Positions 1 through 64,000 of a stretch of DNA of 64,000 nt are shown here, piece by piece (position 1 is the stretch's first letter; every line of letters starts with the position of its first letter). A program made the position numbers and the translations under genes. The DNA is taken from assembly GCF_000716335.1 (NCBI RefSeq), contig NZ_KL591006.1, forward strand, positions 151,330-215,329, in the 5' to 3' direction. This stretch comes from Streptomyces sp. NRRL S-118. Lineage in GTDB: Bacteria; Actinomycetota; Actinomycetes; Streptomycetales; Streptomycetaceae. A model generated the notes under the pieces. That model searched no databases, had not been told where the DNA came from, and saw nothing but the letters and a program-made list of their open reading frames with translations.

Positions 1-607
1 CCCGTACCGCATCGTCGGCCCCCGCACCGAGCTGTACGACACCACCGCCGACGCGCCCGTCTCCCACGACTACGGCGACCCGGACTTCCCCGACAGGGCG
101 CGCCGCCACCTCGCCGGCTGGGGCGAGGGCTGGCTGCACATGGCGCCGCTGATCCGCGAGACGGTCGCCGCGACGAAGGCCGACGTCCTCCTGGTCGCCC
201 TCGGGCTGATCGACCTCGGCTTCTACACCAACAGCGACCAGACCGCCGAGAACGCCCGCGCCTTCATCCGCGAGGCCCGCGCCGCCAATCCGCACGTCCG
301 CGCCGTGCTGCTGCCCGTCATACCCAACGTCCGCGCCCGCGACGAGCCCGCCTTCGCCGCCGAGTGCGCCCGCTTCAACGAACTGCTGGCGAAGGCGGTC
401 GCCGACCTCGACGAGCCCGCCTCCCCCCTGCTGCTGGCGACGCCCCCCGAGTCGTACGACCTCCACACCGACACCTACGACGGCACCCACCCCGGCCCGT
501 CGGGCGAGCACAAGCTGGCCTCTGCCTTCGCGACGGCCATGCACCAGGCGTGGGACATGGGCGGCCCCTACGCGGGGCTCACCGGACGAGGCTCCCGGGG
601 TCGATGA
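1..607 (+). CDS. SGNH/GDSL-type hydrolase, C-terminal part (5' end outside window)
   Basis: The frame is open from base 2 to the TGA at 605-607, giving about 201 residues with no start in the window. The C-terminal motif DGTHPGPSGEHK carries the Asp and His expected of the last SGNH block. The segment LLVALGLIDLGFY fits the buried strand and loop before the oxyanion Asn/Gly block. The catalytic Ser block would lie upstream and is not visible. The family cleaves ester bonds in lipids or acylated sugars, but the substrate cannot be told here. The last 29 bases overlap the end of the convergent SgcJ/EcaC gene. Confidence 0.75.
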   Translation, partial: PYRIVGPRTELYDTTADAPVSHDYGDPDFPDRARRHLAGWGEGWLHMAPLIRETVAATKADVLLVALGLIDLGFYTNSDQTAENARAFIREARAANPHVRAVLLPVIPNVRARDEPAFAAECARFNELLAKAVADLDEPASPLLLATPPESYDLHTDTYDGTHPGPSGEHKLASAFATAMHQAWDMGGPYAGLTGRGSRGR

Positions 608-1073
608 CCTTGGTGTTCTGAGCGGCGGCGATGCGCCACACGCCGTCGTCCTTCGCCAGGACGTACATCGGCGTACCCGGCACGGCGTCGGGGTGGTCCG
701 CCACCAGGGCCGCCGGGTCCTCGCTGCTCAGGAACACCTCGTCGAGCCGCTGCCCGCCCCTGGTGACCGGCCGCTGGCGCACCTTGACCGCCGCGATGTC
801 CGGGCGGACGAACAGGATGTACTCCACCTCGAAGGTGGCCGTCACGTCGTGCGCGGCCGACCCCGGCAGCACCGTGCGGGTGAAGGCGCCGATCTCCTCC
901 AGGCCGAACAGCCGCTTGCCGTGGCCGGTTGTCCAGATGGCGTCCTCGCGGAAGACGCTCAGGAAGTCCTCCGGCAGCGCCTTCTGCTGCGCCTCCTGGA
1001 CCTGCCCCACCAGCGCGACGATGGCGTCCACGTCGGCCTGCGGAACCGTGACGCCTGTGACCTGGAAACCCAT
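579..1073 (-). CDS. SgcJ/EcaC family (SnoaL-like fold) protein
   Basis: This encodes 164 residues, starting at ATG 1073 behind AAGGGAGGG, which is a better start than upstream in-frame codons. The sequence reads as a compact cone-shaped NTF2/SnoaL-like domain: an N-terminal helix (ADVDAIVALVGQVQEA), then FREDAIWTTGHGKRLFG, then strands ending in VYRIAA-like VWRIAAAQNTKVI. This is typical of the SgcJ/EcaC (DUF4440-like) group, named after enediyne and polyketide tailoring proteins but mostly of unknown activity. It overlaps the convergent SGNH gene by 29 bases. It appears to be transcribed alone from the MerR-style promoter at 1117-1139. Confidence 0.75.
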   Translation of the reverse strand: MGFQVTGVTVPQADVDAIVALVGQVQEAQQKALPEDFLSVFREDAIWTTGHGKRLFGLEEIGAFTRTVLPGSAAHDVTATFEVEYILFVRPDIAAVKVRQRPVTRGGQRLDEVFLSSEDPAALVADHPDAVPGTPMYVLAKDDGVWRIAAAQNTKVIDPGSLVR

Positions 1074-1108
1074 GATCCCTCCCTTTGACCTTCCCTCGTG
1101 GTGACCAC

Positions 1109-1139
1109 AGCCTCCGACCTCAACCACGCTTGATGTCAA
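1109..1139 (-). promoter_or_regulatory. MerR-type promoter/operator for the SgcJ/EcaC gene
   Basis: On the minus strand a perfect TTGACA (1134-1139) is followed by a dyad ACATCAA-N6-TTGAGGT (1117-1136). This is the layout of MerR-family operators lying in the -35/-10 spacer. The -10 is weak (GAGGCT, 19-nt spacer), as expected for a promoter needing DNA untwisting by MerR. It sits about 40 nt upstream of the start at 1073. No MerR gene is in the window. Confidence 0.5.
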
Positions 1140-1327
1140 GCGCCTTGGGACGCCCACGGGGAGAAGCCCGGAACCCGTGCACGGGCTCCGGGCCGTGCGC
1201 ACCGGCGCCGGAAGGAGTCACCGGCCCGCCCGTGCCTCATCCGCCGTCGCCGTGGTGTGGGCCGGGGACAGGGGGCCGGCCGGAACCAGTGGCGGTGGTT
1301 CCGGCCGCCCTCGCCGGATATGACGGG

Positions 1328-1765
1328 TCAGCCGTCGTACCGCTTGAGGTACAGCTGGTTGCCGCCCTCGTTGTACAGCCAGATCCGGTGGTTCTCGCCG
1401 AGGCCGATGAGCCGGGGGTTGTCGAACCGGTGCGGGGTGGTGGAGTCGGGGTTCACCGTGACGGTGACGCGCTCCAGGCACCAGCCGGGGTACTGACCCG
1501 CGGATACGAACCGGATGTAGGCCGGGTAGCGGTCCAGGTCATCGGTGTCGAGCTGCGGCTTGCGCGGGTCGTTGTACTCGGAGTTCTTGACGTTCGAACC
1601 CTCGCCGAGGACGTACGTGAACTGGGCCCCGCGCTCGAAGTCGTCACTGTCGCTGTCGAGGTTGAACTCCCGTCCCGCGATGCCGAGGTAGACGATTCCG
1701 TCGGTGTCGGCTGCGGGAACGTCGGCGGTGTAGAGGTACGCGGAGATCTTCGTGATGTCGGCCAT
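1328..1765 (-). CDS. PLAT/LH2-like beta-sandwich protein
   Basis: This encodes 145 residues from ATG 1765, with AAAGGAAC seven bases upstream. The pattern ITKISAYLYTADVPAADTDG, then VYLGIAGREFNLDSDSDDFERG, then YIRF and a final CLERVTVTVN strand resembles a single PLAT/LH2 domain, an eight-stranded sandwich that binds lipid or protein partners. There is no signal peptide or membrane segment, and the only Cys is near residue 110. The C-terminus (RIWLYNEGGNQLYLKRYDG) is aromatic-rich. The gene stands alone. The fold call is by eye and moderate; the function is unknown. Confidence 0.55.
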   Translation of the reverse strand: MADITKISAYLYTADVPAADTDGIVYLGIAGREFNLDSDSDDFERGAQFTYVLGEGSNVKNSEYNDPRKPQLDTDDLDRYPAYIRFVSAGQYPGWCLERVTVTVNPDSTTPHRFDNPRLIGLGENHRIWLYNEGGNQLYLKRYDG

Positions 1766-2203
1766 ATCACTGTTCCTTTTCGTCGTTGCCGGTACGAGAT
1801 CCCCCGGCTCTCCGGGAGACGTGTCGGCCGGCCGGTGCGCCGAGAGCACGGCTGCCCTCAGCCGGTCACCGGACCGTCCGGGGAAGGGGCTTGGTGGTTC
1901 GCGGCACACGGCGTCGCGACCTGGCGGCAGTCCGCTGCTCGTACGGAGCTGCCGGCGGAGGGATCGAGCAACCCCACCGTGAATGTCCCCGAGGAGCACA
2001 CGACGAAGCGGTATTGACAGGGCCACGCCACTAGTGCGATGAGCTGCGCCTACTGCCACCCGGCGGACCGGAACACGCCCGCGCGGACACCGGGTGCTCT
2101 CCGCGCACCTGATCACGCCTGCGCTCCGGCGCACGCTTGGCGATCTCGCCCCGCGGGGACAACGCAGGGGACGGGGATACGGGGGAACAACGGGGGTACG
2201 GCC
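1766..2203. other. 438-bp non-coding stretch between divergent genes
   Basis: It separates the minus-strand PLAT-like gene from the plus-strand TIGR04222 gene, so it should hold both promoters. A TTGACA at 2014-2019 on the plus strand is the only clear hexamer, and no convincing -10 is spaced from it. Open frames here lack ribosome sites and have codon use unlike the neighbouring genes. I see no gene or repeat. Confidence 0.5.
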
Positions 2204-3175
2204 ATGTGGCCTGGTGTGCTCTATGGCGCGGCACTGGTGGTGGTGGCCGGCGCGCTCGCCCACCGCCTGGTCGTGGCGGCGGCGATCCGGCGGGAGACGC
2301 GGCGCGCGGTGCGGGTCCGCGAGGACCTGACGGCCCACGAGCTGGCCTTCCTGGCGGGCGGACCGCGACGCGTGGTGACCATCGCGCTGTACCGGATGAA
2401 GCGGCGGGGACTGCTAGCCGTCGCGGAGGACGGCACGGTCACCTTCCACGACGGCGCCGGCGCCTCCGGCACCGCGGACGCCGTCGAGAAGGCACTCGTC
2501 CAGGCCGCGGGCATCCACCGCTCCGAGAACCTCGGGAAGCTGGTGGCCCGGGCGGCCTCGACCCGCGCGGTGCAGTCGGTCGGCGACCGCCTGCAAACCG
2601 AGTCGGTGCTGGTCAGCCCGGCCCTGCTGCGCCGCCAGCACCGGGCACGGCGCCTCCTGCGGATCGCGGCCGTCCTGTCGCCCGCCCTCACGGCGGGCGA
2701 GCTCGCGCTCGGCTCGCCGCACCGCTGGTGGGCCGGGCTGCTGCTGTCCGCGATCGCCGCCGTACCGGCGTGGCTGCCGCGGCCGGTGCACGCCCGCGTG
2801 CCGGACGAGGTCCGCCGGAAGCTGAGCACCCTGCGGGCCGAGCGGAAACGCCCGCCCACGTCCCGGTCGGCCGACACCCTGACCGCACTGGCGGCCACCC
2901 CCGTCGGGGCCGTCGCCCTCGACGGCCTCGCCGCCTCGCGCGAACCGGAGTTCACGGCCCTCGTCACCCCCGAGACCTGGTCCGGCCGCCAGAGCCCCTT
3001 CGGCTCCGGCAGCGGCTCCCCCGGCTTCGGCGCCGCCTACTGGTGCGGCACCACTGCGGACTGGGGCGGCACCTCCTGCGCGGGCCCGGCGGGCTGCGGC
3101 GCGGGCGGCGGAGGCGGGGCCGCCTGCGGCGGGAGCGGTGGCGGTGGCGGGGGGTGCGGCGGGGGCGGGCCGTGA
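2204..3175 (+). CDS. TIGR04222 domain-containing membrane protein
   Basis: This encodes 323 residues, starting at ATG 2204 after GGGGGT; an in-frame upstream ATG at 2039 has no ribosome site. The N-terminus has one membrane segment (GVLYGAALVVVAGALAHRLVV). A winged-helix-like conserved region (LTAHELAFLAGGPRRVVTIALYRMKRRGLL) follows, then a central pair of hydrophobic segments near residues 150-190. The tail from about 270 is almost only Gly, Cys, Ser and Ala, ending in repeated GGGG/GGC runs. That Cys/Gly-rich tail is a known trait of TIGR04222 proteins, whose function is unknown. The gene is monocistronic. Confidence 0.8.
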   Translation: MWPGVLYGAALVVVAGALAHRLVVAAAIRRETRRAVRVREDLTAHELAFLAGGPRRVVTIALYRMKRRGLLAVAEDGTVTFHDGAGASGTADAVEKALVQAAGIHRSENLGKLVARAASTRAVQSVGDRLQTESVLVSPALLRRQHRARRLLRIAAVLSPALTAGELALGSPHRWWAGLLLSAIAAVPAWLPRPVHARVPDEVRRKLSTLRAERKRPPTSRSADTLTALAATPVGAVALDGLAASREPEFTALVTPETWSGRQSPFGSGSGSPGFGAAYWCGTTADWGGTSCAGPAGCGAGGGGGAACGGSGGGGGGCGGGGP

Positions 3176-3183
3176 GGCGCTCC

Positions 3184-4125
3184 CTACCCGCGGGCGGCGG
3201 CCTCCTGCTCGACGAGGGCGCGCCAGGGGATGGCCCTGCGGCGTGCGGGCGGCGCGGCAGCGGCGGCCGTGCGGCAGCGGCCGCAGTGCGTCTCGTCGCC
3301 GAGGGGCCGGAAGTAGTGCTCGTCGCCCGGACCCGCGCACGCCACCGGACCCCTGACAGGCAGCGGCGGGGACGTCTCCGCGGGCGCCGGGAGCTTGGCG
3401 ACGAGACGGTGGCGTACGAAGCCCACCGCCGAGCGGACCCCGTCGGCCGGGAGGCCCTGCGTCAGCGCCCGGTGCAGGTCCTTCGCCGTCAGGCCGCGCC
3501 GCAGCCACTCCGCCGCGGCATCGGCGAGGCCGCGTGCCTCCCGGACGCCCAGCAGCAGGCCGGGGTGCGTGTGCCGCAGGGAGAGCAGCACGCGTTCCGC
3601 CTGGGCGACCTCCGGCGCCCGGGAGGCCCCGGGTCCTTCGGGCCGCCCGGGCGCGTCAGCCGCGTCGGGGTCCTGGGGTGGGGGGTGGGGAGCGTTCTTC
3701 TCCTGGTCTTCTTCTACCGGAGGGGGGCCGCCGAGGCTCCGGGAAGCCGCTTCACCGACCGCCGGTTCCGGCGCACTCGGTGGCCCCTCGGGCGGGACAC
3801 CGTGCCGCACCCTGCTCGCCTCCTCCCTCGTGAGGGTGACGTTCGAGCAGAGCTGGTCGGTGTTCCAGCGGCCCCGCCGGTCCTGCCACTGCCATTCGTG
3901 GAAGTACCCGCACTCCACCAGCAGTTGCTTGGCCCTCTGGTACGCGCGGGGCTTCATCCCGAGGTCGGTGGCGTGCTCACCGAGCGGCTTGCCGGCCTTG
4001 TGGTCCGGGAGCCCCTGGACGTGGATGAGCAGCAGCTTCGCGTCGCTGTTCAGACGCGGATGCCGTACGAGGTCGTGCGAGACCTTGGTGAAGCGCCGAA
4101 GCGGCGCGATAGCATGCCGAAGCAT
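3184..4125 (-). CDS. HTH (plasmid replication-initiator-like) DNA-binding protein
   Basis: This encodes 313 residues from ATG 4125. The N-terminal 90 residues (LRRFTKVSHDLVRHPRLNS, then LGEHATDLGMKPRAYQRAKQLL) form a helix-turn-helix region of the kind found in actinomycete plasmid Rep-like proteins and in many stand-alone Streptomyces regulators. The middle is Pro/Glu-rich and probably disordered. The C-terminus carries a small CGRC pair and Ala/Arg-rich tail. The start is chosen because the conserved RHAIAPLRRFTKV block begins there; a longer frame upstream lacks homology-like sequence. It lies 101 bp downstream of another small gene on the same strand, so they may be co-transcribed. Confidence 0.65.
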   Translation of the reverse strand: MLRHAIAPLRRFTKVSHDLVRHPRLNSDAKLLLIHVQGLPDHKAGKPLGEHATDLGMKPRAYQRAKQLLVECGYFHEWQWQDRRGRWNTDQLCSNVTLTREEASRVRHGVPPEGPPSAPEPAVGEAASRSLGGPPPVEEDQEKNAPHPPPQDPDAADAPGRPEGPGASRAPEVAQAERVLLSLRHTHPGLLLGVREARGLADAAAEWLRRGLTAKDLHRALTQGLPADGVRSAVGFVRHRLVAKLPAPAETSPPLPVRGPVACAGPGDEHYFRPLGDETHCGRCRTAAAAAPPARRRAIPWRALVEQEAAARG

Positions 4126-4226
4126 TTCTGGTGGACTGCCTCTCCACTGGTGATGAAGGTCCTCGGACGGTGTTGGCGCACCGCCGGGGACCGCCCCATG
4201 TGTACACACGGAGCGTGATGACGCGG

Positions 4227-4637
4227 TCACCGTACAGCACGGAGCACCGTTTCGTACAACAAGTCCGGTTCCACGAAGGGGCTTTCCTCGGTGGGCCGCG
4301 ATCTCCAGTCCAGCGGCCACGTCAGCCCGTCCAGCGCGGGCACTCCCACGAACGCGGCACTGCGCCCGCTGCGGCTCAGCGCCCGCGCTCCCGCCGGCCA
4401 GGAGTAGGCGGCGGCGGTCTGCGGCGGCAGCAGGAAGTAGAGGTTCTGCTCCCCGGCCAGCTCCCGGACGATCGGCCCGGCCTCGAAGTGCGTGAACTGC
4501 ATGAGCTCGTAGGCCACTTCCTCCCCGAGCATCCCGCCGATGCGGACGGCGTCGAAGTGGATGCCCGCATGCCGCAGGGCATGCCCGGCCGCCGGAACCC
4601 AGGACGGCACCGTGTCAAGTGAATTGCGCGGATTCAT
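4227..4637 (-). CDS. conserved actinobacterial hypothetical protein (primase-polymerase N-terminal-like)
   Basis: This encodes 136 residues from ATG 4637. Features are WVPAAGHALRHAG, then NLYFLLPPQTAAAYSWP, then VPALDGLTWPLDWRS and VEPDLLYETV near the end. This order recalls the N-terminal part of bifunctional primase-polymerase relatives carried beside XRE regulators, but no catalytic motif is evident and I do not assign a function. It is divergent from the XRE gene at 4720 with an 82-bp shared promoter region and upstream of the HTH gene at 3184-4125. Confidence 0.55.
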   Translation of the reverse strand: MNPRNSLDTVPSWVPAAGHALRHAGIHFDAVRIGGMLGEEVAYELMQFTHFEAGPIVRELAGEQNLYFLLPPQTAAAYSWPAGARALSRSGRSAAFVGVPALDGLTWPLDWRSRPTEESPFVEPDLLYETVLRAVR

Positions 4638-4719
4638 GCGGCCAGCTTTGCGGTCCGGCTCTACTGTGACCAGCGCCACAAGCTGTTTGTGCCGCGCTGT
4701 GCACCTGGGGAGGACGGGC

Positions 4720-5538
4720 GTGAACATCGGGAACAACGGCACTCCGGGCGCCGCGAAGGCGTTCGGCAGACTGCTCCGCTTCCACCGCGAACGAGCGAAG
4801 GTCTCACAGGAGTCGCTGGGCAGGCATACGGGTTATTCCAAGTCCCAGGTGGCCATGATCGAGCGCGGCGAGCGCCGCCCGCGGGGCACCTTCGTGGAGC
4901 TCGCGGATGATCTCGTGGGTGCACAAGGTGCACTGCTGGAGGTGGCGAAGGAGCTGAAGGCGAGCGGTGTGGCGGCGTGGTTCGAGGATTACCTGGAGGA
5001 GGAGGCCAAGGCGGCGGCCATCCATAAGTACGAGAACCACGTGATTCCCGGCTTGCTGCAGACAGAGCCGTATGCGCGGGCAGTCTTCGGCTCCCACTGC
5101 CCGGCGCTGGACGATGACGAGATCGACGCGATGGTCGCCGCTCGGCTGGCCCGCCAGAAACTCCTCCACCGCAAGCCCACCGCCCTGGTCAGCTTCGTGA
5201 TGGAGCAAAGCGTGCTCACACGGCCACTGGGCGGCGTGGCGGTCCTCAAGGACAACCTGCTGCACATCCTCGAAGTCGGACGACTACGAAACATCGAGAT
5301 TCAGGTGATGCCGACCAACCGGAAGACCCACGCGGGACTCGACGGTTCCTTCGCCCTGCTGGAAACGGCCGAGCGGCGCGGCCAACTGGCCTACATCGAG
5401 GGACAGAGCGGGCGCTACTTTCTCAGCGAACAACCGGACCTCGGTGACGTGTTCGCACGCTATGGCATTCTGCGGGCACAGGCACTCAGCCCGGAGGACT
5501 CCGCCAAACTCATCGAACAGGTGGCATGCGAGCTATGA
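4720..5538 (+). CDS. XRE-family regulator with DUF5753 domain
   Basis: This encodes 272 residues from GTG 4720, fixed by the ribosome site GGGGAGGA six bases upstream. Residues about 10-75 form a helix-turn-helix (SQESLGRHTGYSKSQVAMIE). The remainder is DUF5753 (VIPGLLQTEPYARAVF, QSVLTRPLGG, IQVMPTNRKTHAGLDGSF). Such proteins are paired with DUF397 proteins throughout Streptomyces (the WhiJ/AbaA group), where the pair modulates development and antibiotic production. Here the stop overlaps the DUF397 start as ATGA, so the two are translationally coupled. Confidence 0.9.
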   Translation: MNIGNNGTPGAAKAFGRLLRFHRERAKVSQESLGRHTGYSKSQVAMIERGERRPRGTFVELADDLVGAQGALLEVAKELKASGVAAWFEDYLEEEAKAAAIHKYENHVIPGLLQTEPYARAVFGSHCPALDDDEIDAMVAARLARQKLLHRKPTALVSFVMEQSVLTRPLGGVAVLKDNLLHILEVGRLRNIEIQVMPTNRKTHAGLDGSFALLETAERRGQLAYIEGQSGRYFLSEQPDLGDVFARYGILRAQALSPEDSAKLIEQVACEL

Positions 5539-5771
5539 GCACCAACCTCGACTGGTTCAAGAGCAGCTACAGCGGCAGCCAAGGCGGCGACTGCGTCGAA
5601 GTAGCCTTCGCCTGGACGAAGTCCTCGTACAGCGGCGACCAGGGCGGCGACTGCGTCGAGGTCGCCGCCTGCCCCCACACCGTCCACGTCCGGGACTCCA
5701 AGGACATCACCCGCCCCGCCCTCACCCTCTCCCCCGCCGCCTGGACCGCACTCCTGGAGAACCTCCGGTAG
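5535..5771 (+). CDS. DUF397 protein with duplicated N-terminal motif
   Basis: This encodes 78 residues from ATG 5535, overlapping the XRE stop (ATGA); an ATG three codons upstream is also possible. The DUF397 signature W-x-K-S-S-Y-S-G-x-x-G-G-x-C-V-E-V-A occurs twice in tandem, at residues 7-24 and 27-44, with a 20-residue period. The single C-terminal half follows (VRDSKDITRPALTLSPAAW). A normal DUF397 protein has this motif once and is about 60-65 residues long. The partner is the XRE regulator immediately upstream, where DUF397 proteins are thought to act as antagonists or co-regulators. Confidence 0.85.
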   Translation: MSTNLDWFKSSYSGSQGGDCVEVAFAWTKSSYSGDQGGDCVEVAACPHTVHVRDSKDITRPALTLSPAAWTALLENLR

Positions 5772-5801
5772 GTCGCGAAGAAGGAGCTGCCGGTCGCCTC
5801 G

Positions 5802-6911
5802 TCACGCCTCGTCGGCCCACACAGGCGTACCGTCGGCCTGCACGTGCAGGGTCGGCGAGTGTTCGCGGTATCCCCACCGAGGTGAGCCGTCGGGCACCAC
5901 CCAGACCCGGGCCTGGTACGCCTGCGCCGGTGCCGGCGCGACGGCGCACGCGTCCAGTGGGCTGGTTCTGGTCGCCCCGGCGCCGACGGTGACCGTCGCC
6001 GACGTGCCCCACGGCCCGGGACAGGTCTGCTCCACCGCGGCCTGGACGTAAGCGAGCTTCGCCCTGACGGTGACCGGTCGGGCCGAGGTGTTCGTGAGCT
6101 GCACCAGGAAGGACATGGTCCCGTCCTCGGCGGCCAAAGTGCACGGCGTCCACGACACCGCACCCGCGCTGCGGGCCTTTCCGCACCGGTGGTCGCCCTG
6201 CACGCCGCCCGGCCCGCGGGAAGCCGTACGACCCGGGACGGAGACGCCCGGGCCCTGCGCGCTCGGCGCGGCCCGTGCGTCCGGGGGCTTCCCGGCGGAG
6301 GCGGACTCGCCGCCGTCCGGCCACATGAATGCCCCTGCCGACCCGGCCGCCACCACGGCCGACGCCGCTCCGGCCCAGAGCCACCGGTGATTCCGGTACC
6401 GTCGCCGCCCGGTCACCGGCTCGGCGGTCTCGACGGGCGCGGCCTGATCGGTGGGGCCGGGCTGCCCCGGGGGTTCCGCCCGTTCGACGGGCGGCACGGT
6501 GATGCTCGTCAGGACGCGGTTCCGCCATCCCGGCCCGCCGACGTCCCTCAGGTCGCGCGCCAGGTGGGCGATCTCCCGGCCGATCCGCGGAAGCTGCCGG
6601 GCACTCCGGGGCGCCTTCTCCGCCAGCGCCCGAGCGAGGGCATCGCAGTCCTCCTCGCTGGGCAGCCGGTTGTGCTTGGTGCCGGGCAGCAGCTGCTCAC
6701 GGCCCTTCAGCCAGTACGACAGCAGCGCCTCGTCGATCTTCTTGCGGGACTGGCGGCCGGACGTCCGCCGCTCCGCCTCCAGCGCGGCCACCAGTGCCTT
6801 GCGCGTCGGCCTGCCCTGGGCGGTCGGCTCCCCCACGCACGCCTGCCACGCGTCGAGCGCCTGCGCGAGACGGTGTGCCAGATCGGCGAACGACTCCGCC
6901 TGATCCCCCAT
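5802..6911 (-). CDS. single-pass membrane-anchored protein of unknown function
   Basis: This encodes 369 residues from ATG 6911, after GGAAGGGAG. The first 120 residues are a cytoplasmic, helix-rich region (FADLAHRLAQALDAW, GRPTRKALVAALEAERR) similar to the N-terminal part of XRE-neighbour proteins. One transmembrane helix (WLWAGAASAVVAAGSAGAFMW, about residues 180-200) is followed by a disordered Ala/Gly/Pro linker. An outside domain comes next, with four Cys and beta-strand character (TMSFLVQLTNTSARPVTVRAKLAYVQ). The layout suggests a cell-surface domain linked to an internal regulatory domain. It is convergent with the DUF397 gene, with only 30 bp between stops. Confidence 0.6.
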   Translation of the reverse strand: MGDQAESFADLAHRLAQALDAWQACVGEPTAQGRPTRKALVAALEAERRTSGRQSRKKIDEALLSYWLKGREQLLPGTKHNRLPSEEDCDALARALAEKAPRSARQLPRIGREIAHLARDLRDVGGPGWRNRVLTSITVPPVERAEPPGQPGPTDQAAPVETAEPVTGRRRYRNHRWLWAGAASAVVAAGSAGAFMWPDGGESASAGKPPDARAAPSAQGPGVSVPGRTASRGPGGVQGDHRCGKARSAGAVSWTPCTLAAEDGTMSFLVQLTNTSARPVTVRAKLAYVQAAVEQTCPGPWGTSATVTVGAGATRTSPLDACAVAPAPAQAYQARVWVVPDGSPRWGYREHSPTLHVQADGTPVWADEA

Positions 6912-7114
6912 CAACGGCTCCCTTCCGAGGGCCATTTCCTTGCGGTGCAACCGGGAAGCAGCAGGCTACGGAGGGTGCGAGTTGCGCTGCAAATCCTCGC
7001 TCCACTTGCACTGGTGATCTCCCGTTCCGGCTGCGCCACATTCGGTTGCAGCGGCACGGACCCCCGGCCGCCGCCCCCTCGCCGGGGCCCGAGGAGAACA
7101 GGGGAACCACCACC

Positions 7115-7708
7115 ATGAGCAGGATCAAGAGCGCCCTCGCGACGACCGCGGCCGCGGCCGTGCTCGCCACCGGGACCCTCACCACGCTGTCCACGCCCGC
7201 CGAGGCGGCCGCGGGTGGCCGGGTGTGCCTCGTACTGGCGCCCAACTCCGTCGACGTGGACGGGGGCGGGAAGCTCCGGCCGCTCGGCCACATCGGCTGG
7301 GCCTTCCGCAACAGCAGCAAGACCTGGACCTACGGCGCCACCGAAGGCGACACCGGTGAGCGCAAGAACACCTTCATCGCGACCGGCTCCTGGAACCGGA
7401 TGCTCCAGAACTTCAAGGCCAGGCACACCGGCAAGAAGCGCTACGTGAAGTACCGGTGCCTCGGCACGCCGTCCGCCAACGCGGCCAAGGCACAGCGGGC
7501 GGCCCGTACCAGCGCGACCAACGGCTACAACCTGGCCCGCAACAACTGCCTGACCAAGAGCGTCGACATCTTCCACGCCTACAGCCCCTGGCTCAACAAC
7601 AGCCGCCGTCTGCCCGACCCCAAGCCGTACGGCGTGTCCCTGACCCCCAACCACTACTACAACAAGCTCCTGCCCAAGGCCGGGTGGAGCGGCACCGTCA
7701 ACCTGTGA
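7115..7708 (+). CDS. secreted protein with possible permuted NlpC/P60 (LRAT-like) His-Cys pair
   Basis: This encodes 197 residues from ATG 7115. A signal peptide runs from MSRIKS through a hydrophobic Ala-rich core to a TPAEAAA-type cleavage site near residue 31. The mature region has LGHIGWAF (His59) and, 86 residues later, YNLARNNCLTKSVDIF (Cys145). Circularly permuted papain-fold amidases carry His before Cys in exactly such settings, so an enzymatic cell-wall or lipid role is possible; this is inference from order and local motif only. Two further Cys (38 and 115) could pair outside the cell. It is followed after 58 bp by the DnaJ-type microprotein gene and probably shares its transcript. 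Confidence 0.6.
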   Translation: MSRIKSALATTAAAAVLATGTLTTLSTPAEAAAGGRVCLVLAPNSVDVDGGGKLRPLGHIGWAFRNSSKTWTYGATEGDTGERKNTFIATGSWNRMLQNFKARHTGKKRYVKYRCLGTPSANAAKAQRAARTSATNGYNLARNNCLTKSVDIFHAYSPWLNNSRRLPDPKPYGVSLTPNHYYNKLLPKAGWSGTVNL

Positions 7709-7766
7709 CGGGCCCGGCCCGCGACGCCCCTCCCCGCCGACGACCAGTGACGAAAGAGGACTCACC

Positions 7767-7901
7767 ATGTGGAACAAGTGCCAGCGCTGCAACGGCAACG
7801 GAAAGTGCACCACCTGCGACGGATCCGGTTACCGGGGTGTGTGGAAGTGCGACAGCTGCCGCGGGAGCGGCGACTGCAAGGCATGCGACGGCCGCGGCTG
7901 A
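7767..7901 (+). CDS. 44-residue DnaJ-type zinc-finger microprotein, four CxxCxGxG repeats
   Basis: ATG 7767 follows GAGGA seven bases upstream and ends at TGA 7899-7901. The whole protein is four CxxCxGxG units (Cys pairs 5/8, 14/17, 28/31, 37/40), which is the complete zinc-binding hairpin of DnaJ and of Bacillus anti-TRAP, without a J-domain or substrate domain. In DnaJ two zinc ions are held by units 1+4 and 2+3, so this chain could fold by itself. Anti-TRAP binds the TRAP protein, but no TRAP gene is seen here. The gene is too short for most gene callers. It lies 58 bp downstream of the secreted protein gene and ahead of a terminator. Confidence 0.7.
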   Translation: MWNKCQRCNGNGKCTTCDGSGYRGVWKCDSCRGSGDCKACDGRG

Positions 7902-7938
7902 CCGCATGAGCACCGCAGGGTGAGCCGACCCTGCTCCC

Positions 7939-7973
7939 GGTGAGGGCTCCGCCACCCGGCACGAGCCCTCACC
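7939..7973 (+). terminator. Rho-independent-type hairpin after the microprotein gene
   Basis: GGTGAGGGCT (7939-7948) pairs perfectly with AGCCCTCACC (7964-7973) across a 15-nt loop. It lies 38 nt past the microprotein stop. There is no U-tract, as usual in Streptomyces. Confidence 0.5.
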
Positions 7974-8230
7974 ACGCCGAAGGGCCAGAGGCGGCACTCG
8001 TGGGTCGGTACCTGCCGGCGTGATCGAAGACGACCTTCCCCGACTGGACCGTCACCGATGACACACCTGTTGTCGTTGAACACTTCTCCCTGGTGGACTG
8101 AGAAGGGTTTTCCGGGTCGAACGCCTGGCCATGAGGGTCCTGAGTCCCCAGGTGAGACGGGTCTCGCAGACGCGTCGTCCCCCTTCGCCGGGCCCGCTGA
8201 AGCGCCCGCCGGTGCAACGACCTCACACGT
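7974..8230. other. gene-free spacer between convergent transcripts
   Basis: This is the rest of the 329-bp gap between the microprotein gene and the DUF6461 gene. Short open frames occur on both strands but none has a ribosome site or recognisable product. A transposase remnant was considered and not supported. Confidence 0.4.
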
Positions 8231-8845
8231 TCAGTCCGACAGGGGACGCAGCCGGCCGCTCCAACGCCCGGCGTCGGTCTCGGCGGGCTTCGTCAAGCGG
8301 ACGCCGAAGGCGTTCTCCACCAGCCCCAGGACGCTGTGCAGGGGTGCCACCCGGCCAGGCACGAGCCCGAGGGGTCCCATGATGTCGTCGAGCCTTGCCG
8401 GGTCCTGCCCCACCGGTTCGATCGCCTGGAGCGTATGGAAGTCGACGATGATCCCGCCGCCCACCGCATACTTGAACCAGTGCATCGGCTTCTCGTTGTA
8501 GTGCAGCACGACCGCTTCGGTCCCCGCGGAGACAGCGCCGAGGATCCGCTCGTCGAGTCCATGCGTCCCGCCCTGCTCCCAGGCCCACGTCCAGGGCCCG
8601 TCGACACCCGTGGTGACGACGGGTTCCTCGTCGTCGTAGAGGTCGTCGTCGAAGTCCTCCGACAAATCCATGTCGTCGCGAAGCGCCAGGGTCGTCGGAT
8701 CCACCCCCATGCGGGTCAGCAGCTCCTCAGGACGCAGATCCCGCACGAAGGTCAGCGTGTAGAAGGGAAAGTCCCCCTCCCGGAGCACGTCCAGGCCGCG
8801 GTGCGCATCGATGCTCGTCATGCGGCGGATGCTGCCACGCCTCAC
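8231..8845 (-). CDS. DUF6461 family protein
   Basis: This encodes about 204 residues. GTG 8845 is chosen because GGAAGG lies six bases upstream; GTG 8851 and ATG 8821 are alternatives. Visible features are an acidic stretch (DDMDLSEDFDDDLYDDEE), WTWAWEQGGTHG near the middle and VVLHYNEKPMHWFKYAVGG. This WxWA..E....G plus HYN/K..FxYA pattern marks DUF6461, an actinobacterial family of unknown function. There is no signal or membrane segment. It is downstream of the sigma factor gene on the same strand with a 74-bp gap and could be in its transcript. Confidence 0.7.
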   Translation of the reverse strand: MRRGSIRRMTSIDAHRGLDVLREGDFPFYTLTFVRDLRPEELLTRMGVDPTTLALRDDMDLSEDFDDDLYDDEEPVVTTGVDGPWTWAWEQGGTHGLDERILGAVSAGTEAVVLHYNEKPMHWFKYAVGGGIIVDFHTLQAIEPVGQDPARLDDIMGPLGLVPGRVAPLHSVLGLVENAFGVRLTKPAETDAGRWSGRLRPLSD

Positions 8846-8919
8846 TGACACCCTTCCAGGCGGTGTTCAAGAAGCCGCACACCCTGGGCATGCGCGCCGG
8901 CCCACCGGCGAGGCGGGCG

Positions 8920-9855
8920 TCATTCCCTCTTCCATGGCCGGAGCTTCTCCGGGTTGAGCACGGCCCAGATCCGCCGGATCCTGCCGTCCGCGATGTCGAA
9001 CGCGTACACCGACACGACGGCTCCGTCCAGGTGGGCGGCCAGACCAGGCTCACCGTTGACCGTGCACTCCCTGACCGCCAGCCGACCCGGGCGGGTCCGG
9101 CCGGCGAAGAAGCGGGCGATCCGCTCGGCACCCTCGATCGGGTGGGGCAGTGCCGTGACGAGCCCGCCACCGTCCCCGACGGCGGTGGCGTCCGGGTCGA
9201 GCAGGCCGATGAGGGCGTTGATGTCCTTGGCCTGCCACGCCAGCCTGAACTCCTTGACGACACGGGCCCGCTGGGCCGTCGGCGACAAGGGAGCCCGCGA
9301 GGCGCTGACGCGGCGGCGGGCCGAGGTCGCCAGCTGGCGGCAGGCCGCCGGGGTGCGGCCGACGATGTCGGCCACTTCGGAGAAGGGGTAGCGGAAGACG
9401 TCGTGGAGGACGAACGCCACGCGCTCCGCCGGGGTCATCGCCTCCAGCACGACGAGGAAGGCCATACTGACCGACTCGTCGAGCGTGACGCGATCGGCCG
9501 GATCGGCCGTGCTGTCGTCCATCGCGCCGGCGGGCCGATCGGTGCGCGCGGGCAGCGGCTCGGGGACCCATTCCCCCACGTAACGCTCCCGCCGCACCCT
9601 TGCCGAGCGGAGCACGTCGAGGCAGATACGGCCGGCGACCTTGGTCAGCCACCCCCCGGGGGACGCCACCGCCTCCTGCTGCCGCCGGGACATCGCGTAC
9701 CAGCGGGCGTACGTCTCCTGAACGACGTCCTCGGCCTCGGCCAGGGAACCCAGCATCCGGTAGGCGAGGTTGATCAGCCGGCGGCGTTCACCCGTGAGCG
9801 CGCTCGGCGTCGGGTCGAGTCGGCCGTCCTGCGGCGCGGTCGAACTGGGCGTCAT
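8920..9855 (-). CDS. ECF41-group RNA polymerase sigma factor (SigJ-like) with fused SnoaL domain
   Basis: This encodes 311 residues from ATG 9855. Region sigma2 (RRRLINLAYRMLGSLAEAEDVVQETYARW) is near residues 24-52. Sigma4 (MTPAERVAFVLHDVFRYPFSEVADIVGRTPAACRQ) is near 140-175. A C-terminal SnoaL-like domain contains GDGGG and ends NPEKLRPW. The fused domain replaces an anti-sigma factor and both stimulates and restrains activity in ECF41 proteins. The family often controls itself and a carboxymuconolactone decarboxylase-type gene; the only such gene here is at 17332-17838, not adjacent. A promoter close to the ECF41 consensus precedes this gene. Confidence 0.92.
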   Translation of the reverse strand: MTPSSTAPQDGRLDPTPSALTGERRRLINLAYRMLGSLAEAEDVVQETYARWYAMSRRQQEAVASPGGWLTKVAGRICLDVLRSARVRRERYVGEWVPEPLPARTDRPAGAMDDSTADPADRVTLDESVSMAFLVVLEAMTPAERVAFVLHDVFRYPFSEVADIVGRTPAACRQLATSARRRVSASRAPLSPTAQRARVVKEFRLAWQAKDINALIGLLDPDATAVGDGGGLVTALPHPIEGAERIARFFAGRTRPGRLAVRECTVNGEPGLAAHLDGAVVSVYAFDIADGRIRRIWAVLNPEKLRPWKRE

Positions 9856-9896
9856 GGTCCTGAGGCTCCCTCGGTCGGATCTTCCCTCACCTCCAT

Positions 9897-9923
9897 GACG
9901 AGGCAGCGCCCCGGAATGTGAGA
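9897..9923 (-). promoter_or_regulatory. ECF41-type autoregulated promoter
   Basis: On the minus strand TCTCACA (9917-9923) is followed by exactly 16 nt and then CGTC (9897-9900). The published ECF41 consensus, as I recall it, is TGTCACA-N16-CGTC, so ten of eleven positions and the spacing match. The start codon is 41 nt downstream of CGTC. Confidence 0.7.
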
Positions 9924-9945
9924 TCGGCGCACCGCCTCACATTCC
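9913..9945. repeat. 10-bp perfect inverted repeat overlapping the ECF41 promoter
   Basis: GGAATGTGAG (9913-9922) and CTCACATTCC (9936-9945) are perfect complements separated by 13 bp. One arm contains the promoter -35 element. It could be an operator or a divergent second -35 copy. Confidence 0.6.
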
Positions 9946-9999
9946 CCCGGGCCGCCGGACGGACGGTGGGACATGCTGGAGCGGTTGCTGACGCGCGCT

Positions 10000-11106
10000 T
10001 CAGCTCCCGGCCTGCCCGCCGCGGAACACCTCCCTGACGAGCCTGTCCAGTGCCGCCGGGAACACCTCGGCCGGGTTCACCGCTGCGTCGCCGGTGGTCA
10101 GCCCCGCGGTCAGGGTCCTGCGGCCGTCCGGCGTGCTGTACATCAGCGCCCCGTAGCCCCCGGGAGCACCGCCGTTGTGGTGGTGGACGGTGCCGCCGCA
10201 GTCCGGGCCGAGGTCCTGCACGAACAGCCCGAGGCCGTATCCGAGCGGCCCGTGCGGCGTGCACATCTCGGCCAGCAGCGGGGCCGGCAGGAGCTTGCCG
10301 CCGTTCAGTGCGGAGAAGAACGTGTGGAGATCCCGGGTGGTGGAGATCATGCCGCCGGCCGCGAGCAGCATGGAGAGGTTCTGGCGGGAGACGTCGACCA
10401 CCTTCCAGTCGTCCCCGTCCTGGTAGCGGTAGTAGCCGTGGGCGTGCGGCTCGGGGAGCTCCGTGGTGTCGCCCGCCAGCACGGTGTCCCGCAGCCCCAG
10501 CGGTTGCAGGATCCGCCGCTGCATCTCCTCGCCGTAGGTGCTGCCGGTCAGTTGCTCGATCAGCAGCGCGGCCAGGGTGTAGTTGGTGTTGGAGTAGCTG
10601 AAGCCCGTGCCCGGCTCGAACCGCGCCGGCCTGGACAGTGCCAGCCGTACCAGCTCCTGCGGCCGGTAGGCGCGCAGCCGGTTGTCCACCCACTCCTTCC
10701 CCGTGGCGGGGATCCCCGGCGCGAACGTCCCGTCCTCGCCGTACTCGCCGGTGTAGTTGAACAGTCCGCTGGTGTGCTGGAGCAGCATCCGCACGGTGAT
10801 CCGCGGGTCCAGCCCGAGCTCGGGCAGGTGGTCGGCCACCGGGCCGTCCAGCCCGATCCTTCCCTCGTGCACCAGTTGCAGCACTGCGGTCGCGGTGAAG
10901 GTCTTGGCGACGCTGCCCGCCCAGAACCGTCCGTCCGTCGGCGGTTCGGCGGTCTCGCCCAGCTTGCGCACACCGGCGCTGCCGACCCACTCACCCCGCT
11001 CGTCGTGCACACGCATCTGTATGCCGGCGAAGCCGGCGTCGACGAACGCCTCGATGGCCTTCTGCAGTTCCGGGCGGTCCGAACCGGACATGGTCGGGTT
11101 GGTCAT
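10000..11106 (-). CDS. serine hydrolase (class C beta-lactamase / DD-peptidase fold)
   Basis: This encodes 368 residues from ATG 11106, with GAGGGG eight bases upstream. Motifs in order are S65-V-A-K68 (nucleophile and general base), Y-S-N near residue 170, and H-N-G near 320, the variant of the KTG box usual in esterase-like members. There is no signal peptide, so a cytoplasmic esterase or peptide-cleaving role is likelier than antibiotic resistance. Upstream it carries one copy of the exact 25-bp element shared with the DUF4097 gene, implying control by the MarR-type regulator between them. Confidence 0.85.
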   Translation of the reverse strand: MTNPTMSGSDRPELQKAIEAFVDAGFAGIQMRVHDERGEWVGSAGVRKLGETAEPPTDGRFWAGSVAKTFTATAVLQLVHEGRIGLDGPVADHLPELGLDPRITVRMLLQHTSGLFNYTGEYGEDGTFAPGIPATGKEWVDNRLRAYRPQELVRLALSRPARFEPGTGFSYSNTNYTLAALLIEQLTGSTYGEEMQRRILQPLGLRDTVLAGDTTELPEPHAHGYYRYQDGDDWKVVDVSRQNLSMLLAAGGMISTTRDLHTFFSALNGGKLLPAPLLAEMCTPHGPLGYGLGLFVQDLGPDCGGTVHHHNGGAPGGYGALMYSTPDGRRTLTAGLTTGDAAVNPAEVFPAALDRLVREVFRGGQAGS

Positions 11107-11158
11107 GGGAAGTGCCCCTCACAGGCTGTGGGCGGCGATGTCGCCATGTCCGCCCGTC

Positions 11159-11183
11159 GTTTCTGACACCGGAAACGCTACGT
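11159..11183 (-). promoter_or_regulatory. 25-bp regulatory element, copy 1 (serine hydrolase side)
   Basis: The element contains GCGTTTCCGGTGTC when read on the minus strand and is identical over 25 bases to 12377-12401 in the opposite orientation. It lies 52 nt upstream of the serine hydrolase start, where an operator or activator site would sit. Confidence 0.65.
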
Positions 11184-11252
11184 TGCCTTTATTGACTCAG
11201 CAAGACAGTTGTTGCGTCGTGCCGACGCATGTGCAGCTCATTTGCCACTTTT

Positions 11253-11306
11253 CATTGCAATGGTCTCATCAGCAACGCAACAGCCATGAGGCCGATCATT
11301 GCAATG
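11253..11306. promoter_or_regulatory. two CATTGCAATG palindromes before the HTH_38-MarR gene
   Basis: The perfect 10-bp palindrome CATTGCAATG occurs at 11253-11262 and again at 11297-11306, centres 44 bp apart (about four helical turns). Both lie in the A/T-rich divergent promoter region just ahead of the regulator, so autoregulation is likely. Confidence 0.6.
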
Positions 11307-11358
11307 GTTGGAAGGGAAAGCTATGGTGGGGGCACCACGGAGCACGAAGGAGACCACG

Positions 11359-12093
11359 ATGCCGGGAGGCAGGCTCACCCAGCAGGAACGCCAGCAGATC
11401 GCGCTGGGACTGGCCGACGGCCTCGCGTACGCGGAGATCGCCCGGCGCCTTGACCGCCCGACCTCGACGGTCACGCGTGAGGTCATGCGCAACGGCGGCC
11501 CCACCGCTTACCGCGCGGACCTGGCCCACCGCGCCACCGAACGCCGCGCCCACCGGCGCAGGAAGGTCGCGTCGCGGGATCACAACACCCCCCCGCAGGC
11601 GCACGGACGCGACGCCGAAGCCGTACGCGAGTACGAGGAGACGTTCACCACCGTGTTCATGCAATCGGGCCTGCCGAAGATGACGGCCCGCGTGCTGGCC
11701 AGCCTCTTCACCACGGACGCCGGCAGCCTCACCGCCTCCGAACTCGCCGGGCACCTCCAGGTGAGCCCGGCATCCGTCTCCAAGGCGATCACGTTCCTCG
11801 AAAGCCAGGGCCTCATCCGCCGGGAACGCGACGAACGCCGTCGCGAACGCTATGTCGTCGACGACGACGTCATGTACCAGTCCACGATGGCCAGCGCCCG
11901 GTCCACCGCCCATCTCGGCGAGATCGCCCGGCAGGGTGTGAGCATCCTCGGGGCCGGCACCCCGGCCGCCACCCGACTGGAGAACATCGCCCGCTTCATC
12001 GACTTCGTGTCCGAGAGCATCGCCCGCGCCGCGGACCAGGCCCGCGAAATCCTCCACACGAGCTCCGCAGCGGCCTCGGACGACACCACCTGA
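11359..12093 (+). CDS. HTH_38-MarR fusion transcriptional regulator (GbsR/MarR-like)
   Basis: This encodes 244 residues from ATG 11359, with AAGGAGA seven bases upstream; ATG 11323 (behind GGAAGGGAA) would add 12 residues. The N-terminus (LTQQERQQIALGLADGLAYAEIARRLDRPTS) is the HTH_38 type otherwise found in IS30 transposases. After a basic linker, residues about 90-190 form a MarR/GbsR winged helix (LTASELAGHLQVSPASVSKAITFLESQGLIRRERDERR). It sits between the serine hydrolase gene (divergent) and the DUF4097 and alpha/beta hydrolase genes (downstream), which carry shared promoter elements. A strong terminator follows. Confidence 0.85.
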   Translation: MPGGRLTQQERQQIALGLADGLAYAEIARRLDRPTSTVTREVMRNGGPTAYRADLAHRATERRAHRRRKVASRDHNTPPQAHGRDAEAVREYEETFTTVFMQSGLPKMTARVLASLFTTDAGSLTASELAGHLQVSPASVSKAITFLESQGLIRRERDERRRERYVVDDDVMYQSTMASARSTAHLGEIARQGVSILGAGTPAATRLENIARFIDFVSESIARAADQAREILHTSSAAASDDTT

Positions 12094-12109
12094 GCCACCC
12101 CCGGTCCAC

Positions 12110-12148
12110 AGGCCGACGCCCCGGCGACCACCGCCGGGGCGTCGGCCT
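12110..12148 (+). terminator. strong terminator hairpin after the MarR-type gene
   Basis: A 16-bp perfect stem (12110-12125 with 12133-12148, core GGCCGACGCCCC) closes a 7-nt loop and is followed by GTTTCTG. It lies 16 nt past the stop and isolates the regulator from the DUF4097 gene. Confidence 0.8.
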
Positions 12149-12255
12149 GTTTCTGCATGCTCCTCCTCGCCGATGGACGTGCCGCACGTCGACCGCTCCG
12201 GCACATCACCCTCGCCGGCCCTCCACCCCCGCTCCATAGCGTTCACTCCCATCCC

Positions 12256-12361
12256 ATTGCAACACACAGCGCGGGGCGTTGCATTGCTCCTTCAATCCGT
12301 TGCAACGTTTTCCTGCATTTGACCTGCTGTTATTCCTCACAGATGCAATGAGCTTGTTGCA
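12256..12361. promoter_or_regulatory. cluster of TTGCA/TGCAA half-sites upstream of the DUF4097 gene
   Basis: Half-sites occur at 12256-12262 (ATTGCAA), 12279-12283, 12299-12307 (GTTGCAACG, palindromic), 12343-12348 and 12357-12361. The stretch is clearly richer in A/T than the rest of the window. The same TTGCAA core forms the palindromes in front of the regulator, so these are probably binding sites of that protein. Confidence 0.5.
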
Positions 12362-12376
12362 CTCCCATGGAAAGCT

Positions 12377-12401
12377 ACGTAGCGTTTCCGGTGTCAGAAA
12401 C
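12377..12401 (+). promoter_or_regulatory. 25-bp regulatory element, copy 2 (DUF4097 side)
   Basis: This is the exact reverse complement of 11159-11183 over 25 bases and ends 25 nt before the DUF4097 start. The orientation relative to the controlled gene is the same in both places. Confidence 0.65.
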
Positions 12402-12426
12402 AAACCGGCAAGCACTGGAGAACACC

Positions 12427-13092
12427 ATGCAGCAGTTCGACACCCCGGCCCCGATCTCCACCGTCGTGGACATCCCCGCCGGACGCGTCCAGATCATCGC
12501 CGCCGACCGCGCCGACACCACCGTCGAGGTCCGGCCGGCCGACCCGGGCAAGAGCCGCGACGTCCGGTCCGCCGAGCAGACCACCGTGAGCTACGCGGAC
12601 GGCGTCCTGCGGATCCGGACGACGAGCCCCGAGAGCCGGCTCCTCGGCCCCTCCGGATCCCTGGAGGTCACCGTCAAGCTGCCCGCCGGCTCCCACGTCG
12701 AGGGGAAGACCGCCAGCTCGGAGCTCCGCGTCGTCGGCCGCGTCGGTGACGTCGCATTCGAGGGCGCGTACCGCCGGATCAAGATCGACGAGGCGGCGAG
12801 CGTCCGCCTCACCGCGATCGACGGCGACGTCGAGGTCGGCCGGCTGGGCGGCCCCGCGGAGATCAGCACCGCGCGGGGCGACATCCGGATCAGCGAGGCC
12901 GTGCGCGGCACGGTGGTGCTCAGCACCCAGTCCGGTGACATCTCGGTCGGCGCCGCCGCCGGCACCTCGGCCGCCCTGGACGCGGGCACCGGCCACGGCC
13001 GCATCAGCAACGCCCTCAAGAACGACGGCACAGCGGAACTCGACATCCGCGCCACCACCTCCCACGGCGACATCACCGCCCGCAGCCTCTGA
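12427..13092 (+). CDS. DUF4097 beta-strand repeat protein
   Basis: This encodes 221 residues from ATG 12427, with GGAGAA six bases upstream. The body is a series of short beta repeats (LRIRTTSP, LEVTVKLPAGSHVEGKTASS, DVEVGRLGGPAEISTARGDI, VVLSTQSGDISVGAA), the right-handed beta-helix-like DUF4097/YvlB type also called adhesin domain. There is no signal peptide, so it is probably cytoplasmic. It follows the regulator and precedes an alpha/beta hydrolase by 71 bp, in an order I recall as recurrent in Streptomyces. Confidence 0.85.
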   Translation: MQQFDTPAPISTVVDIPAGRVQIIAADRADTTVEVRPADPGKSRDVRSAEQTTVSYADGVLRIRTTSPESRLLGPSGSLEVTVKLPAGSHVEGKTASSELRVVGRVGDVAFEGAYRRIKIDEAASVRLTAIDGDVEVGRLGGPAEISTARGDIRISEAVRGTVVLSTQSGDISVGAAAGTSAALDAGTGHGRISNALKNDGTAELDIRATTSHGDITARSL

Positions 13093-13127
13093 GCCCACCT
13101 CCCGGACCGGAGCCCACCTCCCGGACC
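13091..13127. repeat. 18-bp tandem duplication
   Basis: GAGCCCACCTCCCGGACC occurs at 13091-13108 and 13110-13127, right after the DUF4097 stop, with a 19-bp period. Confidence 0.85.
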
Positions 13128-13163
13128 AGCACGACCGACACCACACATCACCAGGGGGAACAC

Positions 13164-13982
13164 ATGACGAAGAACAGCACGTCCTCGGCCGGTTCGGCGT
13201 GGACCGGCATGGTGCCGGTCGAGGACACGGCCCTCGCGGTCACCGACACGGGCGGTCCCGGTATCCCCGTGGTCTACCTGAACGGCCAGTTCGCCACCCA
13301 GGGGTACTGGCGGCGGGTCATCGCCGACCTGGGGGCGGGATGGCGGCACATCACCTACGACGAGCGCGCCCGCGGCAGGAAGTCGAAGCGTTCGGCGGAC
13401 TACTCCTTCGAGGCCGCCGTCCGCGACGTCGACGCGGTCCTCGCGGCCCGGGGCGTGGACCGGGCGCTGGTGGTGGGCTGGTCCTACGGAGCGGTCGTCG
13501 CGGCGCACTGGGCCGACCGCAACCCTGACCGCGCCGTGGGCGCGGTCCTGGTCGACGGCGCCTTCCCGTACGACTGGCTCGACGAGGCCATGGAGAAGCG
13601 GATCCGGACGCTGTTCCGGCGGCTGAGCTGGGTCATGGCGCTGGCGCGCCCGACGGGCCTGGCCCCGCGCATGACCGCCGCACAGCAGGCCGAGAGCAAC
13701 ATCGAGCTCGGCAGGCTCAGCCGCGAGAGCGAGCTGGGCCCCGTGCTGGACGGCATCACCGTGCCGGTGCGGTACGTGGTCGCCTCGGGGACGTCCTTCG
13801 GAAGCCGCGGCGACGAGCAGGAACGGATCCGCGCCGGTCTGGACGCGGTGACCGCCCGCAACCCGCACATCGAGGTGAGCGCGAAGGTCCCCAGCAACCA
13901 CGGTGCCCTGCTGCGCAAGGACCACCCGGCCATCGCCGGGGCCGTACGCGAGGTCGCCGCCCTCGACCGTGAGGGGCGCTGA
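13164..13982 (+). CDS. alpha/beta hydrolase
   Basis: This encodes 272 residues from ATG 13164, with AGGGGGAA upstream. The nucleophile elbow is G-W-S107-Y-G. The oxyanion strand is VVYLNGQFATQGYW and the late His lies in SNHGALL near residue 254. The acid is probably an Asp or Glu around 220-235. It is the last gene of the presumed MarR-regulated group. Substrate is not predictable; related cluster members are annotated as generic hydrolases. Confidence 0.85.
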   Translation: MTKNSTSSAGSAWTGMVPVEDTALAVTDTGGPGIPVVYLNGQFATQGYWRRVIADLGAGWRHITYDERARGRKSKRSADYSFEAAVRDVDAVLAARGVDRALVVGWSYGAVVAAHWADRNPDRAVGAVLVDGAFPYDWLDEAMEKRIRTLFRRLSWVMALARPTGLAPRMTAAQQAESNIELGRLSRESELGPVLDGITVPVRYVVASGTSFGSRGDEQERIRAGLDAVTARNPHIEVSAKVPSNHGALLRKDHPAIAGAVREVAALDREGR

Positions 13983-14020
13983 GGAGGAAGGGGGCCGGCG
14001 CCCGCGGCCGGCGGCCGGGG

Positions 14021-14350
14021 TCAGCCCGTGAGGGCCGTCACGACCATGGCCGCCCCCGCCACGAACGGCACGGCCCCGACGCAGGCCAGCACCGCCGTAC
14101 GCGCGAGGAACCCGGCCGTCGGCGGACGGCTCGCCCGCTCGGGGTGCTCGGGATCGTGGACGAGGGTGACCGGGCTGCCGGGCAGGGTGCCGGCGGAGAA
14201 GGCCCACTTCGTCACCACGGAGGGGACGCCCCTCATGGGCCGCCCGTCCACGGTGACGAAGTCCATCAGTTCCGTCCCGTCGATCCGGGTCGTGATGCCC
14301 CGGCCGACGAGAACAGTGTGCACCGCTGCTGCGCCGCCCCCGGTCGTCAT
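14021..14350 (-). CDS. small DUF3592-like membrane protein
   Basis: This encodes 109 residues from ATG 14350; no ribosome site is visible. Most of the chain is a beta-rich soluble part (TRIDGTELMDFVTVDGRPM, GSPVTLVHDPEHPERA), and the C-terminus is one hydrophobic segment (TAVLACVGAVPFVAGAAMVVTAL). The PGSPVTLVHDP stretch resembles DUF3592 proteins. Function unknown. Confidence 0.55.
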   Translation of the reverse strand: MTTGGGAAAVHTVLVGRGITTRIDGTELMDFVTVDGRPMRGVPSVVTKWAFSAGTLPGSPVTLVHDPEHPERASRPPTAGFLARTAVLACVGAVPFVAGAAMVVTALTG

Positions 14351-14392
14351 GCGGAGGATGCTACGGGCCGGCCCGCCCGCGCAGCGGGTGGA

Positions 14393-14878
14393 TCAGCAGC
14401 CGGGCCTGGCGACGGCGTTGTGCGTCGCGTCCTCGCCGACGCTGTTGGCCCACAGTCTGCCGTAGGCGATGATCTCGGCGCAGTGCACGGGGACGGTCGG
14501 GGCGAAGCACGCGCGGGCCTGGCCGCCCCGGAGCGTGTAGGCGCCGCCGAACATGCCGCCGCACTGGACCTCGTTCTCGACACCGGACCCGTACAGACCG
14601 TTGGAGTGGACCCTGGCCATGGGAAGGACGACGTCCTTCGTGCTGCGGTTGGACACGACCAGGACGGCCTGCGCCTTGCGGTTCCCCTTGACGATGCACG
14701 TCTGGAAGATGAGGTCCCGGGAGACCTTGTGGGGCTTGTCGTCCCCGCACTCCCAGTTGGAGGTGGCCTTGTAGGTCTGCCAGTCCGGTGCGGCGTGCGC
14801 CGGGATGGCCCCGGCGAAGACGAAGGATATGGCCGCCACCGCGGTGGCCGTCAGGTTGCGGGCACGCCGAGAGCGCAT
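14393..14878 (-). CDS. secreted cysteine-rich protein of unknown function
   Basis: This encodes 161 residues from ATG 14878, with AAAGGAAC upstream. The signal peptide is RSRRARN, then a hydrophobic core and a PAHAAP cleavage site near residue 30. The mature part (about 130 residues) has six Cys, consistent with three disulfides, and ends in PGC. Segments such as IFQTCIVKGNRKAQAVLVVSN and GGMFGGAYTLRGGQARACF suggest a small beta-sandwich. It stands alone. Confidence 0.65.
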   Translation of the reverse strand: MRSRRARNLTATAVAAISFVFAGAIPAHAAPDWQTYKATSNWECGDDKPHKVSRDLIFQTCIVKGNRKAQAVLVVSNRSTKDVVLPMARVHSNGLYGSGVENEVQCGGMFGGAYTLRGGQARACFAPTVPVHCAEIIAYGRLWANSVGEDATHNAVARPGC

Positions 14879-14948
14879 GTGCTGTTCCTTTGATGGGGGT
14901 TGAAGGACACGCACACCTTACGCGAGCAAGATCAACAAGTGCTCGTCC

Positions 14949-15806
14949 TTATCCCATACGTACGGCCCGTCCCGTGACGCGCGTGCGGTCGTCCTCCGGG
15001 GAGACGCCGATCAGCAGGTCGCTCGGGCGGCCCATGTCCTCGCCCTGCCGGATCGCGATCGTCATGGGGCCGGTGACCAGGCCCAGCGCGCGGAGGTAGC
15101 CGCCGAGCGCCGCGGCCGCCGCTCCGGTGGCCGGGTCCTCCACCACCCCGCCCACCGGGAAGGGGTTGCGGGCGTGGAAGCGCTCCGGGGACTCGCGCCA
15201 CACCAGGTTCACGGTCGTCCAGCCATACTGCCGCATCACCGCGGCCAGGGCGTCGACGTCGTAGTCCAGGCCGGCGAGGCGCTCGCGGGAGGCGGCGGCC
15301 AGGATGAGGTGGTCGTTGCCGCCGAAGGCCACGTGCGGGGGCAGGGCAGGGTCGAGGTCGGCGGCCGGCCATCCCAAGGAGTGCAGAGTGGCGTCGAGTT
15401 CGCTGCTCGCGGCGGGCCGGCTGCGGGTCGGGACGCTGGTGAGCGTGGCCAGGACCGCGCCCTCGGCGTCCTCCGTCGTGATCACCGGGATCTCGCCCGC
15501 CGGAGTGTCGAGGAGGAGGTCACCGGCGCCGAGGCGCTCCGCGAGCGCGACGGACAGGGCGATGGTGGCGTGCCCGCAGAAGGCGACCTCCGCGAGGGGG
15601 CTGAAGTAGCGGACCTGGAAGCGTCGCGCCGCTTCGTCGCGGCGCGTCACGAACGCGGTCTCCGAGTACCCGATCTCCCCGGCGATCGCGAGCATCGCGG
15701 CGTCGTCGAGCCCGGAGGCGTCGAGGACGATCCCGGCGGGGTTGCCGCCGTCGGGGTCGGTGGTGAAGGCGGAGTATCGGAGGGCCTGGCTCGCTTCGGT
15801 GGTCAT
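14949..15806 (-). CDS. PhzF family isomerase/epimerase
   Basis: This encodes 285 residues from ATG 15806. Signature elements are DPDGGNPAGIVLDA, then GYSE49TAFV with the catalytic Glu, SPLAEVAFCGHATIALS, and VEDPATGAAAAALGGYL near the end, matching the two-lobed diaminopimelate-epimerase-like fold. No phenazine genes are nearby, so this is one of the many PhzF relatives with unassigned substrate. It is divergent from a LysR gene with 85 bp between them. Confidence 0.88.
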   Translation of the reverse strand: MTTEASQALRYSAFTTDPDGGNPAGIVLDASGLDDAAMLAIAGEIGYSETAFVTRRDEAARRFQVRYFSPLAEVAFCGHATIALSVALAERLGAGDLLLDTPAGEIPVITTEDAEGAVLATLTSVPTRSRPAASSELDATLHSLGWPAADLDPALPPHVAFGGNDHLILAAASRERLAGLDYDVDALAAVMRQYGWTTVNLVWRESPERFHARNPFPVGGVVEDPATGAAAAALGGYLRALGLVTGPMTIAIRQGEDMGRPSDLLIGVSPEDDRTRVTGRAVRMG

Positions 15807-15878
15807 GGGCCCATGGTTCCGCGGGCCGGGCCATCGCGTCCAACGATGAAAACCGATCCCATCCATCGGGCTCCCGCA

Positions 15879-15891
15879 TACCCTGGGAAAC
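15879..15891 (+). promoter_or_regulatory. leaderless promoter -10 for the LysR gene
   Basis: TACCCT (15879-15884) is followed by 7 nt and the GTG start, the spacing of actinobacterial leaderless transcripts. Upstream, CGATG (15844-15848) and CATCG (15864-15868) form a dyad that could be the LysR site. Confidence 0.5.
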
Positions 15892-16779
15892 GTGGACACC
15901 CGCCTGCTGAACACCTTCACCACCCTCGCCCGGACGGGCAGCTTCACCGCCGCGGCCGCGGAACTGCACCTGGCGCAATCCACCGTCACCGTGCACATCC
16001 GCGCCCTGGAACGGGAGCTCGGGACCCGGCTCTTCGACCGCGTCCCCACCGGCGCGCTCCTCACCGAGACCGGGAGGCACCTGCTGGCCGAGGCCGAGAA
16101 CGTCCTCGACGCCGTGGCCCGCCTGCGCGCCGGCTGCGACAGCGGCGGCGCCGTACGGGGACGGGTGGTGGTGGGCACCCCCGAGTCGCTGTGCGCCACC
16201 CGGCTGCCCGGCGTCATCGCGGCCCTGCGGACGCACCACCCCGAGGTCGACGTCCACCTCCACGCCGCCGGTACCGCGGAGTGCGTCGACGGCCTGCGGT
16301 CCGGACGCCTCGACCTGGCACTGCTGCTGGAGCACGAGGCCGGCTTCCCCGAGGTGACGGCCGAGCCGGTCACCCGCGAACCGCTGGCGCTGCTGTGCGC
16401 CGCCGGCCATCCGCTCGCCTCCCGGACGGAGGCGGTGTCCTGGGAGGACCTCGCGACGGAGAGCTTCTTCCTGCTGGAGCAGGGCTGCTCCTACAGCGAC
16501 GAGCTGGAGCGGCGGCTGCTCGCCGTGCCCGGCGGCCGGCCGCGGCTGACGCGTTTCGGGAGCGTGGACGCGGCGCGCAACTGCGTCGCCGCCGGGCTCG
16601 GGCTGACCGTGCTGCCGCTGACGACGGTGGAGGAGCACCTGAGGTCGGGTCGCCTGGCGCGGATCCGCGGCCCGCACCTCGCCGACGTGCCGCTCCACCT
16701 GGCCCGGCACCGCAGGCGCTGGGTCGGACCGGCCGCGGAGGCGTTCACGCGGGAGGTGCGGCGGCAGATGTCCGGCTGA
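15892..16779 (+). CDS. LysR-family transcriptional regulator
   Basis: This encodes 295 residues from GTG 15892. The N-terminal winged helix (NTFTTLARTGSFTAAAAELHLAQSTVTVHIRALERELG) is followed by a type-2 periplasmic-binding-like effector domain (VVVGTPESLCATRLPGVIAALRTHHPEVDV). It is divergent from the PhzF gene, the usual arrangement for LysR proteins and their targets, so it probably regulates that gene and itself. Confidence 0.9.
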   Translation: MDTRLLNTFTTLARTGSFTAAAAELHLAQSTVTVHIRALERELGTRLFDRVPTGALLTETGRHLLAEAENVLDAVARLRAGCDSGGAVRGRVVVGTPESLCATRLPGVIAALRTHHPEVDVHLHAAGTAECVDGLRSGRLDLALLLEHEAGFPEVTAEPVTREPLALLCAAGHPLASRTEAVSWEDLATESFFLLEQGCSYSDELERRLLAVPGGRPRLTRFGSVDAARNCVAAGLGLTVLPLTTVEEHLRSGRLARIRGPHLADVPLHLARHRRRWVGPAAEAFTREVRRQMSG

Positions 16780-16996
16780 GGCGCGGCGGCCGGTGCCCCG
16801 CCCGGGGGCGGCACGCGGCCGGCTGAGGTGCGGCAGCGCTGCCCGCCCGGGGGCGGCGGCAGGCGTCCGGCGGGGAGGGCGGCCGGTGTGGACGGCTCGC
16901 CGTGATGCCGTTGCCCGCCGCCGAGGAGGCCGCCCGCGGTCCGGATCCTGCCGCCTGCCGGGGGAGACGGACGGATCCGTGGGAGTGGAGCGCGCC

Positions 16997-17278
16997 TCAG
17001 GAGCCCATCGCGTCGACCGCGTCCTTGGCCTCCTTCAGGCCCGCGCCCGTGATCTCGCGGTACTCCTTGATCGCTTCGATCTTCTTCCCCTGCCGCAGCA
17101 GTTCTCCGACCCGGCCGAGCCGAGGGTCGGCGTGCTCGATCCCCAGGTGGTCGAGGATGAGATCGACCTTCGTCTCGAGGCGGGCGAGGCGGCGATCGGT
17201 GCGCCTGAGCTTCTGTTCGAGGCCGGAGACGGCGAGGGCGACGCCGACGATGAGCAGCGCGATGAGTGCTATGTCCAT
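16997..17278 (-). CDS. small membrane-anchored protein with ribosomal L7/L12-like C-terminus
   Basis: This encodes 93 residues; ATG 17278 is preferred (AGGA nine bases upstream) to GTG 17284. One N-terminal membrane helix (IALIALLIVGVALAVSG) is followed by a charged coiled segment (LEQKLRRTDRRLARLETKVDLIL). The C-terminus GKKIEAIKEYREITGAGLKEAKDAVDAMG matches the L7/L12 C-terminal fold that binds translation factors in ribosomes. Outside the ribosome this domain is common in actinobacterial membrane proteins with no known role. Confidence 0.75.
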   Translation of the reverse strand: MDIALIALLIVGVALAVSGLEQKLRRTDRRLARLETKVDLILDHLGIEHADPRLGRVGELLRQGKKIEAIKEYREITGAGLKEAKDAVDAMGS

Positions 17279-17331
17279 GATCACCGATCCTAGGTCGCCC
17301 GTGGCGGTGACGGCCGTCGGAGGTGACCGGT

Positions 17332-17838
17332 TCAGGCCGCGCGGGTGAGGCGGTTGGCGAAGGTGGAGATCGTGTAGGTGCCGATGCCCATCACCACCTC
17401 CAGGGCGTGCTGGGGGGTGAACCCGTGGGCGAGGAAGGCGCGCAGGTCGTCGTCCGGCACGGCACCCGACGTCGCGTAGACGCAGGCGACGAACCGCCGT
17501 ACCGCTTCGAGGCGTTCGTCGGGGAGGGGTGTGCCGTCGGTGAGGGCGGCGATCAGGGGCTCGGCGGCCCCGAGGGCGCGGAGTTTCGCCGAGTGCAGGT
17601 CGATGCAGACGTGGCAGGTGTTGCGGGTGGCGACGGCCATCACGACCACCTCGCGGGCGACGGGATCCAGCGTCGTGCGGTCGAACAGGGCCGTGAGATG
17701 CATGAAGCCGTTCAGCAGATGCGGCGAGGTGGCGAGGCGTGCCACGGCGGGCGGAAGGTGGCCCGCCCGGCGGGCGACGGCCTCCATCGTGGGACGCGCC
17801 TCGGGAGGAGCGGTTTCAAGGGTGTGGTCGACGAACAC
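17332..17838 (-). CDS. carboxymuconolactone decarboxylase family (AhpD-like) protein
   Basis: This encodes 168 residues from GTG 17838. The AhpD motif is present: Glu63, then C75-H-V-C78-I-D-L-H82, the redox CxxC with proton-relay His. Members act as alkyl hydroperoxidases or related redox enzymes. It is divergent from a MarR gene with only 27 bp between start codons, so both share operators and a redox-sensing role for the pair is likely. Confidence 0.88.
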   Translation of the reverse strand: MFVDHTLETAPPEARPTMEAVARRAGHLPPAVARLATSPHLLNGFMHLTALFDRTTLDPVAREVVVMAVATRNTCHVCIDLHSAKLRALGAAEPLIAALTDGTPLPDERLEAVRRFVACVYATSGAVPDDDLRAFLAHGFTPQHALEVVMGIGTYTISTFANRLTRAA

Positions 17839-17852
17839 GGCGGCGGGCTCCG

Positions 17853-17865
17853 TAAAATAGACAAC
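17853..17865 (+). promoter_or_regulatory. leaderless promoter -10 for the MarR gene at 17866
   Basis: TAAAAT (17853-17858) lies 7 nt before the GTG start. The short intergenic region also has CAAC-GTG-GTTG (17862-17872), a possible MarR half-site pair overlapping the start codon. Confidence 0.5.
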
Positions 17866-18381
17866 GTGGTTGACGACAAGAAGGTAAACCAGGTTGTCGA
17901 AAGCGGCAAGGGCGACGGCACGCCGGGGTACGAACTGCCGCTGCTCCTGTTCGCGGGGTTCCGCACCCTCATCGACCGGCTCCACGCCGAACTCGCCCTG
18001 CGGGGCCACCCGGACGTCCGCCCCGCGTACGGCTTCGCCCTGCAGGCCATCGGCGCGGGCGGCGCCACCGCCAGCGAGGTCGGGCGGCGCCTCGGCGTCT
18101 CGAAGCAGGCGGCCGGCAAGACCGTCGACCGGCTCGTCACCCTCGGGTATGCCGAACGCGCCGACGACCCCACGGACGCCCGCCGCAAACTCGTCCGCCT
18201 CACCCCCCGCGGCCTGGACTGCCTCGCCCTGTCGGCCGCGGTCTTCGAGGAGCTGCGCTCCGAATGGGCGACGGCCCTCGGGACGCAACGCCTCCACGAC
18301 CTGGAGGACGCCCTGCGCACCGCCGTGCCGGCAGGGACGGCTTTCCGCCTGGACGCGGCGAGCTGGCTGGGCGGCGCGTAG
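17866..18381 (+). CDS. MarR-family regulator
   Basis: This encodes 171 residues from GTG 17866, apparently leaderless. The winged helix (ATASEVGRRLGVSKQAAGKTVDRLVTLGYAERADDPTDARRKLVRLT) is complete, with the DxR wing motif. N- and C-terminal helices would form the dimer. There is no Cys near the N-terminus of the OhrR type. It is divergent from the AhpD-like gene, its probable target. Confidence 0.9.
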   Translation: MVDDKKVNQVVESGKGDGTPGYELPLLLFAGFRTLIDRLHAELALRGHPDVRPAYGFALQAIGAGGATASEVGRRLGVSKQAAGKTVDRLVTLGYAERADDPTDARRKLVRLTPRGLDCLALSAAVFEELRSEWATALGTQRLHDLEDALRTAVPAGTAFRLDAASWLGGA

Positions 18382-18492
18382 CCCCACCGACCGCCCTGGC
18401 GAGTTCTCGCCACCCGCGTGTCGGCCCTTGCCCGCCTATCGTTGAGGCGCGCGGCTGCATGCACTCACGCGGCAGCGGGGAGGAGCGCCACG

Positions 18493-19083
18493 ATGACCGT
18501 CGTAGAGAGCGACAGGATCCACATGGCCGAGAGCGACGACGAGCGCACCCTGGACGACATGTTCGAGGGGCTTGAGCGGATGCCCGTCCCCGAGGGTTAC
18601 AAGGCCGAGATCGTCGGGGGGCACATCTTCATGTCGCCGCAACGGGACACCCACTGGGAAATCATTCTCGACATCGTCGAGCAGCTGCGGACCGAGCACC
18701 CGAGGACGCGGATCAAGTCCGACATCCGGATCGATTTCCCCGGCGACCTGAACGGGTTCGCACCGGACGTCGCCATGCTCCGCGCCGACGCCGGGAAGAA
18801 CGCCAAGGGGCAGTGGCGCCACCAGGACGTCGAGTTCGTCGCCGAGGTCATCTCCCGCAGCACCGGCATGAACGACTACGGGCCCAAGAAGGCCGCCTAC
18901 GCCGCCGCCGAGGTGGCCGCCTACCTGATCGTGGACCCGTACATCGGCAGGTGCGTCCTGCACACGCAGCCCAAGGGCGAGGAGTACACCGTGGAGGCCA
19001 GGTTCGACTTCGGGGAGACGGTCGACCTGACCGGGACGCCCGCCGGGATCCAGCTCGACACCTCCGCGTTCCCCCGCGACTGA
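18493..19083 (+). CDS. Uma2 family (PD-(D/E)XK nuclease fold) protein
   Basis: This encodes 196 residues from ATG 18493, with GGGGAGGAG eight bases upstream. Conserved Uma2 elements are YKAEIVGGHIFMSP, HWEIILDIVEQL, FAPDVAML (active-site Asp), EFVAEVISRST, then YGPKKAAYAAAEVAAYLIVDP with the Lys. Uma2 proteins are numerous in Streptomyces and cyanobacteria; nuclease activity is predicted from the fold but the role is unknown. No partner gene is evident. Confidence 0.88.
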   Translation: MTVVESDRIHMAESDDERTLDDMFEGLERMPVPEGYKAEIVGGHIFMSPQRDTHWEIILDIVEQLRTEHPRTRIKSDIRIDFPGDLNGFAPDVAMLRADAGKNAKGQWRHQDVEFVAEVISRSTGMNDYGPKKAAYAAAEVAAYLIVDPYIGRCVLHTQPKGEEYTVEARFDFGETVDLTGTPAGIQLDTSAFPRD

Positions 19084-19150
19084 CGCGCACCCCCGCCCCG
19101 CCCCGCGCCCCCTTGCTTCGAGCGCGCTCCAAGGCGTTGGCTGTACGTCC

Positions 19151-20140
19151 ATGAAGTACACGCAGCTCGGACGCACCGGACTCAAGGTCAGCCGCATCGT
19201 CCTCGGCACCATGAACTTCGGGCCCCAGACCGACGAAGCCGGCAGCCACGCCATCATGGACGCCGCGCTCGACGCGGGCATCAACTTCTTCGACACCGCC
19301 AACGTCTACGGCTGGGGCGAGAACAAGGGCCGCACCGAAAAGATCATCGGATCCTGGTTCGGCCGGAACAGCGCCCGGCGCGACAAGGTCGTCCTGGCCA
19401 CCAAGGTGTACGCGAACATGGCACCCGACGGGAACGTGTGGCCCAACCACGACCGGCTCTCGGCCGTGAACATCCGCCGGGCCGTCGAGGCGAGCCTCAA
19501 GAGGCTCAACACCGACCACATCGATCTGTACCAGTTCCACCACGTCGACCGCCGCACCCCCTTCGAGGAGATCTGGCAGGCCATCGACGTACTCGTCCAG
19601 CAAGGCAAGATCCTCTACACCGGGTCGAGCAACTTCCCCGGTTACAAGATCGCCCAGGCGAACGAGACCGCCGCCCGGCGCGGCACGCTCGGGCTCGTCA
19701 GCGAGCAGTGCCTCTACAACCTCGCCGAGCGCCGCGCGGAGATGGAGGTCGTCCCGGCCGCGCAGGAGTACGGCCTCGGCGTCATCCCGTGGTCCCCGCT
19801 CCACGGCGGACTGCTCGGAGGCGTGCTGAAGAAGGAGGCGGAGGGGGTCCGCCGCGCGCAGGGCCGCTCGGCGGACGCGCTCGCCGACACCTCCGTACGC
19901 CGGCAGGTCCAGGCGTACGAGGACCTCCTGGACAAGCACGGGCTGGCGCCCGGCGAGGTCGCCCTGGCCTGGCTGCTCACCCGGCCCGGCGTGACGGCGC
20001 CGATCGTGGGGCCGCGCACGGCCGAGCAGCTCGGCTCCGCGCTGCGGGCGGTGGAGCTGCGGCTGTCGGACGAGCTGCTGAGCGAGCTGGACGCGGTCTT
20101 CCCGGGACCGGGGCCGTCGCCGGAGGCGTTCGCCTGGTAG
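19151..20140 (+). CDS. aldo/keto reductase
   Basis: This encodes 329 residues from ATG 19151. The TIM-barrel oxidoreductase signature GINFFD48TANVY53G, K85 in VLATKV and the later His in QFHHVD form the catalytic set. VGPRTAEQL near residue 285 is the NADP-binding end. The closest group by eye is the YajO/YghZ-like (AKR11/12) type. Substrate unknown; monocistronic. Confidence 0.9.
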   Translation: MKYTQLGRTGLKVSRIVLGTMNFGPQTDEAGSHAIMDAALDAGINFFDTANVYGWGENKGRTEKIIGSWFGRNSARRDKVVLATKVYANMAPDGNVWPNHDRLSAVNIRRAVEASLKRLNTDHIDLYQFHHVDRRTPFEEIWQAIDVLVQQGKILYTGSSNFPGYKIAQANETAARRGTLGLVSEQCLYNLAERRAEMEVVPAAQEYGLGVIPWSPLHGGLLGGVLKKEAEGVRRAQGRSADALADTSVRRQVQAYEDLLDKHGLAPGEVALAWLLTRPGVTAPIVGPRTAEQLGSALRAVELRLSDELLSELDAVFPGPGPSPEAFAW

Positions 20141-20170
20141 GCCGGTGCGTCGCCGGCGGGCGGGTACGGG

Positions 20171-20254
20171 TCAGACCACCGAGGCCACTGCGATGATCAC
20201 GAACATCAGCACGAGGGCACCGGCCATGATCCGGTTACGGGTCTTCGGGTCCAC
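20171..20254 (-). CDS. 27-residue single-helix membrane miniprotein
   Basis: GTG 20254 to TGA 20171 encodes DPKTRNRIMAG followed by the hydrophobic run ALVLMFVIIAVASVV. The positive N-terminus and 15-18-residue apolar end predict an inner-membrane helix with its C-terminus outside. The ribosome site is weak (CGAAG). The sequence looks selected rather than random, but it is short and unproven. Confidence 0.45.
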   Translation of the reverse strand: MDPKTRNRIMAGALVLMFVIIAVASVV

Positions 20255-20370
20255 GCTTCGAGATTAACCGCCGCCGGAGCCGGCCCGCGGTGCGGGGGCC
20301 GTGCGGGTGCTCACACCCGCGGCCCCGGGACCGGCCGGAACCCGGTTCACCGCCCCGGCCGCCGCGCGGC

Positions 20371-20937
20371 TCACTCGCCGAGGACCCAGGAGCCGACGGT
20401 CTCGTAGCGCGGCGCGCCGCCCGGCTCGCCGCGAGCGGCCAGGTTGCTGCGCACCAGGTGCAGCTCGGCGACCTGCCACCGCGCGCCCTCGAAGTGCTGG
20501 AGCTCGTCGACGAACGGGCGCAGGTCCGCGTCCCCGCTCCGGCTGCGGGCCAGCGTCAGGTGAGGCGTGTAGCGGCGGTGGTCCTCCATCGCGACACCGG
20601 CGCGGCGCGCCGCCGCGTCCGCCCGCTCGGCGAGCAGCCGCAGGTCGTCGAGGGCGCCCGCCGCGCCCGCCCACAGGGCGCGGTGGGCGAACCGGCCGCC
20701 CCCGTGGAGGCGCAGGGGGAAGGACGGCGTACGGTGCGCGGCGCGGGCCAGTCGCTCGCGCAGCTCCGGCAGGAGCCGCTCGTCGACCTCACCCATGAAC
20801 GCGAGGGTGAAGTGCCAGCCGGGCCGCCCGGTCCAGCGCAGTGCGTCCGCACCCGGCAGGGCCCTCAACCGGTCGACCTCACCGGCCAGTTCGTCGATGG
20901 CCGCGGGAGGCGGCAGCACGGCAGCGAAAAGCCTCAT
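20371..20937 (-). CDS. thpR: RNA 2',3'-cyclic phosphodiesterase (2'-5' RNA ligase family, ThpR)
   Basis: This encodes 188 residues from ATG 20937. The two HxT motifs are H42-F-T44 in WHFTLAF and H126-L-T128 in YTPHLTLAR, which together form the 2H phosphoesterase active site. N-terminal MRLFAAVLPP is typical. The enzyme opens 2',3'-cyclic phosphate ends of RNA; the physiological substrate in bacteria is uncertain. There is no ribosome site; CAGACT six bases before ATG suggests a leaderless message. Confidence 0.88.
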   Translation of the reverse strand: MRLFAAVLPPPAAIDELAGEVDRLRALPGADALRWTGRPGWHFTLAFMGEVDERLLPELRERLARAAHRTPSFPLRLHGGGRFAHRALWAGAAGALDDLRLLAERADAAARRAGVAMEDHRRYTPHLTLARSRSGDADLRPFVDELQHFEGARWQVAELHLVRSNLAARGEPGGAPRYETVGSWVLGE

Positions 20938-20984
20938 GGCGCGAGTCTGGCACGGCCGGCCGCCCCACCGGCCCCCGTCACCGG

Positions 20985-22325
20985 CTACGCGGCCGTGGTG
21001 AGCTGCTCGCGCGGCACGAACCGCACGTGCGGGTGCCCGCGGCGCAGGTCCACGCGCAGGCGCAGCCCGCCCACCCGGGCCAGCACCAGGCCGATCAGCA
21101 CCGCCGCGGCCAGCGAGACCGCGCCACCGGCGGCGAAGCCCACGCGCGCGCCGTACGTGTCGGTGATCCAGCCGACGAGGGGCGCGCCCAGCGGCGTACC
21201 GCCGACGAACACCATCATGTACAGGCTCATCACACGGCCCCGCATCACCGGGTCCGTCGCCATCTGGACCGACGAGTTCGCGGTCACGTTCACCGTCAGG
21301 CCGAGCATGCCGATGGGCACCAGCAGCAGGGCGAACAGCCAGAACGCCGGGGAGAACGCCGCGGCGATCTCCAGGACGCCGAAGGCCACCGCCGCGCCGA
21401 CCAGCATCCGCAGCCGCGACGTGCCGCGGCGGGCGGAGAGCAGCGCGCCGACGAGCGAGCCGACGGCCATCAGGGTGTTGAGGAAGCCGTACGCCCCCGG
21501 GCCGACGTGGAAGACGTCGTCCGCGAAGGCGGTCAGCCAGATCGGGAAGTTGAAGCCGAAGGTGCCGATGAACCCGACGAGGGTGATCGGCCAGATCAGC
21601 TCCGGACGCCCGGCGACGTACCGCAGGCCCTCCCGCAGCTGCCCCTTGCCGCGCGGGGCGCGGTCGACCCGGTGCAGCTCGCTCGTGCGCATCATCAGCA
21701 GGGCGGCCACCGGCGCGAGGAAGGACAGGCCGTTGACGAGGAAGGCCCAGCCGCTGCCGACCGAGGCGATCAGCAGACCCGCGGCCGCGGGGCCGACGAG
21801 CCGCGCCGACTGGAAGTTCGCGGAGTTCAGGCTGACGGCGTTGCGCAGCTGCGCGGGGCCGACCATCTCGGAGACGAAGGACTGGCGGGCCGGATTGTCG
21901 ACGACCGTGACCATGCCCAGCAGGAACGCGATCAGGTACACGTGCCAGACCTGGACGTGCCCGGAGAGCGTGAGGACGGCGAGGGCCAGGCCGCACAGGC
22001 CGAGCGCTCCCTGGCTGAGGAGCAGCAGGCGCCGCTTGGGGTAACGGTCGGCGATCACCCCGCCGTACAGGGCGAAGAGCAGCATCGGCAGGAACTGCAG
22101 CGCCGTGGTGATGCCGACGGCGGCGGCGGAACCGGTGAGGCTGAGGACCAGCCAGTCCTGGGTGATGCGGGCCATCCAGGTGCCCGTGTTGGACACGATG
22201 GCGCCGGTGAAGAACAGCCGGTAGTTGCGGACCTTCAGGGAGGCGAAGGTCGACGTGTCGGTGGTGGTGTCAGTGGTATCGGATATGCGTGCGGGTGCGG
22301 AGTCTGCTCCGTTTCCCGTACTCAA
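20985..22325 (-). CDS. MFS transporter (EntS-like MFS_3 group)
   Basis: This encodes 446 residues starting at TTG 22325, supported by GGAGGAGGGG about seven bases upstream. Twelve hydrophobic segments are visible, with the motif-A-like GGVIADRYPKRRLL in loop 2-3 and VVDNPARQSFVSEMV typical of MFS_3 exporters related to enterobactin exporter EntS. It lies 25 bp downstream of a MarR regulator on the same strand, a standard drug or metabolite efflux operon repressed by its first gene. Confidence 0.88.
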   Translation of the reverse strand: MSTGNGADSAPARISDTTDTTTDTSTFASLKVRNYRLFFTGAIVSNTGTWMARITQDWLVLSLTGSAAAVGITTALQFLPMLLFALYGGVIADRYPKRRLLLLSQGALGLCGLALAVLTLSGHVQVWHVYLIAFLLGMVTVVDNPARQSFVSEMVGPAQLRNAVSLNSANFQSARLVGPAAAGLLIASVGSGWAFLVNGLSFLAPVAALLMMRTSELHRVDRAPRGKGQLREGLRYVAGRPELIWPITLVGFIGTFGFNFPIWLTAFADDVFHVGPGAYGFLNTLMAVGSLVGALLSARRGTSRLRMLVGAAVAFGVLEIAAAFSPAFWLFALLLVPIGMLGLTVNVTANSSVQMATDPVMRGRVMSLYMMVFVGGTPLGAPLVGWITDTYGARVGFAAGGAVSLAAAVLIGLVLARVGGLRLRVDLRRGHPHVRFVPREQLTTAA

Positions 22326-22350
22326 AAGGGTTCCCCTCCTCCTCGTGTGC

Positions 22351-22794
22351 TTACAGGTGCGCGAGCTTCTCCAGCACGGGAGCCGCGGCACGCAGCTTGG
22401 CCCACTCCTCCTCGTCCAGACCTTCGGCGAGCGAGGCCAGCCAGGCGTTCCGCTTGCGGCGGGACTCCTCCAGCATGACCTCGGCCGTCTCGGTCCGGCT
22501 GACCACCTTCTGCCGGCGGTCGTCGGGGTGCGGCTCCAGCCGGACCAGTCCCTTGGCTTCGAGCAGCGCCACGATGCGGGTCATCGAGGGCGGCTGGACG
22601 TGCTCCTTGCGGGCCAGCTCACCGGGGGTGGCGGAGCCGCAGGTGGCGAGGGTGCCGAGGACCGACATCTCGGTCGGACTCAGCGATTCGTCGACGCGCT
22701 GGTGCTTCAGGCGTCGGCCCAGCCGCATGACGGCCGAGCGGAGCGCATTCACGGCGGCTGCGTCAGCCGGGTCGCCGTGGGAGAGGTCAGGCAT
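22351..22794 (-). CDS. MarR-family regulator of the adjacent MFS gene
   Basis: This encodes 147 residues from ATG 22794. The winged helix (LSPTEMSVLGTLATCGSATPGELARKEHVQPPSMTRIVALLEAKGLVRLEPHPDDRRQKVVS) is complete. The N- and C-terminal helices provide the dimer. It is the first gene of a two-gene transcript with the MFS exporter. An inverted repeat at 22797-22828 just upstream is the probable operator. Confidence 0.9.
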   Translation of the reverse strand: MPDLSHGDPADAAAVNALRSAVMRLGRRLKHQRVDESLSPTEMSVLGTLATCGSATPGELARKEHVQPPSMTRIVALLEAKGLVRLEPHPDDRRQKVVSRTETAEVMLEESRRKRNAWLASLAEGLDEEEWAKLRAAAPVLEKLAHL

Positions 22795-22796
22795 GT

Positions 22797-22828
22797 TCTT
22801 TAGCGTAACTCATTACCCTGACTAAAGA
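22797..22828. promoter_or_regulatory. probable MarR operator
   Basis: TCTTTAG (22797-22803) and CTAAAGA (22822-22828) are perfect inverted arms, with an inner GTAA-N4-TTAC dyad at 22805-22816. The site begins three bases upstream of the MarR start codon and would block its own transcription. Confidence 0.55.
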
Positions 22829-22906
22829 CCAGCGCTTCACCCGAAGGGGTGAGAGATGCGGGGAAAGCCCCGCGCACGGCACCGGGGCCCGGTCACCCTG
22901 ACCCGC

Positions 22907-23089
22907 ATGGCATCGACAGTGCTCAGCCTGCGGATGGACGGGGAGCTGCTCGACCGGGTCAGGCAGCATGCGGCGAGAAGCGGAATGAGCGTCCAGGACT
23001 ATGTGGTCCGGACGCTCATTCGCGAGGATTTCGACCAGCGCTTCGAGGCGGCGGTCGACGAGACGGAGAGGTTCTACGGCCTCACCTGA
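22907..23089 (+). CDS. ribbon-helix-helix protein
   Basis: This encodes 60 residues from ATG 22907; ATG 22856 has a better ribosome site (AAGGGG) but adds an Arg-rich leader not expected of the family. STVLSLRMDGELLDRVRQHAARSGMSVQDYVVRTLIRE is a clear beta-strand/helix/helix RHH fold, as in antitoxins and Arc-like repressors. The acidic C-terminus (FEAAVDETERFYGLT) could bind a partner. No toxin gene is adjacent. Confidence 0.75.
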   Translation: MASTVLSLRMDGELLDRVRQHAARSGMSVQDYVVRTLIREDFDQRFEAAVDETERFYGLT

Positions 23090-23155
23090 CGCGCGCGGCG
23101 CAGGCGGTCCGGCGTACCCGGCGCCCCTGACGCGCGCGGCGCAGGCGGTCCGGCG
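23085..23155. repeat. 30-bp direct repeat, 41-bp period
   Basis: The segment beginning CCTGACGCGCGCGGCGCAGG occurs at 23085-23114 and 23126-23155, identical over 30 bases. The first copy overlaps the stop codon of the RHH gene. Further degenerate GGCGCRGRCCGGCCCGGC units follow to 23215. Confidence 0.8.
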
Positions 23156-23232
23156 CCCCTGACGGCGCGGGCCGGCCCGGCGCACTCGGCGCGGACCGGC
23201 CCGGCACGCTCGGCTCAGGGCCGCCGTTCGGC

Positions 23233-24684
23233 TCAGGTCAGCCCGAGCGCGGGCATCGCGTAGTAGAAGACGAAGACCGCCGAGACGACGTACATCGCCA
23301 CCGGCACCTCGCGGCCCCGCCCGGCCGCCAGCCGCAGGACGCTGAAGGCGATGAAGCCGATGCCGATGCCGTTGGTGATCGAGTACGTGAACGGCATCAT
23401 CACCATCGCGAGGAACGCGGGCACGGCGATGGTGAAGTCGCTCCAGTCGATGTCCCTGACGGAGCCGGCCAGGATCAGGAAGCCGACCGCGAGCAGCGCG
23501 GGCGTGGCCGCCTGGGAGGGCACCATCGTCGCGAGCGGCGTGAGGAACAGCGCCACCGAGAACAGCCCGCCCGTGACGACGGACGCCAGACCGGTGCGCG
23601 CGCCCTCGCCGACACCCGCCGTGGACTCCACGAAGCAGGTGGTGGCGGAGGACGAGGTGGCGCCGCCGGAGGCGACGGCGAGGCCGTCGACCAGGAGCAC
23701 CTTGTTGATGCCGGGGAAGTTGCCGTCCTTGTCCATCAGCTTGGCCTCGTCACCCACGCCGAGGATGGTGCCCATCGCGTCGAAGAAGCAGGACAGCAGC
23801 ACGGTGAAGACGAAGAGGCAGCCGGTGAGCAGGCCCACCTTCTCGAAGCCGCCGAAGAGGCTGACCTGGCCGACGAGCCCGAAGTCGGGGGTGGCGACCG
23901 GGTTGCCGGGCCACTCCGGGGTGGTCAGGCCCCAGGACGGGACGGTGGCCACCGCGTTGACGGCCATCGCGACGACCGTCATGACGACGATCGAGATGAG
24001 GATGGCGCCGGGCACCTTGCGGATGATCAGCGCGAGGGTGAGCAGGACACCCAGGGCGAAGATCAGGACCGGCCAGCCGGTGAGGTGGCCGTCGGCGCCG
24101 AGCTGGAGCGGGACGGTGGTGTGGGCGGCGTCCGGGATGCGGGAGACGAAGCCCGAGTCCACCAGGCCGATCAGCATGATGAACAGGCCGATGCCGATGG
24201 CGATGCCCTTGCGCAGGCCGACGGGCACGGCGTTCATCACCCGCTCGCGCAGGCCGGACGCGACGAGGAGCATCACGACGAAGCCGGCGAGCACCACCAT
24301 GCCCATGGCGTCGGGCCACGACATGCGCGGCGCGAGCTGGAGGGCGACCACCGTGTTGACGCCCAGGCCCGCGGCGAGGGCGATGGGGACGTTGCCGATG
24401 ACACCCATGAGGAGCGTCGTGAAGGCGGCGGTGAGGACGGTCGCGGTGACGAGCTGGCCGCTGTCGAGCTGGTGACCGTACATGTCCTTGGCGCTGCCGA
24501 GGATGATCGGATTCAGCACGATGATGTAGGCCATCGCGAAGAAGGTCGCGAATCCGCCGCGTACCTCCCGGGCGACCGTGGAGCCGCGCTCGGAGATCTT
24601 GAAGAAGCGGTCCAGGCCGCTGATCGGCTGCTGCGGGGACGGCGGCGTGGTGCCGGGGTCCACGGCGGTGACCGAGGAGGGCAT
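23233..24684 (-). CDS. NCS2-family purine (guanine/hypoxanthine-type) permease
   Basis: This encodes 483 residues from ATG 24684. It is an AzgA/PbuG-type transporter: FFKISERGSTVAREVRGGFATFFAMAYI near the start, ALAAGLGVNTVVA, then SSSATTCFVESTAGVGEGARTGLASVV, the family substrate-site signature, and about 13 membrane segments. It imports purine bases with protons. It is monocistronic; an inverted repeat at 24731-24750 lies upstream. Confidence 0.9.
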   Translation of the reverse strand: MPSSVTAVDPGTTPPSPQQPISGLDRFFKISERGSTVAREVRGGFATFFAMAYIIVLNPIILGSAKDMYGHQLDSGQLVTATVLTAAFTTLLMGVIGNVPIALAAGLGVNTVVALQLAPRMSWPDAMGMVVLAGFVVMLLVASGLRERVMNAVPVGLRKGIAIGIGLFIMLIGLVDSGFVSRIPDAAHTTVPLQLGADGHLTGWPVLIFALGVLLTLALIIRKVPGAILISIVVMTVVAMAVNAVATVPSWGLTTPEWPGNPVATPDFGLVGQVSLFGGFEKVGLLTGCLFVFTVLLSCFFDAMGTILGVGDEAKLMDKDGNFPGINKVLLVDGLAVASGGATSSSATTCFVESTAGVGEGARTGLASVVTGGLFSVALFLTPLATMVPSQAATPALLAVGFLILAGSVRDIDWSDFTIAVPAFLAMVMMPFTYSITNGIGIGFIAFSVLRLAAGRGREVPVAMYVVSAVFVFYYAMPALGLT

Positions 24685-24730
24685 GCGAAACCTCAGGGTG
24701 CGGGGGTGGGATGGGGGCGCGACCTGTCAT

Positions 24731-24750
24731 TTTCGTTCATTCACACGAAA
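24731..24750. promoter_or_regulatory. inverted repeat upstream of the purine permease
   Basis: TTTCGT (24731-24736) and ACGAAA (24745-24750) are perfect arms across 8 bp in a locally A/T-rich 60-bp stretch, 47 nt before the permease start. Probable operator; the regulator is unknown. Confidence 0.4.
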
Positions 24751-24875
24751 GAAACCGGTCAGGCACAAGACGTTTCAGTATGAACGCATCATGCGAAGAT
24801 CGGTATCTCCGCGCGTAGATAGCCGGGCGACCGGGGCCCGGGAGACCACCGGCACGTCCGGCATAGACTCGCCGC

Positions 24876-25190
24876 ATGGCGAAGTGGACCCCCAAGCACG
24901 AGGCACCCGAGCCCCTGGAGGGGCCCGTCGTCGCCACGATCACCGGCGGCACGATCATCTGGTTCGTGCTCTTCCTCGTGCAGGTCCCCTTCTACGGCTG
25001 GTTCGCCGACCGCGACCTCACCTGGTGGGTGTGGACCTGCCTCGCCGGCGGCGGCCTCGGGCTGATCGGCATCTGGTACGTCCGCAAGCGCGAGGCCGCG
25101 ATCGAGCGCGCCCGTGCCGGGGCCGCGGCCGGCCCGGACGAGCAGCCGGACAAGCAGCCGGACGAGCACCCGGACACCGCGCACCACTGA
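24876..25190 (+). CDS. DUF2530 membrane protein
   Basis: This encodes 104 residues from ATG 24876, which is preceded by TAGACT with a 6-nt gap (leaderless pattern). Two membrane segments (ITGGTIIWFVLFLVQVPFYG and WWVWTCLAGGGLGLIGIWYV) and a charged DEQPDKQPDEHPD tail fit DUF2530, an actinobacterial family of unknown role. Confidence 0.85.
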   Translation: MAKWTPKHEAPEPLEGPVVATITGGTIIWFVLFLVQVPFYGWFADRDLTWWVWTCLAGGGLGLIGIWYVRKREAAIERARAGAAAGPDEQPDKQPDEHPDTAHH

Positions 25191-25327
25191 CCGGGGGGCC
25201 GGCGGGACCGCGCCCGGCATGATCGACGGGACACCCCCGGGGGCGCCCGTACGACGCAGGGACGGTCCACGTCCTCCTCTGGTCGGATCTTCCCGCCGCT
25301 CACCGGGTGCGCCCGCGCTCCGGGTCG

Positions 25328-25340
25328 TACCGTCGGAGAC
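25328..25340 (+). promoter_or_regulatory. leaderless promoter -10 for the P-type ATPase
   Basis: TACCGT (25328-25333) sits 7 nt before ATG 25341. A GGAG also falls in the gap, so a leadered message is not excluded. Confidence 0.4.
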
Positions 25341-27833
<2,493 letters not shown>

Positions 27834-27995
27834 GCCCGGCGCGGAACAGAGCCCGGCGACCGCCAGGAGAACGCGTCGACGCGTCCGTTCACTCCATCGG
27901 GCGGTGTGCGTCCTGCCGTCGCATGAGGGGCGGTCGTGCGGCCCAGGTAACCGGTCATGAGCTCCGCACCCCGCTCCCTCCCCGGGTCCGACGGT

Positions 27996-28601
27996 TCACC
28001 ACACACCGGGGACGAGACGTGCGGTGCGGGCGGCGTACTCCGCGTAGCGGGGGCCCAGCGCCGAGATGAGGACGACGTCCTCGGCACGGATGCGGTGGAG
28101 CATCCCGGCCAGGGTGCAGCCGAAGAACACGAGGTGGGCCCGGGGATGGTCCAGGGCGAACCCTGCACAGGCGACCATGAGCAGTCCTCCGGCGTAGGAG
28201 GGGTGCCGCAGGTGGCGGTAGGGGCCGGTGCGGATCACCGGCTGGCCGGGGCGGACGTCGACGGTGCCGCGGAAGTACTCGCCCAGGGTGGCCACCGCCC
28301 AGTGGCGCAGCGCCATCCCGGCCCAGACACCGGGCAGGGCGATCAGCGTGCTGGTCGCCCGGTCCCCGGTCATCCGTGCGGAGGGGGCGCGGCGCAGCAG
28401 GACCGCCGCGCCGGCCTCACCGAGGGCGATGGCACCGAACAGGACGTACGTGCTGCGCCGGTCCGCGGCGAGCGGCTGGGGCGGGCGGCGGCGGTCCGTG
28501 CGCCGCCGGCGCAGCGCCCACCTGGCTTCGAGTCCGTACTCCAGCGCCGCCGTGGCGCCCGCCAGGGTCCAGACGAGGGCGGCTTTCGACACTCCGGACA
28601 C
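27996..28601 (-). CDS. isoprenylcysteine carboxyl methyltransferase-family protein
   Basis: This encodes about 201 residues from GTG 28601; GTG 28592 is also possible. Four to five hydrophobic segments are followed by the family signature GPYRHLRHPSYAG and the downstream R-I-R-A-E-D. The fold binds S-adenosylmethionine at the membrane face (ICMT/PEMT superfamily). In bacteria substrates are varied (isoprenoids, phospholipids, aromatic carboxylates). It is divergent from the GNAT gene with 37 bp between starts. Any link to the peptide methyltransferase locus 1.2 kb away is speculative. Confidence 0.75.
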   Translation of the reverse strand: MSGVSKAALVWTLAGATAALEYGLEARWALRRRRTDRRRPPQPLAADRRSTYVLFGAIALGEAGAAVLLRRAPSARMTGDRATSTLIALPGVWAGMALRHWAVATLGEYFRGTVDVRPGQPVIRTGPYRHLRHPSYAGGLLMVACAGFALDHPRAHLVFFGCTLAGMLHRIRAEDVVLISALGPRYAEYAARTARLVPGVW

Positions 28602-28638
28602 CGGCTCCGGTGAGGATTTCCGAAGGGTGAGGCGAGAG

Positions 28639-29193
28639 ATGAGCGAGGTACCGGGCATGGGGAGTGGTGTTCCCTTCCGTCCTTTCCAGGACAGCGAACT
28701 CGCGATGCTGGACCGGGCGCTGAACGACCCCGAGGTGATGGGCCAGTACGCGTGGACCGGGTGGTCCGGCCACACATCGACGCTCCGCCAGCAGTGGGAG
28801 GCGAACCGGCTGCTGTCACCGGAGATCAGCATGCTGGCCGTGGTACGGGAGGACACGGCCGTGGGCGCGGTGACCTGGCGCCCGGTGGCCTACAACGGGG
28901 TGTCGCAGTGCTGGAACGTCGGGGCCTACCTCCTGCCGGAGGCACGTGGGCGCGGCGTGATGTCGAAGGCGGGCCGCGCACTCGTGGACTACCTCTTCGC
29001 GCACACCCAGGCCCACCGCATCGAGGCGCATGTGGAGGCCGGCAACAAGGCCGCGCGCCTCTGCGCCGAGCAGGCGGGGATGGTCTATGAGGGCACGGCC
29101 CGCGGTGCGGTCTGGCGCGGGGGCGGCTGGCGCGACATCGAGGTGCTGGCCGTGGTGCGCGGCGATGCCGCGCCGGCACTGGTGGCTGACTGA
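28639..29193 (+). CDS. GNAT-family N-acetyltransferase
   Basis: This encodes 184 residues from ATG 28639. The layout is RimJ/RimL-like: FRPFQDSELAMLDRALNDPEVMG at the start, AVGAVTWRPVAYN, GAYLLPEARGRGVMSKAGRALVDYLF containing the acetyl-CoA loop (ARGRGVMSKA) and HRIEAHVEAGNKAARLCAEQAGM near the end. Such enzymes acetylate amines of proteins, antibiotics or small metabolites. It ends 64 bp before the convergent end of the borosin-type methyltransferase gene. Confidence 0.85.
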   Translation: MSEVPGMGSGVPFRPFQDSELAMLDRALNDPEVMGQYAWTGWSGHTSTLRQQWEANRLLSPEISMLAVVREDTAVGAVTWRPVAYNGVSQCWNVGAYLLPEARGRGVMSKAGRALVDYLFAHTQAHRIEAHVEAGNKAARLCAEQAGMVYEGTARGAVWRGGGWRDIEVLAVVRGDAAPALVAD

Positions 29194-29257
29194 GAGCGTC
29201 GCCGGCGCCCGGCACACGCCGGGCGCCCGGCGACGCCCGGCACGTGTCCCTCGCCCG

Positions 29258-30046
29258 TCAACGGCGGGCGGCGAGGCGGGCCAGCAGCTCCCGGTCGACG
29301 GGCCGCGGCGGCAGGGGCGGCACCACCAGCGTGGAGGCCGCCGACAGTGGGGTGTCGGGGAGCTCGGCCAGGGGAACGGTCGTCGTGCGCGGCTCCGCCG
29401 TCACGTACGGCGAAGCCTCGTAGACCGTGACCGGGTGACCGGAACCGTAGGAGGCGACCAGGGCGTCGGTCAGAGTCGTGACGCCGGGACGCGCGTCGTA
29501 CCCGGGATCGCGGTCGATCATGCCGATCACACCTACCTGCCACAGGATCAGGAGGCCGGTGGGATCGAAGACGCGGTGGCGGATCAGGAAATCGGTCGCC
29601 TCGAAGCTCTGGCACCCCCGCTCTCCCGGGTCCAGGCCCAGGTCGGCGAAGAGCCAGTCCTCCGCCGAGCACGCCGGCAGCATCCGCGCCGCGATGCCCT
29701 CCTCGCGCGCCCTCCGGATCGCTTCGTGCCCGGTGTAGGCGAACACCCCGGGGTGCCCGTACAGGGCCACGCAGACGAACTGGTCGCGGTGCAGCTCGGA
29801 CATGATGTGTTCGACCATGTCCTCGTACGAGGCGGAACGCGGCTTGCCGACGGCGTAGTGGACGTCGAGCGTCTCGACCGAGGCGTTCAGCTTCTCGATA
29901 TGACGGGTGACCAGAGGGTCCCCGATCAGGCACAGCACCTTGTCGGCCTGTTCCAGACAGGCCCGTGCTTCGACGGTGAGGTCGCCGATGGCCCGGAAGC
30001 CGGTCCCCACGACGACGAGTTGCGCATTGCCCGTGGTTTCCTGCAT
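29258..30046 (-). CDS. borosin-type peptide backbone N-methyltransferase (split system)
   Basis: This encodes 262 residues from ATG 30046. It is a tetrapyrrole-methylase-fold SAM enzyme: VVVGTGFR (residues 11-18), LCLIGDPLVTRHI, VALYGHPGVFAYTGHEA (93-109, the SAM loop), MLPACSAEDWLFADLGLDP (122-140), LILWQVGVIGM. Residues Y64, R70 and Y74 in HYAVGKPRSASYEDM have the +6/+4 spacing of the catalytic Y66/R72/Y76 of fungal OphMA, and the YGHPGVF and SAEDxxFADL blocks also resemble it. Corrin methylases do not have that Tyr-Arg-Tyr set. OphMA fuses enzyme and substrate; here the chain ends after the methylase domain, as in bacterial split borosins (SonM type). The gene for a matching substrate precedes it by 32 nt on the same strand. 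The predicted reaction is iterative alpha-N-methylation of peptide bonds in the precursor tail. Confidence 0.88.
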   Translation of the reverse strand: MQETTGNAQLVVVGTGFRAIGDLTVEARACLEQADKVLCLIGDPLVTRHIEKLNASVETLDVHYAVGKPRSASYEDMVEHIMSELHRDQFVCVALYGHPGVFAYTGHEAIRRAREEGIAARMLPACSAEDWLFADLGLDPGERGCQSFEATDFLIRHRVFDPTGLLILWQVGVIGMIDRDPGYDARPGVTTLTDALVASYGSGHPVTVYEASPYVTAEPRTTTVPLAELPDTPLSAASTLVVPPLPPRPVDRELLARLAARR

Positions 30047-30078
30047 CGGACCACCGACTCCCTCGTGCGTTTGCTGGA

Positions 30079-30330
30079 TCACGCGCCGGACGGAACCTCG
30101 TCGGGGTCGAAGATGATGACGACGAGCACCGCGTGGCACTCTTCCTTGACCCCGCTGTGCTCCGCCAGCACGGCGCGCATGCGGTCCACGTCGCCGGAGA
30201 CGACCGCCTCGCGTTCCGAGGCGGTCAGGGCGCTGTCGGCGACGTACGCCTCCGCCGAGCGGCGGTAGGCGTGCTGCCGGCGTGGCTGGGTGACCAGTTC
30301 TTCCATGAAGTCGACTACTGCGGCAGGCAT
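30079..30330 (-). CDS. borosin precursor peptide: binding domain plus hydrophobic core
   Basis: This encodes 83 residues from ATG 30330, with AAGGAG six bases upstream. Residues 5-57 are a small helical domain (VVDFMEELVTQ, then YRRSAEAYVADSALTASE, then REAVVSGDVDRMRAVL) with the pattern F-x2-L ... Y-x-x-x-x-x-A ... LT-x2-E-x2-A-x2-SGD, the LigA-like borosin-binding domain seen in SonA-type precursors. Residues 58-64 are a short polar hinge. Residues 65-83 are a tail with the beta-branched run AVLVVIIF followed by DPDEVPSGA; this is the likely N-methylated core. The stop is 32 nt from the methyltransferase start, so the two form an operon with the substrate first. A LigA-type dioxygenase subunit is the alternative annotation but no partner subunit is present. 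Confidence 0.85.
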   Translation of the reverse strand: MPAAVVDFMEELVTQPRRQHAYRRSAEAYVADSALTASEREAVVSGDVDRMRAVLAEHSGVKEECHAVLVVIIFDPDEVPSGA

Positions 30331-30533
30331 GTTCGCTCCTTCTCGTGGGGGATGGAACGCTTACCAGAGCACCACAGATCAGGAGCGAAGTGGGCCATTA
30401 AGGATGTAAACCGCATCTACGAGTGAAGTTCGTCCCGGAGCCACGGCCAGCACATGACGGCCCGTCGCGCAGGGGCTCGCGCGGCCCGGTGCCGCGCCCG
30501 CGCCCGCGGCTCCGGACCGACCGACCGGGCCCT
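30331..30533 (-). promoter_or_regulatory. 203-bp leader/promoter region of the borosin operon
   Basis: It lies between the sacsin-like gene stop (30534) and the precursor start. The part from 30360 to 30430 is distinctly richer in A/T than the surroundings and includes TTTACA on the minus strand (30396-30401), a possible -35. No confident -10 or palindrome is seen. Confidence 0.35.
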
Positions 30534-33500
30534 TCAGTCGAACCAGCGGTCCCGGGCCAGCTCCTCCGTACGCGACGGGTCCTCCAGCAGCGCCGCCACC
30601 TCGAAGCGGCGCGGCCACTGGCCCGCCGCCCACGCCAGACCCGCCGCCACGCCCTCCAGCGTCGCCGCGTGCAGCGTGCCGTCCGGGGTGCGCCGCCAGT
30701 CCAGCTCGACGCCCCCGGCCCGCAGCTCCTCGTGCTCCACGTACGTGGCGGGCGTCGCGGGACCGAGCAGGGCGTGCACGGACTCCGGTACGTCGTGCTC
30801 CTCCCCGTCCGTGGTGACCTCGGCGTCGACCTCCTCGCTCAGCCGCGGCACCTGGAACAGCTCCGCCAGGTCCGCCGCCCGCGCCGGCGCCACCGGCAGC
30901 AGCGGACGGCCCGCGGTGAGCGGCAGCAGGTCAGGCGCGTCGGCGACCAGCGCGTCCGCCGCGTCCACCACCCGCACCTCGCCGTCGACGACCGCGCGCA
31001 ACTCGTCCGGCAGCGTCACCTGCTCCGGGTCCAGGTCGGCGAGCGCGGTGTACAGGCCGTGCAACTGCGCGGCCGTCACCTCCCGCTCCGGATCCGCGAG
31101 CCGCGCCAGCAGCTCGGCCGCCCCGCCCGGCTCGTCCAGCAGCGCGGCGACCGACGTCCGCACGCCCAGCGCCCGCAGCACCTGTGCGTCCGCGAACCCC
31201 GTCGTGTCCGCCGGGTCGTACAGGCCCTCCAGCAGCGGATCGGCGCCCGCGGCACGCAGACCGGCCGGGCGGCGGCCGTCCAGCACCGGATGACCGCGCA
31301 GCCACCAGGCCGTGTACGAGCGGACCGTCTCGGTCGTGCCGTCGGGCATCAGGATCCGTACCGGCTGGGTGAGCGCGTCCCGCAGCGGCGGCTGCGCGAG
31401 CAGCGCGAGCGCCCGCGGCCAGGCGTCGTCGTCCACCAGCTCCAGGTCCCGCACCGCGACGATCTCCGTCGCGACCGGCGGCACCGGTGTGTCGGGCAAC
31501 CGGTCCAGGACGTCCTCGCACCACACGTCGACGGCGTCGAGCACGCCCACGTCGTCCGGCTCGGGGAAGTCCCCGTCGCGCGGCTCCAGTTCGTCCGGGT
31601 CGAGGACGACGTCCGTGGCCCGTACGAGAGCGAAGCCGGCGAGCACCCCGCAGGCCGCCAGCGGCTGCTCGCCCCAGCGCTCGGCCGTCTCCGCGTCCAC
31701 CAGGGCCAGTTCGCCCTCGCGCATCACTGCGGCGAACGGGCTGCCCGGCAGGACCAGTTCCGCGGCCGGCGCCGGCTCGCCGTCCTCGTCGGGCAGCGCC
31801 AGCGCACCCAGCCACGGCTCGTCACCCGGCTCCAGACCGGCGTCGCGCACCAGCGCCAGCACCGTGTCGGCGAGCTCCTCCGCGTCCGGGGCGTCGTCGT
31901 CCCACACGTCCTCGGCATCCAGCGACGCCGCCACCGCCGCCCGCACCTGCGGGGTCGTCAGGACCGCCCGCGGCGTCGCCGGGAGGGCGCCCAGCTTCTC
32001 CAGCACCGGGTGCGCGGCATCCGGATGCGCCACCTTCAGGCCCAGGCGGGACAGCTCCGCCGGCGTGTCCGGCAACGGCAGCAGCACCTGGCGCGGCCCG
32101 ATCGCGGTCCGGCCGCCGGCCAGCGGCACCGGCAGACCGGTCAGCCGGTCCGGATCCACCCCCGCGAGCGAGTCGTACAGCCGGTACCACCACTCCGGCG
32201 CCCGCTCCGCGCCCGCGAGCCGGTCGATCGCCTCCCCCAGCGACAACCGCGCCACACCCAGCGCGCGCAGCTCGGTGCGGCGCTCCAGACCGGCGGGCAG
32301 CAACGTCGGCAGGACCTCCGCCAGCACGCGCACGGTGTCGGCGCCCGCCCCCTCGACGACCTCCGCCTCGAACGGCCGCAGGGCGTGCGGCTCCTCGTCC
32401 CCGGACGGCTCGGCCGCGGGAGCCAGGAACGCCACCCGCGGCAGCCGCTCCAGGACGGCGCCGCGGATCGCCCCGTCCAGGACACCCTTGCCGAGCGGGC
32501 CCGGCACGAGATCGATCGTGCCGGCCGTCACCGGCCGCCAGTCCGCGAGCAGTTCGGCGTACGCGTCGGCCGCGCGCTCCACCAGGAAGTCGGTCAGCGG
32601 CCCCGGCGCCGGGTGCCTGCGGGTGGTGTCCAGCGGGAACGTCGCGATCAGCAGCGCCGGGATGCCCAGCGGCTCGTCCGTGGGCGTCGGGGCGTGCACG
32701 ACGGGCGCGGTACGCGGCCGGACCGGCGCGCCCTCCCCGTCCACGGGCACCGCCCACGTCACCGACCAGTGCGGCCGCAGCCGCTCCTCGACGGGCCGGT
32801 CCTTCAGCAGACCGGCGTCGATGCCACCACCGCGGCTGACCGTCCGCCAGCGGTGCGTCCCGCTCCCGCTGTCCTCGATGTGCACGTACCCGTCCTGCTC
32901 GCGGCGCACGAGCGTCCGGGTGCCCTTCGGCCCGTCCACGACGATCTCGCTCAGCCCCGGCAGGGTCAGCAGCAGCGCGTCGTCCACGGCGTCGAGCAGC
33001 CGCCCGACCAGGTCCTCGGCGGCGGCATCCCGCAACGGCAGGATGACGACGGTGTCGTACCCCTCCGGAGCGGTGCCCTCCGCGGGCAGCGGGAGCCGCA
33101 GCAGCGGTACGTGGCCCTCACGGCGGCGCAGTTCGTCACCGAGGCCCGGGCTGCCCAGCGAGGCGTCGGCGGCCATCTCCCGCGCCTCGCGCAGCGACCA
33201 GCGGACGCCGCCGTGCCGGCCCACGACCGCCGGCTCGTCGCTCACCGCGAGCACCGCGGCGAAGCCGACGCCGAAGCGGCCGACCGCGCCCTCGTGGCCC
33301 TCCCGCTTGGCCGAGGCGCGCAGCGTGCTCAACGACTCGACGCCCGCGGCGTCCAGGGGCGCGCCGGTGTTGGCGGCGGCGAGCACGGCCCGGCCGTCAC
33401 CCGTCGCCTCCGCCGGGTGCAGCGTCAGCCGCAGGCGTCCCGGGACCCCGGCGCGGGCGGCGGCGTCGGCGGCGTTCTGCGCGAGCTCCACGACCAGCCG

Positions 33501-33656
33501 GTCGCGGTAGCCCCCGAGCGCCAGGTCCTCCTCGGCGTTCGCGTCCTCCCGGAACCGCGCGGGTCCGGCGCCCCACGCGTCGAGCACTCCGCGCCGCAGC
33601 CGTGCGGTCCCGAACGGGTCGGCCGCCCCCTCGGTCGCCGTAGCCCTCACGCTCAC
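30534..33656 (-). CDS. sacsin N-terminal ATPase-like (GHKL) protein
   Basis: This encodes 1040 residues from GTG 33656, with GGAG six bases upstream. The first 150 residues form an HSP90-like ATP site: N-box RLVVELAQNAADAA, G1 AANTGAPLDAAGV, G2 VGRFGVGFAAVLAVS. The remaining 850 residues are Leu/Ala/Asp-rich and contain several acidic segments (DVWDDDAPDAEELAD, DELEPRDGDFPEPDD). The combination matches large actinobacterial proteins with a sacsin-type ATPase module. They are thought to be chaperone-like; clients are unknown. Monocistronic. Confidence 0.85.
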   Translation of the reverse strand: MSVRATATEGAADPFGTARLRRGVLDAWGAGPARFREDANAEEDLALGGYRDRLVVELAQNAADAAARAGVPGRLRLTLHPAEATGDGRAVLAAANTGAPLDAAGVESLSTLRASAKREGHEGAVGRFGVGFAAVLAVSDEPAVVGRHGGVRWSLREAREMAADASLGSPGLGDELRRREGHVPLLRLPLPAEGTAPEGYDTVVILPLRDAAAEDLVGRLLDAVDDALLLTLPGLSEIVVDGPKGTRTLVRREQDGYVHIEDSGSGTHRWRTVSRGGGIDAGLLKDRPVEERLRPHWSVTWAVPVDGEGAPVRPRTAPVVHAPTPTDEPLGIPALLIATFPLDTTRRHPAPGPLTDFLVERAADAYAELLADWRPVTAGTIDLVPGPLGKGVLDGAIRGAVLERLPRVAFLAPAAEPSGDEEPHALRPFEAEVVEGAGADTVRVLAEVLPTLLPAGLERRTELRALGVARLSLGEAIDRLAGAERAPEWWYRLYDSLAGVDPDRLTGLPVPLAGGRTAIGPRQVLLPLPDTPAELSRLGLKVAHPDAAHPVLEKLGALPATPRAVLTTPQVRAAVAASLDAEDVWDDDAPDAEELADTVLALVRDAGLEPGDEPWLGALALPDEDGEPAPAAELVLPGSPFAAVMREGELALVDAETAERWGEQPLAACGVLAGFALVRATDVVLDPDELEPRDGDFPEPDDVGVLDAVDVWCEDVLDRLPDTPVPPVATEIVAVRDLELVDDDAWPRALALLAQPPLRDALTQPVRILMPDGTTETVRSYTAWWLRGHPVLDGRRPAGLRAAGADPLLEGLYDPADTTGFADAQVLRALGVRTSVAALLDEPGGAAELLARLADPEREVTAAQLHGLYTALADLDPEQVTLPDELRAVVDGEVRVVDAADALVADAPDLLPLTAGRPLLPVAPARAADLAELFQVPRLSEEVDAEVTTDGEEHDVPESVHALLGPATPATYVEHEELRAGGVELDWRRTPDGTLHAATLEGVAAGLAWAAGQWPRRFEVAALLEDPSRTEELARDRWFD

Positions 33657-33806
33657 GTCGTGCTCCGCTCTCTCGGCTCTGCCTGTACGACGCCCGAAGG
33701 TACCGCGTGCCGCACCGGAGCCTTTTCCCCCACCCCGCGCTCCCCGCCACCATGCCTCCGCCCGTCCCCGCAGCCGTCACCCGGGGCCCGGCGCACGGCG
33801 GCCGAA

Positions 33807-34183
33807 GGGCCGAAGCCCCGACCCGCGTACCGCCGCGAAGCGGCAAGGATCACACCCCGGGGCGCGCAGCGCCCCGGGCCCGGGGCCCACAGCTCGCGGG
33901 GGCGAAGCCCTCGCGCAGCCCGCATACCGCCGCGAAGCGGCAGGGAATCACGCCTCCGGGCGCGGAGCGCCTCGGGTCCGGGTGTCCGGGGTCCGGGGTC
34001 CGGTGTCCGGCATCCGGTGTCCGGCATCCGGGGCGAAGCCCCGGCGGCCCCAGGGCTTGCTGCGAAGCGGCAGAAAACACACTCGCGCACGCCACGCCCC
34101 GGCGCACCAACACCTTCGAGCGAGCAGCCGGCCCCGGCCTCGGGGCGAAGCCCCGCGCAGCCCGCCTACTGCCGCGAAGCGGC
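33807..34183. repeat. array of GCGAAGC-loop palindromes (two hairpin types, about 120-bp period)
   Basis: Type A is GCCGCGAAGCGGC at 33832-33844, 33929-33941 and 34171-34183, with a variant at 34049-34061. Type B is GGGGCGAAGCCCC at 34030-34042 and 34142-34154, with variants near 33807 and 33899. Types alternate and share flanks such as CGCAGCCCGC before and AGGRATC after type A, so the unit of about 97-122 bp seems to have been duplicated. Both palindromes fold on the heptamer GCGAAGC, known to form an unusually stable DNA mini-hairpin. Confidence 0.8.
33974..34030. repeat. short tandem block of GTCCGG/CATCCGG units
   Basis: About nine imperfect 6-8-base units built on GTCCGG, with CATCCGG variants, run without interruption inside the hairpin array. 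Such short tandem repeats vary in length by slippage. Confidence 0.7.
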
Positions 34184-34319
34184 AGGAATCGCGCATCCCG
34201 GCGCGCGGCGCGGCGCGCGCGGGCGGCTTACGCCCGGGACGCGCCGCCCGCGAGACGCCCTGGGGCGGCTCCCGCCGGCGCGGTGCCGCCCCGGAGGGAA
34301 CCCCCGCGCGGGGGGAGCG

Positions 34320-35243
34320 TCAGCTGTGGCCCAGGTCCTCGGAGGCCGCGTCCGGGGAGGTCGGAGGAACCGAGCCCTGGTCGCGGGCGGGACGCAGCGG
34401 GAACTCGTCGGCGCCCATCGAGTCGAGGACCGGCGGCGCCGGACGCGGCGGCTTCGGCATGACCGCGGCCTCCGAGTGACCGCCGCAGCCGTACGCCAGC
34501 GACACCACCCGGCCGTCCGCCGGGGAGAACTCGTTCGCGCACACCCCGAAGGCCTGCCGCAGCGAACCCGCCAGCGGCACGAGGAACGCGCAGCTCACAC
34601 ACGACGCGGGCGCCGCCTGCGCCATCGGGGTCTTGGCCCCGAAGGACTCCTCCCAGCGGTCCGCCGCGACGTGGAGCCCGTACCGGGACAGCACCCGCGC
34701 CCGGCGCATGCCGAGCTCCTCGGCGACCGCCGCGATGGCGCCGCGCGAAGGCGTGCGGGAGACGAGGTCGGCGTCCTCGGCGTCCAGGTGGTCCGCCATG
34801 TCCTCGGAGACCGCGGAGTTCGGCGGCGGCTCGTCCTCGCCGGAGTACCCCGGTTCCAGCCGCAGGTCGTCCTGCTCGGTCGGCAGCAGGTCGCCGGGCC
34901 CGAGGTCCCCGGGCCGCAGCCGCTCGCTCCACGGCACCCACTCGGGTGCCAGGAGCGCGTCGGGGCCCGGCAGCAGCACGGCCTCGTCGAGCGTGACGTT
35001 CTTGGCGCGGGACGCGCGGGCCACGGTGACCGCCCACCGCCAGCCCCGGTACCCGAACTCCCGGCATTCGAAGAAGTGCGTGACGACCCGGTCGCCCTCG
35101 GCGACCAGCCCCACGTGCTCTCCGACGACACCGGGCGCCGCGGCCTCCGCGGCCGCCTCCCGGGCGAGGTCTACCGCCTCGGCGCACAGACGGTCGGGGG
35201 CGGGGGTACGCGCAGTACGGCTTCGCGTCGTCGCAGCACTCAC
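34320..35243 (-). CDS. DUF3027 family protein
   Basis: This encodes 307 residues from GTG 35243. Features are REFGYRGWRWAVTVARA (residues about 60-76), VLLPGPDALLAPEWVPWSERLRPGDLGPGDLLPT, LSRYGLHVAADRWEESFGA, and a Cys set (CVSC, C in FGVCANEFSPADGRVV, YGCGGHSE) that could bind zinc. DUF3027 is an actinobacterial core family of unknown function. I recall the gene next to mqnB/mqnD, DUF2771 and MFS genes in S. coelicolor, as here. Confidence 0.88.
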   Translation of the reverse strand: MSAATTRSRTARTPAPDRLCAEAVDLAREAAAEAAAPGVVGEHVGLVAEGDRVVTHFFECREFGYRGWRWAVTVARASRAKNVTLDEAVLLPGPDALLAPEWVPWSERLRPGDLGPGDLLPTEQDDLRLEPGYSGEDEPPPNSAVSEDMADHLDAEDADLVSRTPSRGAIAAVAEELGMRRARVLSRYGLHVAADRWEESFGAKTPMAQAAPASCVSCAFLVPLAGSLRQAFGVCANEFSPADGRVVSLAYGCGGHSEAAVMPKPPRPAPPVLDSMGADEFPLRPARDQGSVPPTSPDAASEDLGHS

Positions 35244-35535
35244 AGGTCTCGCTTCTCTCCTACGCCGTCTCACAGATGCGCCGGCCGAGTCGCGATGTAC
35301 GGGCGGCGGGCGGAGCGGACCAGAGGGCCGCATCGACGTCCGCGCCCGACGTTTCCGTTTCCCGGGCACACCTATCGTCATCCATTCTGCGGGATGCCGA
35401 AGAGGCGCGCGGCCGAGAACTACCGCCGGTGGCGCGCTACGCACGCTACCCCTTCCGCAGCCCGCCGCCCACCTGCCCGCCCCAAGTAGCCGTCACAGCG
35501 GTTCATCGAAGTGGCACGTGGGGCACTATGACGGG

Positions 35536-36885
35536 GTGGCAGCCGCGAGGTCGTCCGACGACGCCGGGCCGCTCCGCAGGGCGGCCGGGCGGATCGGCCG
35601 TGTCCTGCACCTGCCGATCACCGGCCCGGCCCGGGGCATCCGCCGTGCCACGCACGCGCACGGCGCGGGCGAGTCCGGCCTCGGCAAGCTGATCGAACTG
35701 CACGCCGTCAACGGCGCCGGTGACGTGATGATCACCGTGGCGCTCGCCTCCACGGTGTTCTTCTCCGTGCCGACGGACGAGGCCCGTGGCCGCGTCGCGC
35801 TCTACCTCGCGATCACCATGGCCCCGTTCACGCTCCTCGCCCCCGTCATCGGGCCGCTCCTGGACCACATCCCGCACGGCCGGCGCGCCGCGATGGCGGG
35901 TGCCATGCTCACGCGTGCGCTCCTCGCCGTCGCCCTGTCGGGGGCGGTGGCCACCGGCGGACTGGAGCTGTACCCGGCGGCGCTCGGCGTGCTCGTCGCG
36001 TCCAAGGCGTACGGCGTCGTCCGCAGTGCCGTCGTGCCGCGGCTGCTGCCGCCCCGCTTCTCGCTCGTGAAGGCGAACTCGCGCGTGACCCTGGCAGGGC
36101 TGCTGGCCACGGGCGCCGCCGCGCCCATCGGCGCCGGACTGCAGCTCATCGGGCCGCAGTGGCCGTTGTACGGCGCGTGCGTGCTCTTCGTCGGCGGAAC
36201 GCTCCTGGCGCTGTCGATGCCACCGAAAGTGGACTCGGCGCGGGGTGAGCGCAAGGCGCACATGCTGACGCACGGCGAGAAGAAGCCGAGCCTGCGCACG
36301 GTCGGGCCGTCCGTCCTGCACGGCCTCCAGGCGAACGCCGCGCACCGGGCGCTCTCCGGGTTCCTGATCTTCTTCCTCGCCTTCCTCCTGCGCGAGCACC
36401 CGCTGCCCGGGCAGAGCGCGGCGGTCTCGCTCGGCATCGTCGGCGTGGCCGCCGGGGTCGGGAACGCCTGCGGTACGGCGGTCGGCGCGTGGCTGCGGTC
36501 ACGGGCGCCCGAACTGATCGTGGTGACGATGCTGGCGCTGGCGCTGTCGGCGGTGATCGTCGCGGCGCTGTTCTTCGGCGGGATCGCGGTGGCGGTCCTG
36601 GGCGCGGTGGCCGGCCTGACGCAGGCCCTGGCGAAGCTGTCGCTGGACGCGATGATCCAGCGGGACGTGCCGGAGGTGGTGCGCACCTCGGCGTTCGCCC
36701 GCTCCGAGACGCTGCTGCAGATGGCGTGGGTGGTGGGCGGGGCGATCGGGATCGCGCTGCCGCTGAACGGCTCGCTGGGCATGTGGGTCGCGGCGTCGAT
36801 ACTGGCCACCGGGGCGATGCTGACGGTCCGGGGCCTGCTCACGGCGGCCCGGCGCGGCGGCACGCCGCACCCCCGCGTGGCGTGA
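35536..36885 (+). CDS. MFS transporter
   Basis: This encodes about 449 residues from GTG 35536. The first 60 residues are cytoplasmic and basic (RRAAGRIGRVLHLPITGPARGIRRA). About twelve membrane segments follow, with LLDHIPHGRRAAMAGAMLTRALLAV as the motif-A loop. Conserved neighbour of DUF3027 and DUF2771 in Streptomyces. Substrate unknown. It ends 27 bp before the DUF2771 gene, which has its own promoter. Confidence 0.82.
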   Translation: MAAARSSDDAGPLRRAAGRIGRVLHLPITGPARGIRRATHAHGAGESGLGKLIELHAVNGAGDVMITVALASTVFFSVPTDEARGRVALYLAITMAPFTLLAPVIGPLLDHIPHGRRAAMAGAMLTRALLAVALSGAVATGGLELYPAALGVLVASKAYGVVRSAVVPRLLPPRFSLVKANSRVTLAGLLATGAAAPIGAGLQLIGPQWPLYGACVLFVGGTLLALSMPPKVDSARGERKAHMLTHGEKKPSLRTVGPSVLHGLQANAAHRALSGFLIFFLAFLLREHPLPGQSAAVSLGIVGVAAGVGNACGTAVGAWLRSRAPELIVVTMLALALSAVIVAALFFGGIAVAVLGAVAGLTQALAKLSLDAMIQRDVPEVVRTSAFARSETLLQMAWVVGGAIGIALPLNGSLGMWVAASILATGAMLTVRGLLTAARRGGTPHPRVA

Positions 36886-36899
36886 TGCCGGGCGGCGTA

Positions 36900-36912
36900 T
36901 AGCCTTCGAGCC
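36900..36912 (+). promoter_or_regulatory. leaderless promoter -10 for the DUF2771 gene
   Basis: TAGCCT (36900-36905) lies exactly 7 nt before ATG 36913 and there is no ribosome site, so the message probably starts at the initiation codon. Confidence 0.5.
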
Positions 36913-37395
36913 ATGACCGTTGCGTTCAATTCCGGTAAGGCCCGCCGGGCCGGCGTCGCTCTGGGTGCCGTCTCCGCGGGACTCCTCGTACTCTCCGCCT
37001 GCGGCGACAAGCCGACCCCGCTCGCGACCGTGACGGTCGGGTCCGACTCCGTCAACGCCGAAGCGACCTGCTACAACGACGGCGAGGCGATCAAGGAGTC
37101 GGAGATCAAGAAGTGCCTGGACACGAAGTCCGGCAAGACCATCGAGGTCTCCCTCGACGACAAGATCCACTTCGGTGTGGACCCGGAGATCGCCGAGCAC
37201 GGCTGGACGCTGTTCATCGGCGGCCAGCAGGCCGAGCAGGAGCCGTACAAGAAGACGTACCGGACGATCCCGGCCAGCGCGTTCCTGTCGAGCCAGACCG
37301 GTGAGATGTCGAACACGGCCCAGATCAGCATCGTCGAGACGAGCGGCAAGAAGCTGACGGGCATCTGGCACTTCGAGCTGAAGAAGGCGTCCTGA
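36913..37395 (+). CDS. DUF2771 lipoprotein
   Basis: This encodes 160 residues from ATG 36913. The signal peptide ends in the lipobox L-S-A-C (Cys at residue 30). The mature chain is beta-rich (TVTVGSDSVNAEATCYNDG, KTIEVSLDDKIHFGVDPEIAEHGW, TAQISIVETSGKKLTGIWHFEL) with two further Cys likely paired. Actinobacterial lipoprotein family of unknown role, anchored outside the membrane. The futalosine hydrolase frame begins 2 nt after its stop. Confidence 0.88.
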   Translation: MTVAFNSGKARRAGVALGAVSAGLLVLSACGDKPTPLATVTVGSDSVNAEATCYNDGEAIKESEIKKCLDTKSGKTIEVSLDDKIHFGVDPEIAEHGWTLFIGGQQAEQEPYKKTYRTIPASAFLSSQTGEMSNTAQISIVETSGKKLTGIWHFELKKAS

Positions 37396-37397
37396 CC

Positions 37398-38115
37398 CTG
37401 CGCGTCCTGGTGGTGACGGCGGTGGCGGCCGAAGCGGACGCCGTCGCCGCCGGCCTCGTCGGGTACGCGGGCCCCGCCCGCCGTACCCTGGCCCGGTGCC
37501 GCGCCCGCGCCCGGTTCCCCCGACGGGCTGGTCGACGTGGTCGTCGGCGGTGTCGGCCCCGCTGCCGCCGCCGTGGCGACCACCGGCGCGCTGGCCTCGT
37601 CGCCGTACCCGTACGACCTGATCGTGTCGGCCGGTATCGGCGGTGGTTTCGCCGCCCACGCACCCCTCGGGGCGGTCGTCGTATCCGACGCGATCATCGC
37701 CGCCGACCTGGGGGCCGACACACCCGACGGCTACCTCGCCGTCGAGGAGCTCGGCTTCGGCCGCTCCGTCCACCTGCCGCCTCCCGCGCTGACGGACCGG
37801 ATCGCGAAGGCCCTGCACGAGGGCGGGCAGCGGCACGTCGTCGCGCCGGTCCTCACGGTGTCGACGGTCACCGGCACCGCCGCCCGTACGGCCGAGCTCG
37901 GCGCCCGGCACCCGCGGGCCGCCGCGGAGGCGATGGAGGGCTTCGGCGTCGCGGAGGCGGCCGCCGCGCACGGTGTGCCCGCTGTCGAGATCCGCGCCGT
38001 CTCCAACACGGTGGGCCCGCGCGACCGCGCCGCCTGGCGGATCGGGCAGGCGATGGACTCGCTGCGGTACGCCGTCCAGCTGCTCAGCACCACCGTCTTC
38101 CTGGAGGAGCTATGA
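37398..38115 (+). pseudogene. mqnB: futalosine hydrolase MqnB with apparent frameshift
   Basis: The expected N-terminus RVLVVTAVAAEADAVAAG is read from 37398 in one frame, whereas the rest (DVVVGGVGPAAAAVATTGALAS through TVFLEEL at 38115) is read one base later. The switch must fall between about 37458 and 37525. In the second frame the only start is GTG 37537, which would remove the first strand of the nucleoside-phosphorylase fold. The intact remainder has VSAGIGGGF, TPDGYLAVEELGFG and the late MEGFGVAEAAAAHGVP with the purine-site Glu. MqnB splits futalosine to hypoxanthine and DHFL in menaquinone synthesis. A sequencing or assembly indel is as likely as a true mutation. The stop overlaps mqnD (ATGA). 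Confidence 0.75.
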
Positions 38116-38990
38116 CGTCCGAGACGTCCGCGAGCACGAGCCCCGTCCCCGGCCCGGTGCGGATCGCGTACTCGCCGTGCCCCAACGACACGTTCGTCTT
38201 CCACGCCTGGGCGCACGGCGAGGTGCCCGGCGCGCCCGTGCTGGACGTGACCTTCGCGGACATCGACGTCACGAACGGCATGGCGGAGCGCGGCGAGCTG
38301 GACGTCCTGAAGGTGTCGTACGCCGCGCTGCCGTGGGTGCTGGACGAGTACGCGCTGCTGCCCTGCGGCGGCGCGCTGGGCCGGGGCTGCGGCCCCCTGG
38401 TCCTCACCCGCGAGCCGGGCCTGGACCTGACGGGCCGTACGGTCGCGGTGCCGAGCGAGCGGTCGACCGCGTACCTCCTCTTCCGCCTGTGGGCGGCGGA
38501 CGTCGTTCCGGGCGGCGTCGGCGAGGTCATGGTGCTGCCGTTCCACGAGATCATGCCGGCGGTGCGGGACGGCAGGGTCGACGCGGGGCTCGTCATCCAC
38601 GAGGCCCGTTTCACGTACCAGGACTACGGGTTGCACCGGCTCGCCGACATGGGCGAGCACTGGGAGTCGACGACGGGCCTGCCGATCCCCCTCGGCGCGA
38701 TCATCGCGAAGCGCTCCCTGGGCGCGGACACGCTGAAGCTGCTCGCCGAGTCGGCCCGCGCCTCGGTGCGGAAGGCGTGGGACGACCCGGAGGCGTCACG
38801 CGGGTACGTACGCGCCCACGCGCAGGAGATGGACCCGGGGGTGGCCGATCAGCACATCGGCCTGTACGTCAACGAGTTCACGGCCGACCTCGGGGAGGAC
38901 GGCTACGCGGCGGTGCGCGGGCTGCTGACGCGTGCGGCGGCCGAGGGGCTGGTTCCGCCCCTGAAGCCCGACGCGCTGTCGTTCCCGTGA
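38112..38990 (+). CDS. mqnD: 1,4-dihydroxy-6-naphthoate synthase MqnD
   Basis: This encodes 292 residues from ATG 38112, translationally coupled to mqnB (ATGA). Family markers are IAYSPCPNDTFVFHAW (residues 17-32), DVTFADIDVTNGMA, LKVSYAALPWVLDEYALLPCGGALGRGCGPL, and GLVIHEARFTYQDYGL. The fold is a type-2 periplasmic-binding-like enzyme that converts cyclic DHFL to 1,4-dihydroxy-6-naphthoate in the futalosine route to menaquinone. Confidence 0.93.
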   Translation: MTSETSASTSPVPGPVRIAYSPCPNDTFVFHAWAHGEVPGAPVLDVTFADIDVTNGMAERGELDVLKVSYAALPWVLDEYALLPCGGALGRGCGPLVLTREPGLDLTGRTVAVPSERSTAYLLFRLWAADVVPGGVGEVMVLPFHEIMPAVRDGRVDAGLVIHEARFTYQDYGLHRLADMGEHWESTTGLPIPLGAIIAKRSLGADTLKLLAESARASVRKAWDDPEASRGYVRAHAQEMDPGVADQHIGLYVNEFTADLGEDGYAAVRGLLTRAAAEGLVPPLKPDALSFP

Positions 38991-39082
38991 CGTTTTCGGA
39001 CGCCCCCCGGCCGGGACGCCTTCCGGCCGGGACGGCCCCAGGCCGCGACGACTCCCGGACGGGGAGCGGTGTCCGGCCCGGA

Positions 39083-39466
39083 CTACACGTCCAGTTGGTC
39101 GGCGACCGCCCGCAGCAAGCCCGCGATCTTCTTGCCGTGGACCTTGTCGGGGTAGCGGCCCCGCTCCAGCATGGGCGTGATGTTCTCCAGGAGGGTCGTC
39201 AGGTCCTGCACGATCGACGCCAGCTCGTCCGGCTTGCGGCGCTGTGCCGCCGCCACCGAGGGGGTCGGGTCGAGGACCGTCACGGACAGCGCCTGGTCAC
39301 CGCGCTGGCCGGCGACGACGCCGAACTCCACGCGCTGGCCGGGCTTGAGGGCGTCCACCCCGGCAGGGAGCACCGACGAGTGCACGAAGACGTCGCCGCC
39401 GTCGTCGCGGGAGAGAAAGCCGAAGCCCTTCTCGCTGTTGAACCACTTGACCTTGCCGGTAGGCAC
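39083..39466 (-). CDS. cold-shock domain protein with C-terminal extension
   Basis: This encodes 127 residues from GTG 39466, with GAGGA five bases upstream. Residues 1-68 are a cold-shock domain: GKVKWFNSEKGFGFL (RNP1 KGFGF) and DVFVHSSVL (RNP2). The last 55 residues (ELASIVQDLTTLLENITPML..., KVHGKKIAGLLRAVADQL) are helical and specific to this actinobacterial subfamily. Probably an RNA chaperone with a dimerising tail. It is convergent with mqnD. Confidence 0.9.
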   Translation of the reverse strand: MPTGKVKWFNSEKGFGFLSRDDGGDVFVHSSVLPAGVDALKPGQRVEFGVVAGQRGDQALSVTVLDPTPSVAAAQRRKPDELASIVQDLTTLLENITPMLERGRYPDKVHGKKIAGLLRAVADQLDV

Positions 39467-39662
39467 GTCTGTCCTCGTCCTCGTACTCGTTGTATGACGC
39501 CGAAAAACGGCTCTGGATGGCACTGCAGCGGGTCGCCCGGACCCTCCCCCCAAGCTCTCGCTTTGCTCGAGCAGGGGGTACCCCCAGCAAGGCTAATGGT
39601 CCAGGGGCTCGTGACAAGACGTCGCCGGTCTGTTCCTCCGGCCTGGGAACTACCCTGGCCGA

Positions 39663-39935
39663 ATGCATAGTGAAACCCCCACCGGCGGGGCCGCCGCCGG
39701 CTCCGCCCCAGGTGACGGTCTCGTCCGCGCCGGCGGGATCGTCTTCGTCATCGGCGCCGTCGCCACGCTCGTCACCGTGGCCCCGCTGTTCCTGGGCACG
39801 GATCCGTTCCCGCCGGTCGCGTACGCCGTGTGCATGCTGATGGGCGTCGGGTTCGCCGTCGCCGCCGCGGGTGTGCTGCGGTCGATCGCGGCGCAGCGCC
39901 GTCAGGCCAAGGCGGCCGCCGGCGACGCCCGGTAG
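39663..39935 (+). CDS. small two-helix membrane protein
   Basis: This encodes 90 residues from ATG 39663, with TACCCT six bases before (leaderless pattern). Two hydrophobic segments (GGIVFVIGAVATLVTVAPLFLG and YAVCMLMGVGFAVAAAGVL) form a hairpin with a basic C-terminus. Conserved small Streptomyces protein of unknown role. It overlaps the convergent HAD gene by 34 bp. Confidence 0.7.
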   Translation: MHSETPTGGAAAGSAPGDGLVRAGGIVFVIGAVATLVTVAPLFLGTDPFPPVAYAVCMLMGVGFAVAAAGVLRSIAAQRRQAKAAAGDAR

Positions 39936-40546
39936 GCGTCCCACCAGGCAGGAAAGGCTGTCAGGTCGTCCAGCACGACATCGGCGCCGGCCGCCCGCAG
40001 CTCGTCCGCGGCGCACGGGCCCGTCGGTACGGAGACGGCGAGGGCACCCGCCGTGCGGGCGCCGCGCACATCGCCGATGTGGTCGCCGACGTACACGCTC
40101 GCGCCGTGTTCGTGCAGGGCCTCCGCCTTGGCCTCGGCCCAGAGCGAGCCGATCACGGCGTCGGGCTCCATGCCCAGGTGGGCGAGGTGCAGCCGGGCGT
40201 TGGGCTCGTGCTTGGCGGTCACGACGACGGCCCGGCCGCCCGCCGCGCGAACGGCTTGAATCGCATCCCTCGCACCGGGCATCGCGAGCGTCGGTTCGAT
40301 CGCGTACGCGGGGTAGATCTCGCGGTAGCGGTCGCCCATCTCCGGGATCCGGTGCGCCGGGAACCAGTGCGCGAGCTCCTGTTCGAGCGGCGGCCCGAGC
40401 CGGGTGACGACCAGGTCGGCGTCGATCCGCACACCGGTCTCGGCGGAGAGCGCGCGGAAGGCGGCACGGATGCCGGGGCGCGAGTCGATGAGGGTCATGT
40501 CGAGGTCGAAGCCGACGGTGGGCGCGGCGGACGCGTACGAGGCCAT
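39902..40546 (-). CDS. HAD-family hydrolase (phosphoglycolate phosphatase-like)
   Basis: This encodes 214 residues from ATG 40546 (ATG 40555 also possible). Motifs are GFDLDMTLIDS (nucleophile and acid Asp), VVVTAKHE (motif II), a Lys-region AEAKAEAL, and VGDHIGDVRGAR (motif IV). The inserted helical cap after motif I is of the C1 type, as in phosphoglycolate phosphatase and pyrophosphatases. The substrate is not deducible. Confidence 0.88.
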   Translation of the reverse strand: MASYASAAPTVGFDLDMTLIDSRPGIRAAFRALSAETGVRIDADLVVTRLGPPLEQELAHWFPAHRIPEMGDRYREIYPAYAIEPTLAMPGARDAIQAVRAAGGRAVVVTAKHEPNARLHLAHLGMEPDAVIGSLWAEAKAEALHEHGASVYVGDHIGDVRGARTAGALAVSVPTGPCAADELRAAGADVVLDDLTAFPAWWDAYRASPAAALA

Positions 40547-40937
40547 GGGCGCCATTGTGCCCGCCGGCCACTCCGGGCCACCCCCGGTACGCCTTCCGGT
40601 CGGGCACCCCTGCCCTCGGCCCGCGCCCCGGCAGCGGTGGCAGCGGTCGCCCTCCCGGCTGCCGGGATCCCGAAATGGGCCGGCCACTCTGCGCACCGGG
40701 TCCGGGTCGCCGCCCCGGCGACGGGGGCGGGCTCGTCCGCCCGGCTGCCGGGCTCGTCCCGGCCCGGTGACGGTGGCGGATCGTCCGGGCGGAACCGGGG
40801 GGCACGCCTGGCGGCGCGACCGGGGGGTTCACGCGCCGGTCCGGCGCGGAAGGCACCGGGCGTGACCGGCGACCCTCCCGGGTGGTCCGGGCGGCACGCC
40901 GGGCCACCGCGACCGGCGCCCCTCCCGGGCGGGTGTC
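40547..40937. other. 391-bp gene-free stretch
   Basis: It is very GC-rich, with frames on both strands that look like random GC translation. It holds short repeats of CCGGGCGG and GGGTGGCC type. No gene, promoter or terminator can be supported. Confidence 0.45.
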
Positions 40938-41873
40938 TCAGGAGCGGCGGGCGCGCCAGGCCAGGTAGAGCGCCGAGGCCACCGCCGCGCCGCGGACGAC
41001 CCAGGGCCAGGTTCCGGCCAGCGCCTCGCTCATGGCGCCGCCGCCCGCGGGGAGCGGCTCGCCCCAGCGGCCGTCCGCCCGGCCCCACAGCCAGACCACC
41101 GCGGCCGCCGCGACCAGGCCCGGCAGACCCATGACCACCCACTTCGCCTCCCGGGGGCTGAGGCGGCGCGAGCCGTACGCGAGGAGCCAGCCGCCCGCGA
41201 GCGGCAGCCAGGAGCCGAGGACGGCACCGGCGACCAGCAGCACGGCCGCGAACAGCAGCATCGGGTGCGACACCCGGGACCGCACCGGTGCCGGGGGCGC
41301 GGGCGGAGCCGCGGGTGCCGCCTCCGCCGCGGCCTTGCGCCCGCGGCGCGGACGGAGCCGCAGCAGGCGGCGCGCCCCGGCGGGGGCCGCGTCCGCCGGA
41401 GGACCGGCCTCCGCCGGCTTCGCCTCCTCCTTCGGAGGGGGCTTGAGCATCTCCGGGATCTCCACGCCGCCGTGGAAGCCCGCCGGCACGTCCTCGACAC
41501 GCCACCAGTCCGGCTGGAAGTCCCCGGAGCCGACCTCGTCCATGCCCGCCAGGTGCGGGCTGCCGCCGGCCTCCACGGGGTGCGCGGCGGGGGCATCCGC
41601 CGGGGACTCCGGTGACGCCGCCGTCCGCTGCGACGGCACCGCCAGGCCGCCGCCCGACGAGGCCGCCGACACCACCTCGTCCGGCGTGCCGAGACGCGTC
41701 AGGATCCGCCGCACCGATTCCGGGCTGTCGCTCTTCCCGCGCCGCCGCTCGATCTCGCCGCGCAGCGAGGCGACGAGCCTCATCCGCGCCTGGGAGGGCA
41801 GCTGTTGCTGCTGGGCCAGGTCGCCGACCCGGCTCAGGTAGTCGAAGACCAGTTGGTCGCTCTCGATCCCCAC
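40938..41873 (-). CDS. membrane protein with N-terminal HTH-like helical domain
   Basis: This encodes 311 residues from GTG 41873. The first 70 residues (LVFDYLSRVGDLAQQQQLP, RMRLVASLRGEIERRR, SVRRILTRLGTPDEVVSAA) match the conserved head of HAAS-like or DUF1700-like actinobacterial proteins. A Pro/Ala-rich linker leads to about five C-terminal membrane segments from residue 205. Function unknown. It is divergent from the large helicase-domain gene and shares mirrored promoters with it. Confidence 0.7.
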   Translation of the reverse strand: MGIESDQLVFDYLSRVGDLAQQQQLPSQARMRLVASLRGEIERRRGKSDSPESVRRILTRLGTPDEVVSAASSGGGLAVPSQRTAASPESPADAPAAHPVEAGGSPHLAGMDEVGSGDFQPDWWRVEDVPAGFHGGVEIPEMLKPPPKEEAKPAEAGPPADAAPAGARRLLRLRPRRGRKAAAEAAPAAPPAPPAPVRSRVSHPMLLFAAVLLVAGAVLGSWLPLAGGWLLAYGSRRLSPREAKWVVMGLPGLVAAAAVVWLWGRADGRWGEPLPAGGGAMSEALAGTWPWVVRGAAVASALYLAWRARRS

Positions 41874-41879
41874 GTCCCG

Positions 41880-41907
41880 ACGTTAGCGTGCGCGCAGGGG
41901 CTAACGT
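41880..41907. promoter_or_regulatory. mirrored -10 elements of divergent leaderless genes
   Basis: ACGTTAGC (41880-41887) and GCTAACGT (41900-41907) are perfect inverted arms. Each contains TAACGT reading outward: 6 nt before GTG 41873 on the minus strand and 7 nt before ATG 41915 on the plus strand. Both genes therefore appear leaderless, and their -35 regions must overlap, so the two promoters should compete. Confidence 0.6.
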
Positions 41908-41914
41908 GGGGCGG

Positions 41915-44605
41915 ATGGGGACCGAAGGCAACGAAGGCAAGGGCGGTACGTCCGCTCCCCGCACCCTCGCGGAGGCGCTCCGCGCGCGCGGCGACGAGGG
42001 CCTGGCCGTGCTGCTGCGGGCGCGGCCGGACCTCCTCGTACCCGTACCGGGCGATCTGACCCAGCTCGCCACGCGCGCCGGTACGCGCGCCTCGGTGGTG
42101 CGGGCCCTGGAGCGGCTCGACCGCTTCTCGTTGCAGACGGCGGAGGCGCTCGCGGTGGCGCCGGACCCGGCGCCGTACCCCGTGCTCCTCGCCCTGATGG
42201 CCGGTGACGAGGGCGACCCCGCCATCGAGGCGGCGCTGCCCGGCGCGGTGGCGCTCCTGCGCGACCAGGCGCTGGTGTGGGGCGACGACGAACGGCTGCG
42301 GCTGGTGCGCACGGCGCGCGAGCTGCTCGCACCGTCGCCGCAGCACCCGTCGCCGACGGGCCTCGGCCCGACGGTCGCGGAGGCGACGTCGGGCATGTCC
42401 CCGACGCGGATCCAGGAGATCCTCGCGGCGGTCGGTCTGCCCACCACGCACGACCCGGTGTCGGCGGTGGCGGCGCTGACGGAGCTGTTCACCGACCGGG
42501 AGCGGATGGCCGCGCTCCTCGACGACGCGCCGACGGAGGCGCTGGGGGTGCTGGACCGCCTGGTGTGGGGCCCGCCGTACGGCGAGGTGACGCCGAACCC
42601 GGCCCCGCCGGTGCGCTGGCTGCGGGACCGGGGCCTGCTGCTGCCGGCGACGGCCCGCACGGTGGTGCTGCCGCGGGAGGCGGCGCTGCACCTGCGCGGC
42701 GGGCGGGCGCACCGGGTGCCAGAGCCGGTGCCGCCCGTGGTCGCCCCGGCGAGGTCCGTGGCGACGGCCGAAGGCCGTCCACAGGTTGTGGACAGCGCGG
42801 CGGCGGGTCAGGCGTACACGGCTCTGGCGACCGTCGAGGAGCTCCTCAGGGAGTGGCACGAGGGCGGGCCGCCGGTCCTGCGGTCCGGCGGCCTGGCGGT
42901 ACGGGACCTGAAGCGCACCGCGGCCGCCCTGGACGTGCCGGAGCCGGTGGCGGCGTTCTGGGTGGAGCTCGCGTACGCGGCCGGGCTGGTCGCCCCGGAC
43001 GGCGAGGCCGACGAGCGGTACGCCCCGACGCCCGCCTACGACGAGTGGCTCGACCTGCCGACGGCCGAGCGGTGGGCCCGGCTGGTCGCCGCCTGGCTGC
43101 CCGCGTCGCGGACGCCGGGCCTGGTCGGCGGCCAGGACACCAAGGGCCGTACGCTCTCGGCGCTCGGCCCCGACCTGGACCGCGGCGCGGCCCCGGAGGT
43201 ACGCCGCCGCGTGCTGACCCTGCTCGCCGGACTGCCCGCCGGGGCGTCCCCCGACCCGGACACGCTGCTGGCCCGCCTGCGCTGGGAGCGCCCCCTGCGC
43301 GGCTCCGCCGCGGCGGCGGGCACCGACCTGCGGGCGCGCCTCGCCACCTGGGCCCTCGCGGAGGCGGAGCTCCTCGGCATCACGGGCCGGGGCGCCCTCT
43401 CCTCCCCCGGCCGCGCCCTGCTCACGCCCGCGCAGGCGTACGAGGACGCGCCGGCCCCCGGCACCGGAACGCCCCACGCGACCCCGGCCGCCGGGCCGGC
43501 GACGACCGCGGGGGCCACCGCCGCTTCGAGCCCGGCCGGGACCGCCCGGACCACCGGGGCCGCTCCGGCCGCCGGCGCGGCTCCGGCCGGCGGGCCCGCC
43601 GCGGGGGCGGACCCGCGGGGCCCCGGCGCCGACGGCGGGATCTCCGTCGCCGAGGCGGCCGAAGGCGCCGCGCGGGCCGCCGCGCTGCTCGCGCCGCTGC
43701 TGCCCGACCCCGTCGACCACGTCCTGCTCCAGGCCGACCTCACCGCCGTGGCCCCCGGCCCCCTCCGGCGGCCGCTCGCCGAGACGCTCTCCGTGCTCGC
43801 GGACGTCGAGTCCAAGGGCGGCGCCACCGTGTACCGGTTCACGCCCGCCTCCGTGCGCCGCGCCCTCGACGCCGGGCAGACCGCGGCCGACCTGCACGCC
43901 TTCCTCGCGGCGCACTCGCGCACGCCGGTCCCCCAGCCCCTCGCGTACCTCATCGACGACGTCGCCCGCAGACACGGCCACCTGCGCGTCGGGGCGGCCT
44001 CCGCCTACGTGCGGTGCGACGACGACGCGGTGCTCGGCGAGATCCTCGCCGACAAGCGGTCGGCGTCCCTGCGGCTGCGCCGCCTCGCGCCCACCGTGCT
44101 GGCCGCCCAGGCCGACCCCGCGGCGCTGCTGGAGGGGCTGCGGGCCATGGGCTTCGCGCCGGCCGCCGAATCCGCCGAGGGCGACGTCCTCGTCACCCGG
44201 GCCCACGCCCGCCGCACCCCGCCGCGTACACCGCCCGCCCCCGTACCGGACGGGCCGCCCGTGCCCGACGCGACGCTCCTCAACGCGGCCGTCCGCGCGA
44301 TCCGCGCCGGGGACCAGGCCGCGGCGGTCGTGCGCAAGGAGGAGAGCAGCGGGCAGGGCGGCGGCGACCTGCCCCGCACCTCCGCCGCCGAGACCCTCGC
44401 CACCGTCCAGGCCGCCGCCATGACCGGCTCGGCCGTCTGGATCGGCTACGTCAACGCCGACGGCGCCGCGAGCCAGCGCGTCATCGCCCCCGTGCGCGTC
44501 GAGGGCGGCTTCGTCACGGCGTACGACCACACCGCGGACGAGGTCCGCACCTACCCGCTGCACCGCATCACGGGTGTGGCGGAAGTGGCGGACGACCAGT
44601 TGTGA
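41915..44605 (+). CDS. helicase C-terminal/WYL-associated domain protein
   Basis: This encodes 896 residues from ATG 41915. The N-terminus is helical (TLAEALRARGDEGLAVLLRARPDL). The middle contains repeated winged-helix-like units (GGLAVRDLKRTAAALDVPEPVAAFW, DKRSASLRLRRLAPTVLAA). An Ala/Gly/Pro/Thr linker covers about residues 510-570. The C-terminus has a WYL-like segment (SAVWIGYVNADGAASQRVIAPVRVEGGFVTAYDHTADEVRTYPLHRI). This is the actinobacterial Helicase_C_3 family, with no Walker motifs of its own. It lies two genes upstream of an XPB helicase, so a role in repair or transcription with that protein is plausible. Confidence 0.82.
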   Translation: MGTEGNEGKGGTSAPRTLAEALRARGDEGLAVLLRARPDLLVPVPGDLTQLATRAGTRASVVRALERLDRFSLQTAEALAVAPDPAPYPVLLALMAGDEGDPAIEAALPGAVALLRDQALVWGDDERLRLVRTARELLAPSPQHPSPTGLGPTVAEATSGMSPTRIQEILAAVGLPTTHDPVSAVAALTELFTDRERMAALLDDAPTEALGVLDRLVWGPPYGEVTPNPAPPVRWLRDRGLLLPATARTVVLPREAALHLRGGRAHRVPEPVPPVVAPARSVATAEGRPQVVDSAAAGQAYTALATVEELLREWHEGGPPVLRSGGLAVRDLKRTAAALDVPEPVAAFWVELAYAAGLVAPDGEADERYAPTPAYDEWLDLPTAERWARLVAAWLPASRTPGLVGGQDTKGRTLSALGPDLDRGAAPEVRRRVLTLLAGLPAGASPDPDTLLARLRWERPLRGSAAAAGTDLRARLATWALAEAELLGITGRGALSSPGRALLTPAQAYEDAPAPGTGTPHATPAAGPATTAGATAASSPAGTARTTGAAPAAGAAPAGGPAAGADPRGPGADGGISVAEAAEGAARAAALLAPLLPDPVDHVLLQADLTAVAPGPLRRPLAETLSVLADVESKGGATVYRFTPASVRRALDAGQTAADLHAFLAAHSRTPVPQPLAYLIDDVARRHGHLRVGAASAYVRCDDDAVLGEILADKRSASLRLRRLAPTVLAAQADPAALLEGLRAMGFAPAAESAEGDVLVTRAHARRTPPRTPPAPVPDGPPVPDATLLNAAVRAIRAGDQAAAVVRKEESSGQGGGDLPRTSAAETLATVQAAAMTGSAVWIGYVNADGAASQRVIAPVRVEGGFVTAYDHTADEVRTYPLHRITGVAEVADDQL

Positions 44606-44830
44606 CGGGGCGCGTCCCCGTCATGCGCCCGCTGCCGGGATTTCCCTCCCCGGAGTGAGCAAGTCCCCACTCCCGGGGGACGGTCCGCATCCCCGCGGCG
44701 CGCCACGGGCAGCCACAAGGCGTCCGGCCCGCCACCTCGGGCACCGCACGGAAAGAGGTGACCGGGCCCGTCCCGCCGCACGCGGCGCGGGCCCGTCCGC
44801 CGTCCCCGCGCCGCGTGGAAGGACCCACCC

Positions 44831-44992
44831 ATGAGCCGTCGCCTCGCCCTCGTCCTGACCGCCGTCACGATCTTCTTCACCACCCTCGCCACGCCCGCCG
44901 CCGCGATCGGGCTGCCTCCGATCAGCGGCCCGCTGAGCGACCTCCAGATCGAGGGCCCCTTGATCCAGACCATCACGCTGCCCCCGCTGTGA
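44831..44992 (+). CDS. small secreted peptide (53 residues)
   Basis: ATG 44831 follows GGAAGG by eight bases and ends at TGA 44990-44992. The signal peptide (SRRLALVLTAVTIFFTTLATPAAA) should be cleaved near residue 25, leaving about 28 residues, IGLPPISGPLSDLQIEGPL and a short LPPL end, with no Cys. The mature part is apolar and Pro-rich. It lies 127 bp before the XPB helicase gene on the same strand. No known family; a surface or signalling peptide is possible. Confidence 0.6.
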   Translation: MSRRLALVLTAVTIFFTTLATPAAAIGLPPISGPLSDLQIEGPLIQTITLPPL

Positions 44993-45119
44993 CCATCGCC
45001 ACCCGCCCCCGCGGACCCCGGGGTCCCCCATGGCTCCGCCACTCGCCCCGCCGATGCGTAACACTGGATGTTTGGCCGAGTCCCGAGGCCACACCAGGAA
45101 CGCCAGGAAAGGGTGAGGC

Positions 45120-46787
45120 GTGAACGGACCACTGATCGTCCAGAGCGACAAGACACTCCTGCTCGAAGTCGACCACGAGCAGGCCGACGCGTGCCGTCGC
45201 GCCATCGCTCCGTTCGCGGAGCTGGAGCGGGCTCCCGAGCACATCCACACCTACCGCGTCACCCCGCTCGGCCTGTGGAACGCCCGGGCCGCCGGGCACG
45301 ACGCCGAGCAGGTCGTGGACGCGCTCGTCGAGTTCTCGCGCTACCCGGTGCCGCACGCGCTGCTCGTCGACGTCGCCGAGACGATGGCCCGCTACGGGCG
45401 GCTCACGCTCTCCAAGCACCCCACGCACGGCCTGGTGCTCACCACCACCGACCGGCCCGTCCTGGAGGAGATCCTCCGCTCCAAGAAGGTGCAGCCGCTG
45501 GTCGGGCAGCGCATCGACCCCGACACGGTCGCCGTGCACCCCTCCGAGCGCGGGCAGATCAAGCAGACTCTGCTGAAGCTGGGCTGGCCGGCCGAGGACC
45601 ACGCCGGTTACGTGGACGGCGAGGCGCACCGCATCGACCTGGACGAGAACGGCTGGGCGCTGCGCCCGTACCAGAAGCAGGCCGTCGAGGGCTTCTGGCA
45701 CGGCGGTTCCGGCGTGGTCGTGCTGCCCTGCGGCGCCGGCAAGACGCTCGTCGGGGCGGGGGCCATGGCGCAGGCCAAGGCCACCACGCTCATCCTCGTC
45801 ACCAACACCGTCTCGGCCCGCCAGTGGAAGCACGAGCTGGTGAAGCGGACCTCGCTCACCGAGGACGAGATCGGCGAGTACAGCGGTACGAAGAAGGAGA
45901 TCCGCCCGGTCACCATCGCCACCTACCAGGTGCTGACGACCAAGCGGAAGGGCGTCTACCCGCACCTGGAGCTCTTCGACTCCCGCGACTGGGGCCTGAT
46001 CGTCTACGACGAGGTCCACCTGCTGCCGGCGCCGGTGTTCAAGTTCACCGCCGACCTCCAGGCCCGGCGGCGCCTCGGGCTGACCGCGACGCTGGTGCGC
46101 GAGGACGGCCGCGAGTCGGACGTGTTCTCGCTGATCGGGCCGAAGCGGTTCGACGCGCCGTGGAAGGAGATCGAGGCGCAGGGCTACATCGCGCCCGCCG
46201 ACTGCGTCGAGGTCCGCGTGAACCTGACCGACTCGGAGCGGCTCGCGTACGCGACGGCCGAGACGGAGGAGAAGTACCGCTTCTGCGCGACGACCGCGAC
46301 GAAGCGGAAGGTGACGGAGGCGCTGGTCGAGAAGCACCGGGGCCAGCAGACGCTGGTGATCGGCCAGTACATCGACCAGCTCGACGAGCTGGGCGAGCAC
46401 CTGGACGCCCCGGTCATCAAGGGTGAGACGTCGAACGCGCAGCGCGAGAAGCTCTTCGACGCGTTCCGCAACGGCGAACTCGGTGTGCTGGTGGTGTCGA
46501 AGGTCGCGAACTTCTCGATCGACCTGCCGGAGGCGACGGTCGCCATCCAGGTGTCGGGCACGTTCGGTTCGCGCCAGGAGGAGGCACAGCGGCTGGGCCG
46601 GGTGCTGCGGCCCAAGGCGGACGGGCACAAGGCGATGTTCTACTCGGTGGTCGCGCGGGACACCATCGACCAGGACTTCGCGGCGCACCGGCAGCGGTTC
46701 CTGGCCGAGCAGGGGTACGCGTACCGGATCATGGACGCGGACCAGCTGCTGGCCGCCGATCCGGACGTGGGTCTCAGCGGCGCCTGA
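45120..46787 (+). CDS. DNA repair helicase XPB
   Basis: This encodes 555 residues from GTG 45120. A damage-recognition-like N-terminal domain (residues 1-180) is followed by helicase motifs: LRPYQKQAVEGFW, Walker A PCGAGK208TL, VYDEVHLLPAP (DEVH box), GLTATLVREDGRE, VIGQYIDQ, VSKVANFSIDLPEA, and GSRQEEAQRLGRVLRPK (motif VI). Bacterial XPB is a 3'-5' SF2 helicase able to open DNA at lesions. Monocistronic or behind the small secreted peptide gene. Confidence 0.93.
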   Translation: MNGPLIVQSDKTLLLEVDHEQADACRRAIAPFAELERAPEHIHTYRVTPLGLWNARAAGHDAEQVVDALVEFSRYPVPHALLVDVAETMARYGRLTLSKHPTHGLVLTTTDRPVLEEILRSKKVQPLVGQRIDPDTVAVHPSERGQIKQTLLKLGWPAEDHAGYVDGEAHRIDLDENGWALRPYQKQAVEGFWHGGSGVVVLPCGAGKTLVGAGAMAQAKATTLILVTNTVSARQWKHELVKRTSLTEDEIGEYSGTKKEIRPVTIATYQVLTTKRKGVYPHLELFDSRDWGLIVYDEVHLLPAPVFKFTADLQARRRLGLTATLVREDGRESDVFSLIGPKRFDAPWKEIEAQGYIAPADCVEVRVNLTDSERLAYATAETEEKYRFCATTATKRKVTEALVEKHRGQQTLVIGQYIDQLDELGEHLDAPVIKGETSNAQREKLFDAFRNGELGVLVVSKVANFSIDLPEATVAIQVSGTFGSRQEEAQRLGRVLRPKADGHKAMFYSVVARDTIDQDFAAHRQRFLAEQGYAYRIMDADQLLAADPDVGLSGA

Positions 46788-46950
46788 CGCCCGCTTCCGG
46801 GCCGTACTCGCCGAGGACGACGACCCCGAACGCCGCTTCGGCGAACACCTTGATCGCACGCAGGGTGTTGCCGAGGCGGTGGGAGGGGTGCTGGTCGGGG
46901 CCCAGGGCCGTGGCGCCCGAGCTGTCGGGGGTGAAGGCGGCTGTGGTCAT
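46774..46950 (-). CDS. 58-residue conserved-looking hypothetical protein
   Basis: It starts at ATG 46950 with GGAG close upstream. The chain has a polar N-terminus and the segment LGNTLRAIKVFAEAAFGVVVLGEYG, an amphipathic helix followed by a hydrophobic strand. It overlaps the end of the XPB gene by 14 bp from the opposite strand. Function unknown. Confidence 0.5.
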   Translation of the reverse strand: MTTAAFTPDSSGATALGPDQHPSHRLGNTLRAIKVFAEAAFGVVVLGEYGPEAGVRRR

Positions 46951-47198
46951 GTCTCCATGATGGTTCGCGTCCGGGAGCGGTACATCGGTCCTCGGACGGA
47001 ACCGGGCCGCCGTCCGCGTACGACTCCGGGCATACGGCGGGCGGGGCATCCCCTACGGGTCGTAATCCGGTGGCCCGTAGGTGGGGCGGGTGGCTAGACT
47101 CCCCCGCCTTGCCCGCCTCCCGTCCGTGGAGCGCCGCCGCCCGGTCGGAAACCGGACGGCCCCGCCACCCCGCCCGTACGACCGACGGAGGCTCCGCC

Positions 47199-49226
47199 GT
47201 GCCCGCGCCCGCCCCAGACCCCCTGGCTCACGAAAGGGCCCACCTCGCCGCCTCGCGCGCCGCCCTGCGCGCGATGAGGGAGGACGTCGAGGCGCTCGAC
47301 ATCCGCGACGTCACCGCGAACTGGGTCAACGCCGCCGTCCTGGAGGGGCAGATCGAGCAGCGCATCAAGGCGCTGGCCGACCTGTCCCACACCCCGCTGT
47401 TCTTCGGGCGGCTGGACTACCTGCACACCACGCAGGAGGGACAGCGCTTCTACATCGGGCGGCGGCACGTCCACGACGGGGACGGCGACCCGATGGTGAT
47501 CGACTGGCGTGCGCCGGTGTCGCAGCCGTTCTACCGGGCGTCGAAGAAGGACCCGCAGGACGTGGCGCTGCGGCGCCGCTTCGGTTACACCGGCGGCGAG
47601 CTCACGGCGTACGAGGACGAGCACCTGTCCGACCCCGGTGAGGCGGAGCGGACGTCGAGGCTGCTCCAGGCGGAGATCGAGCGGCCGCGCGTCGGCCCGA
47701 TGCGGGACATCGTCGCGACGATCCAGCCGGAGCAGGACGCGATCGTACGGTCGGGGCTGGCCGGCACCGTGTGCGTCCAGGGCGGCCCGGGGACGGGCAA
47801 GACGGCGGTGGGCCTGCACCGGGTGGCGTACCTGCTGTACGCGCACCGGGAGCGGCTGGCGCGCACCGGAACACTCGTCATCGGGCCGAACCGCTCCTTC
47901 CTCCACTACATCGAGCAGGTGCTGCCGGCGCTGGGCGAGCTGGAGGTCCGGCAGGCGACGGTGGACGACCTGGTGGCGCACGTCGAGGTGCGCGGCGTGG
48001 ACGACGCCGCGGCGGCCCTGGTGAAGGGCGACGCCCGGATGGCCGAGGTGCTGCGGCGGGCGCTGTACGCCCACGTCACGCTGCCCACGGAGCCGCTGAT
48101 GGTGGTGCGCGGCTCGCGGCGGTGGCGGGTGCCCGCTCACGAACTCGAGGAGATGGTGCGGGAGTTGCTGGACCGGGACATCCGGTACGGCGCGGCGCGC
48201 GAGGCCCTGCCGCAGCGGATCGCGCACGCGGTGCTGGTCCGCATGGAGCAGGCGGGCGAGGCGCCCGACGACCGCGTGCAGAACGCGGTGGCGCGCAACG
48301 CGGCGGTGAAGGCGGTGGTCAAGGAGGTGTGGCCGCCGGTCGACCCGGCGAAGCTGGTGCACCGGCTGCTGTCCGACGCGGACTTCCTCGTGGCGCACGC
48401 CGGGGGCCTGCTCTCCGCGGAGGAGCAGAAGGCCGTGCTGTGGCCGAAGCCGCCGCGCTCCGTGAAGTCGGCGAAGTGGTCGGCGGCGGACGCGGTGCTG
48501 ATCGACGAGGCGTCGGACCTGGTGGAGCGCACGCACTCGCTGGGCCACGTGGTGCTGGACGAGGCGCAGGACCTGTCGCCGATGCAGTACCGGGCGGTGG
48601 GGCGCCGCTGCACGACCGGCTCGGCGACGGTCCTGGGCGACCTGGCGCAGGGCACGACGCCGTGGGCGACGGCGGGCTGGGCGGAGGCGCTGCGGCACCT
48701 GGGCAAGCCGGACGCGCTGGTGGAGGAGCTGACGGCGGGCTTCCGCGTGCCGCGCGAGGTGATCGCGTACGCCTCGCGGCTGCTGCCGCACATCGCGCCG
48801 GGCCTGGCGGAGGTGCGATCGGTGCGTGAGGCGCCGGGTTCGCTGGAGATCGTGCCGTGCCCGGTGGACGGTCTGACCGCTTCCGTGGTGTCGGCGTGCC
48901 GCGCGTCCCTGCGGCGGGAGGGCTCGATCGGCCTGATCGTGGCGGACGCGCGCGTCGAAGTGCTGGCACGGGCGCTGGCCTCGGCGGGTCTGCCGTACCT
49001 CGCCCCGGGCGAGGAGACGACGTCCGAGTCCCGCCTGACCCTGGTCCCGGCCTCGCTGGCGAAGGGCCTGGAGTACGACTACGTGGTCCTCGACGAGCCG
49101 TCGGCGATCGTCGACGGCGAGCCCGACGAGCGCACCGGCCTGCGCCGCCTCTACGTCTGCCTGACCCGAGCGGTCTCGGGCCTCACCCTCCTCCACGCGG
49201 CGCCGCTGCCCGCCCCGCTGGCCTGA
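47199..49226 (+). CDS. HelD-family RNA polymerase recycling ATPase (UvrD-like)
   Basis: This encodes 675 residues from GTG 47199, fixed by GGAGG seven bases upstream. The N-terminal antiparallel helices (HERAHLAASRAALRAMREDVE) insert into RNA polymerase in this family. Next come FGRLDYLH...FYIGRRHV, VIDWRAPVSQPFYRAS, Walker A GGPGTGK201TAV, DEAQDLSPMQYRAVGRR (Walker B) and LVPASLAKGLEYDYVVLDEP near the end. HelD/HelR dislodges stalled RNA polymerase and in Streptomyces can protect from rifamycins. I did not find the 19-bp rifamycin-associated element upstream. Confidence 0.9.
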   Translation: MPAPAPDPLAHERAHLAASRAALRAMREDVEALDIRDVTANWVNAAVLEGQIEQRIKALADLSHTPLFFGRLDYLHTTQEGQRFYIGRRHVHDGDGDPMVIDWRAPVSQPFYRASKKDPQDVALRRRFGYTGGELTAYEDEHLSDPGEAERTSRLLQAEIERPRVGPMRDIVATIQPEQDAIVRSGLAGTVCVQGGPGTGKTAVGLHRVAYLLYAHRERLARTGTLVIGPNRSFLHYIEQVLPALGELEVRQATVDDLVAHVEVRGVDDAAAALVKGDARMAEVLRRALYAHVTLPTEPLMVVRGSRRWRVPAHELEEMVRELLDRDIRYGAAREALPQRIAHAVLVRMEQAGEAPDDRVQNAVARNAAVKAVVKEVWPPVDPAKLVHRLLSDADFLVAHAGGLLSAEEQKAVLWPKPPRSVKSAKWSAADAVLIDEASDLVERTHSLGHVVLDEAQDLSPMQYRAVGRRCTTGSATVLGDLAQGTTPWATAGWAEALRHLGKPDALVEELTAGFRVPREVIAYASRLLPHIAPGLAEVRSVREAPGSLEIVPCPVDGLTASVVSACRASLRREGSIGLIVADARVEVLARALASAGLPYLAPGEETTSESRLTLVPASLAKGLEYDYVVLDEPSAIVDGEPDERTGLRRLYVCLTRAVSGLTLLHAAPLPAPLA

Positions 49227-49398
49227 CGCTCCGGGGGCGCCGCCTCCGGCGGCCCGGGGCGGGGCGCCCGGGAGGGCCCACGGCCACCGGCCGGGCCAGC
49301 GGCCGCGGTCACGGCGCATCCGGCCACCGGCCGGGCCGGCGACTGCCTACGCCCGGCAGGACACCGGCCACCACCTCACCCCACGGCCTCCGGCCGGG

Positions 49399-50103
49399 TC
49401 AGCGGCCGCCCTCGTCCAGGGCCGTGCGCCACGCGCGGACCGCCGTCGGCGAGACCGGCGCCGACCAGCCCGCCGGGCGTGCCGCGCCGCCGATGTGGAA
49501 GCCCGCCACACCGCCCTCCAGCAGCGCGGGCACGTGGTCGAGCCGGAGCCCGCCGCCCACCAGCAGCCGCGGGGCGTAACCGGGTTCGCCGCGCCGCCCC
49601 GCCGCGGCCTCGGCGAGCAGCGTCGCGAGCCCCTCGTCGACGCCCGCCGGCGAGCCGGCCGTCAGGTAGGTGTCGAGGCCCGGCAGGTCCGCGAGCTGCT
49701 TGCGCGCCGCGTCCCGGTCCGCGGCGCGGTCGAGCGCACGGTGGAACGTCCAGCGGCAGCCGTCGAGTTCGGCGACCAGCCGCTCGACCGCGACGAGGTC
49801 CACGTGGCCGGCCTCGTCCAGGAACCCCAGGACGAACTCGTCCGCGCCCTCCGCGCGCATCTCCCGCGCCACCCGTACGAGCGCGTCGATGTCACCCGCG
49901 GCGAACCCGTCGGCCAGCCGGAGCATCACGCGCAGCGGGATGTCCACGGCGGCGCGGATCCGCCCGTAGGTCTCGCGGGACGGGGTGAGCCCGTCGGCCG
50001 CCATGTCGGTGACCAGTTCGAGGCGGTCCGCTCCTCCGGCCTGTGCGGCGATCGCGTCCTCCGCGTCGAGGGCGATCACCTCCAGGACTGCACGGTTGCT
50101 CAC
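49399..50103 (-). CDS. cutC: copper homeostasis protein CutC
   Basis: This encodes 234 residues from ATG 50103. CutC TIM-barrel markers are LEVIALDAEDAIAAQAGGADRLELV, RVMLR, FVLGFLDEAGHVD, WTFHRALDRA and LLVGGGLRLDHVPALL. The family was named for copper sensitivity, but a role in copper is doubtful. Here a DasR-like site sits 19 nt upstream, hinting at control by amino sugars. Confidence 0.9.
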   Translation of the reverse strand: MSNRAVLEVIALDAEDAIAAQAGGADRLELVTDMAADGLTPSRETYGRIRAAVDIPLRVMLRLADGFAAGDIDALVRVAREMRAEGADEFVLGFLDEAGHVDLVAVERLVAELDGCRWTFHRALDRAADRDAARKQLADLPGLDTYLTAGSPAGVDEGLATLLAEAAAGRRGEPGYAPRLLVGGGLRLDHVPALLEGGVAGFHIGGAARPAGWSAPVSPTAVRAWRTALDEGGR

Positions 50104-50121
50104 TGGGGCTCCATTCGCTAC

Positions 50122-50133
50122 AGGTCTAGTCCA
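50122..50133 (-). promoter_or_regulatory. DasR-like (dre) operator before cutC
   Basis: AGGTCTAGTCCA differs in two of twelve positions from the symmetric dre core TGGTCTAGACCA. It lies 19 nt upstream of the cutC start. DasR represses amino-sugar genes until glucosamine-6-phosphate is present. Confidence 0.55.
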
Positions 50134-50272
50134 ATGAACAGCCTAATGCGCGGCCCCCGCGAACGCAGCGGCCGCTCGCCGGCACCCGCGGAACGCCCGC
50201 CCCGTCCGTCGCCTCCAGGGGCCTGTCCTCCGGATCCTGCCGGGCTCGCGCGGCCTGATCCTGAAGACAGGC

Positions 50273-50950
50273 CTAGCCGAACAGCACCAGCTCCGCCTCC
50301 TTCACGCCCGCCAGGTCGTAGCGCGTGCCGGTCAGGGGGCGGGCCGCGTACAGGCGGACCAGCGTCGAGGCGGGCCCCAGGTACCGGGCGGGCGGGTGCT
50401 CGCCCGTCGCCGCGCCCAGCAGCAGCGGGTCGTCCCGGTCGTCGAGGTCCGCGTGGAGCGGCAGCGTGCCGCGGGACCGGGTCACCGAGGCGAGCAGCTC
50501 CAGCGCGGGGGCGAGGGCCGGTCCCGCGTACGCTCCCGGCTCGCCGAGGGCCTCCCGTACGTCGCCCGCGTGCACCCACTCCCCGAGCGCGAGGCCGTCG
50601 TGCCGCCCGTCCGGGGCCGCGGCGACGACCGGGCCGGCCTCGGTCAGGCCGCGCTCCAGTTCGTCGACGACCGCCGCGTTCGTCCACTCGGCGCGCTCGG
50701 CGATGTCCCGGTCGTTGGCCTCGGCACTGAAGACGCCGTCCTCGAAACGGTCCTCCACCAGCCGCGTCAGCGCGGCCGAGCAGTGCGCCAGGACGTGCCG
50801 CACGGTCCAGCCGGGGCAGCACGTCCGCATCGCGAACGCCTCGTCAGGCAGTGTGCGGAGCAGGGGGACCAGGGCGTCGCGCTCGGTGCGCAGCAGCCGC
50901 CCGGGCAGTTCGGGGTCTCGTCCGTCCGTCGCGTCACGTACATCCGTCAT
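50273..50950 (-). CDS. mycothiol-dependent maleylpyruvate isomerase-family enzyme
   Basis: This encodes 225 residues from ATG 50950, with GGGGGA upstream. The N-terminal DinB-like helical bundle holds CCPGWTVRHVLAHCSAALTRLVEDR with the metal-binding His. The later EWVHAGDVREALG segment supplies the second His pair. The C-terminal part (LGPASTLVRLYAARPLTGTRYDL) is the SCP2-like MDMPI domain. These enzymes use mycothiol for isomerisation or conjugation; the substrate is unknown. Confidence 0.85.
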   Translation of the reverse strand: MTDVRDATDGRDPELPGRLLRTERDALVPLLRTLPDEAFAMRTCCPGWTVRHVLAHCSAALTRLVEDRFEDGVFSAEANDRDIAERAEWTNAAVVDELERGLTEAGPVVAAAPDGRHDGLALGEWVHAGDVREALGEPGAYAGPALAPALELLASVTRSRGTLPLHADLDDRDDPLLLGAATGEHPPARYLGPASTLVRLYAARPLTGTRYDLAGVKEAELVLFG

Positions 50951-51060
50951 GGTCCCCCAGCAAAGCGGCCACCGCCGCCCCTGGCAACGCTCCGGCCGCG
51001 GCGCGGCGGCGCGAGGAGCCTCCCGCCGGCCCCGGGGACCCGCGGCGGCACAATGAGGCC

Positions 51061-51708
51061 ATGGCCGCACTCCCGGAGCACCCCGCCCACGACGACCTGC
51101 GCCGCCGCTGGGCAGCCATCGCGCCCGCGCCCCGCACCGAGCGGTACGCGGACGACCTGCTCGCCCGCTGGGCCGAACCGCAGCGCCGCTACCACACCAC
51201 CGATCATCTGGTCGCCGTCCTCGACCGCGTCGACGAACTCGCGCGGTACGCCGAGGATCCCGACCTGGTACGCCTGGCCGCGTGGTTCCACGACGCGGTC
51301 TACCTCCCGGAGCGCTCCACCAACGAGGACCGCAGCGCCCGCCTCGCGGAGCGCGCACTGCCCGAGCTCGGCTTCGACGAGGCCCGTACGGCGGAGGTCG
51401 CCCGGCTCGTCCGGCTGACCGTCACCCACGACCCGGCGGACGGCGACCGCAACGGCGAGGTCCTGTGCGACGCGGACCTCGCGATCCTGGCGGCCGCGCC
51501 GGAGCGGTACGCGGCGTACGCGGCGTCGGTACGGGAGGAGTACGCCTTCGTCCCCGACGACGCGTTCCGCGAGGGCCGCGCCGCGGTGCTGCGCCATCTG
51601 CTCGGTCTGCCGTGCCTGTTCCGCACACCGCACGGGCGCCGGGAGTGGGAGGAGCGGGCCCGGCAGAACCTCACGACGGAGCTGAAACTGCTGGAGACGG
51701 GAATGTAA
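51061..51708 (+). CDS. HD-domain phosphohydrolase-like protein
   Basis: This encodes 215 residues from ATG 51061. The HD elements are RRYHTTDHLVAVLDRV (first His), AAWFHDAVY (the HD pair), and CDADLAILAAAPERYAAYA (last Asp). The family hydrolyses phosphate esters of nucleotides or unknown small molecules. It is 27 bp upstream of the MFS gene on the same strand, so the two may be co-transcribed. Confidence 0.85.
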   Translation: MAALPEHPAHDDLRRRWAAIAPAPRTERYADDLLARWAEPQRRYHTTDHLVAVLDRVDELARYAEDPDLVRLAAWFHDAVYLPERSTNEDRSARLAERALPELGFDEARTAEVARLVRLTVTHDPADGDRNGEVLCDADLAILAAAPERYAAYAASVREEYAFVPDDAFREGRAAVLRHLLGLPCLFRTPHGRREWEERARQNLTTELKLLETGM

Positions 51709-51735
51709 GCCGCACGGGGGGCGTTGACCCCTGTC

Positions 51736-52992
51736 ATGCCGCCGCAGACCGAACGCACCCGCATGCCCTTGGCCGTCTACGTACTCGGCCTGTCCGTCTT
51801 CGCGCTCGGCACGAGCGAGTTCATGCTGTCGGGGCTGCTGCCGCCGATCGCCGACGACATGAACGTCTCGATCCCGCGCGCCGGGCTGCTGATCTCGGCG
51901 TTCGCGATCGGCATGGTGGTCGGCGCCCCGCTGCTGGCGGTGGCGACACTGCGGCTGCCCCGCCGGACGACGCTCATCACCCTGATCACGGTGTTCGGCG
52001 CCGGGCAGGTCGCGGGCGCGCTGGCCCCCTCGTACGGCGTGCTCTTCGTGTCCCGCGTGGTCAGCGCGCTCGCCTGCGCCGGGTTCTGGGCCGTGGGCGC
52101 GGCGGTCGCGATCGCCATGGTGCCCTTCGGGGCGCGGGCCCGCGCGATGGCCGTGATGATCGGCGGGCTGTCCATCGCGAACGTCCTCGGCGTCCCGGCG
52201 GGCGCCTTCCTCGGCGAGCGCCTGGGGTGGCGGTCGGCCTTCTGGGCGGTCGGCGCGGCCTCGGCGGTCGCGCTGGCCGGGGTGATGACGCTGATCCCCC
52301 GCATCCCGCTGCCGGAGGAGAAGCCGCGGCTGCGGCGCGAGCTGTCCATCTACCGCGACCGGCACGTCCGGCTGGCCGTCGCCGTCACCGCGCTAGCCGC
52401 CGGCGGCGTCTTCTGCGCCTTCTCCTACCTGGCCCCGCTGCTCACGGACGTCGCCGGCCTCGACGCGGGCTGGGTCCCGACGGTGCTCGCGCTCTTCGGC
52501 CTCGGCGCGCTGATCGGTACGACGATCGGCGGACGGGTCGCGGACGCACACCTGTTCGGGGTCCTGCTGAGCGGCATCGCGGCGTCGACGCTGTTCCTGG
52601 TCGCACTCGCCGTGTCCGCGTCCAGCCCGGCCGCCGTGATCGCACTCTCGTTCCTGCTCGGCGTCTCGGCGTTCTACACGGCTCCGGCACTCAACGCCCG
52701 CATGTTCAACGTCGCCGGTGCGGCCCCGACCCTGGCGGGCGCCACGACGACCGCCGCCTTCAACCTGGGCAACACGGGCGGCCCCTGGCTCGGCGGCACG
52801 GTCATCGACCTGCACCTCGGCTTCCGGTCCCCGGCCTGGGCGGGCGCGGCGATGACCCTCGTGGCTCTGGCGACCGCGGCCCTGGCCCTGCGCCTGCACG
52901 GCCGCGCGCCGGCCTCCCGGGTGGTCGCGGGCGCGAAGGACACCCGGCAGGACCGCCGGGATCGTGACCACGACCGGATCACCCCGGTCTGA
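51736..52992 (+). CDS. MFS efflux transporter, Cmx/CmrA (chloramphenicol) type
   Basis: This encodes 418 residues from ATG 51736 (TTG 51724 possible). MPLAVYVLGLSVFALGTSEFMLSGLLPPIA, then GLLISAFAIGMVVGAPLLA and LGVPAGAFLGERLGWRSAFW match the Cmx/CmlR family of twelve-helix exporters known for chloramphenicol resistance. No chloramphenicol cluster is visible, so the natural substrate may differ. The C-terminal tail is highly charged. Confidence 0.88.
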   Translation: MPPQTERTRMPLAVYVLGLSVFALGTSEFMLSGLLPPIADDMNVSIPRAGLLISAFAIGMVVGAPLLAVATLRLPRRTTLITLITVFGAGQVAGALAPSYGVLFVSRVVSALACAGFWAVGAAVAIAMVPFGARARAMAVMIGGLSIANVLGVPAGAFLGERLGWRSAFWAVGAASAVALAGVMTLIPRIPLPEEKPRLRRELSIYRDRHVRLAVAVTALAAGGVFCAFSYLAPLLTDVAGLDAGWVPTVLALFGLGALIGTTIGGRVADAHLFGVLLSGIAASTLFLVALAVSASSPAAVIALSFLLGVSAFYTAPALNARMFNVAGAAPTLAGATTTAAFNLGNTGGPWLGGTVIDLHLGFRSPAWAGAAMTLVALATAALALRLHGRAPASRVVAGAKDTRQDRRDRDHDRITPV

Positions 52993-53003
52993 CGGCCCCG
53001 CCC

Positions 53004-53276
53004 TCAGCCCGCCGCCCGGCGGCGCTTCGGGCGGCGCAGGCCCGCCGCCCTGAGAAGGCGGACGATCTCCTTGGAGGACACCTCGACCGCCCCGGCCGCC
53101 ACCGCGTCCTCGTACCGGCGCGACGGCAGGTCGTAGTGGTCGCCGTCGAAGGCGCGGGGCGGTGCGCCGAGCCGCTCGGCGAAGGCGTGGAGCTCCTCGA
53201 AGGACACGTCGCTGATCAGGTGCGACCACATCCGGCCGTGGCCGGGCCAGTTCGGCGGGTCGATGTAGAGCGTCAC
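53004..53276 (-). CDS. DUF4031 protein
   Basis: This encodes 90 residues from GTG 53276. TLYIDPPNWPGHGRMWSHLISD and GAPPRAFDGDHYDLPSRRYEDAVAAGA are DUF4031 hallmarks, with conserved Asp and His that might bind metal. Its GTGA start overlaps the stop of the upstream gene, so the two are coupled. Function unknown. Confidence 0.88.
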   Translation of the reverse strand: MTLYIDPPNWPGHGRMWSHLISDVSFEELHAFAERLGAPPRAFDGDHYDLPSRRYEDAVAAGAVEVSSKEIVRLLRAAGLRRPKRRRAAG

Positions 53277-53629
53277 GTGAGGCCGCCCACGGGGGCGACC
53301 ACGACCCCCGCCCTGCCGCACACCCAGTGCGGGTCGGGGCCCAACTCCGGCTCCACGTCCAGCGCGTGCGGGTCGCCCGCGTCGCACACCGGGCACAGCG
53401 GCCAGCGCCCGTACCGCTCCAGCAGCGCGTCCTGGACGTCCTGGGCGACGAGCCCGGCGAGGTACGAGACGCCCTCCGGCCACTGCTCGACCCACCAGCG
53501 GCGGTGCGTCACCGCGTCCTCGACCAGCGAGACGACCTCGGCCTGCGCGACGTCCCGCGCGACCAGGTCGGCGAGGACCAGCGCACGGGCGGCGTGCAGG
53601 GACTGCTCCAGGGGGTCCACGGCGTTCAT
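53273..53629 (-). CDS. hypothetical protein with CxxC pair
   Basis: This encodes 118 residues from ATG 53629. The N-terminal two-thirds are helical (LHAARALVLADLVARDVAQAEVVSLVEDAVTHRRWWVEQWP). The C-terminus has RWPLCPVCDAGDPHAL and WVCGRAG, three Cys that with His could hold zinc. It is coupled to DUF4031 by a GTGA overlap and these two likely act together. Confidence 0.65.
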   Translation of the reverse strand: MNAVDPLEQSLHAARALVLADLVARDVAQAEVVSLVEDAVTHRRWWVEQWPEGVSYLAGLVAQDVQDALLERYGRWPLCPVCDAGDPHALDVEPELGPDPHWVCGRAGVVVAPVGGLT

Positions 53630-53685
53630 GCAGCCATTGTCCCCCCACCGGTCCCGCGGCCCATGGCCCCGGGGAGGACCAGGGG

Positions 53686-53749
53686 TTGACGACCTTCCGG
53701 GCTGAAAATACCTTTCACGGTGTGACCAACGAAGTGAAGGAAAGTTTCA
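53686..53749 (+). promoter_or_regulatory. RpiR autoregulated leaderless promoter with two operators
   Basis: TTGACG (53686-53691), 17 nt, TACCTT (53709-53714) and 7 nt lead directly to GTG 53722, so the message is probably leaderless. TGAAAATACCTTTCA (53703-53717) covers the -10, and TGAAGGAAAGTTTCA (53735-53749) lies inside the first codons. Both fit TGAAA-N5-TTTCA with none or one mismatch, and their centres are 32 bp (three turns) apart. Confidence 0.65.
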
Positions 53750-54663
53750 CCCCGGACCCGGCCGGAGACACCCCACCCGCCCCGGCCGCCCTCGCCGCCA
53801 AGGTACGTACCCTCGCGCCCTCCATGACCCGCTCGATGCAGCGGGTCGCCGAAGCCGTCGCCTCCGACCCGGCCGGCTGCGCCGCCCTCACGGTCACCGG
53901 ACTGGCCGAGCTCACCGGCACCAGCGAGGCCACCGTCGTACGCACCGCGCGCCTGCTCGGCTACCCCGGCTACCGCGACCTGCGCCTCGCGCTCGCCGGG
54001 CTCGCCGCCCAGCAGCAGTCCGGCCGGGCCCCGTCCGTCACCGCCGACATCGCGGTCGACGACCCCCTCGCGGACGTCGTCGCCAAGCTCGCCCACGACG
54101 AGCAGCAGACCCTCGCCGACACGGCCGCCAACCTCGACACCGCCCAGCTCGGCGCCGCCGTCACCGCACTGGCCGCCGCCCGCCGCACCGACATCTACGG
54201 CGTCGGCGCCTCCGGGCTCGTCGCCCAGGACCTCGCCCAGAAGCTGCTCCGCATCGGCCTGGTCGCGCACGCGCACAGCGACCCCCACCTCGCCGTCACC
54301 AACGCCGTGCAGCTGCGCTCCGGCGACGTCGCCATCGCCATCACCCACTCGGGCTCCACCGGCGACGTCATAGAACCGCTGCGGGTCGCCTTCGACCGGG
54401 GCGCGACGACCGTCGCCATCACCGGCCGCCCGGACGGCCCGGTCACGCAGTACGCCGACCACATACTGACGACGTCCGTCGCCCGCGAGAGCGAGCTGCG
54501 CCCCGCCGCCATGTCGTCCCGTACGAGCCAGCTCCTGGTCGTCGACTGCCTGTTCACCGGGGTCACCCAGCGCACGTACGACACGGCCGCACCCGCGCTC
54601 GCCGCGTCGTACGAGGCCCTCGCCCACCGCCACTCCCCCCGCACCCGCACCCGCACCCGCTGA
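53722..54663 (+). CDS. RpiR-family regulator of N-acetylmuramic acid use (MurR-like)
   Basis: This encodes 313 residues from GTG 53722. The N-terminal HTH (MTRSMQRVAEAVASDPAGCAALTVTGLAELTGTSEATVVRTARLLGY) and a C-terminal SIS domain (DIYGVGASGLVAQDLAQKLLRIG, AIAITHSGSTGDVIEPL, AITGRPDGPVTQ) are complete. SIS domains bind phosphosugars. The next genes are murQ and a PTS permease, so the effector is probably MurNAc-6-phosphate or a related ester. The C-terminus ends in Arg/Thr repeats. Confidence 0.88.
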   Translation: MTNEVKESFTPDPAGDTPPAPAALAAKVRTLAPSMTRSMQRVAEAVASDPAGCAALTVTGLAELTGTSEATVVRTARLLGYPGYRDLRLALAGLAAQQQSGRAPSVTADIAVDDPLADVVAKLAHDEQQTLADTAANLDTAQLGAAVTALAAARRTDIYGVGASGLVAQDLAQKLLRIGLVAHAHSDPHLAVTNAVQLRSGDVAIAITHSGSTGDVIEPLRVAFDRGATTVAITGRPDGPVTQYADHILTTSVARESELRPAAMSSRTSQLLVVDCLFTGVTQRTYDTAAPALAASYEALAHRHSPRTRTRTR

Positions 54664-54685
54664 CCGGCCGAAAGAGCGCTGCACG

Positions 54686-55594
54686 ATGAAGCCTGCCGAA
54701 CTGTCCGCCCTCACCACCGAAGCGTTCCGCCCGGAGCTGGCGGACGTCGACCGGCTGCCCACCGCCGAGATCGCACGCCTGATGAACGCCGAGGACCGGT
54801 CCGTCCCCACCGCCGTCACCGGCCAGCTCCCGCGGATCGCCGCCGTGATCGACGCCACCGCCGAGCGGATGGCCCGCGGTGGCCGGCTGATCTACGCGGG
54901 CGCCGGCACGGCGGGCCGGCTCGGCGTGCTCGACGCCAGCGAATGCCCGCCCACCTTCAACACCGCCCCCGGCCAGGTCGTCGGCCTGATCGCGGGCGGC
55001 CGCGCGGCGCTGGTGGAGGCCGTCGAGGGCGCCGAGGACTCCGCGGAGCTGGCGGCCGAGGACCTGGCGGCGCTGGAGCTCACCCCCGACGACACGGTGG
55101 TGGGCGTCTCCGCCTCCGGCCGCACGCCCTACGCCGTCGGTGCGGTCGAGCACGCGCGGAAGGCGGGCGCGCTGACGGTCGGCCTCGCCTGCAACCCGGG
55201 CAGCGCGCTGGTCGCCGCCGCGGACCACGCCATCGAGGTCGTGGTCGGCCCCGAACTGGTCACGGGCTCCACGCGGCTGAAGGCGGGCACGGCGCAGAAG
55301 CTCGTCCTCAACATGATCTCGACGATCACGATGATCCGCCTGGGCAAGACGTTCGGGAACCTCATGGTCGACGTGCGCGCCACCAACGACAAGCTGCGGG
55401 CCCGCTCGCACCGGATCGTCGCCCTGGCCACCGGCGCGCCCGACGACGCGATCGAGGCGGCGCTCAGGGCCGCGGACGGCGAGGTGAAGCCCGCGGTCCT
55501 CATGCTCCTGGCCGGCGTGGACGCCCCCACGGCCACCCGGCTGCTGGCGCGCAGCGGCGGCCACCTCCGCGCCGCCCTCGACACCGCGCGCTGA
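54686..55594 (+). CDS. murQ: N-acetylmuramic acid 6-phosphate etherase
   Basis: This encodes 302 residues from ATG 54686, 22 bp after the RpiR gene. MurQ signatures are AVTGQLPRIAAVIDATAERMARGGRLIYAGAGTAGRLGVLDASECPPTF (the Glu is catalytic), DDTVVGVSASGRTPYAVGAV, and TAQKLVLNMISTITMIRLGKTFGNLMVDVRATNDKL. It cleaves the lactyl ether of MurNAc-6-phosphate to GlcNAc-6-phosphate in the cytoplasm, feeding recycled or imported wall sugar into metabolism. Confidence 0.95.
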   Translation: MKPAELSALTTEAFRPELADVDRLPTAEIARLMNAEDRSVPTAVTGQLPRIAAVIDATAERMARGGRLIYAGAGTAGRLGVLDASECPPTFNTAPGQVVGLIAGGRAALVEAVEGAEDSAELAAEDLAALELTPDDTVVGVSASGRTPYAVGAVEHARKAGALTVGLACNPGSALVAAADHAIEVVVGPELVTGSTRLKAGTAQKLVLNMISTITMIRLGKTFGNLMVDVRATNDKLRARSHRIVALATGAPDDAIEAALRAADGEVKPAVLMLLAGVDAPTATRLLARSGGHLRAALDTAR

Positions 55595-55718
55595 CGAGAC
55601 GTCAGCAGGGGGCCCGCCCCGGGACGGCGCCACCGGGGGGGGGCGGAACGGGTGGGCACGGCCCGCCCACCGGCGTGCGGCCGCCGCACGGCGCCCGCCC
55701 CCTGGCACCATCCGCGCC

Positions 55719-57119
55719 ATGACCGCACCGACCGACCCCGGCACGACCGCCGCCGCGCTCCTCCCCCTCCTCGGCGGCGCCGACAACGTCACCTCCGTCG
55801 CCCACTGCATGACCCGCCTGCGCGTCGGCCTGCGCGACCGCACGCTCGTCCGGGACGCCGAGGTCCGGGCGCACCCCGCCGTCCTGGGCGTGGTCCAGGA
55901 CGAGGAGACGTACCAGATCGTCCTCGGCCCCGGCACCGTCGCCCGCGTCACCCCGGAGTTCGAGGCCCTCCTCGTCACCGCCCGCGGCGAGGCCGTCAGA
56001 GCGGCGCAGAAGGCGCGGAACGCCACGCCCGGCAAGCTGTTCCTGCGCCGCGTCGCGAACGTCTTCGTCCCGCTGATCCCCGCCCTCATCGGCTGCGGCA
56101 TCATCGCGGGCCTCAACGGACTGCTCGTCAACCTCCGCTGGCTGCCCGGCCTGACCCCCGCCCTCACCGCCGTCGCCTCCGGCTTCATGGCGCTGATCGC
56201 CGTCTTCGTCGGTCACAACACCGCCAAGGAGTTCGGCGGCACGCCGATCCTCGGCGGCGCGGTCGCCGCGGTCATCGTCTACGCGGGCGTGACGAACGTG
56301 CACGTCCTCGGCCACCAGCTCGCCCCCGGCCAGGGCGGCGTCCTCGGGGCGCTCGCCGCCGCCGCGCTCGCCACCCGGGTGGAGAAGTGGTGCCGCCGCC
56401 GTGTGCCGGAGGCGCTCGACGTGCTGGTCACGCCGACCGTGACGGTGCTCGTCCCCGGCCTGGTCACCCTCTTCGGCCTGATGCTGGTCGCCGGCGCGGT
56501 CTCCACCGCCATCGGCGACGCCGCCGACTGGCTCCTGGGCAACGCCGGGGCCGCCGCCGGATTCGTCCTCGGCGGCCTGTTCCTCCCCCTCGTCATGCTC
56601 GGTCTGCACCAGGCCCTGATCCCCATCCACACCACCCTCATCGAGCAGCAGGGCTCCACCGTCCTCCTCCCGATCCTCGCCATGGCGGGCGCGGGCCAGG
56701 TCGGCGCGGCCGCCGCCGTGTACGTACGGCTCCGCCACCGCACCGACCTGCGCCGCACGATCAGGTCCGCGATGCCCGCCGGCCTCCTCGGCGTGGGCGA
56801 ACCGCTCATCTACGGCGTCTCGCTGCCCCTCGGCCGCCCCTTCGTCACCGCCTGCGTCGGCGGAGCCTTCGGCGGCGGGTTCATCGGGCTGCTCGGCATG
56901 CTGGGCGACACCGTCGGCTCCACGGCGATCGGCCCGTCCGGCTGGGCGCTGTTCCCGCTGCTCCACGGCGGCGACGGCGGGCCGGCCCTCACCACCGTCG
57001 CCGTCTACGCGGGCGGGCTGCTCACCGGGTACGTCGCCGGCTTCCTCGCCACCTGGTTCTTCGGCCTCGGTGAAGCGGCCCTGAACGAGCCCGCCGCCAC
57101 CCCACCGCCTGCTCCGTGA
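55719..57119 (+). CDS. PTS EIIBC permease, probable N-acetylmuramic acid transporter (MurP-like)
   Basis: This encodes 466 residues from ATG 55719. The EIIB domain comes first with the phosphorylated C30 in AHCMTRLRVGLRD. The EIIC domain (from about residue 105) has around ten membrane segments and GVGEPLIYGVSLPLGRPFVTACVGG, the sugar-site motif. There is no EIIA domain, as in MurP/TreB types that borrow the glucose EIIA. It follows murQ by 124 bp, in which a run of nine G occurs. The operon would import and phosphorylate MurNAc. Confidence 0.88.
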   Translation: MTAPTDPGTTAAALLPLLGGADNVTSVAHCMTRLRVGLRDRTLVRDAEVRAHPAVLGVVQDEETYQIVLGPGTVARVTPEFEALLVTARGEAVRAAQKARNATPGKLFLRRVANVFVPLIPALIGCGIIAGLNGLLVNLRWLPGLTPALTAVASGFMALIAVFVGHNTAKEFGGTPILGGAVAAVIVYAGVTNVHVLGHQLAPGQGGVLGALAAAALATRVEKWCRRRVPEALDVLVTPTVTVLVPGLVTLFGLMLVAGAVSTAIGDAADWLLGNAGAAAGFVLGGLFLPLVMLGLHQALIPIHTTLIEQQGSTVLLPILAMAGAGQVGAAAAVYVRLRHRTDLRRTIRSAMPAGLLGVGEPLIYGVSLPLGRPFVTACVGGAFGGGFIGLLGMLGDTVGSTAIGPSGWALFPLLHGGDGGPALTTVAVYAGGLLTGYVAGFLATWFFGLGEAALNEPAATPPPAP

Positions 57120-57307
57120 GCTCGCGGGTGCCCCGGCCGGCGTCAACTCACGCCGACGGCAGGTGCGGAGAGCGCCGCGCCGCGCGGGCAGTCGAGGCGA
57201 CGTCGGGCCGGGGTCGCGATGAGGGCGGATGAGGAGGAAAGGTGATGGTCCGTTTGGGAGGAGAAGTGACGGTCACCCGAAGTGGAGACGAAAAGGAGGA
57301 ATCCCCC

Positions 57308-57565
57308 ATGCAGAACTGGCGCAACGCCGCGGCATGCCGGACCGAGGACCCCGACCTGTTCTTCCCGATCGGAACCGGCGGGCCCGCCATGCTCCAGACC
57401 GAGGCCGCCAAGACCGTCTGCCGCCGCTGCCCCGTACGGCAGCAGTGCCTGGAGTGGGCCCTGGAGAACAACCAGGACACGGGCGTGTGGGGCGGCCTGG
57501 GCGAGGCCGAACGCCGCACCCTGCGCCGCCGCTCCCGGGCCGCCGCGGCCCGCGGCCGGTCCTAG
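57308..57565 (+). CDS. WhiB-family iron-sulfur regulator
   Basis: This encodes 85 residues from ATG 57308, with AAGGAGGAA upstream. Four Cys (10, 38, 41, 47) in the C-x27-CxxC-x5-C pattern bind a [4Fe-4S] cluster. GVWGGLGEAERR and the basic RRRSRAAAARGR tail bind sigma factor region 4 and DNA. The short length fits WhiB/WblE types. The 187-bp upstream gap holds its own promoter. Confidence 0.92.
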   Translation: MQNWRNAAACRTEDPDLFFPIGTGGPAMLQTEAAKTVCRRCPVRQQCLEWALENNQDTGVWGGLGEAERRTLRRRSRAAAARGRS

Positions 57566-57742
57566 CCGTGTCCGCCGAGTCCCGTCCGCCCGTCGGTCCC
57601 CGGCACGCGCGCCCGCCGCGTGGTCGTCGGTCGCCGCCGGCCGCCGTCGCCTCCGGGCACGGGAGGTGCCCCCACCGCAGCGGCTCCCTCCGCCTCGCGA
57701 TCGCACGCACCGGACGCCGTCGGCCCGCCCTGCGGGGACTCC

Positions 57743-57955
57743 CTAGCCCCAAGGCCCCAGCCGCACCTGCCGGTTGAGCTGCCGCACCCGCGCCCGCAGG
57801 ACCTCGCCCGGCGTCGCCGGTCTCAGCAGCTGAGCCGGACACTCCCACTCCCGGCCCCCGTCGGGCGGGCGCAGCCGTACGGCACCCCCGGAGCGCCCCC
57901 TCACCTCGCCGACCCGCCCGTCGCGTCCGTCGATCACGTACTCCCCGGCCCTCAC
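57743..57955 (-). CDS. small conserved Streptomyces protein
   Basis: This encodes 70 residues from GTG 57955. GEYVIDGRDGRVGEVRGRSGGAVRLRPPDGGREWECP is a short SH3-like beta barrel by pattern, followed by a basic helix (VLRARVRQLNRQVRL). Its GTGA start overlaps the stop of the preceding gene. Function unknown. Confidence 0.65.
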   Translation of the reverse strand: MRAGEYVIDGRDGRVGEVRGRSGGAVRLRPPDGGREWECPAQLLRPATPGEVLRARVRQLNRQVRLGPWG

Positions 57956-58170
57956 CGGCGCACCTCGTGCAGGACGGCGGCGAGCCGCAGGGCGGTGTCG
58001 AGGTTGCAGCGCCCCAGCTCCACCAGCGGGTGAACGGCCATCTCGCTCGTGGCCGTCACCGGATCCACCCGCAGGGACGGCAGGGTCACACCCGCCCGAC
58101 GCAGTTCCCCCCGCAACCGGGCGACCGCTTCCTCGGCCGCCCGCAGCCGTTCCTCCGAGCGCAACCCCAT
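57952..58170 (-). CDS. small helical hypothetical protein
   Basis: This encodes 72 residues from ATG 58170, with GGAGG nine bases upstream. It begins with a charged coiled helix (SEERLRAAEEAVARLRGELRRAG), then LRVDPVTATSEMAVHPLVELGRCNLDTALRLAAVL. Coupled to the next gene by a four-base overlap; the two form a small operon. An ATGGGG/CCCCAT inverted repeat (58244-58263) lies upstream. Confidence 0.65.
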   Translation of the reverse strand: MGLRSEERLRAAEEAVARLRGELRRAGVTLPSLRVDPVTATSEMAVHPLVELGRCNLDTALRLAAVLHEVRR

Positions 58171-58333
58171 GACCTGGCACCTCCACACTGAGTGCTCGAC
58201 CTCTGCACACAGCGTGGTCGACGTGTGGCCTGCCTGGACAGATATGGGGACCAACAACCCCATCTGTGGTAACGGGAGTTGACACACGGCCGATCGGAAG
58301 GGTCCGGATCCGACCCGAACCCGCCCCCGGGGC

Positions 58334-58777
58334 TCACGCCTCGGGGCGGGCCCGCTTCTCCATGAGGGACTTCAGCATGGCCAGGTCCTTGCGATTCGCG
58401 CGCCGCACCGCGGGCGTGGCGAACCGGTGCCCAGCCCCGCCGCGATTCCTCAGAGTCATCCGCGTCCGGGACGCGTCCGTGCCGTAGGGCTCCCAGGTGT
58501 AGGTGGTCTCCATCGGGTACGGCCCCCCGGTCGCGCGCATGACCAGGCGCCGCCCGGGCTCGTACTCGGTGATCTCGTACGTGTAGACCAGCCGCCGCCC
58601 GAGGAACCGCGCCACGAAGTCCGCCCGCGCACCGACCTCGACCACCGGCGGGGTCCGCCATTCGACGGAGACGATGTTGACGTACCACTCGGGCGCGTTC
58701 GACGGATCGGCGGCGTACGCGGCGACCTCGTCGGAGGGGGCGTCGATCACGATCTCGGTGAGCACATCGACGGCCAT
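58334..58777 (-). CDS. SRPBCC (START-like) family protein
   Basis: This encodes 147 residues from ATG 58777, with TACGCT six bases before it (leaderless pattern). The fold signs are VLTEIVIDAPSDEVAAYAADPSNAPEWYVNI at the start, VYTYEITEYEPGRRLVMRA and TYTWEPYGTDASRTRMTL. Probably binds a hydrophobic ligand; no catalytic residues are clear. Downstream of groEL but separated by a strong terminator. Confidence 0.85.
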   Translation of the reverse strand: MAVDVLTEIVIDAPSDEVAAYAADPSNAPEWYVNIVSVEWRTPPVVEVGARADFVARFLGRRLVYTYEITEYEPGRRLVMRATGGPYPMETTYTWEPYGTDASRTRMTLRNRGGAGHRFATPAVRRANRKDLAMLKSLMEKRARPEA

Positions 58778-58850
58778 GACCCCAGCGTAGGCCCGCCGCT
58801 CGCACCGCGAGAGGGCTGCGCCGGCCGACCGGCGGGCGGCCGGGAACGCC

Positions 58851-58888
58851 CGAGGGCGGCACCCCCGTCAATGGGGGTGCCGCCCTCG
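58851..58888 (-). terminator. groEL transcription terminator
   Basis: A perfect 16-bp stem (58851-58866 with 58873-58888, CGAGGGCGGCACCCCC) closes a 6-nt loop, 34 bp past the groEL stop. Confidence 0.85.
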
Positions 58889-58921
58889 GTTCCGTAACCG
58901 GGCTTACCGATCCGCGGGGGA

Positions 58922-60670
<1,749 letters not shown>

Positions 60671-60685
60671 TCACTCTCACCTGCA

Positions 60686-60712
60686 GAGTGCTAACGCCAA
60701 TGATTAGCACTC
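60686..60712 (-). promoter_or_regulatory. CIRCE operator (HrcA)
   Basis: GAGTGCTAA-N9-TTAGCACTC (60686-60694 and 60704-60712) is an exact CIRCE element in the groEL leader, 141 nt before the start. Confidence 0.95.
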
Positions 60713-60861
60713 GACCCCCGAGAGTGCAAGCGCCTCTCGGGGTTCGGGCCACGGGTCCCGATACCGGGCGCGGCAGGCTCCGGGGGCACGCGCGGCGCGT
60801 GCGCGGGGGCATGCGTGCGAGGTACGGAGATGCGTGCGGGGACACGGGCGCTGGGCATGCG

Positions 60862-60898
60862 CGAGGGGCCCGCACCCTCCTCGGATGCGAGCCCCTCG
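60862..60898 (-). terminator. cold-shock gene terminator
   Basis: CGAGGGGCCCGCA (60862-60874) pairs with TGCGAGCCCCTCG (60886-60898) with one mismatch and an 11-nt loop, 57 bp past the cold-shock stop. Confidence 0.7.
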
Positions 60899-60955
60899 GC
60901 ACACAGAAGTCACTGGCCGGATCGCGCCGTGCCGCTCTGGCTGTTCCGCTCAGTG

Positions 60956-61159
60956 CTAGCCGGCGAGCTTGACCATGTCCGCCTGCGGACCCTTCTGGCC
61001 CTGCGAGATCTCGAACTCGACTCGCTGACCTTCCTCCAGGGTGCGGTAGCCGTCCATCTGGATCGCGCTGTAGTGGACGAAAACATCCGCACCACCGTCG
61101 ACCGCGATGAAGCCGTACCCCTTCTCCGCGTTGAACCACTTGACGGTGCCCTGAGCCAT
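60956..61159 (-). CDS. cold-shock protein (CspA family)
   Basis: This encodes 67 residues from ATG 61159, with GGGGAG six bases upstream. It is a single cold-shock domain: [15 protein letters not shown] (RNP1) and DVFVHYSAI (RNP2), then [17 protein letters not shown]. It binds single-stranded RNA and DNA. The long A/T-rich region upstream probably forms a cold-responsive leader. Confidence 0.95.
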
Positions 61160-61512
61160 GCCTAACTCCCCTATTACTGGCCCTTGCACGAGACCGCACT
61201 TCGCGGACCCGGGTCAGACCTCACCCGCTGACAGGTGCGGGCGTGCGCCGGAACGCGTCGACCGCCGCTGAATGTATCTGTCCAACTGCCGTCTGCAACA
61301 GGTCAATCGGACGAGAATTCCGAGCAGGCGTGAACGGAAAATTTGGCCGAATTGGCCAGAATCCGGGGCAAGTCGGGCCCGGCAAAGCGCGCATTCGGCG
61401 CAACATGCACGGACACTTTGACTGCATCTCGTCGTGCGGGGGCGCGAATTCATATGCGCGTGGCACGGGCAGCGGTGGGGACTTCCCCAACTCTACCGCG
61501 CTCAACCATGCA
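61160..61512 (-). promoter_or_regulatory. 353-bp leader/promoter region of the cold-shock gene
   Basis: It is markedly lower in GC than the window, with AATT and TTTGG-type runs. On the minus strand TTGCAG (61293-61298), 16 nt and TACATT (61271-61276) form the best sigma-70-like promoter, giving an untranslated leader of about 100 nt. No gene frame has a ribosome site. Confidence 0.4.
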
Positions 61513-61552
61513 GAATTGCCCCCTCCGCTTTGTGCTGCGGAGGGGGCAATTC
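61513..61552 (-). terminator. thrC-moaD operon terminator
   Basis: GAATTGCCCCCTCCGC (61513-61528) pairs perfectly with 61537-61552 over 16 bp with an 8-nt loop, 12 bp past the moaD-type stop. The run of A/T pairs at the base is unusual here and mimics a U-tract. Confidence 0.85.
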
Positions 61553-61564
61553 CAGGAAACGGTG

Positions 61565-61840
61565 TCAGCCGCCGGCGACGGCCGGAATGATCGAGACGCC
61601 CGCGCCGTCCGGCGTGGCGGTCTGCAGGCCCTGCTCGAAGCGCACGTCGTCGTCGTTGACGTAGACGTTCACGAAACGGCGCAGCTTGCCCTGGTCGTCC
61701 AGGACGCGCGCGGCGATGCCCGGGTGGTTCTTCTCCAGTGACTCGATGACCTCGGAGAGGGTCGCGCCCTCGGCCGTGACCTCGGCCTTGCCGCCGGTGT
61801 ACGTGCGGAGGATGGTCGGGATGCGCACGTTGACGCTCAT
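61565..61840 (-). CDS. MoaD/ThiS-family sulfur carrier protein
   Basis: This encodes 91 residues from ATG 61840. SVNVRIPTILRTYTGGKAEVTAEGATLSEVIESLEKNHPGI and FVNVYVNDDDVRFEQGLQTATPDGAGVSIIPAVAGG form a ubiquitin-like fold ending in the required Gly-Gly, which is adenylated and thiocarboxylated. It is 32 bp downstream of thrC, an order also seen in other actinobacteria, where a link to Cys or Met sulfur transfer is suspected. Confidence 0.92.
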   Translation of the reverse strand: MSVNVRIPTILRTYTGGKAEVTAEGATLSEVIESLEKNHPGIAARVLDDQGKLRRFVNVYVNDDDVRFEQGLQTATPDGAGVSIIPAVAGG

Positions 61841-61872
61841 GTCGTGATGCCTTTCGGTACAGCCGGTACGGG

Positions 61873-63156
61873 TCAGGCCAGGCCGGCGTCGCGGAACGCG
61901 TCCAGGCTCGGGCGGATCGTCGCGGTCGGGCCGGTCGTCGGCGCGACGGCGTCGAGGGTCTTCAGGCCGTCGCCCGTGTTGAGCACGACGGTGGTGAGGG
62001 CCGGGTCGAGGAGGCCCGCCTCGATCAGCTTCCTGGTCACGCCGACGGTCACACCGCCCGCCGTCTCGGCGAAGATGCCCTCCGTACGGGCCAGCAGCTT
62101 GATCGCGTCGACGATCCGCTCGTCGTCGACGTCCTCCACCACGCCGCCCGTGCGGCGGGCGATGTCCAGGACGTAGGGGCCGTCGGCCGGGTTGCCGATG
62201 GCGAGCGACTTGGCGATGGTGTTCGGCTTCTGGGGCCGTACGACGTCGTGACCGGCCTTGAAGGCGGCCGACACCGGGGAGCAGCCCTCCGCCTGGGCGC
62301 CGAAGATCTTGTACGGCTTGTCCTCGACCAGGCCCAGCTTGATGAGCTCCTGGAGCCCCTTGTCGATCTTCGTCAGCTGCGAGCCGGACGCGATCGGGAT
62401 GACGAGCTGGTCGGGCAGCCGCCAGCCGAGCTGCTCGCAGATCTCGTACGCGAGGGTCTTGGAGCCCTCCGCGTAGTAGGGGCGGAGGTTGACGTTGACG
62501 AAGCCCCAGCCCTCGCCGAGCGGGTCGCCGATGAGCTCGGAGCAGAAGCGGTTGACGTCGTCGTACGTGCCCTCGATGCCGACGAGGTCACCGCCGTAGA
62601 CCGCGGCCATGACGACCTTGCCCTGCTCCAGGTCGTGCGGGATGAACACGCAGGAGCGGAAGCCGGCCCGGGCGGCGGCGGCGCCGACCGCGCCGGCCAG
62701 GTTGCCGGTGGAGGAGCAGGACAGGGTGGTGAAGCCGAAGGCGCGGGCGGCCTCCAGGGCCTGGGCGACGACGCGGTCCTTGAAGGAGTGCGTCGGGTTG
62801 CCGGAGTCGTCCTTGACGAACAGCTTGCCCGGCTCGACACCGAGCTCGCGGGCGAGGTTGTCGGCCTGGACGAGCTTGGTCCAGCCCGGGTTCAGGTTCG
62901 GCTTGTCGGCGACGTCCGCGGGGACGGGCAGGAGCGGCGCGTAGCGCCAGATGTTGGCGGGCCCGGCCTCGATCTGCTTGCGCAGGGCCTCGGGGTCACC
63001 GGCCGGCAGGTCGTAGGCGATCTCGAGCGGGCCGAAACACAGCTCACAGGCGAAGATCGGGCCGAGCGGGAAGCGCTCGCCGCACTCGCGACAGGAGAGG
63101 GCGGCGGCGGGACCGAGATCGACGTTCTTGGCGGTGGCGACAGTCTGTACAGCCAT
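61873..63156 (-). CDS. thrC: threonine synthase
   Basis: This encodes 427 residues from ATG 63156. PLP-binding K126 lies in SGNPTHSFKDRVV. The phosphate loop is SSTGNLAGAVGAAAA. An N-terminal zinc-ribbon-like Cys set (C22, C25, C37, C40 in CREC and CELC) marks the long threonine synthase class. It converts O-phosphohomoserine to threonine. Upstream in-frame codons up to 63204 have no ribosome site. First gene of a two-gene operon with the MoaD/ThiS carrier. Confidence 0.95.
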   Translation of the reverse strand: MAVQTVATAKNVDLGPAAALSCRECGERFPLGPIFACELCFGPLEIAYDLPAGDPEALRKQIEAGPANIWRYAPLLPVPADVADKPNLNPGWTKLVQADNLARELGVEPGKLFVKDDSGNPTHSFKDRVVAQALEAARAFGFTTLSCSSTGNLAGAVGAAAARAGFRSCVFIPHDLEQGKVVMAAVYGGDLVGIEGTYDDVNRFCSELIGDPLGEGWGFVNVNLRPYYAEGSKTLAYEICEQLGWRLPDQLVIPIASGSQLTKIDKGLQELIKLGLVEDKPYKIFGAQAEGCSPVSAAFKAGHDVVRPQKPNTIAKSLAIGNPADGPYVLDIARRTGGVVEDVDDERIVDAIKLLARTEGIFAETAGGVTVGVTRKLIEAGLLDPALTTVVLNTGDGLKTLDAVAPTTGPTATIRPSLDAFRDAGLA

Positions 63157-63435
63157 GGAGGCGAGGCCCTTTCTCCTCATCTTCCTCATGGCGCACTTCG
63201 CCATGAGACGGATTTGGCACCTTCCCTAGCCGGGGCCTCGCGCGCATGCGTCTGCGAGTGCCGACTGGAGGGTTGCCGGGGCTTCAACGGGCCGTGTCCC
63301 TCTGCCCCTCTGGATGAGCGGTATTCGATTGTGATCGCGGGGGGACCCGACATGCGACGGTCATCCGCGTTGCTCAAGACTGTAACCGAACCCCCGGACG
63401 CTTGAGATGGTCGTCCGATACGCGAGATGGAGATC

Positions 63436-64000
63436 ACGTGCTGGAAGAGGTGGAGCGCTGGCTGGACCGGCGGTCCTGGTCCGTGACGGAGCGACCGCTC
63501 GACCAGCTGCTCGCGGCGAAGCACGGTACGACCGTGAGCGTGGTGCTTCCCGCGCTGAACGAGGAGGCGACGGTCGGCGAGATCGTCACCGTGATCCGCC
63601 GCGAGCTGATGTCGCCGGCCGTGCCGCTCGTGGACGAGCTGGTGGTCGTCGACTCGGGGTCGACGGACCGTACGGCGCGGGTGGCGGCCGCGGCCGGGGC
63701 GCGGGTGGTGCACCGGGACGCGATCCTGCCCCGGATACCCGCGCTGCCCGGCAAGGGGGAAGTGCTGTGGCGGTCGCTGCTGGTGACCGGCGGGGACGTG
63801 GTGTGCTTCGTCGACGCGGACCTGCGGGAGTTCTCGGCGGACTTCGTGTCGGGGATCGTGGGGCCGCTGCTGACCGATCCGTCCGTGCAGTTCGTCAAGG
63901 CGATGTACGACCGGCCGATGGCGGACTCGGCCGGCCAGGGCGGGCGGGTGACCGAGCTGGTGGCCCGGCCGCTGCTGAACCTGCACTGGCCGCAGCTCGC
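63436..64000 (+). CDS. glucosyl-3-phosphoglycerate synthase, N-terminal part (3' end outside window)
   Basis: GTG 63436 follows GGAG six bases upstream and the frame stays open to the window edge (188 residues seen). GT-A features are VSVVLPALNEEATVGEIV, DELVVVDSGSTDRTARVA, LPALPGKGEVLWRSL and VVCFVDADLREFS (the metal-binding DAD). This matches GpgS, which makes glucosyl-3-phosphoglycerate for glucosylglycerate and methylglucose polysaccharides. The divergent thrC start is 279 bp away. Confidence 0.88.

Follow-up and report, generated by a model that had tools for sequence, protein, structure and literature searches.

The window, as the whole 64,000-nucleotide stretch of Streptomyces DNA analysed here is called, almost certainly contains a type IV split borosin pair. 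The enzyme and the precursor are encoded separately and adjacent to one another, the arrangement by which type IV is recognised. Together with genes for a GNAT acetyltransferase and a predicted membrane methyltransferase of the ICMT family, the pair very probably forms one unit (Table 1). The reading preferred here, with a probability of roughly 0.6, is that these four genes make up a route to a backbone-N-methylated peptide whose tail is capped by the GNAT and ICMT-like enzymes. The sequence-only reading had delimited the system at 29258-30330; both genes in that interval were placed correctly, but the unit has four genes and the part at 27996-29193 had been missed.

Table 1. Positions of the four genes and of two intergenic gaps in the window
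Feature	Position	Strand	Description
Candidate precursor	30079..30330	-	83 aa, ATG start; predicted borosin-binding domain at about residues 1-58, then a hydrophobic tail
Gap between precursor and methyltransferase	30047..30078	-	32 nt
Predicted borosin alpha-N-methyltransferase (SonM relative)	29258..30046	-	262 aa, ATG at 30046
GNAT acetyltransferase	28639..29193	+	184 aa; ATG at 28657 is an alternative start; convergent with the methyltransferase
Gap between GNAT and ICMT-like genes	28593..28638	.	46 nt between divergent genes; starts read by eye
Predicted ICMT-family membrane methyltransferase	27996..28592	-	198 aa, GTG start

The methyltransferase and its candidate precursor

The longest frame of the enzyme starts at a GTG at 30139 and overlaps the precursor; the GC content of the gene by codon position is 72/48/89%. 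The protein matches Pfam TP_methylase (PF00590) with 65.8 bits against a cut-off of 27.8, and its structural model (pLDDT 90) has a TM score of 0.90 to SonM (7ltc_A) and about 0.90 to OphMA, in keeping with the tetrapyrrole-methylase fold claimed from the sequence. A search of the PDB, which answers the suggested comparison with borosin methyltransferases, places SonM first (E 1.5e-48), with OphMA/dbOphMA and Mycena sequences next; the 25 distinct sequences matched at E<=0.1 all come from these borosin systems. Enzyme and SonM share 101 of 250 aligned residues. The four SonM residues mutated by Miller et al. (Y58, R67, Y71 and Y93; PMC8429565) are all kept, as Y64, R70, Y74 and Y96, and F99 and E146 are likewise retained.

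Placement in a tree had been set beforehand as a check. The enzyme falls with SonM and its homologues (97/97), apart from the corrin-type and other TP-methylase domains of its own genome, in a tree of SonM, 13 homologues and the eight other TP-methylase stretches of the genome (two of which share one open frame); most of these eight are long-branched, only the split and not the order is readable, and the test covers corrin-type methylases. An identity as a corrin or siroheme methylase or as YabN was ruled out by this tree, by the PDB matches and by the NCBIfam models CobA, CobM/CbiF, CysG, CbiE, PRK06136, PRK05991 and YabN, whose cut-offs were applied and all seven of which match far below them. 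It is therefore barely credible that the enzyme belongs with the corrin or other tetrapyrrole methylases and has nothing to do with the small open reading frame: the PF00590 domain and the database names of its relatives (SAM-dependent or YabN-like methylases) would fit, but the three lines of evidence above and the paired precursor all oppose it.

The precursor gene has a GC content by codon position of 76/44/88%, like the enzyme gene the pattern expected of Streptomyces genes, and GAAGGAG lies immediately 5' of its ATG (by eye). Its differences from the copy in L001, a close locus of Streptomyces sp. NBRC 110611, fall on the three codon positions as 18, 11 and 19 over 83 codons, with no enrichment of the third, whereas those of the enzyme (34, 27 and 66 over 262 codons) are enriched there. 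This missing third-position bias is a weak point for the status of the precursor as a gene. However, in L001, L002, L017 (= L068), L069 and L070 a precursor relative sits immediately upstream of an enzyme relative, which argues that the pair does not rest on a chance open reading frame. A candidate precursor was identified (profile, E<=0.05) in 43 of 70 loci holding a relative of the enzyme, a count in which L001 and L017 belong to the search profile and several matches are weak. The genome of the window (G000, 7.93 Mb) matches the enzyme once and the precursor convincingly once; no further precursor copies were found in it, the five other matches all being at E 1.3 or worse.

The relationship of the precursor to SonA is weak in a single-sequence search (E 0.13) and reaches E 0.0034 with a profile of 11 relatives. 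The Pfam LigA domain is found below its cut-off (21.5 versus 25.3 bits); LigA is what the depositors of SonA called that protein. The model of the protein consists of five helices up to residue 58 followed by a low-confidence tail (mean pLDDT 69, pTM 0.48), and its top fold match is SonA (probability 0.99, but E 0.15). These observations give moderate support to a predicted N-terminal helical borosin-binding domain. Among the 11 precursor relatives (55 pairs), mean pairwise identity is 64% in the leader (residues 1-63) and 28% in the tail, and the tail is the less conserved part in 54 of the 55 pairs. A conserved leader and a variable tail are typical of RiPP precursors. A hydrophobic run of 4-9 residues occurs in all 11 tails, followed by an acidic stretch in ten, with PD in eight (counted by eye). 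In the window the run is AVLVVIIF (residues 67-74), again with an acidic stretch behind it; C65, the sole cysteine of this tail, is not conserved among the relatives. SonA is methylated at L63 and I65 (PMC8429565). In a gap-free alignment the run of the window precursor, from A67, begins about three residues later than these sites, so the likely sites of methylation would be about V68-F74.

These results largely agree with the sequence-only reading of a split precursor and backbone N-methyltransferase on the SonM/SonA plan. Both frames lie as it described, with the 83-residue precursor 32 nt upstream on the same strand. The helical, borosin-binding-like domain and hydrophobic tail are borne out by the model helices, the profile match to SonA and the 11 hydrophobic tails, at moderate strength for the domain. 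The SonM/SonA plan emerges alike from the sequence search, the mapped residues, the tree, the fold model and the gene neighbourhood, with methylation itself predicted from sequence.

Borders and distribution of the four-gene unit

The same four genes occur in the same order and orientation in all five close Streptomyces loci, which are related by descent and do not represent five independent gains: the window, L001 (NBRC 110611), L095 (G090), L096 (G311) and L097 (G298; = L017). In every one of them the precursor and enzyme share a strand, the GNAT gene is convergent with the enzyme and the ICMT-like gene lies on the precursor's strand. All frames of at least 70 aa at 10-50 kb of the window were compared with the other four loci and their 6-9 kb flanks. 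Matches at E<=1e-12 are confined to 27951-30423, the flanks being unrelated, and comparisons among the other four loci give the same borders. Since the shared frames end at these borders, the conserved unit consists of the four genes. The cassette is located on chromosomes and on one linear plasmid of Streptomyces. No sigma-70 promoter and no intrinsic terminator was predicted in 27900-30600; Streptomyces promoters are often of other types. Upstream of the precursor (30534-33656, minus strand) the window encodes a 1040-aa protein with a weak, sub-threshold sacsin-domain match, which is not conserved beside the cassette.

Outside the close loci the pair can exist alone, since neither a GNAT nor an ICMT gene is present in L002 (59% enzyme, with precursor) or, at E<=1e-8, in the more distant Streptomyces loci L098-L101. 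Among 66 loci with relatives of the enzyme, some of which end early at contig ends, the ICMT profile is found in two (L001 and L017) and the GNAT profile in three (the same two and, weakly, L064).

Any match to the enzyme is found in 11 of 392 Streptomyces genomes, and one of at least 65% identity in four, including that of the window. The ICMT-like protein is matched at E<=1e-25 in five of the 392: the same four, where it adjoins the enzyme, and G175 (42%), where there is no enzyme. A second copy (40%) lies elsewhere in G311. Fisher's test of ICMT against enzyme gives p 5e-9, a value that serves as a guide and not as a probability, given the relatedness of the genomes and the scoring of only the best candidates in each. 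In an overlapping order-wide sample of 391 genomes, the ICMT-like protein occurs in seven: G000 and G311, G638 with an interrupted frame (74%), and another four with 40-43% identity. No enzyme match exists in the five of these seven that lack the cassette. Relatives without the enzyme are those of G175, G445, G514, G527 and G597 (40-43%) and of G638, which lies on contig C214 (L140) and may be the remnant of a lost cassette. In the protein database, nine of the ten best ICMT rows (62-100%, the window's included) appear to share a contig with a precursor or enzyme row, and the tenth (NPDC052020) is absent from both of those lists. S. beigongshangae and NPDC058335 have enzyme rows without an ICMT row, in a list that also misses S. 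halobius and S. smyrnaeus, whose DNA does have the ICMT gene, so that these two absences carry no weight.

The GNAT is less exclusive, with matches at E<=1e-20 spread over 51 places in 48 of the 392 genomes. Next to the window itself, the top three belong to cassette copies; GNATs with 34-45% identity are frequent and account for the other 47 places, all outside the cassette. No precursor, enzyme or ICMT gene lies within about 1.5 kb of the GNAT in any of the 26 of these that were examined. In a tree, the five GNATs of the cassette group together (100/98), apart from the 26 others. In the plasmid collection 13 records match the enzyme, one of them from Streptomyces, and one matches the precursor.

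These distributions bear on whether the system is a plain two-gene split borosin, with the GNAT and ICMT-like genes as inherited passengers that act elsewhere. L002 keeps precursor and enzyme without them, transcription is divergent and the GNAT gene is read against the other three. However, exactly these two neighbours are retained in all five close loci, where every other flanking gene differs, and relatives of the ICMT-like protein are rare where the enzyme is lacking. The passenger explanation is thus improbable.

Proposed route to a capped peptide

The GNAT scores 62.4 bits against Pfam Acetyltransf_3 (cut-off 25.4; scored on the longer frame 28228-29193), and RimJ- and RimL-type enzymes, which acetylate N-termini, are among its closest solved and named relatives. 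Aminoglycoside acetyltransferase models also match it, far below cut-off. The ICMT-like protein scores 56.2 bits against Pfam ICMT (PF04140; cut-off 24), and its C-terminal catalytic region aligns with PDB 4a2n (E 7.8e-9). R129, H130, P131, S132 and Y133 are invariant in all 13 ICMT rows and form the RHPxY motif of the family. The cut-off of the protein-S-isoprenylcysteine O-methyltransferase equivalog NF040696 is missed (51.6 versus 160 bits). Enzymes of the ICMT family act at the membrane, where they methylate a carboxylate; the likely substrate of this one is the hydrophobic peptide.

In the preferred four-gene route, the helical domain of the precursor would dock on the dimeric methyltransferase in the manner of SonA and SonM, and the tail (about V68-F74) would thread through the active site and be methylated from N to C; helical-leader docking and stepwise N-to-C methylation are described for SonM/SonA (PMC8429565). 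By analogy, Y64, R70 and Y74 would surround the substrate amide and Y96 would help to hold the cofactor. The leader would then be removed by a protease encoded elsewhere, since the conserved unit contains neither a protease nor an exporter. That same lack could indicate that the small protein is methylated but kept at full length, as a regulatory or membrane-associated protein with no trimming or secretion. Against this stands the contrast in conservation between leader and tail, as in RiPP precursors, and retention at full length appears highly unlikely.

Following leader removal in the four-gene route, the GNAT would acylate the new N-terminus, and the membrane-bound ICMT-like enzyme would methyl-esterify either the C-terminus or an acidic side chain in the acidic stretch behind the hydrophobic run. 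The simplest product would be a linear N-acyl, N-methylated methyl ester. That the caps are these in particular, an acylated N-terminus and a methyl-esterified carboxylate, is a tentative proposal drawn from the enzyme families, held at somewhat less than even odds.

The main rival leaves only the ICMT-like enzyme in maturation and assigns the GNAT to self-protection, in which it would acetylate and so silence the active peptide in the producer. RimL/MccE-type enzymes silence microcin C by acetylation in the producer, and the available literature ties RimL-type acetyltransferases to that compound. The GNAT gene converges on the pair and diverges from the ICMT-like gene, and RimL and RimJ are among the named families closest to its product. 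However, toxicity of the product is a supposition, and GNATs also mature ribosomal peptides, for instance by fatty acylation of selidamides (PMC9505594). Self-protection is therefore considered unlikely, if the best placed of the alternatives.

More speculatively still than the caps themselves, the cassette may make the first borosin to be capped at both ends. Its product would be a short and hydrophobic peptide, N-methylated along the backbone, acylated at the N-terminus and bearing a carboxyl methyl ester, the last set by a membrane ICMT that had come to act on a ribosomal peptide. The four genes, carried together on chromosomes and a linear plasmid, would then be a minimal ribosomal route to permeability like that of cyclosporin, with no macrocyclisation. 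Such caps could yield an unusually robust, drug-like peptide and, if real, would offer a small genetic toolkit for making N-methylated peptides with capped ends. The sharply bounded unit, its two predicted tailoring enzymes and the natural tail variants provide a defined set for co-expression with definite expected masses.

Other borosin loci and known systems

Several further loci were observed. One Streptomyces genome (G377, contig C509; L099, L071, L078 and L079) encodes three borosin methyltransferase domains in a row, two of them in one 621-aa open frame. In L098 (G303, 8870-10063) a 398-aa Streptomyces frame holds both a methyltransferase and a borosin-binding-domain match (E 1.1e-4), and by its sequence looks like a fused borosin. 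In seven cyanobacterial loci (L007, L008, L021, L023, L024, L029 and L038) the candidate precursors have tails with abundant Asp-Pro repeats and lie about 1-2.5 kb downstream of the enzyme instead of directly before it. Archaeal contigs, two from Thermoplasmata and one from Methanomassiliicoccus (L018, L030 and L051), carry enzyme relatives with 45-48% identity, and L018 and L030 also have a borosin-binding-domain match.

Borosin types are described up to XI (PMC11395268); a review presents types IV-X as bacterial and widespread (PMC11285071). As of 2021, according to Miller et al. (PMC8429565), a link to a final natural product was still lacking for every type IV pathway. The sequence-only reading expected a new N-methylated peptide, but the kind of system is not itself new: the same study validated a Streptomyces pair. 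In the open literature no paper joining borosin with isoprenylcysteine was found, the main borosin mining papers lying outside that search, and the cassette may have been noted before. For borosin with acetyltransferase, the available text of PMC9505594 describes no such cluster; for isoprenylcysteine carboxyl methyltransferase with RiPP, one match concerned, in the text available, a polyketide cluster.

The ICMT-like protein shares PF04140 and the catalytic region with the isoprenylcysteine carboxyl methyltransferase of PDB 4a2n, and differs in missing the equivalog cut-off and in the lack of conservation of the tail cysteine C65. OphMA, dbOphMA and the Mycena fused borosins have the same methyltransferase fold as the window enzyme (TM 0.87-0.91 in the matches listed), but their core peptide is fused to the enzyme, whereas in the window it is part of a separate protein. 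SonM/SonA of Shewanella oneidensis MR-1 resembles the window in its separate enzyme and precursor, the four mutated active-site residues, the helical leader and the hydrophobic tail. The window enzyme differs from SonM in a side clamp three residues shorter and in the replacement of top-clamp Q178 by P181, and the hydrophobic run of its precursor lies a few residues later. The window also adds the conserved GNAT and ICMT-like genes, in a comparison made with SonM/SonA by the pair alone. The Streptomyces sp. NRRL S-118 pair, studied with SonM/SonA by co-expression and LC-MS/MS, consists of a 263-aa enzyme beside a precursor of ~75 residues, with alpha-N-methylation confirmed (PMC8429565). It is like the window in its Streptomyces host and in the sizes of enzyme and precursor, as far as the text available describes it, and may hold the same four-gene cassette.
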